This document shows positions 1 to 36,579 of a DNA stretch of 36,579 bases, piece after piece. Within the stretch, counting starts at the first letter, position 1, and every line of letters starts with the position of its first letter. Under the pieces are notes generated by a model. That model did not search any database, was not told where the DNA came from, and saw only the letters and a program-made list of their open reading frames with translations. The position numbers and the translations under genes were made by a program. Source of the DNA: Acidobacteriaceae bacterium (GTDB taxonomy: Bacteria; Acidobacteriota; Terriglobia; Terriglobales; Acidobacteriaceae); assembly GCA_003138975.1 (NCBI GenBank), contig PLHQ01000025.1, positions 1 to 36,579 on the forward strand, written 5' to 3'.

Positions 1-20
1 GGTAGAGTTAGGAGAACTAG

Positions 21-3000
21 CTAGAAGGTGATCTTTGCCACGAACTGAACGCCTCTTGGTCCGCCCCCGCCCAGGAATGGGTTGCCGATGCCTACGTCGC
101 CAGTCGCGGTCAGCGCCAGATTGCCGATGCCGCGTCCATTCGAATCGAGCCCGTTGGTCGCAGGGTCGGCGATGAAGTTGGGTAGCTCCGGATTGGCAAA
201 GTTCGGGTGGTTCAGCAAATTGAAGAACTCCGCCCGAAGTTGAAGCACAACCCGCTCGGTGATAACCGTGTTCTTGAACACAGAGAAGTTCCACTCCTTG
301 AAGCTCGGCGCGACAAGGACATTTCGACCCAAGTCCCCGAAATGACGGCTCCCAGCCAGGCAATTGCTGTCGCCAGATGACGAGATGGCAGTTGTGTTGC
401 CGAACGTGCACGGAACCTGGAATGAAGTGAGGTTGATGAAATTGTATGGCGCGTTCCCGTACTGGATGGGACCTACGACATCAGGCCTGTCAAAGCCTTC
501 ACCGCTGCCAGAGTAATCACCTTCAAAGTTGTAGTTCAAAGTGAAGGGCTGACCGTCCTGAAGCGTAACGGCGCCGTCTACGCCCCAACCGTCTTTCAAC
601 TTCGCCAGGTTCCCGCCATGTTTGGGCAGTTCGTAGCCCAGATTCCAGCTAAAACGGCGGCGGATGTCGAAACTCGAGTTGCCGCGTTCCGCAGCGGTAT
701 TAAAACTGTTGTTCGGCTGTGAGGCGTTCGGGATGAAATCATCGCTGTCGCTGGCGTTGTCAATGGAGTGGGACCAGACGAAATTCGTTTGCGAGGTCAA
801 CCCGTGCCAACCGCTCACCCGCAGGCTGGCCTGCAGGGAATTGTAATTGGAGTTCGCCGTCGACTCCTCTTGATTGACATAGAAGAAATTGGGGAAAGCG
901 GTGCGGGGCACGTTAAAGTCCACTCCGTCTGGACCGTCGAAGCCCCCGATGAAGCAGTTTGGAGCCGTCTGGCCCCAGGTCGCGCACTGACCCAGGTCAA
1001 AAGCTGTGATCTGCGCCTGTGTGGGCTGATTTAAATCGCGGAACCGAAAGAGCTTGGTTCCCCTCGATCCGACATATCCCAGTTGAACTACCGCCTTGCT
1101 GCCGACTTGCTGCTGCACGTTCAGATTAAAGTTCTGAATATAAGGTGTACGGATGTTTGGATCAGCACCGAAGAAGTCCCCCAGTGGGGAGGGGCTCGCA
1201 AAAACATCACCAGCACCCAAGTTGTTGCCCGACAAGCTGGCAAATGAAATCGCAGCTGGCCCTACCCCTGAATAAGCCGGCCCCGGACAGAAGGCGCAGT
1301 TATAGGGGATGTGTCCCAGGAAAATATCCTGGGAGAAGGCATCGTAGAATAAGCCCCATCCCGCCCGAACAACCGTCTGGCCCTTACCGGTGAAGTCGTA
1401 AGCGAGGCCCACGCGCGGCGCGAAATTGTTGTAGTCGGGGTTGTATAAGCCGCTGGGGCCCCCGGGGCTGCCGACTTGGGTCTCGGTACCGCCGTTGGCA
1501 GCAGACATCTGGTAGAACAGGTTATTCTTCTCGTGTACTACGCCGAAGTAATCCCATCGCATGCCGTAGTTGACCGTCAGCCGCGAAGTCCAGCGAAATT
1601 CGTCCTGAATGTATAGACTATGATTGTTCTCTGCGGTGTGGCGCAAAGTATTGCCAAGCGCAATTTTCCCGCTGCCGGGAACCCCTTGCAGGAAAGAAGT
1701 GAGGTCTCCGAAGCCTAACTCACCGCGGAAGGTGTTGTCCTGAATTAGTTCGATGGTAGATCGCCGGAACTCGTAACCAAATTTCACGTCGTGACGGCCG
1801 ACCCTCCACGAATAATTGTCGATGAAATGCCAGTTCGAGTCCACACGCGAGCGCGGCACAGACTCTGTGGCTCCGATCGGCGAAAAGCCGTCCACAGTAA
1901 TCTTGGGAAGACCGAAATCATAAGAACTGGTCACGCCCGTATCCAAGCCGATGGAGTTGGGGTTAAAGGTGCTGTCCTGGGGGAAGAAACCTTCGGCAAA
2001 ACGGTTCCAGCCCAAACGAGCCTCGTTGACTTGGGATGCACTCACATTCTTAACATAGGATACGGAAACCAATTGGACGCGCGTGGGTGTCACCGTATTG
2101 AACCCCGGCAATAGACCACCGGCGAGCTGCGCGAAGGGGAAACTCTGCGTGCTATTTCCGAAGTAATAGCGGCCAGTCAGCAGGCCGGAGGCGAAATTGT
2201 GGTCAACCTTGCCAATCAGACTGTCCACGCTATTGCTGAAGGTCGTAGCGGTTGAAAGATCGGGGCCATTCGGACAGCCGGAGTCCTCGGTGCCGACCAG
2301 CGCGCCGCCGTAGGTTCCAGGAATATTCGGCGTCGGCCATGGATTACGGGCCAGCAGCGCGACCGCGACGGGGTTGACCGTGCCTCCGCCTGCTGTTATC
2401 GAGTCCATGTCAGCGGCGATCTGAGCCGGGTCAGGCACGCAACTAAGCCCTCCCTGTGCGCCGGTTTCGCGCTGCCCTTCGTAGTCCAGATAAAAGAAAG
2501 TATGGTCCTTAACGATGGGTCCGCCGAGCGATCCGCCAAACTGATTGTTGTGGAAGGGGTTCTTGCCGTTTGGAGCGAAGTTGAAGAAATTGCGTGCGCC
2601 CAACTTGTCCGTGCGCAAGTATTCCAGTGCCGAGCCGTGCAGTCTATTGTTGCCACTCTTCGTAACAATGTCGATCACAGCGCCGCTATTCCGTCCGTAC
2701 TCCGCCTCATAGTTGGAAATCACTTTCAGTTCGGCCACGGCATCGAGCGGCAGAATGGTCGCCGGATCGCCGAATACCCCCGCTTCGTTGATGGCCGGAT
2801 CGTTGCGGTAGCCGTCGTTCATATCGGTGCCGTCGAGCAGGAAGTTGTTCGACCGACCACGAGAGCCATTCATCGAAAAAGTTCCGTAAGAACCGGGAGA
2901 ATCCGTTATCTGGTCTGGCGATCCAGCCACACCTGGATTCATGTAGATCAGTTTCTGGTAGTCGCGTCCATTGACCGGAAGCGACTCAATCGTGTCCGCG

Positions 3001-3407
3001 GTCAGGGTACCTCCAATCTCGGTGGACGTCGTTTCCACCTGGGGCAGAAGGTCGCCAGCGACTTCCACCTTGGTTGACACCTGGCCTGGCTTCATGACCG
3101 CATTGACACGACGCTCTCCGGAAACGTCCACCGTCACACCGGTGGTCTCGAAAGTCTGAAAGCCGCTCAGAGTGATTGTCACGCTATAGGTACCGATCGG
3201 TAACTCCGGCAAAGCGTAGCTGCCGTCCGCGCTGGTCTCGGTGGTGCGCTCCAATCCTGTGCCCACGTTCTTTACTGTTACCTTGGCGCCGGGGAGGACC
3301 GCACCTGAAGCGTCGGTTGCGGTGCCGAGAATCGTGCCACGGAAGGTCTGTGCCGAAAGGCTCACTGCAGCCATTAGCACAAACGCCAGGATGATGCGCG
3401 CTCTCAT
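21..3407 (-). CDS. Oar-like TonB-dependent outer-membrane receptor with carboxypeptidase-regulatory domain
   Basis: A 1128-residue outer-membrane protein of the Oar/TonB-dependent receptor type abundant in Acidobacteriota. Residues 1-20 are a signal peptide ending in SLSAQ. Residues about 22-105 form a carboxypeptidase-regulatory-like beta-sandwich (GTATDASGAVLPGAKVTV, DGSYALPELPIGTYSV). A plug domain follows at about 130-250 (SLPVNGRDYQ, LLDGTDMNDGY, YEAEYGRNSGAVIDIVTKSG), then a long beta-barrel. The chain ends in Phe (VAKITF), as expected for BAM-inserted barrels. The start is supported by AAGGAGA (3412-3418 on the other strand) just before the ATG. The plug and barrel are complete, so no truncation is apparent. 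Substrate is unknown; the family is usually assumed to import glycans or oligopeptides with TonB-ExbBD, none of which is encoded here. Family assignment is firm; role is inference. Confidence 0.93.
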   Translation of the reverse strand: MRARIILAFVLMAAVSLSAQTFRGTILGTATDASGAVLPGAKVTVKNVGTGLERTTETSADGSYALPELPIGTYSVTITLSGFQTFETTGVTVDVSGERRVNAVMKPGQVSTKVEVAGDLLPQVETTSTEIGGTLTADTIESLPVNGRDYQKLIYMNPGVAGSPDQITDSPGSYGTFSMNGSRGRSNNFLLDGTDMNDGYRNDPAINEAGVFGDPATILPLDAVAELKVISNYEAEYGRNSGAVIDIVTKSGNNRLHGSALEYLRTDKLGARNFFNFAPNGKNPFHNNQFGGSLGGPIVKDHTFFYLDYEGQRETGAQGGLSCVPDPAQIAADMDSITAGGGTVNPVAVALLARNPWPTPNIPGTYGGALVGTEDSGCPNGPDLSTATTFSNSVDSLIGKVDHNFASGLLTGRYYFGNSTQSFPFAQLAGGLLPGFNTVTPTRVQLVSVSYVKNVSASQVNEARLGWNRFAEGFFPQDSTFNPNSIGLDTGVTSSYDFGLPKITVDGFSPIGATESVPRSRVDSNWHFIDNYSWRVGRHDVKFGYEFRRSTIELIQDNTFRGELGFGDLTSFLQGVPGSGKIALGNTLRHTAENNHSLYIQDEFRWTSRLTVNYGMRWDYFGVVHEKNNLFYQMSAANGGTETQVGSPGGPSGLYNPDYNNFAPRVGLAYDFTGKGQTVVRAGWGLFYDAFSQDIFLGHIPYNCAFCPGPAYSGVGPAAISFASLSGNNLGAGDVFASPSPLGDFFGADPNIRTPYIQNFNLNVQQQVGSKAVVQLGYVGSRGTKLFRFRDLNQPTQAQITAFDLGQCATWGQTAPNCFIGGFDGPDGVDFNVPRTAFPNFFYVNQEESTANSNYNSLQASLRVSGWHGLTSQTNFVWSHSIDNASDSDDFIPNASQPNNSFNTAAERGNSSFDIRRRFSWNLGYELPKHGGNLAKLKDGWGVDGAVTLQDGQPFTLNYNFEGDYSGSGEGFDRPDVVGPIQYGNAPYNFINLTSFQVPCTFGNTTAISSSGDSNCLAGSRHFGDLGRNVLVAPSFKEWNFSVFKNTVITERVVLQLRAEFFNLLNHPNFANPELPNFIADPATNGLDSNGRGIGNLALTATGDVGIGNPFLGGGGPRGVQFVAKITF

Positions 3408-3536
3408 AGAGTCTCCTTGATGCTGATCGTTTAGGGGGTGACGTCGGTGCGGCAGGCCAAGTTTTCAAGCTTTTAAAGAGAGGCTTGCAATTCCTTGCAT
3501 ACGAACAAGATGCAGCACCCCGGCCGCACACGAAAC

Positions 3537-3564
3537 ATTATCGAAAGGCTATCCCAAGAGTCAA
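3537..3564 (-). promoter_or_regulatory. Sigma-70-type promoter of the Oar-like receptor gene
   Basis: On the minus strand TTGACT (3559-3564) and GATAAT (3537-3542) are separated by 16 bases; each hexamer matches the consensus at 5 of 6 positions. Initiation would fall near 3530, giving a leader of about 120 bases before the receptor ATG at 3407. It is the best promoter match in the window. The rest of the 307-base gap 3408-3714 holds this leader and the run-out of the upstream gene. I saw no clear terminator or small gene in it. Confidence 0.55.
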
Positions 3565-3714
3565 CCATTGAGTTGCGATCCAGAGGATAGATTTTATGAA
3601 TGAGGCACTTTAATGCAACCTCTGCCGGCAAGCGGCGGCCGACCTTACCCCTCGACTACAAATGAAGCATGCAAGGTGACCGTCAAGCGGAGGGCGTGGC
3701 GCAAGAACTCTAGC

Positions 3715-5448
3715 TTAGAAGTTAATGGTCACGCCGCCACGGACGGAGCGGGCGGACTGAACGAAATAGACGGTTTGGCCATCTTGGCCGATGACCGGCA
3801 CGTAGCCTTGAGCCAGCAGGTTCCGCAAGTCAATCAGCGCTTCCATGTGCGCCGGGAGGAAGCCCATAGTTGGGATCGGCTGACGAACGAAGAGGTTCAG
3901 AAATGCGTCACTGTGTCCCGGCGATGCGTTGAACATATCCACGGGAGTCAACGCCGGACCATTGACCCAGCGGTAAGAGGCGATCCATTGCGTGTGAGTG
4001 CGGGGCACGGTGCCACTGAACTTGGCGGCCACGGCTTGCCGGCGCTCGGTGCTGATCCACTGCCGGGCATCCTGGATCTCGACATCCGGCTTGGCGAGGT
4101 CGAGAACGTCGCCGCAGGCATAATCCAGCGTGGCGCTAAGATCGGCATAAAGCTTGCGCTCGAGGACCACCCGCATGCCGTGCGCAGCCAGCGTATCGCC
4201 GGCGTAAGTGAAAGTACCGGAGTACATGTCAGGCAACAGGTACCCGCCAGCCGCGGTAACATTGCCGGTCCCGAGCAATGCCGTATTGTCCACGCGGTCA
4301 GTGAAGACTGCCACTTGCATGTTGTTCTTGCCGACGCGCCGGGAAACATTCAGTTCCTGATGGTGAGCGCTTTCAAGCTTCGTGGCAAAATTGGCCACGC
4401 TGATCCGAGGATCGGTTTCACTCAAATCCGCCGGCGCCGAATCGAATCCAGTCTCGGACTGGGTGTTCGGCAAGGACGTGGCATAGCCGTAACCGACAAC
4501 TGTATTCGGGGAGACATGCAGGTCCACGGAGCCATAGGGCCGGAATGCGGTCACACGTCCGAGGAATTGAATCGTCTGCAATTCGCTGCCGAACTTTAAC
4601 TCCAGCACATCGCCAATCGAGAAATCATCTGAGCCAGAAAGCGCCAGTGCCTGCAACGAAGCATTATGCAGATTAGGATCGGAGGGCGCGAAACGACGGA
4701 CGGTAACGCCCATCGAGGGCCCGGAACCGTCGGGCAACTCATGCGAGTACATCGCGCGCAAAACGGCGGCGGGAAGGCCGTCTCCATAGCCGACATTCCC
4801 CTTTAGACCTACACGATCAACGGAAAAAATGGAGCGCTCGATGGAGAATCCCGTGCTCATGTCCGAGCCGCTGCCATAGCCGTCAGCCGCCGAACCTGCC
4901 AGGAACGAGAGGCTGCCTTTGAGATCCCGATTCTGTTTGTCGGCTGATGTTGGATCGTCGAATACCCGCAGTACGGGACGGTTCGCCACCGAACGCAGAG
5001 TCCACTTCCAGTCGTCATCATCGGAGGTGCCGCGCAGCTGACCTACCCGCATGGCATTCAGCAGAGTATTCAGAGTGATGTTTAGGTGGGTGCTGGTGCC
5101 GGGATGCAATCCCACTTTGTCGCGCCAGGCAGGCAAAAAGGAAGGCACCGAAACCTTAACCGTGTATAGGCCCGGCAGCAGATCCGTTGCGGAGTAAAAT
5201 CCGGCGCCGTCAGTGAACACAGTAAGGGTACGCGCCGCGGTTCCGACAATCTCGACGACCGCGCCCATCTGGGGGATGCCTGAGGCATCGCGTACGTATC
5301 CAGAGATCGCCCCTGGCCGCTCTGCGGCCCACGCAGGAAGCGACAACGCGACGATCACCGCCCAAGTTCCGAGCTGGCGAACCTTCAATACCACCCCCGG
5401 GGAATCAAACAGGCCGTTACTCAACAGCAAACGTCGCTGAAGGATCAA
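3715..5448 (-). CDS. Carboxypeptidase-regulatory-domain envelope protein, probable outer-membrane barrel
   Basis: A 577-residue secreted protein. After a signal peptide ending ...LPAWA it has a carboxypeptidase-regulatory-like domain (GAISGYVRDASGIPQMGAVVEIVG, then GFYSATDLLPGLYTVKV). The remaining ~440 residues are rich in alternating beta-strand patterns, and the chain ends in an aromatic residue (GGVTINF), consistent with a small TonB-receptor-like barrel without an obvious plug. The first ATG gives a 32-base overlap with the upstream GWxTD gene and an unusually long signal region. A GTG at 5394 would give a cleaner signal peptide (VVLKVRQLGTW...). Neither has a convincing ribosome binding site, so the start is uncertain. 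It is probably co-transcribed with the GWxTD gene. Substrate and exact role are unknown. Confidence 0.75.
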   Translation of the reverse strand: MILQRRLLLSNGLFDSPGVVLKVRQLGTWAVIVALSLPAWAAERPGAISGYVRDASGIPQMGAVVEIVGTAARTLTVFTDGAGFYSATDLLPGLYTVKVSVPSFLPAWRDKVGLHPGTSTHLNITLNTLLNAMRVGQLRGTSDDDDWKWTLRSVANRPVLRVFDDPTSADKQNRDLKGSLSFLAGSAADGYGSGSDMSTGFSIERSIFSVDRVGLKGNVGYGDGLPAAVLRAMYSHELPDGSGPSMGVTVRRFAPSDPNLHNASLQALALSGSDDFSIGDVLELKFGSELQTIQFLGRVTAFRPYGSVDLHVSPNTVVGYGYATSLPNTQSETGFDSAPADLSETDPRISVANFATKLESAHHQELNVSRRVGKNNMQVAVFTDRVDNTALLGTGNVTAAGGYLLPDMYSGTFTYAGDTLAAHGMRVVLERKLYADLSATLDYACGDVLDLAKPDVEIQDARQWISTERRQAVAAKFSGTVPRTHTQWIASYRWVNGPALTPVDMFNASPGHSDAFLNLFVRQPIPTMGFLPAHMEALIDLRNLLAQGYVPVIGQDGQTVYFVQSARSVRGGVTINF

Positions 5449-7183
5449 TAGTCTGTTTGGAGATGTTGTCGTTCACTTTGATTTCGATCCGATACACGCC
5501 TGGCTGCAGGTTCGCTGATGCAATCGACTTCTGAAGCGTCACTTGTTCGCCGACGTTACCCATCGTGTCGGTCGATTCCGTTTTCTGAACCACAGCCTTG
5601 TTGGTCGCAATGTTGATGATGTCAAACTCGAAAGTGGCCGAGGGCTTGTGCGTCTTCTCGTCCACGCCCAAGTTATACACCTGCATCCAAAAGTTTACTT
5701 TCTGGTCCTTATTTCGCTTAAAGAGGGCAGGCTTGCCATCGGCGGGCGCAACGCGCGGCCGAACCTTGGTGACGCCAATCACGAAATTGCCCGTACTCAC
5801 ATCCTTCGTAGGCACTGCTTCCATCTGATCGGCCACGATCAGCGAAGAAGTCGAGAGCTTGTCGTCCGAGTACTCGGGAACCACAATACCACGGCTCCAC
5901 AGACCTTTGCGGTCGCCGTTCACATCTTTGACAGCAATCTCGATTTTATAACGTCCGGGACGCAGCGGAAGCGCCTTCCAATAGACCGAAGAGTTCTCCG
6001 CCGTGCGCGGGAGCAACTCCGCCGGAACGTCCACCTGGGCCGTATCTTCGAAGGTCTGCACGACGCGCCCGGTTAACGTGGTGACGCGACCGAAGATATT
6101 CACTGTGCCGCGCTGCACGCCATCTTTGTTGGCAAATGTAATATCGCGGTACTTCATCTGGATCGTGATCGGCACCAGCACCGTGTCTCCAGTTACTTTC
6201 ACAAAATCGGAGCGCACGTCGAAAGGCATCAGGTTCGTTATCAGCTTGGTATTGACGATTTCTTCCAGATCCTTAAATTTGACGGGCGGAGGAGCTTGCA
6301 ACTTCGCGAACTGTTCGAGGCGATCGAACTCTTTGGTCTGCAGGCTCGAACTCATCGGCCCAGCTCCTAGTTGCTCTAGCCCACCGCTACTGAAGCGGTC
6401 CGCCTTGCTGGACATGCCCATCTGCTCATAGAGCGTCAGTCCGGCGTTGGGCGTGTATTTCAGGGCATCTTTCTCCGACCGATCCAAAGTCATGTGATAG
6501 TCGCCGCACATGCAAGTGTCGACGAACTCAATGATTACTTCCTGACCGATACCTTCAAGATAACGATACCGCCAGTCTTCAAAGGGGAACGTGGAAGTTT
6601 CGCCGCCGCCTTCTTCCATGGGGCGCTGGTAGGAGCCGCCGGAGGGGTGCGAATCGACTTCGTCCGCCGGACCGTACATGATGTAGATGCGACCGCGATC
6701 GGTCTTCCAGCCAGGAATGCCGGCGGGGAAATGCTCGTTGGCATAGGCAATACGCCGGTAATGTTCTTCCTTGTATTCGTTCTCTTCCGTGTCCGGAGTG
6801 GGATCGCGGCGCTGCCAGAAAGCTTCGATAAAGTTATCGCGCTCTTCATCGTTGGAAAGTTGTTTGAAGGCGGCTCGTTCCTGGTCGGTAATGATCCAGA
6901 CCACGTCCTCGTTTAGCCATTTCTTATAGGTCTTGCTAAGCTCGATGTTCAGAGATCTCTTCTGCTGCTTCTTCTGCTTTTCCGTGGGCGTGCGCTTGAG
7001 GGGATCAACTTGGTCTGTGGGTAGCGTCTGAGAGCCGGTCACCGTCGCACTGGATGTCGCGCTCGACGGGGGCTGGCTGGAAGGATCCGGCTTGTCACTT
7101 TGCGCTGTGGCCGGACCGGCAAAACCAGAGGCGACCGCCAGGACAACCAGAGACGAGAGGTAGCGTGAACCAACCCGAACCAT
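5417..7183 (-). CDS. GWxTD-domain secreted protein
   Basis: A 588-residue exported protein. Residues 1-28 are a signal peptide (SSLVVLAVASGFAGPATAQ). A Ser/Pro/Thr-rich linker (29-60) and a basic stretch (63-76, KRTPTEKQKKQQKR) lead into the GWxTD domain at about 85-240. The name motif GWKTD is at 158-162, followed by GRIYIMYGPADEVDSH and EDWRYRYL. The C-terminal half (from about 310) looks like beta-sandwich repeats (GRYKIEIAVKDVNGDRKGLW, GVYRIEIKVNDNISKQ). GWxTD proteins are known in Acidobacteriota and Bacteroidota, often near TonB-receptor or regulatory-domain genes; their biochemical role is not established. The ATG is preceded by CAGGAG about 9 bases upstream. It is followed with overlap by the regulatory-domain protein gene, suggesting one operon and a joint envelope role. 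Confidence 0.88.
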   Translation of the reverse strand: MVRVGSRYLSSLVVLAVASGFAGPATAQSDKPDPSSQPPSSATSSATVTGSQTLPTDQVDPLKRTPTEKQKKQQKRSLNIELSKTYKKWLNEDVVWIITDQERAAFKQLSNDEERDNFIEAFWQRRDPTPDTEENEYKEEHYRRIAYANEHFPAGIPGWKTDRGRIYIMYGPADEVDSHPSGGSYQRPMEEGGGETSTFPFEDWRYRYLEGIGQEVIIEFVDTCMCGDYHMTLDRSEKDALKYTPNAGLTLYEQMGMSSKADRFSSGGLEQLGAGPMSSSLQTKEFDRLEQFAKLQAPPPVKFKDLEEIVNTKLITNLMPFDVRSDFVKVTGDTVLVPITIQMKYRDITFANKDGVQRGTVNIFGRVTTLTGRVVQTFEDTAQVDVPAELLPRTAENSSVYWKALPLRPGRYKIEIAVKDVNGDRKGLWSRGIVVPEYSDDKLSTSSLIVADQMEAVPTKDVSTGNFVIGVTKVRPRVAPADGKPALFKRNKDQKVNFWMQVYNLGVDEKTHKPSATFEFDIINIATNKAVVQKTESTDTMGNVGEQVTLQKSIASANLQPGVYRIEIKVNDNISKQTIDPSATFAVE

Positions 7184-7221
7184 GAGAAGGACTCCTGCAA
7201 CGGTACAGCTTTCGCCTGTTT

Positions 7222-7250
7222 ATTTTAGGCTCCGAGTCCAGCGAATGCAA
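7222..7250 (-). promoter_or_regulatory. Putative promoter of the GWxTD operon
   Basis: On the minus strand TTGCAT (7245-7250) lies 17 bases before TAAAAT (7222-7227). The -10 matches 5 of 6 positions, the -35 only the TTG. Initiation would be about 7215, about 30 bases before the GWxTD start codon. Position and spacing are right, but the -35 is weak. Confidence 0.4.
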
Positions 7251-7316
7251 GGCTAAGTCACACTAGACCGTCCTAGCCAACCCTTTCATTGGAAGCTGTG
7301 TTGGCGATTCTGAGTT

Positions 7317-7349
7317 GCCCGCTCGACTGAAAAAGTACCCGGAGCGGGC
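7317..7349. repeat. 8-bp inverted repeat in the divergent intergenic region
   Basis: GCCCGCTC (7317-7324) is exactly complementary to GAGCGGGC (7342-7349), separated by 17 bases. It lies between the divergent GWxTD and macA-like genes, upstream of both putative promoters. It could be an operator with half-sites about two helical turns apart, or a chance GC-rich inverted repeat. Nothing else identifiable was seen in the 395-base gap apart from the two putative promoters. Confidence 0.4.
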
Positions 7350-7390
7350 GAACATCCAGATCAGGGCGGCGAAAGCGGCGGTGAGCAAGC

Positions 7391-7396
7391 TATAAT
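7391..7396 (+). promoter_or_regulatory. Consensus -10 box upstream of the macA-like gene
   Basis: A perfect TATAAT, preceded by GC, lies about 190 bases before the adaptor gene. No recognisable -35 sits 16-18 bases upstream (the region is GC-rich). It is the most promoter-like site on this strand of the gap; assignment is tentative. Confidence 0.35.
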
Positions 7397-7590
7397 TTCA
7401 GGTTCCGGGTCAGATACCTTCGGCTGTTTGCATTCCTATATTGGGTCGGTAAGGCATCTCTGGAACTTTCCTGTAACCGGGAACGTATCAGAGAACGTGT
7501 CCGTCAGACCGGTGAAATCCGGCTGGCCAGAATCGACCTGAAGGCCGAGGGGTTAAGAAACGGCCAAGACCCGGGACCGTGACGGAGACA

Positions 7591-8988
7591 ATGAAGCCCT
7601 GGAAACAAATAGCGATCGGCGCCGGCGTGGTGGTGATGTTGGCCATCACTGTCGGGGTCACGGTGCATCAGAGCGGCAAGAACGTGGTCACGGTGCAGAC
7701 CGGGAAGGTCCAGCGCCAGGACTTGTCGTCGGTGGTAAGCGGTTCGGGCGAGATTAAGCCGAAGACGTACGTCAACATCGGCGCGAATGCCTACGGAAAG
7801 ATCACCCACCTGTACGTTAAGGAAGGCGATCACGTAAAGAAGGGGCAATTGCTGGCGCAACTGGAAAACGTGCAGTCCACGGCCGACGTGAGCGCCAACC
7901 AGGCCTCGGTGCAGGCTGCGGAAACGGACGCGATCGCCGCCGACGCGGCGCTCAAAACGTCCGACGCCGATCTGCTGCGCGCCCAAGCCGACTACGGGCG
8001 CAACAAGCTGGACTGGGATCGCGCGCAAAATCTTTTTAAGGAAGGTCTGATCGCGAAGTCCGATTTTGACAGCCGCCAGAACGCGTGGGCCACAGCGGAC
8101 GCCGCGCTTGTACAAGCCAAGGCGCGTGTCGCCCAGGCAAAGGCTCAGAAGGACTCTGCGGACCGGCATGTCGCGCAGGCGCGGGCTAATCTTACCCGCG
8201 TGGCTGATGTGCTGCAGAAAACTAGCTATGCGGCTCCCTACGACGGAGTTGTCACGAACTTGCCGGTTCGGGAAGGCGAGTCGGTGGTCATCGGCATTCA
8301 GAGTGCGCTCGGCAGCACGTTGCTTACGCTGGCCGACATGTCCGTGATCACCGCCGAAGTGAAAGTCGATGAGACCGACATAGTCAACGTGCATTTGGGT
8401 CAGCCTGCCGAAGTTACCATCGACGCGATTCCCAAGAAAGTTTTCCACGGCACGGTTTCCGAGATTGGAGACAACGCTATCGTCCGCTCTACTGGCGTCG
8501 CCACTTCCCAACAGACCACCGCCAGCGAAGAAGCGAAAGACTTCAAAGTGGTTGTAACCGTGACCGATCCTCCGGCAGATCTGCGCCCTGGACTCTCGAC
8601 CACCGCTAAGATCACAACGGCGGCCCGGAGCGGCGTGCTTTCCATTCCGATTCAAGCCCTCTCCGTTCGCAGCAAGGCCCAGTTGGAACAAGAGAAGTCA
8701 ACGCCGGGCTCGGTGCATGCGGCGGCACCTGCGCCGAAGGAAACAGCATCCAAGAACAAGGATCAGCAGCAGGACGTGCAGGGCGTCTTCGTCATTCGCA
8801 ATAAGAAAGCGGAATTCGTACCTGTCACTACCGGCATTACTGGTACCAGCGACATCGAAGTGGTAAATGGTTTGAGCGATGGGGACGAAGTAATTACCGG
8901 CAGTTACAAGGTTTTGCGTACGCTGCGTTCTGGAAGTCGCGTCAAGATCGACAACTCGGTTCCGAAGAAGGAAGAAGAATCGTCATGA
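7591..8988 (+). CDS. MacA-like periplasmic adaptor (membrane fusion protein) of an ABC efflux system
   Basis: A 465-residue HlyD/MacA-family adaptor linking an inner-membrane transporter to an outer-membrane channel. An N-terminal membrane anchor ([20 protein letters not shown]) is followed by the first half of the barrel-sandwich (lipoyl-like) domain ([38 protein letters not shown]). A long alpha-helical hairpin follows (about 95-205, many Ala/Gln/Asp; [20 protein letters not shown]). The second lipoyl half ([20 protein letters not shown]) and beta-barrel/membrane-proximal domains complete it. An insert rich in Ala/Pro/Lys with KNKDQQQD occurs near 370-395. Two starts are possible: GTG at 7579 or ATG at 7591 (GGAG 3 bases ahead); I chose the ATG. 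The downstream ABC ATPase supports a MacA-type rather than RND-type partner. Confidence 0.88.
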
Positions 8989-8994
8989 CGTTCG

Positions 8995-9024
8995 CCGGCT
9001 TCATCCGTCTAACGGAGAAGCCGG
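8995..9024 (+). promoter_or_regulatory. Strong intercistronic hairpin after the macA-like gene
   Basis: Six bases after the stop codon, CCGGCTTC (8995-9002) pairs with GAAGCCGG (9017-9024), and an inner CCGT (9005-9008) pairs with ACGG (9012-9015) around a CTA loop: a 12-bp stem with a small internal loop. No T-run follows, so it is not a canonical intrinsic terminator. It more likely stabilises or attenuates the transcript between the adaptor and the ATPase. Confidence 0.55.
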
Positions 9025-9148
9025 TGCCGCAGAAGAGGTCTCGAATCGCAGTCTTGAGCGACAAGTTTCACGGTGTCAACAGCAGACGGAGCCCACGGAA
9101 TCGAATTCAAACACGGAGAACTCAGTGGCACCGGAGCAGGAGAAAAAT

Positions 9149-9889
9149 ATGGCTACCGCCGAAGTAATCAGCATGCCGCCCGCCGTCACCGCGCCGCCGC
9201 AGTCCCGCATGATCGCGGCCGAGGATCTTTGGAAGACCTACGATATGGGCTCGGAGCAGCAGGTTCACGCCCTGCGCGGCGTCAACTTGCGCATCGAGCG
9301 GGGTGAATACGTGGCCATCATGGGACCCTCTGGTTCCGGCAAGTCAACGCTGATGAACCTGATCGGCTGCCTGGATACGCCGACCAAAGGCGAGTACTGG
9401 CTTAACGGCCAATTGGTAAGCGAACTGGACGACGACGAACTGGCCCGCATCCGCAACAAAGAGATCGGCTTCGTATTTCAGACCTTCAACTTGCTGGCCC
9501 GTGCCACCGCTCTGCACAACGTTGAGCTGCCGTTGATTTATGCGGGCGTGCCCACCGAGCAACGCATCGAACGCGCCAAAGCTGCATTAATAGCGGTAGG
9601 AATGGGCTCGCGCATGACCCACAAGCCAAATGAGCTTTCCGGCGGACAGCGCCAGCGCGTCGCCGTCGCTCGCGCCCTGGTCAATAAGCCTTCCATCATT
9701 CTGGCGGATGAACCTACGGGCAATCTGGATTCGCAAACCGGAAGCGAAATCATGGCTTTGTTCGATAGCCTGCACAGGGAAGGAAATACGATTGTGCTGG
9801 TCACCCATGAGCATGACATCGCCGAATACGCTCACCGTGTGGTCCACATCAAGGACGGCGTGGTCGAGCGCGACGAAAGAAAGAAATAA
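9149..9889 (+). CDS. ABC transporter ATP-binding protein, MacB/LolD type
   Basis: A 246-residue ATPase of the MacB/LolD/FtsE-like family that drives mechanotransmission-type ABC transporters. Visible motifs: Walker [10 protein letters not shown] (59-67), Q-loop FVFQTFNLL, signature [15 protein letters not shown], Walker B IILADEP followed by TGNLDSQTG, and the H-loop VTHEHD. The ATG at 9149 has AGGAG (9138-9142) six bases ahead, much better than the in-frame GTG at 9125. It follows the adaptor gene on the same strand after 160 bases containing a hairpin. The FtsX/MacB-type permease that should accompany it is not present: the next gene is convergent. Either the permease is elsewhere in the genome or this ATPase serves a remote partner. 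Family assignment is firm; substrate is unknown. Confidence 0.93.
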
Positions 9890-10089
9890 ATTTCGGTTCA
9901 CTCGGCATGCTCTGGCGAAAGGCTGGCATTCTGGCTTTCCCGTCTATCCGAATAGCACTCAGAAACTAACCCCAGTTGGTGGCAGATTTTAATGTGACCA
10001 TGCCCAACAAGAAGAGCCTCCGGTAAGAGGCCCTGGTAATCATCGAATCAAGAATCAAATGGTTTGACTATGTGAACTGGCTAGGAACG

Positions 10090-11316
10090 TTACCGCGCCA
10101 CGGCAGTATCCGCTGACCGGGAGGGACCCGCCAGAAAGAAGTTGTGATCGTAAAGATTGCGGTACATGTGGCCGGCAATCTCAGCTGCCCTGGGACCAAA
10201 GGTGGGGCGACCGCCTTGCAGGAAAACCACCACCACAATGCGTCCGCTGCTGGTATTCGCATAGGAGGCGAACCAGCCAAAGCGCGTGCCGGCGTGCGAG
10301 CAGGTCCCGGTCTTACCCAAAATCTCTTCCTCGTTGAAGTTGAGTCCTAAGCGGCGGGCCGTGCCATATTGCACCGCTCCGGCCATACCCACCGAAATTT
10401 CCGGAATCACCGGCGCGATATCCAATTGACGCTTGATGCGCGGCTGGAAATTCGTAATCTCTTCCGGCGTTGTGGGATGCTGCAAATAATAAAGCGTGCC
10501 CCCGTTCGCGATGGCGGAAACCATGGCTCCCAGTTGCAGCGGGGTCATGGAAATGCCCTCGCCAAACGAACACATTTTGGCCACGCCGCCCAATTTTTCC
10601 GGTATCACTTCATCGGGATACGTGCCTAACTTCTCATCCGGAATGTCATATCCGGCCAATTCGCCCAAGCCGAATTCGTGGGCGTAGTAAGCAACCTTTT
10701 CGAATCCCAGCTTACGCCCCACCGCCTCGAAATAGGCGTTATTGGAGTGCGCCAGAGCTTCTGTAAGGTTCATCCGGCTCCGGCCCCCAAGTGGAACTTC
10801 AGTTTCTTTCGAGATAAGTCCTTCGCTCAACGCTGCCAGAGCCACGGAAAGTTTGATGGTCGAGCAGGGTTGCGCACCGCTCGACAGCGCCAGTTTCTGA
10901 TTCACCATCGCCAGCACGCGGCCGCTGGTCGGCTCAATCGCGACCACCGTGCCATTCATGTTGCCTAATGCGTCGATCGCTGCCTGGCGCACGATGGGAT
11001 CTTCGCCGTCTGTTACGTCCCCGCCGGTAATTCCCTCGGCGAACGAACTCATGAAAAACCGCTCGTGATAAGTGTGCCGACGCGTGCTCGCCGAGGTGCG
11101 CGTCAAGGTCGCAGTACGGCTGCTCACACTACGGCTGCGCGCCAAATGCCGCATGCGACGCCTGGTCCGCTGGGTCTCGCTCACTTTCTGAGTTGATTTG
11201 GGCTTGCTGGCATTCAGCGCGTGCGGGTTCACGTGCGCCGCCCACATGACCGGCGCCAGAACCAGACCACTCACGACCACCACCAGACGAAAATAGCGCG
11301 CTCCCGACTTAGACAT
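10090..11316 (-). CDS. Monofunctional penicillin-binding transpeptidase
   Basis: A 408-residue DD-transpeptidase-like protein acting on peptidoglycan in the periplasm. The N-terminus has a membrane anchor/signal (about 10-27, LVVVVSGLVLAPVMWAA). A very basic, Ser/Thr/Arg-rich linker covers about 38-85. The penicillin-binding domain has all three active-site motifs: SxxK as STIK (152-155), SxN as SNN (191-193) and KTG as KTGT (335-338). No transglycosylase or PBP dimerisation/pedestal domain is present, so it is much shorter than FtsI or PBP2. A GAGGAA lies about 10 bases before the ATG. It sits 323 bases after ftsZ on the same strand, at the end of the division cluster. A structural role in wall remodelling fits; a beta-lactam-sensing function cannot be excluded. 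Confidence 0.87.
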   Translation of the reverse strand: MSKSGARYFRLVVVVSGLVLAPVMWAAHVNPHALNASKPKSTQKVSETQRTRRRMRHLARSRSVSSRTATLTRTSASTRRHTYHERFFMSSFAEGITGGDVTDGEDPIVRQAAIDALGNMNGTVVAIEPTSGRVLAMVNQKLALSSGAQPCSTIKLSVALAALSEGLISKETEVPLGGRSRMNLTEALAHSNNAYFEAVGRKLGFEKVAYYAHEFGLGELAGYDIPDEKLGTYPDEVIPEKLGGVAKMCSFGEGISMTPLQLGAMVSAIANGGTLYYLQHPTTPEEITNFQPRIKRQLDIAPVIPEISVGMAGAVQYGTARRLGLNFNEEEILGKTGTCSHAGTRFGWFASYANTSSGRIVVVVFLQGGRPTFGPRAAEIAGHMYRNLYDHNFFLAGPSRSADTAVAR

Positions 11317-11414
11317 CTTTTATTCGTTCCTCTGATTCCCGGATTCCCTGTTGATTTCGATGCACGAAGCCTGCCAGCTACCGTCGTCGCCTGGTAACTT
11401 GTCCCAACTCCGCG

Positions 11415-11443
11415 ATACTACGAGAGTTAGCGTGTTTCAGCAA
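11415..11443 (-). promoter_or_regulatory. Weak candidate promoter for the PBP gene
   Basis: On the minus strand TTGCTG (11438-11443) and TAGTAT (11415-11420) are 17 bases apart, about 100 bases before the PBP start. Matches are 3/6 and 4/6, so this is only a candidate. The 323-base gap 11317-11639 otherwise holds the inverted repeat and palindrome listed separately, and no gene. Confidence 0.22.
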
Positions 11444-11498
11444 TAACAAAGTTTTTCTAGACGTGAACACAAGTTTCGATCTAACCCGCTATGAAACA

Positions 11499-11527
11499 AG
11501 TACTTAAACGGGAATTACTTGAGTACT
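11499..11527. repeat. Inverted repeat between ftsZ and the PBP gene
   Basis: AGTACTTAA (11499-11507) and TTGAGTACT (11519-11527) are inverted copies with one mismatch (G-T in RNA) around an 11-base spacer. It lies about 115 bases beyond the ftsZ stop. It could be an operator or a 3' hairpin of the ftsZ transcript; no T-run follows. Confidence 0.4.
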
Positions 11528-11535
11528 GCAGCCTC

Positions 11536-11549
11536 GGTAACGCGTTACC
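11536..11549. promoter_or_regulatory. Perfect 14-bp palindrome, possible operator
   Basis: GGTAACGCGTTACC is a perfect palindrome with no spacer. It lies nine bases from the neighbouring inverted repeat, in the gap between ftsZ and the PBP gene. The form suits a dimeric repressor or activator site for the PBP gene, but no regulator gene is nearby and the binder is unknown. Confidence 0.4.
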
Positions 11550-11639
11550 TCATTACTGAAAAGGTGCTGCCCTGTGGGTAAAACTTTTCCCTTCGCTTTG
11601 TGCCATTTCCGTTGAATTCGTTCCGCGCGAGCGCCTTCG

Positions 11640-12905
11640 CTACATGACTTCGCCACGCTTGCGCAGAAATGCCGGAACGTCCAAGTCCTCCTGCTCGAAA
11701 TTCGCCACCATCGCGCTCCGCATGCTGTCGAGCGAGATCACTTCGGCGGCGGAATGCGTCGCCGGAGACGCCTCCACCATCCGGTGCTCTTCTATCATGC
11801 GTTCGGGCATGGGCTCGGAAAAAGCCGGCGGCGTGGGTTGCGACGGACTCAGGGGATCAGGAAAATCCATGGCGTCGTCATGTGATGCCGCAAAGGAGTG
11901 ATGCATCTCGGCCGTCCGTTGCGAACGAGGAACCTCGCGGAATCCTGTCGCGATCACGGTAATCTTCACCGCATCCTTCATCTTCTCGTCCAGCACCGCG
12001 CCAAAGATGATATTCGCATCCTCATGCGCCGCGCTCTGGATGATGGTGCACGCCTGCTGCACCTCGGCCAGCTTGAGCGACGCCGATCCGGTGATATTGA
12101 TCAGAATGCCACGCGCTCCGTCGATCGCACCCGCCTCCAACAAAGGCGATGCGATGGCGCGCTGCGCCGCTTCGATGGTACGCTTCGTCCCGCTCGCCGT
12201 CGCCGTCCCCATCACCGCATAACCCATGCGCGCCATGATGGTCTTCACATCGGCGAAGTCGCGGTTGATGATGCCGGGAATCGTGATGATGTCGGAAATC
12301 CCCTGCACGCCTTGCCGCAGAATGTCGTCGGCAACTCGGAACGATTCGAAAAAGCCCGCATCCTCCGCCACCGCCAGCAGTTTTTCATTGGGAATCACGA
12401 TGGTCGTGTCGACGGATTCCATCAGCTCGGCGATGCCGCGGTCGGCCTGCGTCATTCGCCGCCGCCCTTCAAACGAAAACGGCTTGGTGACCACAGCGAC
12501 CGTAAGCGCGCCCATTTCACTAGCCAGTGACGCAATGATCGGAGCCGCGCCCGTGCCCGTGCCCCCGCCCAGGCCGGTGGTCACAAATACCATGTCGGCT
12601 CCCTCGAGCGCCTCAATAATTTTGTCCGAGTCCTCCAGCGCCGCCTTGCGCCCCACTTCCGGATTAGCCCCCGCGCCCAGTCCGTTGGTGAGCTTTACGC
12701 CCAACTGCAGCTTCACCGGAGCGCGCGACATCCGCAGCGCCTGCAAGTCGGTGTTGGCGACGATGAACTCGATGCCCTCCACTCCGGCATCAATCATGCG
12801 GTTCACCGCGTTGCCGCCGCCACCACCCACGCCAATGACCTTGATCTTGGCATCGTTGAGAGGTTCTTCGTTGAAGCTGATGCGAATGCTCGAATCTTTG
12901 CTCAT
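11640..12905 (-). CDS. ftsZ: Cell division protein FtsZ
   Basis: Tubulin-like GTPase that polymerises into the cytokinetic Z-ring. With the ATG at 12905 it is 421 residues. Visible: the glycine-rich [13 protein letters not shown] at 25-37, the tubulin signature GGGTGTG (113-119), the T7 synergy loop NRDFADV (214-220), a variable Pro/Ser/Glu/His-rich linker (about 325-400), and the conserved C-terminal peptide DVPAFLRKR that binds FtsA. An upstream in-frame TTG at 12920 is possible, but AAGGTGG (12911-12917 on the other strand) lies five bases before the ATG, which decides the start. It follows ftsA after 75 bases, the usual last position of the dcw cluster. All catalytic elements are intact. 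Confidence 0.98.
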
Positions 12906-12980
12906 GTTTTCCACCTTCAATTTGAAATGTCCGTTCTCGTACTTGAAAATTCAAACACCTGAAACCGCGCCGCACTGGCT

Positions 12981-14192
12981 TCATCCCACCAATAACGCCT
13001 TCAGCCGCGACCCCCATCGGTCGCCCTGAAACCCGCGCGCCACCCGCGCCCGTTGTCCGTAGTTCACCATGCCGAGCAACGATGCATACTCGGGCTCCGC
13101 CAGCGTGATGGGCATTTTCGCCAGAGGCGTAGGCCAGGAGAGCCGCACCGGACGCCGTAGCACAGACTCGGCCACGTCAAACATTCCCGGCAATCGCGAT
13201 CCTCCGCCGCTCAGCACGATGCCCGCCAGACACGCGTCGAACATGCCGCACTGACGCAGAGTATCGCGCATCATTTCAAACAATTCGCGAGCCCGGGGTT
13301 CGAGAATTTCCGCCACCAGTCGCTGCGGCAGCAGACGCGAAGGCCGATCACCCACCGAAGGCACCTCGACCTCGTTCCCTTCCGGAATTAACGTGACGAT
13401 CGCATTGCCGTACACCTTCTTGATCTTTTCCGCCTCCGCCAGTGGCGTACACATGCCCAGCGACAAGTCGCTGGTGAAGTGGTCGCCACCCACTGGAATC
13501 ACCCCCGTATAAGCCACCGCTCCCTGCAGGAAAACGACCAGCTCCGTCGATCCCGCGCCGATATCTGCCAGACACACGCCCAACTCTCGCTCGTCGGCGC
13601 GCAACACGGAATCGGCCGCCGCCAGTGGCTCGAACACGGTGTCGTCCACGTGAACGCCCGCGCGATTCACCGCCGTGATCACGTTCTGCACCGCGCTGGT
13701 CGCCGCCGTCACCAGATGAACTCGCACTTCCAGTCGGGCCGCCATCATGCCCAGCGGATCGTGCACGCCCGCCTGGTCGTCCAGAATGAATTCTTGCGGC
13801 AGAAGGTGCAGCACTTCGCGATCCGCCGGAAGTGGAATCGCCCGTGCCCGCTCCACCGCCTGCTTGATCTCGTCGCGGCCAATCTCCCGCGGACGCGTGC
13901 CCAAACTGATGCCTCCATGGCTATTGACGCCGCGCACGTGAGCTCCGCCGATGCCCACAATGGCGTGCTCCACCGCCGCACCCGCCACGTCTTCGGCCGC
14001 TTCCACCGCTTTTTGAATCGCCGCGACCGCCTTGTCCAGTTCCACGATCACGCCCTTGCGCGAACCGCGCGACTCCGCCACTCCGTGTCCGCGATAGCGC
14101 AGGCCGCTGTCGGTGACCTCCACCATGAGCGCGCACGTCTTCGCGCTTCCTACATCAATCGCCGTCAAAGCATTTCCCTGCTGCTTCGCCAT
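12981..14192 (-). CDS. ftsA: Cell division protein FtsA
   Basis: Actin-like ATPase that tethers FtsZ to the membrane and recruits later division proteins. It has 403 residues, close to the usual ~410. The N-terminal phosphate-1 motif is AIDVGSAKTCALM (11-23), and the phosphate-2 region is CLADIGAGSTELVVF. The second half includes GIVLSGGGSRLPGM (adenosine motif). The extreme C-terminus DRWGSRLKALLVG is the amphipathic membrane-targeting helix typical of FtsA. The ATG has only a weak upstream purine run. It lies 51 bases after ftsQ and directly precedes ftsZ, the canonical order. Confidence 0.96.
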   Translation of the reverse strand: MAKQQGNALTAIDVGSAKTCALMVEVTDSGLRYRGHGVAESRGSRKGVIVELDKAVAAIQKAVEAAEDVAGAAVEHAIVGIGGAHVRGVNSHGGISLGTRPREIGRDEIKQAVERARAIPLPADREVLHLLPQEFILDDQAGVHDPLGMMAARLEVRVHLVTAATSAVQNVITAVNRAGVHVDDTVFEPLAAADSVLRADERELGVCLADIGAGSTELVVFLQGAVAYTGVIPVGGDHFTSDLSLGMCTPLAEAEKIKKVYGNAIVTLIPEGNEVEVPSVGDRPSRLLPQRLVAEILEPRARELFEMMRDTLRQCGMFDACLAGIVLSGGGSRLPGMFDVAESVLRRPVRLSWPTPLAKMPITLAEPEYASLLGMVNYGQRARVARGFQGDRWGSRLKALLVG

Positions 14193-14243
14193 CTCTTAAT
14201 TAGTCCCCAATGAAATTCTCCGCACCGCTATGAACTTGAATTC

Positions 14244-15617
14244 TCAATTGCTCGGCTCCTGACTGGCCGGAATCTTGGCAATCGCCGGACTCGGTTTCTG
14301 ACCGCCGCTGCTGCGACTCGGCACCTTCGCGGTCGATGTCGAACTTCGGAACGGTGACTTTTTCCCTGCCGCCGCTCGCCGGGCTGCCGTGGTATGGGAG
14401 GCCGGCTTCTTCGTAGCCTTGAACGTCGTCTTCCCAGTTGGTGCGGCTTTTTTTGCGACGGCACCTGAATCAGCTGGCCTGGCACCAGTCTTATTTGCTT
14501 TCGTTTTCGCGGCGGCTTTCTTCGTTCCGCTCACCGACGCCTTGGGATCGAGCTTCCTCTGGGTCAACTCAAATGCCGGCTTCGGCACCGCGCGGTCGTT
14601 CGGACTCATGCGCGTGAGCAAAGACACGGGCTTCACTCCGGCCGCAGCCGCCGCTTTCGCCATGCTGGGATTCAACGGCGCCTGCTTCGCCGTTCGCTCC
14701 ATGTCTGGATTCACGATGATCTGGTTGTCATAGCGCAGATCCACCGATTCCAACTTTTGGAACTGCTGCCGCCAACCCTGTGCATGGCTTATGTAAATTT
14801 TGTAGCGCCGGAGATAATCGGACGACCCCAAGTGCACCAGAACATCGCCCGCCGGATCATTGACCCGCACTTTCACATCTTCCAGATCAGAGAGATCCAC
14901 TTCACTCAGATCCTGCGAATACCGCGCTCCCCCCGAATCCAGTTCGCGCACCATCTCCCGGTAGGTCTTCATGCGCGGCGCACGCGTCGAAAGCGGCTCG
15001 CCAGGATTCATCCCGAGAATGACTGGGAAGGAATACTTGTGTTTAGGCGACAGCTCCATCAGCGTGCCACCGCCGTCGATCAATGACATGCGCGGCCCCA
15101 CCCGGGCGAATGCCACAGGCGTGCGCTCGTGAATTTCCACCTTCAGGCGGTTGGGCACAAACCGCATCACACTGGCCGATTCTACCCATGGAATCTGCTC
15201 CAGTTGCGCCTTCTGCTGCGCCAGCGGAATAAAAAAAATATTGCGTCCGATATCGGCGCCCATCACTTCCATGATCTGAGGCATGGTCACGTTCTGCATG
15301 CCCGTGACTTCAATGTTGTCGCTCGATTCCACACGGAAACGCCACGAGCGCTCGCCATAGTGATACAGAGCCGCCGCGGCGAGCCCCGCTACGCACATCA
15401 TGCCCGCGGCTACTACGGCCCAAAGCAAGCGGTTTGCTGTTTTTTTCGGAAGGGAACTTCGGCGGGCGGAGACTCGCTTTTGCCCGCGCAGGAACGGCGA
15501 TTCCTCGTCCACATCCAGGTCGACGAGACGCGCGTCATCCATCTCCTCGCGCGCGGCTCCGGCGCTGGGTGGGTACAACTCCTCCTGCAAGATGGTGGGG
15601 CCTGATTTCCACGCCAT
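14244..15617 (-). CDS. ftsQ: Cell division protein FtsQ with long basic C-terminal tail
   Basis: Bitopic division protein that, in other bacteria, bridges FtsL/FtsB to the divisome. 457 residues against the usual 250-300. A cytoplasmic N-terminus (1-62) with acidic then basic segments precedes a single membrane helix (63-84, LLWAVVAAGMMCVAGLAAAAL). A POTRA domain (about 95-166; NIEVTGMQNVTMPQIMEVMG, VPNRLKVEIHERTPVAF) and the FtsQ beta-domain (about 170-305) follow. Residues about 306-457 are an added tail dominated by Lys, Ala, Pro, Ser and Thr (KKAAAKTKANKTGAR, KATKKPASHTTAARRAAAGKK), resembling a histone-H1-like tail but predicted to be periplasmic. Position between murC and ftsA is the standard one. 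The start has no strong ribosome binding site; an internal ATG at codon 26 is less likely. Confidence 0.93.
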   Translation of the reverse strand: MAWKSGPTILQEELYPPSAGAAREEMDDARLVDLDVDEESPFLRGQKRVSARRSSLPKKTANRLLWAVVAAGMMCVAGLAAAALYHYGERSWRFRVESSDNIEVTGMQNVTMPQIMEVMGADIGRNIFFIPLAQQKAQLEQIPWVESASVMRFVPNRLKVEIHERTPVAFARVGPRMSLIDGGGTLMELSPKHKYSFPVILGMNPGEPLSTRAPRMKTYREMVRELDSGGARYSQDLSEVDLSDLEDVKVRVNDPAGDVLVHLGSSDYLRRYKIYISHAQGWRQQFQKLESVDLRYDNQIIVNPDMERTAKQAPLNPSMAKAAAAAGVKPVSLLTRMSPNDRAVPKPAFELTQRKLDPKASVSGTKKAAAKTKANKTGARPADSGAVAKKAAPTGKTTFKATKKPASHTTAARRAAAGKKSPFRSSTSTAKVPSRSSGGQKPSPAIAKIPASQEPSN

Positions 15618-15772
15618 CAGTTCAGGTCAGTTGTCGCTGTGGAATCGCTGAGCCTTCAAACTATAACTTTATTTCGCGAATTGAGACAGACAAAATATCA
15701 AACTTTTGCACAGGCAGGAATCGCATTGGGCATCATTGGAAAAACTCTGAAAGCGGAACTAGCTCATGTGGA

Positions 15773-15813
15773 GACAGCCGCCTTCGGCTGTCCGGCCAGG
15801 GCGAGACCCGGCC
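15773..15813. repeat. REP-like double hairpin between ftsQ and the unknown secreted protein
   Basis: GACAGCCG (15773-15780) and CGGCTGTC (15785-15792) form a perfect 8-bp stem with a CCTT loop. Immediately after, GGCC-A-GGG (15794-15801) pairs with CCCGGCC (15807-15813) around CGAGA, a 7-bp stem with one bulged A. Just downstream the sequence GCGGACGCC occurs twice (15844-15852 and 15864-15872 approx.). Two adjacent stem-loops in a 273-base gap are typical of REP/BIME-type intergenic elements, and I recall similar sequences in Acidobacteriota; copy number in this genome is unknown. No gene was found in the gap. Confidence 0.5.
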
Positions 15814-15890
15814 GCTTATCCTCAGACTCGTCTACAAAACAAGAGCGGACGCCGTTGCTGAGCGCGGACGCCCTTCCAGGAGGAACAATC

Positions 15891-16391
15891 TTATTCGTTG
15901 TCCAGACTCATCGTCTCGACGTGCACACTCGGAACCGAAATCTGCACGTGCGGGATGCTCACGCGCACTCGCGGACAAACGACCGGATTGAACGCAGCCG
16001 GCGCGATACGCATGCGCGCAACTTGCGTCTCAATCCGCGCCCGATCAGCTTCCAGCCGGGCCAATCGAGCTTCTTCCCGGGCAGACATCTCCTCAAATGG
16101 AGCAAATCCCGTTGGCTTGCGGGTAATCTTAGTCTGAAATCGTGCCACGGTGGTCGCTAAACGGCAGGACGCAGTTTCGTCTCGCGCAGCTACCATGCTG
16201 CTTTTCGCGAAGAACCAGTCAGCGTGGCCCGAAGCCAACGCGATCACTGCCTCTGACCGGTCGCTAATCCGGGCCATCACCTGACCCACAGCTCGGTGTG
16301 CCCAAGCCGCGCCGCCATCCTGATAAATGCCGTTCAATCCCAGCGCCAGCACCCCAGTCGCCAGCCATCCCCACCCGTGCGTCGTTTTCAT
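15891..16391 (-). CDS. Secreted protein of unknown function in the dcw cluster
   Basis: 166 residues from the ATG at 16391, which has GGAG (16400-16403 on the other strand) eight bases upstream; an in-frame ATG two codons earlier is too close to that site. A hydrophobic N-terminus (GWLATGVLALGLNGIYQ) suggests a signal peptide or anchor. The middle is helical with a charged run (about 100-125, SAREEARLARLEADRARIE, possible coiled coil). The C-terminus contains a repetitive beta-like stretch (RVRVSIPHVQISVPSVHVE). Two Cys (SCRLAT, VVCPRV) may form a disulfide. I do not recognise a named domain; I recall similar proteins in other Acidobacteriota. It occupies the slot between murC and ftsQ where murB and ddl often lie, but shows no resemblance to either. 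An envelope or division accessory role is only inference. Confidence 0.7.
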   Translation of the reverse strand: MKTTHGWGWLATGVLALGLNGIYQDGGAAWAHRAVGQVMARISDRSEAVIALASGHADWFFAKSSMVAARDETASCRLATTVARFQTKITRKPTGFAPFEEMSAREEARLARLEADRARIETQVARMRIAPAAFNPVVCPRVRVSIPHVQISVPSVHVETMSLDNE

Positions 16392-16458
16392 CGCCATCTC
16401 TCCATCTGGCAGATTGGACGAACCGCGCCTCGATCCGTTAGCAATGGAAGATACTTAG

Positions 16459-17883
16459 TCAGTCGTGAATTAGTTCCCCCACGTTCTTAGCCTCTTTCAA
16501 CCTCTCCAGAATCATCGGTCCCAACTGCGAAACGCTGCCCGCTCCCAGCGTGAGGATCATGTCCCCCTCCGTCGCCCTGGCAGCCACCGAACTCACTGTG
16601 TCCGCGAATGAACTCACATACTCCGCGTTCCGTCCGCCCTTCTCGCGGATGGCCTGCGCCAACGCTTCCCCGCTGATTCCCTCGATCGGCCTCTCACTCG
16701 CCGCATAAATGTCGAGCACCAACAGCGAATCCGCATCGCTAAACGCCGTGGTGAAGTCCTCGATGAGATCGCGCGTGCGAGTGTACCGGTGCGGCTGAAA
16801 AACAACGTGTACTTTGCGATAGCCGCACTGTCGCGCTGCCGCGAGCGTCGCTTTGATCTCCGTAGGATGATGTCCGTAATCGTCTATCACGCTCACGCCC
16901 GCCACCCGACCGCGCAACTGGAAGCGCCGGTCCACTCCACGGAACTGATCGAGCGCAACGCGGATCGCATCGACCGGAACATCAAGCCCCACTCCCACCG
17001 CAATCGCCGCCGTCGCATTCAGAACGTTGTGGACTCCCGGCACATGCAGCGTGAACTCGCCCAGGTCCTTCTTGCGATAACTCACATGAAAGCAGCTCAA
17101 CGGCCCGCCTGCACCGCCGTTCGCCGGCGCGCAGCCGGCACCCAGCCTGATCCAGAAATCCGATCTACGCTTGGTTCCGTACGTCACCGTCCGCCGCTGG
17201 ACGTCCGGCAGCAATCCCCGTAGCAGCGGATCGTCATTGCACGCTACGACCATCCCATAAAAAGGCACGCGATCCATGAACTCCAGAAAAGTTTTCTTCA
17301 CGTCGCGCATGTTGCGGTAGCAATCCATGTGCTCGCGGTCAATGTTGGTCACCACCGAAAGAATCGGCGAGAGCTTCAGAAACGACCGGTCGCTTTCATC
17401 CGCTTCGGCCACCAGATACTGCGACTTCCCCAGCCGCGCATTCGATCCCATCGCATCCACGCGTCCGCCCACCACCACCGTGGGATCGAGCCCGCCTCCA
17501 GCCAGGACCGCCGCCACCATCGAAGTCGTAGTCGTCTTGCCGTGCATGCCGGCGATGGCGATGCCATACTTCAACCGCATCAACTCCGCCAGCATCTCTG
17601 CCCGCTGAATTACCGGCACGTGCAGTTTGTGCGCTTCGACAACCTCAGGATTCTCTGCCGCAATCGCCGAACTCGTCACCACCACTTCCGCTCCCGCAAT
17701 GTTCTCCGTACGATGTCCCTCAAACACCACGGCGCCTAGTCCAGCCAGCCGCTGCGTGAGAGCCGAATGCTTCAGATCCGATCCCGAAACCTTGTAGCCG
17801 AGATTCAGCAACACCTCGGCAATCCCGCTCATGCCGATCCCACCAATGCCCACGAAATGAATCTGCTGAATCTTGGCAAACAT
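16459..17883 (-). CDS. murC: UDP-N-acetylmuramate--L-alanine ligase MurC
   Basis: Cytoplasmic Mur ligase that adds L-Ala to UDP-MurNAc, the first step of the peptide stem. 474 residues, normal for the family. Visible: N-terminal UDP-binding Rossmann motif HFVGIGGIGMSGIAEVL (9-25), ATP P-loop GMHGKTTTT (112-120), the N-E-A-D type motif VAEADESDRSF, the conserved NIDREHMDCY, and DDYGHHPTEIKATL in the C-terminal domain. The ATG lacks a clear Shine-Dalgarno. It lies 38 bases after the small membrane protein gene. MurB, which makes its substrate, is not in this window. Confidence 0.97.
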   Translation of the reverse strand: MFAKIQQIHFVGIGGIGMSGIAEVLLNLGYKVSGSDLKHSALTQRLAGLGAVVFEGHRTENIAGAEVVVTSSAIAAENPEVVEAHKLHVPVIQRAEMLAELMRLKYGIAIAGMHGKTTTTSMVAAVLAGGGLDPTVVVGGRVDAMGSNARLGKSQYLVAEADESDRSFLKLSPILSVVTNIDREHMDCYRNMRDVKKTFLEFMDRVPFYGMVVACNDDPLLRGLLPDVQRRTVTYGTKRRSDFWIRLGAGCAPANGGAGGPLSCFHVSYRKKDLGEFTLHVPGVHNVLNATAAIAVGVGLDVPVDAIRVALDQFRGVDRRFQLRGRVAGVSVIDDYGHHPTEIKATLAAARQCGYRKVHVVFQPHRYTRTRDLIEDFTTAFSDADSLLVLDIYAASERPIEGISGEALAQAIREKGGRNAEYVSSFADTVSSVAARATEGDMILTLGAGSVSQLGPMILERLKEAKNVGELIHD

Positions 17884-17921
17884 AAAATCAAGTTCTTAGC
17901 CGCGGATCTGCATCTACCGAT

Positions 17922-18224
17922 TCACACGACGAACCACTCACTCCCACTGCGCATTATGCCGTTCCAGCCACCAGCAAGCCGGCTTCCCCTGCTGTGGGAA
18001 GATCGACCGGCTGCAGGCTCCTGAAAAGTTCCCACCAAGTCATACTCAGTCTTGTTGCCCTTCAGCGATGTAGCCAGAAACTGATGGACTTCTACCGTGC
18101 CAAACGCCCTACCTCGCGCCACGCGAAACCGCAGTACCAGCCAGTCGCCCACATACAGCATCCCGAACAGGACAAGCGCCACGATCACAACTGCGCCCAA
18201 TCGCCGTCCCCAAAATCCGTTCAT
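17922..18224 (-). CDS. Small bitopic membrane protein in the dcw cluster, apparently frameshifted near its C-terminus
   Basis: As read it is 100 residues: a short basic N-terminus, one membrane helix (about 10-32, GAVVIVALVLFGMLYVGDWLVL), then a soluble domain (GTVEVHQFLATSLKGNKTEYDLVGTFQEP to residue 70). Beyond residue 70 the composition becomes low-complexity Ser/Gly/Arg. Rereading one base back at 18015 gives CSRSIFPQ...PACWWLERHNAQWE and a TGA at 17938-17940, a 95-residue product with two Cys and an aromatic cluster. I recall small Acidobacteriota membrane proteins with the same layout (KGNK.EY...CS.S.FPQ.G.P.CWWL.RH). A single missing base is therefore likely, from either sequencing or a real mutation. 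It lies between murG and murC. Function unknown; no strong ribosome binding site. Confidence 0.6.
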   Translation of the reverse strand: MNGFWGRRLGAVVIVALVLFGMLYVGDWLVLRFRVARGRAFGTVEVHQFLATSLKGNKTEYDLVGTFQEPAAGRSSHSRGSRLAGGWNGIMRSGSEWFVV

Positions 18225-18248
18225 ATGAGCCCAACGCTTCCCACTTCT

Positions 18249-18310
18249 GTCATCCTGAGCGGAGTAAGTGCTTCGCGAATGCGAAGCATTTATGCAGTCG
18301 AAGGATCCCG
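18249..18310. repeat. Palindromic intergenic repeat between murG and the small membrane protein gene
   Basis: GTAAGTGCTTCGC (18264-18276) pairs with GCGAAGCATTTAT (18281-18293) around a GAAT loop: a 13-bp stem with two G-T wobbles. It is bracketed by GTCATCCTGAGCGG and GTCGAAGGATCCC, phrases I recall as a dispersed intergenic repeat in Acidobacteriota and other phyla. It fills most of the 135-base gap and would form a strong hairpin in the cluster's transcript. Dispersed copies cannot be verified here. Confidence 0.5.
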
Positions 18311-18359
18311 GTCACTCCGACCTCTCCGCAGACTCATCAAGAAACTCCTCCGGGATTCT

Positions 18360-19436
18360 CTACGAACCCTCGCGGTCCATCCCCGCTACTCGCGCAGCCA
18401 TCGCCGCTATATCCCGCGCAGCATCGGGATGCGCCAACCCCCGCGCGGCCTCACTCATCTGCTCCAACCGCCGCGGGTCACCGAGCAACGCCGCAATCGT
18501 CTCCGCCAGCCAGACTCCCTCCAGCTTCGACTCTTCCACCACCACCGCCGCTCCCGACCGCGCCAGTGCTTCCGCATTCACCCGCTGATGATCATCCGCC
18601 GCCCGCGGAAACGGTACAAAGATCGCAGGCTTCCCCGCCGCTGTGATTTCCGCCACAGTGCTCGCGCCCGATCTGCAGACCGCCAGATCCGCCCGCGCAA
18701 ACGCCGCCGGCATGTCTTCGATAAACTTGAAGACTTCCGCCGATTCACCTATCCCACGATACGCCGCCAGCGCGTCATTATAGTCACGCTCGCCCGTCTG
18801 ATGAATGATGTGAATCCCTGGTGCCTGCCGCCGCAACTCCGGCAAGCACCGGATCATCGCCTCATTGATGGCGTGCGCCCCCTGGCTTCCGCCGAACACC
18901 AACAGAGTCGGCGTCCCGCCGCACTTCGCTCGAATCTCAAAAAACGCCTGCCGCACCGGCACGCCCGTCACTTCCGCGTGCCGAAAATATTTCGCCGTTT
19001 CTTCAAAGTGCACTGCAGCTCCGGACACAAACCGCGCCACCATTCGGTTCGCAAATCCGGGTACGACATTCGGCTCAAACGCCAGCGTCGGAATATGCTT
19101 CACCACCGCCGCCAGCATCGCCGGACCCGACGCATATCCTCCCACCCCAATCACCACGTCGGGCGCAAACTCATTCAGCATGCGGGCCGCGCTCCACACC
19201 GCGCGCGGCAAATCGAAAGCCGTCTTCGCCCGCGTCATCAGGCTCACATTCTTCAGCGCCCCCACCCGCACCAGTTGCAGCGGATATCCCGCCACCGGCA
19301 CCAAACGATTCTCAATCCCGCGCGCCGTCCCGATGAACAGCACCTCGGCCCCATAACTTTTCTTGAGTTCGTTGGCGATGGCCAGCGCGGGGATTACATG
19401 ACCGCCCGTACCGCCGCCCGCCAGAATGGCCCGCAT
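18360..19436 (-). CDS. murG: UDP-GlcNAc--lipid I N-acetylglucosaminyltransferase MurG
   Basis: Peripheral inner-membrane GT28 glycosyltransferase that converts lipid I to lipid II. 358 residues, typical. The N-terminal glycine-rich loop [17 protein letters not shown] (5-21) binds the acceptor diphosphate. The inter-domain hydrophobic and donor-binding motifs are present ([57 protein letters not shown]), with the GASTxAE element of the UDP-GlcNAc pocket. No Shine-Dalgarno precedes the ATG. A TATAGT box lies six bases upstream (19443-19448), so a leaderless transcript is possible as well as read-through. It follows the NTF2-like gene by 39 bases. Confidence 0.97.
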
Positions 19437-19442
19437 GAGGTG

Positions 19443-19448
19443 ACTATA
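19443..19448 (-). promoter_or_regulatory. -10-like box immediately before murG
   Basis: TATAGT on the minus strand (5 of 6 matches) ends six bases before the murG ATG, which lacks a ribosome binding site. There is no recognisable -35. It fits the pattern seen at murE and could start a leaderless murG message. Confidence 0.25.
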
Positions 19449-19475
19449 AACGACGCGAAGATAAACCGCGGCAAA

Positions 19476-20072
19476 TCAATGCTTCGCTGCAAGCCTCTCG
19501 GGCAACGGATTATCAGAGCGCTCCGAATCCCATAAAATTGAAACCACCCACCAACGCTTTCCGTCATTCAGTAACTGGATAGTGTTGATGCCGCGTTCAA
19601 AAGGCTTCTCGCCTGGGCTATGCCGCGATTCGTAGCTGCTGAACACTTGTGCCACGTTCCCGTATGTGTCGGGCTGGTTCACAATGGCCTTTTCATAGAA
19701 CGGTTCTTTGGCGAATGCTTGTCCCGCATCGCGGACAAACTCGTCCACGCTCCAGGAGAAAACAACCGTGGCGCCATCGGGAGCCTTCGCCGCCTGCGTG
19801 AAACGGGCCTGCGGAAGAAACAGTGAACGGAAGCGGCTCCAGTCGCGATCGCCGGCAGGGCCTGAGATTACGTCGTAGATAGCGCGTAGGATGGCATCCA
19901 TTGACTTGACATCGTCCGGCTTCGGCACCGGAACTTGGGCCGCAAGGTCAGCCGCGGAGAACATTGGCGCCTGCGGCGACGTTTCAACAGCTTGAGACGT
20001 AGATGTCTTCTGAGCTGCAGCCATCGTTCCTAGAACGCAGCAAAGCGCCAGCACAAGAAATAGACGTTTCAA
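19476..20072 (-). CDS. Secreted NTF2/SnoaL-like protein
   Basis: 198 residues starting at a TTG (20072) with GGAGG within AAGGGAGGG (20076-20084, other strand) five bases upstream. A longer frame from a TTG at 20093 has no such site. The N-terminus KRLFLVLALCCVLGTMAAAQ is a signal peptide. The mature part has the NTF2-like cone-fold pattern: helix (DDVKSMDAILRAIYDVISG), RDWSRFRSLFLPQARFTQ, then strands ending WWVVSILWDSE, with a conserved-looking GRD-W-RF-LF-P-A-F series. Catalytic residues cannot be assigned. It is an unusual passenger between ftsW and murG (39 bases before murG). It may be co-expressed with wall genes, but nothing in its sequence shows a wall function. Confidence 0.8.
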   Translation of the reverse strand: MKRLFLVLALCCVLGTMAAAQKTSTSQAVETSPQAPMFSAADLAAQVPVPKPDDVKSMDAILRAIYDVISGPAGDRDWSRFRSLFLPQARFTQAAKAPDGATVVFSWSVDEFVRDAGQAFAKEPFYEKAIVNQPDTYGNVAQVFSSYESRHSPGEKPFERGINTIQLLNDGKRWWVVSILWDSERSDNPLPERLAAKH

Positions 20073-20129
20073 CCGCCCTCCCTTATTTCTCAATCGGTCT
20101 GAGATCCGCGCAATCCGCGCCGGCTTTCC

Positions 20130-21221
20130 TTACTCCGCCTGCTTCGTAATATTCAGCAGCACGCCCACGCAAGCCAGCGTCACAAACAGTGACGACCCTC
20201 CGTACGACACCAGCGGCAGCGGAATCCCCTTGGTAGGCATCATGCCCAGCACCACGCTGATGTTGATGAACGCTTGCAGCACCACCATGCTGGTAATCCC
20301 CACCGCCAGGTATCTCCCGAAGACGTCTTCCGTGCGCCACGAAGCCCGCATGCCGCGCCACAGAAAGATGGCAAACAGCGTCACGACAAACAGCGCTCCC
20401 ACCAGACCTAACTCTTCGGCCGTCACGGCAAAAATAAAATCAGTGTGGGGCTCGGGCAGATAAAAAAGCTTCTGCTTGCCTTCCATCAAGCCCGTGCCAG
20501 TCACCCCGCCGGTACCCACCGCGATCAACGATTGAATCAAGTGAAACCCAGCCTTCTGTCGCTCTGCGTACGGATTCATAAAAGCCAAAATGCGATCGCG
20601 CCGGAAGCTCACATGGAAGATCAGAAAATAAAGCGGCACAAGCGATGCCCCGAACGCGTACCCGAAATACCGCAGCCGCATCCCCGCCACATACAGGATG
20701 CAAGCCGCGATCCCGGCACACGCGATCGCGGTACCGAGGTCCGGCTGCAATACGATCAGCCCCAGCAGGACCAATACGGGCACCGCCGCGGGCACGAGCG
20801 TGTTGCGCCAGTCATCCATTGTTTTCGCCCGGCCCTCCAGAAAATACGCAAGAAACAGAATCAGCACCGGCTTGGCCAGTTCCGAAGGTTGGAATGAAAA
20901 ACCTCCGGCGTGAATCCAGCGATGCGTATTGTGTGAGCGGTCCAGAAAGAACACGGAGATCAGCAGCAGCGTGGTCAGCCCCATCACCGAGAACACCAGC
21001 GCAGGATGCTTGTAGCGCCGGTAATCCACCCGCATCGCCACCACCATCGCCACCAGGCCCGCCGTCGCCCAGATCAACTGCTTCGACAAAAATGCATACG
21101 GAGACCCAAACCGCTCCCGCGCCATCACCGCCGACGCCGAAAACACCATCACCAGCCCCACAAACACCAAGAGCATGGTCACAGTGAACAGCCCGCGATC
21201 CACACTCACCCGCTTTGCCAT
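20130..21221 (-). CDS. ftsW: Division SEDS glycosyltransferase FtsW
   Basis: Polytopic inner-membrane peptidoglycan polymerase of the SEDS family acting with a class B PBP at the septum. 363 residues, about ten membrane segments. Recognisable: MVFSASAVMARERFGSPYAFLSKQL, RWIHAGGFSFQPSELAKPVLILFLA, QPDLGTAIACAGIA, the long extracytoplasmic loop with GKQKLFYLPEPHTDFIFAVTAEELG (including the conserved Asp of HTDFIF), and TKGIPLPLVSYGGSSL near the C-terminus. RodA shares these motifs; FtsW is chosen because of position between murD and murG. The cognate FtsI is not in this window. The start region lacks a clear ribosome binding site. Confidence 0.95.
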   Translation of the reverse strand: MAKRVSVDRGLFTVTMLLVFVGLVMVFSASAVMARERFGSPYAFLSKQLIWATAGLVAMVVAMRVDYRRYKHPALVFSVMGLTTLLLISVFFLDRSHNTHRWIHAGGFSFQPSELAKPVLILFLAYFLEGRAKTMDDWRNTLVPAAVPVLVLLGLIVLQPDLGTAIACAGIAACILYVAGMRLRYFGYAFGASLVPLYFLIFHVSFRRDRILAFMNPYAERQKAGFHLIQSLIAVGTGGVTGTGLMEGKQKLFYLPEPHTDFIFAVTAEELGLVGALFVVTLFAIFLWRGMRASWRTEDVFGRYLAVGITSMVVLQAFINISVVLGMMPTKGIPLPLVSYGGSSLFVTLACVGVLLNITKQAE

Positions 21222-21231
21222 GGGAAGTTCA

Positions 21232-21385
21232 TTTCACCACGGAGGCACGGAGACACGGAGGAGGAATTGTCGATTGTCGAGTTTTGAATGTTGATTGTTT
21301 TGATTCCTGGGCGGAACGATCTTCCCTGTCTTTTCTGTGCCTCTGTGTCGGAGCCTGCCCTGAGCGATGCCGAAGGGTGGTGAAA
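21232..21385. repeat. Palindromic intergenic element A (murD-ftsW gap)
   Basis: A 154-bp element bounded by TTTCACCAC (21232-21240) and its inverted copy GTGGTGAAA (21377-21385). One end carries CACGGAGACACGGAGG, the other the inverted GTGCCTCTGTGTC followed by GGAGCCTGCCCTGAGC. It fills nearly the whole gap between the murD stop and ftsW. Its 56 bases 21330-21385 match, in inverted orientation, 22748-22803 in element B with four mismatches. No transposase is present; it resembles a MITE or large REP element. A T/A-rich 60-base centre has no recognisable content. Confidence 0.65.
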
Positions 21386-21392
21386 ACGCACA

Positions 21393-22748
21393 TCAGGCGA
21401 ACGAGCTCACAATCTCTTTGAACACCTTTCCCCGGTGCTCATAGCTCTTGAACTGATCGAAACTCGCACAGGCCGGAGCCAGCAACACCACGTCCCCCGG
21501 CTGCGCCACCGCGTTCGCTTTGCGAAGAGCATTCTCTAGCGTCTCCGCATGTACAACTTCTACATTCTTAATCTGCGACTCGATCTTCGCCGCCGCCGCC
21601 CCAATCGTGTACACGCGTTTCACCCGCTGCCGCAGCAACTCGTTAAGTACCGTATAGTCGCTGCCCTTGTCCTTGCCGCCAAGAATGAGGTGGATGTTCG
21701 CTGGAAACGACTCCAGCGCCTTGATGGTCGCATCCACATTGGTGGCCTTCGAGTCGTTGTAATAATCCACGCCGCGGATCGTCGCCACAAACTCCAGCCG
21801 GTGCTCGACCGCCTTGAACTCGCGCACGGCCTGCCGGATCTTCTCCGGTGCGCATCCCATCAGCGCGCTCGCGCACACCGCCGCCAGCACGTTCTCCAGA
21901 TTGTGCGCTCCCTTCAGCGGAATCTCGGAAACCTGCATGATCTCGCGCTGTCCCGTGCTATCACGAAACAGAATGTTCCCGTCACGAACCCACGCTCCCC
22001 GCTTCACTTCCTGTTGTCGGCTGAACCAGAACACCTGTGCTCGAGTCCGCCCCGCCATCGCCACACAAATAGGATCGTCGCCGTTCAGCACCGCGAAATC
22101 TCCGCCCTGCTGATTTTCAAAGATTCGCGTCTTCGCATCCACGTAAACTTCCAACGTCCGGTGCCGATCCAGATGATCGGGTGTCACATTCAAGACCGCG
22201 GCAACTTTCGGACGGAAGGTCTGAATGGTCTCCAATTGAAAGCTCGAAACCTCCAGCACAATCACCGTCTCCGGCTTCGCCCGCTCCGCCAGCGAAATCG
22301 CCGGAGTACCAATGTTGCCACCGACCAGCGTCGGCAATCCGCCCGCCGCCAGAATCTCCCCTGTCAAAGTTGTCGTTGTAGTTTTCCCGTTCGACCCCGT
22401 GATGGCCACAATCGGTCCCGGCAGAAACTGCGCCGCCAGTTCAATCTCGCCGATCACAGCCTCGCCCAAAGACCGCGCTTGCGCCAGCAGCGGCGCATCT
22501 ACCGGAACCCCCGGGCTCACCACAATCAGATCCTGCCCGCGAAACAAACGCTCGCCGTGCCCGCCGGTCTCGACCGTAACCCCATGATCGAGCAGCACCG
22601 GAATCTCGTTGCGCAGTTCATCTCCGCTCTTGGTGTCAGAAACAGTAACTCGCGCCCCGTGCGCCTTTAGAAAAAGCGCCGACGCCACCCCCGACTTACC
22701 GAGACCAACCACCAGCACGCGTTTATCTTTGAGTTCCATTAAATCCAT
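21393..22748 (-). CDS. murD: UDP-N-acetylmuramoylalanine--D-glutamate ligase MurD
   Basis: Cytoplasmic Mur ligase adding D-Glu to UDP-MurNAc-L-Ala. 451 residues, the normal length. The N-terminal Rossmann motif is VLVVGLGKSGVASALFL (11-27), the ATP P-loop TGSNGKTTTT (117-126), then VLEVSSFQLE, NVTPDHLDRH and the C-terminal HRLEFVATIRGVDYYNDSKATN and LILGGKDKGSDY. The first ATG (22748) has GGGTGG four bases upstream. This site, and the base complementary to the first A of ATG, belong to repeat element B. An alternative ATG three codons later is possible. The gene is bracketed by two related repeat elements in opposite orientation, unlike the other close-packed mur genes. Confidence 0.97.
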   Translation of the reverse strand: MDLMELKDKRVLVVGLGKSGVASALFLKAHGARVTVSDTKSGDELRNEIPVLLDHGVTVETGGHGERLFRGQDLIVVSPGVPVDAPLLAQARSLGEAVIGEIELAAQFLPGPIVAITGSNGKTTTTTLTGEILAAGGLPTLVGGNIGTPAISLAERAKPETVIVLEVSSFQLETIQTFRPKVAAVLNVTPDHLDRHRTLEVYVDAKTRIFENQQGGDFAVLNGDDPICVAMAGRTRAQVFWFSRQQEVKRGAWVRDGNILFRDSTGQREIMQVSEIPLKGAHNLENVLAAVCASALMGCAPEKIRQAVREFKAVEHRLEFVATIRGVDYYNDSKATNVDATIKALESFPANIHLILGGKDKGSDYTVLNELLRQRVKRVYTIGAAAAKIESQIKNVEVVHAETLENALRKANAVAQPGDVVLLAPACASFDQFKSYEHRGKVFKEIVSSFA

Positions 22749-22848
22749 TTCACCACCCTTCGGCTTCGCTCAGGGCAGGCTCCGACACCGAGTCACAGAG
22801 AAAACCAATTATTGTTTTTTCTCTGTGTCTCCGTGACTCTGTGGTGAA
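22748..22848. repeat. Palindromic intergenic element B (mraY-murD gap)
   Basis: A 101-bp element bounded by TTTCACCAC (22748-22756) and GTGGTGAA (22841-22848), filling the gap between mraY and murD. It carries CCCTTCGGCTTCGCTCAGGG, a hairpin-forming segment, and near its other end CTGTGTCTCCGTGACTCTG. Inside, GAGTCACAGAGAAAA (22790-22804) and TTTTTTCTCTGTGTCTC (22815-22831) are also mutually inverted, so the element is palindromic overall. It is a shorter, inverted relative of element A and reaches into the murD start codon. Confidence 0.65.
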
Positions 22849-22855
22849 TCGGTTC

Positions 22856-23989
22856 TTATCTCAGTTTCAGCGTCGTCAGCGCGAACAGGGCAAACACCAG
22901 CGACGCAATCCAGAAGCGCACGATAATCTTAGACTCCGACCATCCCATCAACTCAAAATGATGATGAATCGGCGCCATCTTGAAAATCCGCTTCTTGCGC
23001 AGCTTATACGATCCCACCTGCAGGATCACCGACACTGCCTCAATCACGAATACTCCGCCAATGAACGGCAGCAGCAATTCCTGTTTGATGATCACCGCGA
23101 CCGTCCCAATCGCCCCGCCCAGCGCCAGCGACCCTACGTCGCCCATGAACACTTCCGCCGGATGCGCGTTGTACCACAAAAACCCAATTGACGATCCCAC
23201 CATCGCACCGCAGAAAATCGTCAACTCGCCCACCTGCGGCATTTTTGGAATTTCCAGGTAAGTCGCAAACGTCGCGTGCCCGCTCACATACGTGAGCACG
23301 GTCAGCGCGCCCGCGGCAATCACGGTGCAGCCAATCGCCAGCCCGTCCAGCCCATCCGTAAGATTCACCGCGTTGCTCGAGCCCACGATCACCAGCGCAA
23401 CAAACGCGATAAATGGCAAAAACGCCAGCGGCCAAAGATGCGGAAACCGTTCCAGATTCTGCACCACCAGGTCGGGATGAAATTGCTTGAAGAACGGTAC
23501 AATCAGCTTCGTCGAATACATCCCGTAAGTCTGCATCGCAATCAGCATCACCGCGATCAGAATGCTGGTTGCAATCTGCAGCCCCAACTTGGCCTTTCCG
23601 GTCAGCCCCAGATTCCGGCGGTGCGCCACTTTGGTGTAGTCGTCGGTAAATCCAATCGCCGCATACGCGCACGTGGCGAATACCGCAATCCACACAAACC
23701 GATTGCTCAGGTCCGCCCACAGCAGCGTCGGCACCACAATGGCGATCGCAATCAGCAGCCCGCCCATGGTCGGCGTTCCCGCTTTTTTCTGATGTGCCTT
23801 CGGTCCTTCTTCCCGAATGTATTGTCCAATCTGGAATTCCCGCAGCCGGTTGATCACCAGCGGACCCACGATGAGCGCGGTAAACAGTGCGGTAAGGCTG
23901 GCAAACGCAGTACGGAACGTCAAATAGCGGAAGATGCGGAACGGCGGAAAATAATGTTGCAGCTTCACGAACAACAGCCAGTAGAGCAA
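22856..23989 (-). CDS. mraY: Phospho-MurNAc-pentapeptide-transferase MraY
   Basis: Polytopic inner-membrane enzyme that transfers phospho-MurNAc-pentapeptide to undecaprenyl phosphate, making lipid I. 377 residues with about ten membrane helices. Visible: the lipid-side KAHQKKAGTPTMGGL (64-78), the Asp pair in FTDDYTKVAHRRNLGLT (114-130), NAVNLTDGLDGLAIG, and the histidine motif APIHHHFELMGW near the C-terminus. The start is a TTG (23987-23989, read on the other strand) with GGAGG four bases before it (23994-23998), a good site that justifies the rare codon. It lies 23 bases after murF. Confidence 0.97.
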   Translation of the reverse strand: MLYWLLFVKLQHYFPPFRIFRYLTFRTAFASLTALFTALIVGPLVINRLREFQIGQYIREEGPKAHQKKAGTPTMGGLLIAIAIVVPTLLWADLSNRFVWIAVFATCAYAAIGFTDDYTKVAHRRNLGLTGKAKLGLQIATSILIAVMLIAMQTYGMYSTKLIVPFFKQFHPDLVVQNLERFPHLWPLAFLPFIAFVALVIVGSSNAVNLTDGLDGLAIGCTVIAAGALTVLTYVSGHATFATYLEIPKMPQVGELTIFCGAMVGSSIGFLWYNAHPAEVFMGDVGSLALGGAIGTVAVIIKQELLLPFIGGVFVIEAVSVILQVGSYKLRKKRIFKMAPIHHHFELMGWSESKIIVRFWIASLVFALFALTTLKLR

Positions 23990-24012
23990 TCAGCCTCCGT
24001 CCCGCGATGGTC

Positions 24013-25392
24013 TCAATTGTTGCCGTCGCGCCGTGCCTTCCAGGCCTCCAGCGCCTTCTCCAGCTTCACGCCTCGCGAAGCCTTCAGCAAAACCACGTCG
24101 CCATCCCGAGCTTCACCCGCCAGCCATTCGCCTGCTTCCTCCGGCGACGCCACAAACTCTGATCGGGTTCCCGCCTGCCTCGCGCCCTCGACCATAGACC
24201 GCGCCAGTCCGCGCACTCCGAGTAACACATCAATCTTTTTATCCGCGACATGCTGCCCCGCTTGCCGGTGCATTTCCTCGCCCGCCGGACCCAACTCCAG
24301 CATTTCGCCCGCAACCACGATGCGTCGCTTGGCCCTCATCGCGGCCAGCGCATCCACCATCGCCTCCAGTGCCTTCGGATTCGAATTGTAACAATCGTTG
24401 ATCACCGTGATGTTACCCAGTTGGAGAACCTGTCCACGCTTATCCGCCGGTGCCAGCGTGTACAACTCCGCAATCGCCTCCGAAGGTTTTAGCCCGCGCT
24501 CTAATCCCACAGCCACCGCCGCCAGCGCATTCAATACGTTGTGCTCCCCCACCAACGGCAATGTCGCATGTTCGCGCACGCTTCCAACCACTACATCGAA
24601 CTCCGTCCCCTGCGCGCCCTGTGACTGAATTTTCTCCGCGCGCACATCCGCAGCCGTCCGCGTGCCATACATCACAACTTTCCCCTTGAAGCCACGCCCG
24701 AACTGTGAGACGTACTCGTCGTCGGCATTTAACACCACAGTGCCACTGCCGGGCAACGATTCAACCAACTCATATTTCGCCCGCGCAATTCCCGCCAACG
24801 AATCAAAAAACTCCAGATGCACCGCCGCCACATTCGTCACCACGCCAATCTCCGGCCGCGCAATCTTCGCCAGCGCCCGAATCTCCCCCGCGTGCGACAT
24901 TCCCATCTCGATCACGGCCAAGTCATGCTCGGGCTCCAGCTTCAGCAGCATCAGCGGCAAACCAAAATGATTGTTGAAGTTCCCTTCCGATTTCAGCACC
25001 CGAAACCGCGCGCCCAACACGTGTGCAATCGCTTCCTTCGTGGTCGTCTTCCCCGCGGACCCCGTCACCGCGATCAGCGGTTTGCCCCACAGTTTCCGCG
25101 CCGCTGTCGCCAGAGTCTGCAATGCGACCAGCGTGTCTTCCACCGCCAACAACCGCGCCTGCTGCGGATAGCGGCCCAACCGATCCTTGCGCACAACCGC
25201 ACCAGCCGCCCCTTTTTCCAGCGCCTGCTCCACGAAGTCATGGCCATCCAAACGCTCACCCTTCACCGCAAAGAAAAGCTGGCCCAGCCCCACCGTCCGC
25301 GAATCGATCGAGTATCCACACGCCACCTCTTCCGGCGCGAACTCTCCCGCCGCCGAAATAAACTCTGCAATCCTGGCCAGCGTTAGCCTCAC
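24013..25392 (-). CDS. murF: UDP-MurNAc-tripeptide--D-alanyl-D-alanine ligase MurF
   Basis: Cytoplasmic Mur ligase that adds D-Ala-D-Ala to complete the pentapeptide. 459 residues. N-terminal substrate-binding domain with SIDSRTVGLGQLFFAVKGERLDGHDF (28-53), P-loop VTGSAGKTTTKE (109-120), then SEGNFNNHFGLPLMLL and EMGMSHAGEI (typical MurF motifs), and VINDCYNSNPKALEAMVDAL in the C-terminal region. The start is GTG and overlaps the murE stop by four bases (GTGA), with GGGAG seven bases upstream, so the two are translationally coupled. No Ddl, which makes D-Ala-D-Ala, is present in the window. Confidence 0.97.
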   Translation of the reverse strand: MRLTLARIAEFISAAGEFAPEEVACGYSIDSRTVGLGQLFFAVKGERLDGHDFVEQALEKGAAGAVVRKDRLGRYPQQARLLAVEDTLVALQTLATAARKLWGKPLIAVTGSAGKTTTKEAIAHVLGARFRVLKSEGNFNNHFGLPLMLLKLEPEHDLAVIEMGMSHAGEIRALAKIARPEIGVVTNVAAVHLEFFDSLAGIARAKYELVESLPGSGTVVLNADDEYVSQFGRGFKGKVVMYGTRTAADVRAEKIQSQGAQGTEFDVVVGSVREHATLPLVGEHNVLNALAAVAVGLERGLKPSEAIAELYTLAPADKRGQVLQLGNITVINDCYNSNPKALEAMVDALAAMRAKRRIVVAGEMLELGPAGEEMHRQAGQHVADKKIDVLLGVRGLARSMVEGARQAGTRSEFVASPEEAGEWLAGEARDGDVVLLKASRGVKLEKALEAWKARRDGNN

Positions 25393-26900
25393 CGCTTCGC
25401 TCCCGCTTGATCACATTTGCACTCAAACCCCGCCGCCCGCAGCGCGTCGCGCGCCACTGCCAAGTCATCAAACGAAGCCGCACCTTCCCGCGTAACCTGC
25501 ACCTTCTCATGCCCTTTCCCCGCCAGCAACACAATGTCTCCCGGCCGTGCCTCTCCAATCGCCAGAGCAATCGCCTTGCGCCGGTCCGCCTCAACACTGT
25601 ATTTCACGCCAGTCTTCTGCAGCCCCACCACCGCATCATTAATAATCGCGACCGGATCCTCGCTGCGAGGATTGTCCGACGTCAGTACCACAAAATCGCT
25701 CCCCCGACCCGCTGCCTCGCCCATCAGCGGACGCTTCTTCCTGTCCCGATCCCCTCCGCACCCAAACACCGTCAACACTCGGCCTTTCGCGCCAGAAACC
25801 AACTCCCGCCCCAGCGCCGTCAGATTCCGCAACGCGTCGTCCGTATGCGCGTAGTCCACCACCACCGTGAACGGCTGACTGCAGTCCACTCGCTCAAACC
25901 TTCCGGGAACGGAACCTAGCTTGTCGATCCCTGCAGCGATCGCGTCAGTCTTGCACCCCCGCGCGTAGCCCGCTCCCGCCGCCGCCAGAATGTTGTACAC
26001 ATTCACGCGCCCAATCAGCGCCGAGAATACCGCGATATTCCCCTCCGGCGTCAGCAGATCAAACCGTGTCCCGCGCGTTGTGATCTCAACTTTTTCCGCG
26101 TGCAGATCGCCTCGCTCCCATCCATACTTCAGCACCAAGGAACTGCGCTTCCGGCTGAACTCGGCCAGCTTCGCGCCATATTCATCATCTATATTCGTCA
26201 CTACCGCTCGCGGCGCATCCGTGCCGCAGCCCGCAAACAGCACTCGCTTCGCCGCGAAGTACTCTTCCATCGTCTTGTGATAATCGAGATGGTCGCGCGT
26301 CAGATTCGTAAATACGGCCACATCAAACGGCACACCAAACACGCGCTCCTGCGCCAGCGCATGCGAAGAAACTTCCATCACCGCGTCCGTAGCACCGTGC
26401 CCCAGTGCTTCATTGAAAATGCGATTCAGTTCCAGCGCCTCCGGCGTAGTGTGCGGTGCGGGCAACACTTTCCCGGCCACGTGATATTCAATTGTCCCGA
26501 TGAGCGCGCTCTTCCGTCCCGCTGCCGTCAGGATCGATTCCAGCAGAAACGCCGTTGTGCTCTTCCCATTCGTCCCGGTGATGCCCGTGACCGCAATCCG
26601 CTCAGCCGGCTTCTTATAAAAGTTCGCGCTAACCCGCGCCAGCGCACGCCGCCCGTTCGGAACCACGGCCCAGCCCACATTCGGACGTGGCTTCTCCTCT
26701 GCCGAGTCTGTCACCACCGCTACAGCCCCCGCCTGAATCGCCTGATCGATAAACCGGTTACCGTCGCTGGATTCGCCGCGCATGGCCACAAATACGCACC
26801 CCGGCTTCACCCGCCGCGAGTCATATTCCACACTGCTCACGCCCGGATCCCCGTTTTGCGCGAGGACTTCCGCTCCATCCAGCAACTGTTGGAAGGTCAT
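25389..26900 (-). CDS. murE: UDP-MurNAc-L-Ala-D-Glu--meso-diaminopimelate ligase MurE
   Basis: Cytoplasmic Mur ligase adding the third stem residue. 503 residues. Visible: DSRRVKPGCVFVAMRGESSDGNRF (27-50), P-loop TGTNGKST (108-115), EVSSHAL, TNLTRDHLDYHKTMEEYFAAK with the Lys expected to be carbamylated (about 218), and DNPRSEDP (409-416). The DNPR motif is the recognition signature for meso-diaminopimelate rather than Lys, so the peptidoglycan is DAP-type. It is the first gene of this part of the dcw cluster. There is no Shine-Dalgarno; a perfect TATAAT lies eight bases ahead, suggesting a leaderless transcript. The usual upstream partner ftsI is absent; the neighbour is divergent. Confidence 0.97.
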   Translation of the reverse strand: MTFQQLLDGAEVLAQNGDPGVSSVEYDSRRVKPGCVFVAMRGESSDGNRFIDQAIQAGAVAVVTDSAEEKPRPNVGWAVVPNGRRALARVSANFYKKPAERIAVTGITGTNGKSTTAFLLESILTAAGRKSALIGTIEYHVAGKVLPAPHTTPEALELNRIFNEALGHGATDAVMEVSSHALAQERVFGVPFDVAVFTNLTRDHLDYHKTMEEYFAAKRVLFAGCGTDAPRAVVTNIDDEYGAKLAEFSRKRSSLVLKYGWERGDLHAEKVEITTRGTRFDLLTPEGNIAVFSALIGRVNVYNILAAAGAGYARGCKTDAIAAGIDKLGSVPGRFERVDCSQPFTVVVDYAHTDDALRNLTALGRELVSGAKGRVLTVFGCGGDRDRKKRPLMGEAAGRGSDFVVLTSDNPRSEDPVAIINDAVVGLQKTGVKYSVEADRRKAIALAIGEARPGDIVLLAGKGHEKVQVTREGAASFDDLAVARDALRAAGFECKCDQAGAKR

Positions 26901-26908
26901 TGCTCAGA

Positions 26909-26914
26909 ATTATA
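26909..26914 (-). promoter_or_regulatory. Consensus -10 box immediately before murE
   Basis: TATAAT on the minus strand lies eight bases before the murE ATG, so initiation would fall at or within one or two bases of the start codon. No -35 consensus is seen at 16-18 bases. Together with the lack of a ribosome binding site this suggests a leaderless mRNA for the head of the dcw operon. The 117-base gap to the divergent zinc-ribbon gene holds nothing else recognisable. Confidence 0.45.
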
Positions 26915-27017
26915 GGGCACGGGAAAATCCATACGCGCCAGCGAGAGCGCGCCCAAGAGTTTTGTGGGTTACTAACGGCACGTTCCCAGCTTTTCCCAGC
27001 GGCGCTACATTACGGCT

Positions 27018-27209
27018 ATGAGCGCCGGAACCAGTCACGGCAAGTATCGTTGCGGTCAATGTGAAATGCTGGAGGACCAGTGCGAGTGCGATAAGTTCTG
27101 CTGCCTCTGCCAGTCGCAGCTCGACGTCCGCATCTGCGCGGACGGCCTCATGTATTGCGAGCCTTGCCGCAACGCTTGCGACTACAAAACTTCGGACGCC
27201 ACACGCTAG
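27018..27209 (+). CDS. Small Cys-rich zinc-ribbon-like protein
   Basis: 63 residues with 11 cysteines: CGQC (12-15), C22, C24, CC-x-C (28-31), C40, CEPC (47-50) and C54. The spacing suggests two treble-clef or zinc-ribbon sites; the pattern C-x2-C...C-x2-C recalls B-box or LIM-like knuckles. It contains no signal peptide, so it is probably cytoplasmic. It starts 117 bases from murE, divergently, and its stop TAG overlaps the stop of the convergent mutase gene by three bases within CTAG. No good ribosome binding site is visible; a TACATT box lies six bases before the ATG. High Cys content and the tight fit to the neighbour make it likely real. Function unknown. Confidence 0.72.
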
Positions 27210-28825
27210 ATCACCACCGCTTCCCGGTACTCCCCAAACACCCGCCGCATGGCGTCAGAAATCTCACCCACGGTCGCATAAGCCTCAACCGCCGCGAGAA
27301 TCCTCGGCATAACATTCTCGCCCGATCGCGCCGCATTCTCTACCGATGTGACCGCCTGCTTCCACGGCTCCGCATCCCGCCGAGCCCGCAACGCCCGCAC
27401 CCGTTCAATCTGCCTGGACTCCAGCGCCGGATCAATTCGCTGAATCGGGATCGGCTTCTCTTCTTCCACCTCAAAGCGGTTCACTCCGACCACAATCGCT
27501 TCTTCATGATCCACGGCTTGCTGGTATTCATACGCTGCGTTCTGAATCTCCTGCTGCACAAATCCGCGCTCAATCGCCTTCAGCATGCCGCCCATAACTT
27601 CTATCTTTCCCAAATATTCCGCCGCCCGCTTCTCAATTTCATTGGTCAGCGTCTCGATGTAATACGAACCCGCCAGCGGATCGATGGTCTGCGCCGCGCC
27701 GGACTCGTAAGCAATCACCTGCTGCGTTCGCAGCGCAATTCTCGCCGCCTGCTCCGTCGGCAGCGCCAGCGCTTCGTCATAGGAATTCGTGTGCAGCGAC
27801 TGCGTCCCGCCCATCACCGCCGCCAACCCTTGGATCGCCGTGCGGACAATATTATTTTCCGGCTGCTGCGCCGTCAGCGTAGACCCCGCCGTTTGAGTAT
27901 GGAAGCGCAGCATCCATGATCTCGGATTCTTCGCTTTGAAATGCTCTCGCATAATGCGCGCCCACATCCTTCGCGCTGCGCGAAACTTCGCCACTTCTTC
28001 CAGAAAATTGCTGTGCGCGTTGAAGAAGAATGACAGCCGTGGTCCGAACTTGTCCACATCCAGCCCGGCCTTGATCGCCGCCTCCACATAGGCCATGCCG
28101 TTCCCCAGCGTAAACGCCACTTCCTGCACCGCCGTCGATCCCGCCTCCCGCATGTGATACCCCGAAATCGAAATCGTGTTCCACTCCGGAACATTCTCCT
28201 TTGCCCAGGCAAACATGTCCGTAATCACCCGCATCGCCTGTTGCGGCGGATAAATATACGTTCCGCGCGCGATGTATTCTTTGAGCACATCATTCTGCAC
28301 CGTGCCTGAAAGCTGCCGGATGTCCGCGCCCTGACGCCGCGCCACTGCCACGTACAACGCCAGCAGAATCGACGCCGTCGCATTGATGGTCATCGATGTA
28401 GAAATCTTGGTCAGCTCGATGCCGCCGAAAAGCCGCTCCATATCTTCAATCGAATCGATCGCCACGCCCACCTTGCCAACTTCACCCGCAGCCAGAATGT
28501 GATCTGAATCCATCCCGATCTGCGTCGGCAAATCGAACGCTACCGAGAGCCCAGTCGTCCCGTTCGCCAGCAGATACTTGTAGCGCTTGTTCGATTCCTC
28601 GGCGTCGCCCATGCCCGCGTACTGACGCATGGTCCACAACCGCCCGCGGTACATCGTGGCTTGCACCCCCCGCGTAAATGGATACTCCCCCGGATACCCA
28701 ATCTCGCTCTCGTAATCCGAGCCCTTGAGATCCGCCGGCGTATACAGCGGGTTCACCAGAAGGTGCGAAGACGTTTCAACGTCCGCCACACGCTTCTCAG
28801 CCGCCACTTTGATTCTGTCCGCCAT
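27206..28825 (-). CDS. Methylmalonyl-CoA mutase large (catalytic) subunit
   Basis: TIM-barrel substrate-binding subunit of an adenosylcobalamin-dependent acyl-CoA mutase, interconverting (R)-methylmalonyl-CoA and succinyl-CoA. Start chosen at the ATG 28825 with GGAAGAG (28835-28841) nine bases upstream, giving 539 residues; an in-frame TTG is three codons earlier. Counting from that TTG, Tyr72 (RQYAG), Thr178/Gln180 (GTVQND), Arg190 (ARGTYIYPP) and His227 (SGYHM) are each offset by 17 from Tyr89, Thr195/Gln197, Arg207 and His244 of the Propionibacterium enzyme as I remember it. Tyr plus Arg at these sites favours methylmalonyl-CoA over isobutyryl-CoA. The B12-binding domain is absent; it must be a separate subunit encoded elsewhere. 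No meaB/argK or epimerase gene is nearby. Confidence 0.93.
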
Positions 28826-28896
28826 GGTGAACAACTCTTCCTAACCCCGCCCGTTTCCACCCCAGAAAATCTTCGTCATTCCGCATGCCCAAAAAT

Positions 28897-28945
28897 ATTG
28901 TCATTCCGAACCGCACAGCGGAGAGGAATCTGCTGCCCTATGCGG
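28897..28945. repeat. Possible dispersed intergenic repeat remnant
   Basis: The gap between the mutase and the 115-aa gene contains TTGTCATTCCGAACCGCAC followed by AGCGGAGAGGAATCTGCTGC, a phrase resembling a dispersed intergenic repeat I recall from Acidobacteriota. GTCATTCCG also occurs about 30 bases earlier. There is little internal palindrome. Identity as a repeat needs genome-wide copies. Confidence 0.3.
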
Positions 28946-28960
28946 CGCTACAAACTCGCC

Positions 28961-29308
28961 TCACCGTGCGCCACCTCCTCCCTTCTTCCTCACCCTCAAG
29001 AAGGAACTCACTCCGAACCACGCAAACGTCACTGTGCAACAAATTGCAATCGCCACGCGCCCCAACCCCGTCTGCCCGGCATGATACTTCCCGTACTCTT
29101 TCACCGACGCACCCGCGAAACTCAAGGCCATGATTAGGAAAATAACCCCCGTAACCTCCAGCCACAACTGATGCAGCACTCGTCCGAAAGCCCGCGCTGT
29201 GGTAGCCACGGCACCCTTGGCAGCCCGCAGGGTCCGGCTGCGCTTGGCCTGCTCGTTCGCCACCCGCGCCACCACGCCTAACTTCCGTACCGTAGAAACC
29301 TTGCTCAC
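28961..29308 (-). CDS. Small membrane protein of unknown function, two membrane segments
   Basis: 115 residues from a GTG start. A basic, helical N-terminus (1-45; VRKLGVVARVANEQAKRSRTL) is followed by two hydrophobic segments (about 50-68, LEVTGVIFLIMALSFAGAS; about 84-103, VAIAICCTVTFAWFGVSSF) joined by KEYGKYHAGQTGLGR, and a basic C-terminus (RVRKKGGGGAR). This predicts both termini in the cytoplasm. The start has GAGG only two bases ahead but TAAAAT seven bases ahead, so the transcript may be leaderless. It is divergent from the following 94-residue gene. I recall similar short proteins in Acidobacteriota but no function. Confidence 0.68.
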   Translation of the reverse strand: MSKVSTVRKLGVVARVANEQAKRSRTLRAAKGAVATTARAFGRVLHQLWLEVTGVIFLIMALSFAGASVKEYGKYHAGQTGLGRVAIAICCTVTFAWFGVSSFLRVRKKGGGGAR

Positions 29309-29315
29309 GGCCTCG

Positions 29316-29321
29316 ATTTTA
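29316..29321 (-). promoter_or_regulatory. -10-like box immediately before the small membrane protein gene
   Basis: TAAAAT (5 of 6) on the minus strand ends seven bases before the GTG start. A divergent TACAAT lies at 29336-29341 on the plus strand, about 95 bases before the next gene. No -35 is apparent for either. Confidence 0.3.
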
Positions 29322-29433
29322 ACAGCCCGGAGCGCTACAATGACGCAAACCTGCGCGCCAGCAAAACCGTTCGACGGCGCCAGGCATCTAAATCGTAGTA
29401 GGAAGTCTGTACCGAACGGCGATCGGGGGATAT

Positions 29434-29718
29434 GTGGACCAGCAACTCAAAGACTTGATGAAGGAACTCGGCGAAGCCATCAACGAATCTCTCTCTGATT
29501 CGGAACAGATCGCCGAAGTCGTCTCTCGCATCAAAGAGGGCGGTTATGATATTTTTCTGGTTCTCGAAGCCACTATCGGCGTCAGCAAGCAGGGTGAGAA
29601 AACCTCCGACAAAACTTCCCTGGTCACCACTCTCTCCACCAATCCCGAATTCAAAATCAACGACCAGGATCTGAAGTTCCTAAAGCAGCTCCGCATCAAG
29701 ATCGAGGAAGAAAAGTAA
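29434..29718 (+). CDS. Small acidic-basic helical protein of unknown function
   Basis: 94 residues from a GTG start preceded by GGGGGA three bases upstream. The sequence is soluble and mostly helical: DQQLKDLMKELGEAINESLSDSEQ, then AEVVSRIKEGGYDIFLVLEATIG, a polar loop (SKQGEKTSDKTS) and a second helix (KINDQDLKFLKQLRIKIEEE). No Cys, signal peptide or membrane segment. The pattern DSEQIAEVVSRIKEGGYDIFLVLE looks like a conserved small regulatory or adaptor domain, but I do not recognise a named family. It stands alone between a divergent membrane protein gene and a same-strand secreted protein gene. Confidence 0.72.
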   Translation: MDQQLKDLMKELGEAINESLSDSEQIAEVVSRIKEGGYDIFLVLEATIGVSKQGEKTSDKTSLVTTLSTNPEFKINDQDLKFLKQLRIKIEEEK

Positions 29719-29800
29719 TCAATTGGGGAATCTCCGCTTCGGGTCTTTAGTTTTCCCGATGACCGCCGAAACTTCCTTTGAGACAAGGGTTACATTGTGT

Positions 29801-31075
29801 ATGAAGGGTAATACTCGTGCGATGAAGGCTGTTTCGTTAACCCTGGCCCTCCTTCTCGCATCCGCACTGTCGGCCGCTTCCTCCTCGGTACCGGCTGGCC
29901 CGCTGATCGTCGACGCGCACAGCCACATCGTGGTTATGGAATATGAAGCCTGGTTCGGTCCCAAAGCGGTTACCTTTCAAACCAGCGCCGCCATGCCTCT
30001 GCTTCAGTCTCCGGACATGCAACGCGGCGGCGGCTACGACAGCGCCCAGCCCGCCGTGATCCAGCAGCATGTCGCCCAGATGGAATACATGGGCATCGAC
30101 GCCGCGATCGGCGACTTGACCAACAACGTGAGCTGTATCTTCAACAGCGAGTGGTTCATCAAGAAATATGTCCCGTACTGCACGCCCTCCTTCCGCTCTT
30201 ACAACCAAACCATCCGCGACAACACCGGCAATCTTTTTCCGGCATGGACAAAGCTGGGCACTCGACTCAAACTCATTCCCCAGTTGGGCGGCATCGACGA
30301 CAATGTGTTGTTCAAGGATGTCGACGGTAAGACCGCATTGGAAAAAGAGATCGAGTATTTTGGGTCGCTCTTGCAGGAATATCCCGATCGCCAGGTGATC
30401 TACAAAGGCAAGCCCCTCATGCTGATTTTCCTTGGGGCGGCGCAGGATCCAAGCCGGTCAGACAATCCTTTGTGGTTCCAGATCAGAAAATTTCTGAAAA
30501 ACCATCCCGAGATCGCGCGCAGGTACACATTCAAAATGATCGCGGGATATCTCGACAGTCAGCCGTACCTCTGGCTTAACCAGAGCACTCCCGACGGACC
30601 TGTCGAAATCAATCCCGCCTACGGCTTCTGGAGCTGGGTCGATCGCCTCAACCCCACCTGCACCCTCGCCCCGTACTGCCCTTACTATCCGTCATACAAC
30701 GAGGTTCATGACGGGACCGGTTCCCGCGTAGAAAACTTTATCGCCTCCATCGCCACTGCCGGCCAAAACGGATGGGGCTGCCCGAATCCCGACGCTCCGC
30801 CCTACTGTCCCGACGCCGCCCTGCGCTTCGGAGACAATGGAGGATACGACACCTTCGACTCTTTCATGACCTACGCCCGGCAACTGGACCCCATCTTTCT
30901 CATCATTCATCAGTTCAATGAGTTCGTGCCGCCCGACGAGGGCTTTGACGCCAACACTTCCGACGATATCGAGCCCGCAAGTCTCTGGGGTTTCGGGGCC
31001 CTCGAGGCAGTCAAGCAACAGATAAGGCTCTACCGTCACAATACCGGAGCCGAGTCCCCGACCCAACTCCCGTAG
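29801..31075 (+). CDS. Secreted protein of unknown function, TIM-barrel hydrolase-like
   Basis: 424 residues from this ATG; another ATG at 29822 gives the cleanest signal peptide (MKAVSLTLALLLASALSAAS) and the true start is one of the two. An ATG at 29723 is less likely. The mature protein begins GPLIVDAHSHIVVMEYEAWFGP. It contains QQHVAQMEYMGIDAAIGDLTNN, a repeated strand-helix pattern (KPLMLIFLGA, FKMIAGYLDSQPYLW, INPAYGFWSWVDRLNP) and a C-terminal HQFNEFVPPDEGFDANTSDDIEP. The NEF...DDIEP segment recalls the NEWxE...IEP ending of GH99/GH71-like barrels. Several Cys (NNVSCIF, YCTPSF, TCTLAPYCP, GWGCPNPDAPPYC) suggest disulfides. A carbohydrate-active enzyme is a reasonable guess only; no catalytic pair can be assigned. 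There is no operon partner. Confidence 0.75.
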   Translation: MKGNTRAMKAVSLTLALLLASALSAASSSVPAGPLIVDAHSHIVVMEYEAWFGPKAVTFQTSAAMPLLQSPDMQRGGGYDSAQPAVIQQHVAQMEYMGIDAAIGDLTNNVSCIFNSEWFIKKYVPYCTPSFRSYNQTIRDNTGNLFPAWTKLGTRLKLIPQLGGIDDNVLFKDVDGKTALEKEIEYFGSLLQEYPDRQVIYKGKPLMLIFLGAAQDPSRSDNPLWFQIRKFLKNHPEIARRYTFKMIAGYLDSQPYLWLNQSTPDGPVEINPAYGFWSWVDRLNPTCTLAPYCPYYPSYNEVHDGTGSRVENFIASIATAGQNGWGCPNPDAPPYCPDAALRFGDNGGYDTFDSFMTYARQLDPIFLIIHQFNEFVPPDEGFDANTSDDIEPASLWGFGALEAVKQQIRLYRHNTGAESPTQLP

Positions 31076-31215
31076 CCCGCTAAGCGGATGCCAAGAGCGC
31101 CGGGAAGCCACGCGTCTTCGAATCGCCGCAACCCCATGGCCCTGTGCTACCATCTACTGTTTTCTGTGGCAGCGGAAAACCGAATGCAGTCTGTTCGAAA
31201 GTCAGAGTCAGTCTG

Positions 31216-32466
31216 ATGAAAGACACACTCGGAGTCCTTCTCGCAGGAGGTGCCGGAGAGCGCCTTTATCCCCTTACTCGCGACCGCGCCAAGCCCGCCG
31301 TCACCTTCGGCGGAATGTATCGCATCATCGACATCACTCTTTCCAACTGCCTCAACTCTGATCTGCGCCGCGTCTACATCCTCACGCAATACAAAGCCCT
31401 GTCCCTGAATCGCCATATCCGCGAAGGCTGGAACATTCTTGGCCGCGAGGTAGGAGAGTTCGTCGAAGTGCTTCCTCCCATGAAGCGCGTGAGCGATCAG
31501 TGGTATCAGGGCACCGCGGACGCGGTCTACCAGAACATCTACTCCATCGGCTCTGAGCAACCCAAGTACGTCCTGATCCTTTCGGGCGATCACATCTACA
31601 AAATGGATTACGGCAAAATGATGAAGCAGCACGAGGATTCCGCTGCCGATGTCACCCTGGCCACGATCCAAATCGATCTCGAAGAAACCTCTCGCTTCGG
31701 CGTGGTCGACGTCGACAAGGACGGCCGGATCAATGGCTTCGAAGAGAAGCCCGCCAAAACGGAACTGCGTTCCCCCTGGAACCCCCAGAAAGTTGCCGGC
31801 TCCATGGGCGTCTATCTTTTCAATGCCGACGTCCTCATCCCCGTCCTGCTGAAAGATTCAGAAGACGCCAATTCCAGCCACGATTTCGGCAAGGACATTC
31901 TGCCTAAGATGGTCGATGACTATCGCGTCTTCGCCTACGACTTCCTCGACGAAAACAAGAAAGAAGCTCTCTACTGGCGCGATGTGGGCACCCTCGAGGC
32001 CTACTACGAAGCCAACATGGACATTGTCTCGGTCTCGCCCATCTTCAATCTGTACGATCAGGAATGGCCCATCCGCACCCATCAACGCCAGTATCCGCCG
32101 GCAAAATTTGTCTTCGCGGAGAAAGATCGCATGGGCACAGCGCTCGATTCCATCGTCTCGAATGGCTGCATCGTTTCCGGCGGCGTGGTCAAGAATTCCG
32201 TGCTCTCGCCTGACGTGCGTGTGAATTCCTACTCCGAAGTCGACGCCTCCATCTTGTTCTCGCACGTCGCTGTAGGACGCCATTGCCGTATTCGCCGCTG
32301 CATCATCGACCGCAACGTCCATCTCCCTGAAGGCACGACCATCGGCTATGACACCGAAGCCGACCGTTCCCGCTACTTTGTCACCGATAGCGGCATCACC
32401 GTAGTCACCCGCGACTATTCGCTCTTCGAGAACCCAGTGACCGTGGATTACTTCACCAGCGAGTAG
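31216..32466 (+). CDS. glgC: Glucose-1-phosphate adenylyltransferase GlgC
   Basis: Makes ADP-glucose from ATP and glucose-1-phosphate for glycogen (or trehalose via other routes). 416 residues from the ATG at 31216; the open frame extends upstream but the conserved protein begins MKDTLGVLLAGGAGERLYPLT. The nucleotide loop GGAGERL (11-17), RAKPAVTFGGMYRIIDITLSNC (24-45), SDQWYQGTADAVYQN (93-107), SGDHIYKMDY (123-132) and FEEKP are present. The C-terminal part is the left-handed beta-helix (GCIVSGGVVKNSVLSPDVRVNS...ILFSHVAVGRHCRIRRCIID) of the allosteric domain. No glgA, glgB or glgP lies nearby. Only a weak ribosome binding site (CAGAG) is visible. Confidence 0.96.
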   Translation: MKDTLGVLLAGGAGERLYPLTRDRAKPAVTFGGMYRIIDITLSNCLNSDLRRVYILTQYKALSLNRHIREGWNILGREVGEFVEVLPPMKRVSDQWYQGTADAVYQNIYSIGSEQPKYVLILSGDHIYKMDYGKMMKQHEDSAADVTLATIQIDLEETSRFGVVDVDKDGRINGFEEKPAKTELRSPWNPQKVAGSMGVYLFNADVLIPVLLKDSEDANSSHDFGKDILPKMVDDYRVFAYDFLDENKKEALYWRDVGTLEAYYEANMDIVSVSPIFNLYDQEWPIRTHQRQYPPAKFVFAEKDRMGTALDSIVSNGCIVSGGVVKNSVLSPDVRVNSYSEVDASILFSHVAVGRHCRIRRCIIDRNVHLPEGTTIGYDTEADRSRYFVTDSGITVVTRDYSLFENPVTVDYFTSE

Positions 32467-32502
32467 TCGCGCACGTCGGAGTCTCTCACCTCCTCCCGCT
32501 GC

Positions 32503-32508
32503 TACAAT
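32503..32508 (+). promoter_or_regulatory. Possible -10 box of the sigma-factor operon
   Basis: TACAAT, preceded by GC, lies about 170 bases before the sigma gene in the 213-base gap after glgC. The same GCTACAAT phrase occurs at 29334-29341. No -35 is evident. An ECF operon often has an auto-regulated promoter, but I could not recognise the two elements of one here. Confidence 0.25.
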
Positions 32509-32679
32509 GCCTTGTTTCGAACAACTTGCGCCCGCATCATTACGCCGGCGAACTTACGCCACTACATCCGCGTACTGTCTTGTAGGGCATGGGGTGCCGT
32601 GCTGTCACCATCCCAAGCTGAACGTCAGAGTTTGCAAAGTAAGCGTCTTGGCAAGGTCTAGCTTTCCGGGGAGCTCCGT

Positions 32680-33279
32680 TTGGAAGATGTCCAGGTAGTT
32701 GCGATGCTGGTCCGCCGCTGTGTTGCGGGCGACGCCGCCGCCTGGGAAGAAATCGTCCAGACCTACAACCGGCGTATCTATAACATTTGCTACCGCTTCG
32801 CGGGATCGGCCGACGACGCGGAAGACCTCGCCCAGGAAGTCTTCATCAAGATGTACCGCACGCTGGCAAGCTATGACAGCTCGAAGGGTGCGTTCGTCAC
32901 CTGGGTGACCACCATCACCCGCAACCTGCTGGTCGATCATTTCCGCAAGACCAAGCAGGATCGCATCACCGACTCGCTCGATGCCACGTCATCCGCACAT
33001 GAGGACGCCCAGCCGCTCAGTGAGCAAATTCAGGACCAATCTGCGCCTCCCGACCAGCACGTCCGCAGCCGGGAGGTGGGAGAAGCCGTCCACGCAGCGC
33101 TCGGAAAGCTGTCGCCGGAGCTTCGTGAAGCTGTGATTCTAAGGGATTTACAAGATATGGACTATCGCGAAATCGCAACCGTTTTGAAGGTTCCGGAGGG
33201 GACTGTGAAAAGTCGAATAAATCGTGGGCGGGCGGAACTTGCACGCCTTTTACAACGTACCTATAGGCAGGTGATGTGA
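32680..33279 (+). CDS. ECF RNA polymerase sigma factor (RpoE-like)
   Basis: 199-residue extracytoplasmic-function sigma factor. Region 2 spans about 10-85 (AWEEIVQTYNRRIYNICYRFAGSADDAEDLAQEVFIKMYRTL, WVTTITRNLLVDHFRK). A Ser/Asp/Gln-rich linker covers about 92-125. Region 4 spans about 135-195 (LGKLSPELREAVILRDLQDMDYREIATVLKVPEGTVKSRINRGRAEL) with its helix-turn-helix. The start codon is TTG, supported by GGGGAG (32668-32673) six bases upstream. The stop TGA overlaps the ATG of the anti-sigma gene by one base, so the pair is coupled. The sigma is expected to be held inactive by that protein and released by an envelope signal. Confidence 0.93.
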   Translation: MEDVQVVAMLVRRCVAGDAAAWEEIVQTYNRRIYNICYRFAGSADDAEDLAQEVFIKMYRTLASYDSSKGAFVTWVTTITRNLLVDHFRKTKQDRITDSLDATSSAHEDAQPLSEQIQDQSAPPDQHVRSREVGEAVHAALGKLSPELREAVILRDLQDMDYREIATVLKVPEGTVKSRINRGRAELARLLQRTYRQVM

Positions 33280-34043
33280 TGCCAGACCACACCAGTAACG
33301 GAATGCAGTGTCACGAGTTTGAAGGCCTGCTCTCGGACGCGATCGATGGTGTCCTGACCGGCGCTCAACTCGACCGGTTCCAGGCTCACGTGCGGACTTG
33401 TTCCGCCTGCAGGCCGCTGTTCGCCGAAGTCGAGGCGGGCCGCAACTGGCTGAAGGATCTCACGGAGGTGGAGCCTCCAGTCAGCCTGGTCACGAATATC
33501 CTGGCATCCACGACGGGCGTTGACACCCAACGCCTGCGGGTGAACGTGTCTGCTCCGCAGCCACGCATTACATGGCTGGAGCGGGCGCACGCGTGGGCCT
33601 CGGGGGCAATGCAACCCCTCTGGGCAACGGTCCGCCAGCCGCGGTTTGCCATGTCGTTTGGCATGGCGTTTTTCGCGCTGTCGGTGGCGTTAAGCGTAAT
33701 CGGCGTAAAACCCGCCGACCTGCGCCAGGTGAGTTTGCGTCCCGCCGCCATACGCCACACGTATTACAACACGCAAGCCCGCGTAGTAAGGTATTACGAA
33801 AATATCCGGTTCGTGTATGAGGTGGAATCGCGGGTGCGCGAACTCAAGCGCACCGTGACGCCCGCCGAGCCCGCTCCGGAAAGGAAAGACCACAAGAACG
33901 ACACAACTCAACAGCCCGAGCAGAAGCAGGAGCGCAACTACAGCCAGACTGAGAATCATCTCATTCTGGCCAGCGCTCCGCTGGGTCTATCTGTAAACGA
34001 TCTGCCTGTAGTGTTGGTGACCACGTACAGGAGGTTCGTATGA
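33279..34043 (+). CDS. Membrane anti-sigma factor with zinc-binding (ZAS) domain
   Basis: 254 residues. The N-terminal anti-sigma domain has C11, H37, C41 and C44 (HVRTCSAC), the C-x25-H-x3-C-x2-C zinc pattern of ZAS anti-sigma factors. A predicted membrane helix lies at about 123-143 (RFAMSFGMAFFALSVALSVIGV). The following ~110 residues are extracytoplasmic: YNTQARVVRYYENIRFVYEVESRVRELK, then a Lys/Gln/Glu/Pro-rich segment. The start ATG overlaps the sigma stop by one base; an in-frame GTG one codon earlier is also possible. Its own stop overlaps the next ATG by four bases. It is expected to bind and inhibit the adjacent sigma factor; the sensing mechanism (proteolysis or conformational) cannot be read from the sequence. 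Confidence 0.9.
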   Translation: MPDHTSNGMQCHEFEGLLSDAIDGVLTGAQLDRFQAHVRTCSACRPLFAEVEAGRNWLKDLTEVEPPVSLVTNILASTTGVDTQRLRVNVSAPQPRITWLERAHAWASGAMQPLWATVRQPRFAMSFGMAFFALSVALSVIGVKPADLRQVSLRPAAIRHTYYNTQARVVRYYENIRFVYEVESRVRELKRTVTPAEPAPERKDHKNDTTQQPEQKQERNYSQTENHLILASAPLGLSVNDLPVVLVTTYRRFV

Positions 34044-35068
34044 ACTGCGCTGCACACAACGATACGGCCGCAGTCGCGTTTTGCCGCACCTGCGGCAAGC
34101 CGCTCTGCGCCAATTGCACCCGCGACGTCCGCGGAGTCGTCTACTGCGAGCCCTGTCTAGCAGCCCGTTTGGAAGGTAGCACTCCGGCTCCGGCGGCCGG
34201 ATTCGTGCCTCCGCAAGCTGTATATCCGCCGGCGGGAACGCCTGTGGCCGCGCGATCCACAGGGTCAGGCCCGAATCCCGCAGTCGCTGGCATTCTTGCT
34301 GGATTCTTTCCCTTTGGCGTCGGCGCCGTCTACTGCTCGCAATACGCCAAGGGACTGGCGCACTTGCTCATCTTCGGCCTGCTTATCTTCGGCTCGGACC
34401 ACGCTGGAAGTTGGGACGCCCTGTTCGGCATCGGCATCGCGTTTTTCTACGTCTACCAGATCATCGACGCGGTCCGCACTGCTCACGCTCTCCAGGCTGG
34501 CCAGCCTGCACCGGATCCGTTCGGTCTAGCGCAGGCTTTCAGCATGGGAGAGAAAAGCGAGACCAAGAACATTCCCACCGTTGCGATCATCCTCATTGGA
34601 CTGGGCGTGCTCTTCCTCCTGCACACCATGAACATCTGGGAGTTCGGCCTCGACCGTTTCTGGCCGATCATTCTCATCGCTCTCGGGGGATGGATGTTCG
34701 CCAGGCAGTGGGGAATGCTCGGAGTTCACCCCGCTGGCTGCACTTGCGCAACCTGCCGCGTGCGAAAAGCCGTCGGGATGAACTGCCGATGCGATCGCTG
34801 CCGCATGCGGAAAATCATGGGGCCGGCCATCCTGGTGACCATTGGAACGTTGCTCCTGCTCCAGAGCCTCAATGTCGCCAGCTTTGAACGAACCTGGCCC
34901 GCGATCCTGCTGGTGGTTGGCATAGTGAAACTGCTGCAGAGCAGCGCCTCATCGGCCGGACACATCGGACTGCTGCCGCCAGGGCCGCCACCCGCCGCGC
35001 CGCCCCCACCGCCTTCATCTTCCGATCCGGGAGCAACGTCTCCTTCCGGGGAGGTGCGCAATGTCTAG
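34040..35068 (+). CDS. B-box zinc-finger membrane protein with LiaI-like segments and a twin CxCxxC cluster
   Basis: 342 residues. The N-terminal B-box-type zinc finger uses C3, H6, C15/C18, C23/C26 and C36/C39. A Pro/Ala linker (47-78) leads to membrane segments at about 81-118 and 127-147 (AGILAGFFPFGVGAVYCSQYAKGLAHLLIFGLLIFG...FFYVYQIIDAVRTAH), then LiaI/DUF5668-like pairs at 179-222 and 261-300 (LIGLGVLFLLHTMNIW, RFWPIILIALGGWMF; LVTIGTLLLLQSLNV, TWPAILLVVGIVKLL). Between these pairs is C234-x-C-x2-C239-x9-C249-x-C-x2-C254, an apparent duplication of CxCxxCRxRK. The tail is Pro-rich. AGGAGG lies five bases before the ATG, which overlaps the anti-sigma stop by four bases. The role is probably sensing or scaffolding in the envelope-stress operon; this is inference. 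Confidence 0.85.
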   Translation: MNCAAHNDTAAVAFCRTCGKPLCANCTRDVRGVVYCEPCLAARLEGSTPAPAAGFVPPQAVYPPAGTPVAARSTGSGPNPAVAGILAGFFPFGVGAVYCSQYAKGLAHLLIFGLLIFGSDHAGSWDALFGIGIAFFYVYQIIDAVRTAHALQAGQPAPDPFGLAQAFSMGEKSETKNIPTVAIILIGLGVLFLLHTMNIWEFGLDRFWPIILIALGGWMFARQWGMLGVHPAGCTCATCRVRKAVGMNCRCDRCRMRKIMGPAILVTIGTLLLLQSLNVASFERTWPAILLVVGIVKLLQSSASSAGHIGLLPPGPPPAAPPPPPSSSDPGATSPSGEVRNV

Positions 35069-36560
35069 CCCACTTCAAACCCCTGTTCAACCGCCTGTTC
35101 CGCCACGCCGCTATCGCCGTTCTTTTGCCGGACCGTTCGTGCTGATTGTCCTCGGAATTATCTTCCTGCTCGGCAATCTGCACATGCTGTCGTGGCCGCA
35201 CTTGGGCGCATGGTTTGCTCACTACTGGCCGCTGCTGTTGATCCTGTGGGGAGTGATCAAGCTGATCGAGCACCAGCAAGCTCAACGCGACGGATTGCCC
35301 GCTCGTGGCATTGGTGCGGGTGGGATTTTTCTGGTCATCGTCATCGTGATCTGCGGACTGATCGCCACGCAAGCCTCGCGCTTCAACTGGGGCCAAATCC
35401 GCGACAACATGGACATGGACGACAGCGATCTTAATAACATCTTCGGCGAGACCTACAACTTCGATGACCACCTCGAACAGGACATACCGCCCGCCGTCAC
35501 CAGTCTGCGCGTTAATGACGAGCACGGCGCGGTGCGCGTCAGCGTGGCCAACAACAACAAAATCACAGTCATAATCCACAAACGCGTCGGCGCGGAAAAC
35601 CAGGGTGACGCCGATAAGTACAACAAACAAACTGCACCAGAGATAGCCCTCGCCGGCAATATGATGGTTCTCGATGCCAGAACCCAGGCCGCCGGCGACC
35701 ATTCTGTACAAACTGATCTCGATATCTCGGTCCCCCGCAAGATGGAACTCCACATCACTGCGCACAAGGGCGATGTCTCCGTCACCGGCCGCGAGGGAGA
35801 AGTCGAGATTGCCAACCAGCACGGCGAAGTTTCCGTGGAAGACGTCACCGGCAACGTGAAACTGAATCTGGAAAAAAGTTCCGCCAAGGTCGAGCAGATT
35901 ACCGGCGACGTCCACATCGACGGCCGCCTCAACGAAGTCTCCGTTATGGATGTGAAGGGTTCAGCTCAACTCGACGGAGAATTCCAGGAGAGTGTCAAAC
36001 TCGCCCGCATCAGCAAGAATGTGTCTTTCAAGTCTTCCCGCACCGACATGGAGTTCTCGCGGATCGATGGCGATCTCGATCTGGATTCCGACGACCTCCA
36101 CGCAGAAAAGATCACCGGCCCCCTCCACTTGACCACGCGCTCCAAGCAGATTCGCCTGATCGATGTTTCCGGCGATGTCCGCCTGCAGAATGACAACGGC
36201 GGCATTGAGGTATCGATGCGTTCACTGGGGAATGTGCAGATCGACAGCCGTAACGGCGACGTGCAGTTGAGCGTGCCTGACAAGGCAGGCTTCCGCGTAG
36301 ATGCGCGCACCCGCGATGGCGAAATCCAGTCGGACTTTCCGGAGTTGAAAGTCGAGAACGGGGACCACGAGGCCAGCGCCACTGGCACCGTGGGGAATGG
36401 AACTTCCCACATAGTGATCAACAATGAGCACGATGGCATTGAGATTCGCAAGGTCTCTGCCACCGCTTCATCGGCACCCCCTGCGCCTCCGGCGACACCG
36501 GCGAAGCCTGCCAAATCCCTGCCCGCCCCCAAAGCGAAAGTCGAACCTACGGACAACTAG
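35061..36560 (+). CDS. LiaI-like membrane segment plus DUF4097-type beta-helical protein
   Basis: 499 residues. A Pro-rich N-terminus (1-16) is followed by membrane segments at about 23-39 (GPFVLIVLGIIFLLGNL), 55-70 (YWPLLLILWGVIKLIE) and 84-104 (IGAGGIFLVIVIVICGLIATQ), the LiaI/DUF5668 pattern. From about 140 to 460 there is a repetitive beta-strand domain of the DUF4097/adhesin-like type with many short GDV/GEV turns (HKGDVSVTGREGEVEIANQHGEVSVEDVTGNVKLNL...NGDVQLSVPDKAGFRVDARTRDGEIQSDF). The C-terminus is an Ala/Pro/Lys tail. GGAGG lies six bases before the ATG, which overlaps the preceding gene by eight bases. Likely extracytoplasmic exposure of the beta domain; proposed partner of the B-box protein. 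No enzymatic motif is visible. Confidence 0.85.
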   Translation: MSSPLQTPVQPPVPPRRYRRSFAGPFVLIVLGIIFLLGNLHMLSWPHLGAWFAHYWPLLLILWGVIKLIEHQQAQRDGLPARGIGAGGIFLVIVIVICGLIATQASRFNWGQIRDNMDMDDSDLNNIFGETYNFDDHLEQDIPPAVTSLRVNDEHGAVRVSVANNNKITVIIHKRVGAENQGDADKYNKQTAPEIALAGNMMVLDARTQAAGDHSVQTDLDISVPRKMELHITAHKGDVSVTGREGEVEIANQHGEVSVEDVTGNVKLNLEKSSAKVEQITGDVHIDGRLNEVSVMDVKGSAQLDGEFQESVKLARISKNVSFKSSRTDMEFSRIDGDLDLDSDDLHAEKITGPLHLTTRSKQIRLIDVSGDVRLQNDNGGIEVSMRSLGNVQIDSRNGDVQLSVPDKAGFRVDARTRDGEIQSDFPELKVENGDHEASATGTVGNGTSHIVINNEHDGIEIRKVSATASSAPPAPPATPAKPAKSLPAPKAKVEPTDN

Positions 36561-36565
36561 ACTAA

Positions 36566-36579
36566 CTAGACTAGTCTAG
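36566..36579. repeat. Perfect 14-bp palindrome at the end of the window
   Basis: CTAGACTAGTCTAG is a perfect palindrome formed by the last 14 bases, six bases after the final stop codon, with AACTAGACT repeated twice just before and into it. It may be a hairpin at the operon end or an assembly-edge artefact. Confidence 0.35.

Follow-up and report, generated by a model that had tools for sequence, protein, structure and literature searches.

A candidate self-inducing ECF sigma factor module with phage-shock-type membrane proteins in Acidobacteriota and its promoter link to a distant pspC gene

At the end of a contig from an Acidobacteriaceae bacterium (the window, the whole stretch of 36,579 nucleotides that was analysed), four overlapping genes place an ECF sigma factor and an anti-sigma factor beside two membrane proteins with LiaI-like segments. 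Which response could such a combination run, and on which genes would it act? To our knowledge, envelope-stress regulation in Acidobacteriota has been little studied. We consider it probable, at about 0.6, that the four genes form a self-inducing ECF module in charge of an envelope-stress response of the Psp/Lia type, with PspC as a distant target. The features are collected in Table 1; the window's contig stops after gene 4.

Table 1 Features of the four-gene locus and its upstream region (positions in the window).
Feature	Position	Strand	Basis
TGCTACAAT, extended -10-like element, possible housekeeping promoter P1	32500..32508	+	near-invariant CTGCTACAAT, upstream alignment, 22 genus loci
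ECF-type promoter P2 (candidate)	32550..32578	+	GAACTT 32550-32555, N15, CGTA 32571-32574, then CTGT
Gene 1, ECF sigma factor	32680..33279	+	TTG start; Pfam and NCBIfam
Gene 2, ZAS-type membrane anti-sigma factor	33279..34043	+	ATG start; zf-HC2, alignment A4, hydropathy
Gene 3, B-box / TM2-like / LiaI / zinc loop / LiaI membrane protein	34040..35068	+	ATG start; Pfam, AF2 model
B-box zinc finger, gene 3 residues 1-44, presumably cytoplasmic	34040..34171	+	PF00643, invariant Cys/His, pLDDT about 90
TM2-like segment, gene 3 residues 80-152	34277..34495	+	alignment and model
First LiaI hairpin, gene 3 residues 178-223	34571..34708	+	PF18917, model
CxCxxC-x9-CxCxxC zinc-type loop, gene 3 residues 234-254	34739..34801	+	sequence
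Second LiaI hairpin, gene 3 residues 252-305	34793..34954	+	model; sister-family comparison
Gene 4, LiaI-like three-helix anchor and Toastrack (DUF4097) domain	35061..36560	+	ATG start; Pfam, AF2, fold searches
Three transmembrane helices, gene 4 residues 23-107	35127..35381	+	AF2 helices 23-38, 45-77, 86-107
Toastrack beta-helix, gene 4 residues 129-465, predicted periplasmic	35445..36455	+	pLDDT mostly >90

The preliminary description of this DNA had treated the four genes (32680-36560) as one coupled unit on account of overlaps of 1, 4 and 8 nt and strong Shine-Dalgarno sequences on the last two. All reading frames and overlaps were recovered exactly, with AGGAGG ahead of gene 3 and GGGGAGG ahead of gene 4, and the Pfam matches of genes 1-4 agree with the families then assigned. 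For the sigma factor, a start at ATG 32704 is less likely than at TTG 32680, because 32680-32704 is conserved across the genus and opens with TTG, GTG or ATG. Among 23 genus loci, the window included, the 1-nt overlap is present in 23/23 and the 4-nt and 8-nt overlaps in 21/23 each; all three are exact in 19/23, and the pattern is more than chance. The order sigma factor, zinc anti-sigma factor, B-box-TM2-LiaI protein, LiaI-Toastrack protein was found in 33 of 35 stretches fetched from the genus, order and class, the two exceptions being short contigs, and in 28 of 40 loci across the phylum Acidobacteriota. Of 247 genomes searched, 135 match the gene 3 profile; the 40 loci are a hand-made choice among these, aimed at diversity, so that 28/40 is no frequency for the phylum, and four loci truncated upstream by contig ends (L302, L303, L309 and L312) are still counted among them. 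A Toastrack match is absent from six of the 40 despite room downstream, and L313 and L323 lack the anti-sigma gene, their sigma, B-box and Toastrack genes still standing together. The flanks are variable: glgC lies inside the fetched upstream stretch in 7/23 genus loci, and no single gene is found 3' of the cassette in all 11 genus loci examined, for which reason a fifth operon gene was rejected. Exact overlaps, conserved order and varying surroundings all bear out the coupled unit, and this four-gene switch, a sigma factor and inhibitor joined to two phage-shock-type membrane proteins, is seen widely in Acidobacteriota.

Gene 1 encodes a protein of about 200 amino acids with sigma regions 2 and 4 (Sigma70_r2, 1.5e-22; r4_2, 1.3e-17) and no region 3 in Pfam, as in ECF sigma factors, and it scores 118.5 bits against TIGR02937 (cut-off 42.9). 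By NCBIfam it is SigE/SigW-like, yet below the equivalog cut-offs (139.9 bits against 209 for SigW). Gene 2, directly beside it, matches zf-HC2 (2.3e-10) and combines the HxxxCxxC motif of ZAS proteins with one membrane helix by hydropathy (33642-33716), the tail past which would be periplasmic. H37, C41 and C44 are invariant in all 30 rows of anti-sigma alignment A4, from which L033, L060 and L061 were excluded.

Gene 3 joins a B-box (PF00643, 8.9e-6) to two stretches of LiaI-LiaF-like_TM1 (2.6e-14), and its AF2 model has a mean pLDDT of 71 and a pTM of 0.41. Residues 80-152 have no Pfam match and are presumably a TM2-like segment. The second zinc-type loop, with CxCxxC twice in residues 234-254, is an addition to the first reading of this gene; most genus members have a single CxCxxC, and L037 has lost it. 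PF18917 and PF22570, both LiaI-LiaF-like membrane segments, were matched in genes 3 and 4. In the sister family the second LiaI piece either forms a gene of its own or is joined to Toastrack in one gene (L055 and L063). Against a tight unit, the Toastrack gene of L057 is found about 1.9 kb, and that of L062 about 0.9 kb, beyond the small LiaI gene. The piece thus occurs alone or fused to either neighbour, to gene 3 in the genus and to gene 4 in those two loci, and genes 3 and 4 are therefore linked, in line with the preliminary description, which noted related LiaI segments in both. A B-box-Toastrack fusion in L055 was rejected, the genes being separate and the LiaI piece being fused to Toastrack.

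That description had also suggested a sensor complex in which the DUF4097 domain might read the envelope and the zinc protein might relay to the anti-sigma factor. A regular expression found the B-box in 28/40 phylum loci, a count that misses at least L291; in L304-L306, L317-L319 and L322 gene 3 opens directly with its membrane part. CxCxxC outside the B-box occurs in only L290-L292 of the 40, and several cassettes without a B-box keep an anti-sigma match. The B-box losses, the rarity of CxCxxC and the anti-sigma-free L313 and L323 would count against a zinc relay as a general rule.

Gene 4 matches DUF4097 (PF13349, 7.3e-15) and LiaF-TM (5.3e-8), and both profile and fold identify a Toastrack domain with the 4QRK beta-helix: Foldseek aligned 4qrk at E 4.6e-8, and VIA at Z 11.7 (rmsd 2.8, 155 aligned), within a range of 11.5-13.4 for 3lyc, 3ljy, 3jx8, 4opw, 3pet, 4qrk and 4ygu. 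The top VIA row, the Legionella Dot/Icm chain 7muc_AM (Z 13.8), was taken as a common beta-helix only. A sequence search of the PDB gave nothing convincing (best E 0.96) where the fold search succeeded. The LiaG and LiaX models also match (8.8e-15 and 6e-8), both far below their cut-offs. Three helices are predicted, two of which hydropathy alone recovers, and therefore the Toastrack domain, with net negative charge after the third helix, probably lies in the periplasm, as had been supposed for the large beta-helical domain.

These pieces would fit the following course of events. At rest, the ZAS protein would hold back the sigma factor by keeping it at the inner membrane. The two membrane proteins, B-box/LiaI with presumably cytoplasmic ends and LiaI-Toastrack with a presumably periplasmic beta-helix, may assemble into a complex through which the anti-sigma factor is tuned; sensing and negative feedback are the probable roles of this complex. 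When the envelope is damaged, the complex would change, and the anti-sigma factor would release the sigma factor. It is rather unlikely, in our view, that within the same regulon genes 3 and 4 are instead sigma-induced effectors that protect the membrane, like LiaI, LiaG and YvlB, and take no part in sensing, which the anti-sigma factor alone would perform through a conserved stretch behind its helix. Such a stretch, RYYENIRFVYE, is indeed present in alignment A4 and recognisable in the sister family, and for B. subtilis the relevant section of PMC9239133 reports two-hybrid interactions of LiaG and YvlB with homologues of PspA. Against effectors, the exact overlaps with the anti-sigma gene suggest a fixed stoichiometry with the regulator, and L313 and L323 retain the B-box and Toastrack genes with the sigma gene where the anti-sigma gene is gone.

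The regulon itself was approached through the promoters. P1 may possibly serve as a housekeeping promoter. ECF sigma factors have their own promoter of AAC/CGT type, and P2, a predicted site of this type that is likewise an addition to the preliminary description, is probably autoregulatory: GAAC-N17-CGTA stands upstream of the sigma gene at one spacing in 21/22 genus loci, against 0.00-0.04 expected per locus (L037, whose contig begins inside the sigma gene, was excluded). GAAC-N16..18-CGTA was found in 9/9 loci from other genera of the family, and the motif precedes the sigma gene in only 1/10 loci of the sister family and other class member (11/46 overall). All expected counts, here and for pspC, were obtained with first-order Markov sequences modelled on the respective regions. 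The bare GAACTT-N14..16-CGTA was rejected as a regulon marker, with 30 sites in the window's genome and 28 for the reversed control; the longer GAACTT-N15-CGTAYTGT matches 36/45 genus genomes, with 4 matches in total for the reversed control.

The window's genome has one PspC gene, away from the operon. GAAC-N16..17-CGTA lies within 200 nt upstream of zinc-ribbon PspC genes in 36/43 orthologues (expected 0.2; G002 excluded at a contig edge, one masked upstream region included) and in 7/7 paralogues (expected 0.01), these being the seven fetched of nine second copies. A comparable pattern precedes 13/20 PspC matches in other genera (expected 0.39) and is missing before three from distant families (f61, f44 and f57). 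Profile R1 was built from 27 of 32 operon promoters and no pspC promoter; it matches at all five left-out operon loci (L033, L040, L047, L053 and L164). At E<=0.01 in 45 genomes it gave 55 matches: 39 operon (many of them training sequences), 12 pspC and 4 other. The matches of G004 and G017 fall inside what by eye we take to be the msrB reading frame and were put down to chance; one in G012 (E 0.009) adjoins neither a cassette nor a pspC gene. The window's genome has just two R1 matches at E<=0.5, the operon and the sole PspC gene, with P2, itself in the training set, the best (E 1.4e-8). Conversely, profile R2 was built from 25 of 32 pspC promoters and no operon promoter, the seven least alike being dropped by eye; 11 further pspC orthologues had no pattern match, so R2 favours the commoner form. 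At E<=0.01 in 40 genomes its 32 matches comprise 26 pspC (mostly training), 6 operon and 0 other; the operon is thereby recovered in six genomes, while that of the window's genome scores only E 0.06.

The recurrence of the operon promoter before a distant pspC suggests an undescribed mode of running a membrane-damage response, and the promoter common to both, as seen with the reciprocal profiles, lends support to the envelope-stress role first proposed for these genes. We regard it as improbable that the sigma factor of the operon reads the operon promoter while pspC belongs to another ECF sigma factor with similar -35 and -10 elements. Another ECF sigma factor could read the pspC promoter, because the window's genome has 22 sigma70-r2 genes over cut-off; the usual spacer is N14 in pspC promoters and N15 in operon promoters, and downstream likeness is weaker in some species, TGTCTTGT being absent from several pspC promoters. 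On the other side, each profile recovers the targets of the other, and no third site was reported in the window's genome at E 0.5 (R1) or 0.3 (R2), although only 145-150 candidates were scored per genome. PspA, for which Pfam gave no match in genes 1-4, is encoded elsewhere in 17/21 genomes (on C37 in that of the window); it was rejected as a target, no GAAC-CGTA being found in the 250 nt before the pspA reading frame at the 8 loci examined. Finally, that the B-box/LiaI protein is the direct antagonist or co-antagonist of the sigma factor and the ZAS protein auxiliary, as the missing ZAS gene between the sigma and B-box genes of L313 and L323 might suggest, is very unlikely given the invariant ZAS motif (30/30) and the cassettes that keep an anti-sigma match without a B-box.

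Returning to the self-inducing module, the freed sigma factor would transcribe its own operon from GAACTT-N15-CGTA and also, from the closely similar promoter, the zinc-ribbon PspC gene elsewhere. More tentatively, Acidobacteriota may run an ancestral sigma-driven Psp response that has neither PspF nor LiaRS. Its damage sensor, as part of the anti-sigma complex, would be a Toastrack domain in the periplasm, the remote zinc-ribbon PspC the conserved effector, and the LiaI pieces interchangeable adaptors passing between neighbours.

The pspC genes that lie apart from other psp genes in this Acidobacteriota family gain a candidate regulator that is invisible to neighbourhood surveys. Two disputed points become testable. 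One is the membrane side of the Toastrack domain, predicted periplasmic here, argued to be cytoplasmic in the main text of Ravi et al. 2024 (PMC11237479), and called extracellular for the DUF4097 domain of LiaG in the relevant section of PMC9239133. The other is whether Toastrack proteins regulate or protect. For following the response in a major soil phylum, two promoters are on offer.

Sigma-W has a CGTA -10 element, and in B. subtilis the sigW gene is located away from the yvl operon. There, too, an ECF sigma factor at least partly controls a DUF4097 protein (YvlB) and a PspC-type protein (YvlC), according to the relevant part of PMC12791056. The yvlB and yvlC genes share one operon, whereas here the Toastrack gene lies beside the sigma and anti-sigma genes and pspC elsewhere in the genome.

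With LiaFSR, LiaIHGFSR and LiaX the module shares the LiaI-like helices, in genes 3 and 4, and the Toastrack domain. It differs in that genes 1-4 encode no histidine kinase, response regulator or PspA homologue, and its output is a sigma factor; a LiaRS pair was found neither in genes 1-4 nor as a common following gene in the 11 genus loci. In the sections concerned, LiaX is described as recognising daptomycin outside the cell (PMC9752123), and its C-terminal domain, made of beta-strands, as inhibiting LiaFSR in enterococci (PMC10269926), which by analogy would be a precedent for an inhibiting partner.

The main text of Ravi et al. 2024 (PMC11237479) describes related contexts, proposed as a Psp analogue, with Toastrack and LiaI-LiaF-TM and with mention of a B-box and an operonically linked sigma factor; here, in contrast, the ECF sigma factor stands with a ZAS anti-sigma factor, and pspC is in trans, joined by its promoter. 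'Acidobacteri' is absent from that main text, and the supplements may list such loci. The DUF2089 (ZnR-HTH-SHOCT) domain of the Ravi context had no match in genes 1-4 in the Pfam tables. The preliminary statement that no function is known to have been described for this combination still holds, although the combination has had some mention in print. A joining of ECF sigma factor, DUF4097 and PspC in Acidobacteriota was not found in the literature searched, part of it in excerpts.

A survey of Psp systems by Popp and colleagues includes Acidobacteriota. Its relevant sections report PspA in Acidobacteriota and PspC genes regularly outside operons (PMC9239133). Gene neighbourhoods are unable to tie a lone pspC to a regulator, whereas the promoter link described here can.

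The four genes at the end of the window (table) fall into the families proposed in the preliminary description, with which Pfam agrees: an ECF sigma factor, a ZAS anti-sigma factor, a B-box/LiaI-like protein and a LiaI-like/DUF4097 protein. Their successive open reading frames overlap by 1, 4 and 8 nt, and strong ribosome sites precede genes 3 and 4, as also described there. Since the contig stops 19 nt past gene 4, the region downstream cannot be read in this genome (G000); the short repetitive stretch that ends it, actagactagtctag, is probably an assembly edge. Candidatus Sulfotelmatobacter and other MAGs of Acidobacteria are the closest named relatives, and the genus of the window was inferred from them.

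Features of the four-gene unit and its upstream region (window coordinates)
Feature	Position	Strand	Basis or remark
Gene 1, ECF sigma factor	32680-33279	+	Pfam
Gene 2, zf-HC2 anti-sigma factor	33279-34043	+	Pfam
Gene 3, B-box protein with two LiaI-like stretches	34040-35068	+	Pfam
Gene 4, LiaI-like protein with DUF4097 (Toastrack)	35061-36560	+	Pfam
ECF-type promoter	GAACTT 32550-32555, CGTA 32571-32574	+	upstream comparison of genus loci
Conserved TGCTACAAT	32500-32508		~40 nt upstream of ECF promoter
TGTCTTGT stretch after CGTA	32576-32583
Double CxCxxC loop in gene 3	34739-34801
actagactagtctag repetitive stretch	36561-36579		contig edge

We compared 35 stretches drawn from the genus, order and class. 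In 33 of them all four genes were present in order, some of these being truncated where a contig stops; the remaining two were short contigs. Among 23 genus loci, the window included, the overlap of 1 nt was found in all, that of 4 nt in 21 and that of 8 nt in 21, and all three were exact in 19; some exceptions may reflect gaps or start choice. No downstream gene was common to all 11 loci examined, the next gene lying on the opposite strand in some, and glgC was within reach upstream in 7 of the 23 genus loci. Because order and overlaps are kept while the flanking genes vary, the four genes form the unit, in line with the earlier proposal that they are coupled.

Across the phylum, the gene 3 profile matched 135 of 247 genomes (E ≤ 1e-12). 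The suggested survey of gene order was extended to 40 loci hand-picked from these genomes, 28 of which carry sigma factor, anti-sigma factor, gene 3 and Toastrack in order; contig ends cut four of the 40 upstream (L302, L303, L309 and L312). Toastrack gave no match at 1e-4 in six loci with downstream room (L299, L301, L302, L308, L315 and L316), and no anti-sigma match was obtained in four with room (L299, L313, L317 and L323). Its position is occupied by a gene without the HxxxCxxC motif in L317 and by no gene at all in L313 and L323. These last two, from one distant family, encode a sigma factor, a B-box protein and two Toastrack proteins without a ZAS anti-sigma factor between, and a second sigma/anti-sigma-like pair lies a few kb further on.

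Modelling of gene 4 with AF2 (29 sequences; mean pLDDT 81, pTM 0.66) gave helices at 23-38, 45-77 and 86-107 and a beta-helix at 129-465, mostly above 90. Averaged over the 29 sequences, K+R/D+E counts were 3.2/0.2 ahead of helix 1, 0.9/0.1 and 2.0/1.8 in the first and second inter-helix segments, and 1.7/4.4 beyond helix 3. The odd number of helices and this charge distribution predict a periplasmic Toastrack domain, in line with the preliminary description, which took the large beta-helical domain to be likely outside; we keep this as a prediction, since a hydropathy script recovers only two of the three helices. Parts of the literature argue for a cytoplasmic Toastrack (PMC11237479) and call the DUF4097 domain of LiaG extracellular (PMC9239133). 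Foldseek matched the model to 4qrk (4.6e-8), then 3lyc and 3pet, and VIA gave Z 11.5-13.4 against 4qrk, 4opw and five similar entries and 13.8 against a Dot/Icm chain; Ravi et al. 2024 (PMC11237479) cite 4QRK and 4OPW as examples of Toastrack. Gene 3 gave a weaker model (mean pLDDT 71, pTM 0.41), in which the B-box is confident and six membrane helices are likely. In the anti-sigma alignment (30 rows) H37, C41 and C44 are invariant, and a conserved stretch around RYYENIRFVYE follows its one helix.

Members of the sister family f2 have a shorter gene 3 than the genus of the window, and there a separate small gene encodes the second LiaI hairpin (79 aa in both L058 and L061). It usually carries a CxxC or CxCxxC motif, but no zinc motif in L056. 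In L055 and L063 the Toastrack protein bears the hairpin at its N-terminus, and in the genus of the window gene 3 bears it at its C-terminus. That one piece fuses to either neighbour across lineages is good evidence for a joint function of the gene 3 and gene 4 products, although Toastrack lies ~1.9 kb (L057) and ~0.9 kb (L062) further downstream in two loci. If the piece is a hairpin, its fusion would add an even number of helices and leave the sidedness of the other domains unchanged. The CxCxxC loop of gene 3, double in the window, occurs only once in most relatives and has been lost in L037, and is thus not strictly needed.

Of 22 genus loci, 21 have GAAC-N17-CGTA at one spacing upstream of the sigma gene (0.00-0.04 expected per locus); L047, the sole exception, has AAACTT. 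GAAC-N16..18-CGTA was present in all nine loci of the family's other genera (L284-L292) and in only one of ten sister-family and class loci (L059), and in 11 of 46 loci outside the genus overall (expected 0.5). The conserved TGCTACAAT is perhaps a housekeeping promoter; many pspC promoters also have TACAAT in their spacer. The TGTCTTGT stretch, common to operon and many pspC promoters, is perhaps an operator or start-region signal; we know of no need for such a stretch after the -10 in ECF promoters. Genome G003 carries a partial duplication, with a second promoter copy and ~27 sigma-gene codons (96% identical; C69:43700-46700, L154); the real operon begins ~7.7 kb further along that contig.

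Motif matches away from the operon pointed to a gene encoding a zinc ribbon followed by PspC (PF04024, 2.3e-23), present in 44 of 45 genus genomes; G000 has a single PspC gene, on contig C90. A profile trained on 27 operon promoters, with none from pspC (R1), was run over 45 genomes and gave 55 matches at E ≤ 0.01: 39 operon, 12 pspC and four others (the G003 second copy, two at msrB and one in G012), matches above 0.01 being mixed. Its training promoters were found by construction, the 12 pspC matches were not. In G000 its two matches at E ≤ 0.5 were the operon (1.4e-8) and pspC (5.2e-4). A profile built from 25 pspC promoters only (R2), run over 40 genomes, gave 32 matches at E ≤ 0.01 (26 pspC, six operon, no other) and 19 further at 0.01-0.3 (12 operon, with G000 at 0.06 among them; the G003 copy; and six other). 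Because both searches scored only 145-150 candidates per genome, they may have missed weaker targets.

GAAC-N16..17-CGTA stands no more than 200 nt ahead of pspC in 36 of 43 orthologues (0.2 expected) and in 7/7 paralogues (0.01 expected). A second zinc-ribbon PspC, 43-53% identical, occurs in G052, G003, G014, G041, G018, G049 and G060, and GAACAT..CGTA lies upstream of it in all seven regions compared; G043 and G010 have two more copies. Other genomes yielded 20 PspC matches (18 of 26 genomes), 13 preceded by GAAC-N15..18-CGT(A/C) (expected 0.39), 12 from the same family and one from the class; none of the three matches in more distant families had it. The same sigma factor likely reads both promoters, although 22 sigma70-r2 genes of G000 score above the cut-off and the operon and pspC spacers usually differ by one nt.

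Beside the four-gene unit, its promoter and the recurrence of that promoter before pspC, which the compared genomes display, the likeliest reading is an ECF switch that responds to envelope damage by inducing its own operon together with a distant PspC. The ZAS anti-sigma factor would hold the sigma factor, a membrane complex formed by the products of genes 3 and 4 would tune this switch, and upon damage the released activity would induce both the operon and pspC.

The literature searches found no Acidobacteriota module of this kind, moving LiaI piece or promoter link to a distant PspC. Toastrack and LiaI-LiaF-TM were defined by Ravi et al. 2024 (PMC11237479), who also mention a context of four genes in which DUF2089, LiaI-LiaF-TM, B-box or PspC variants occur, as well as a sigma factor linked to it operonically. 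A Psp protein survey that includes Acidobacteriota places pspC regularly outside operons (PMC9239133). A link between ECF, DUF4097 and PspC already exists in Bacillota, since sigma-W controls, at least in part, the yvlABCD genes of B. subtilis, whose products include proteins of the DUF4097 and PspC types (PMC12791056); the layout there, however, differs from that of the Acidobacteriota module.
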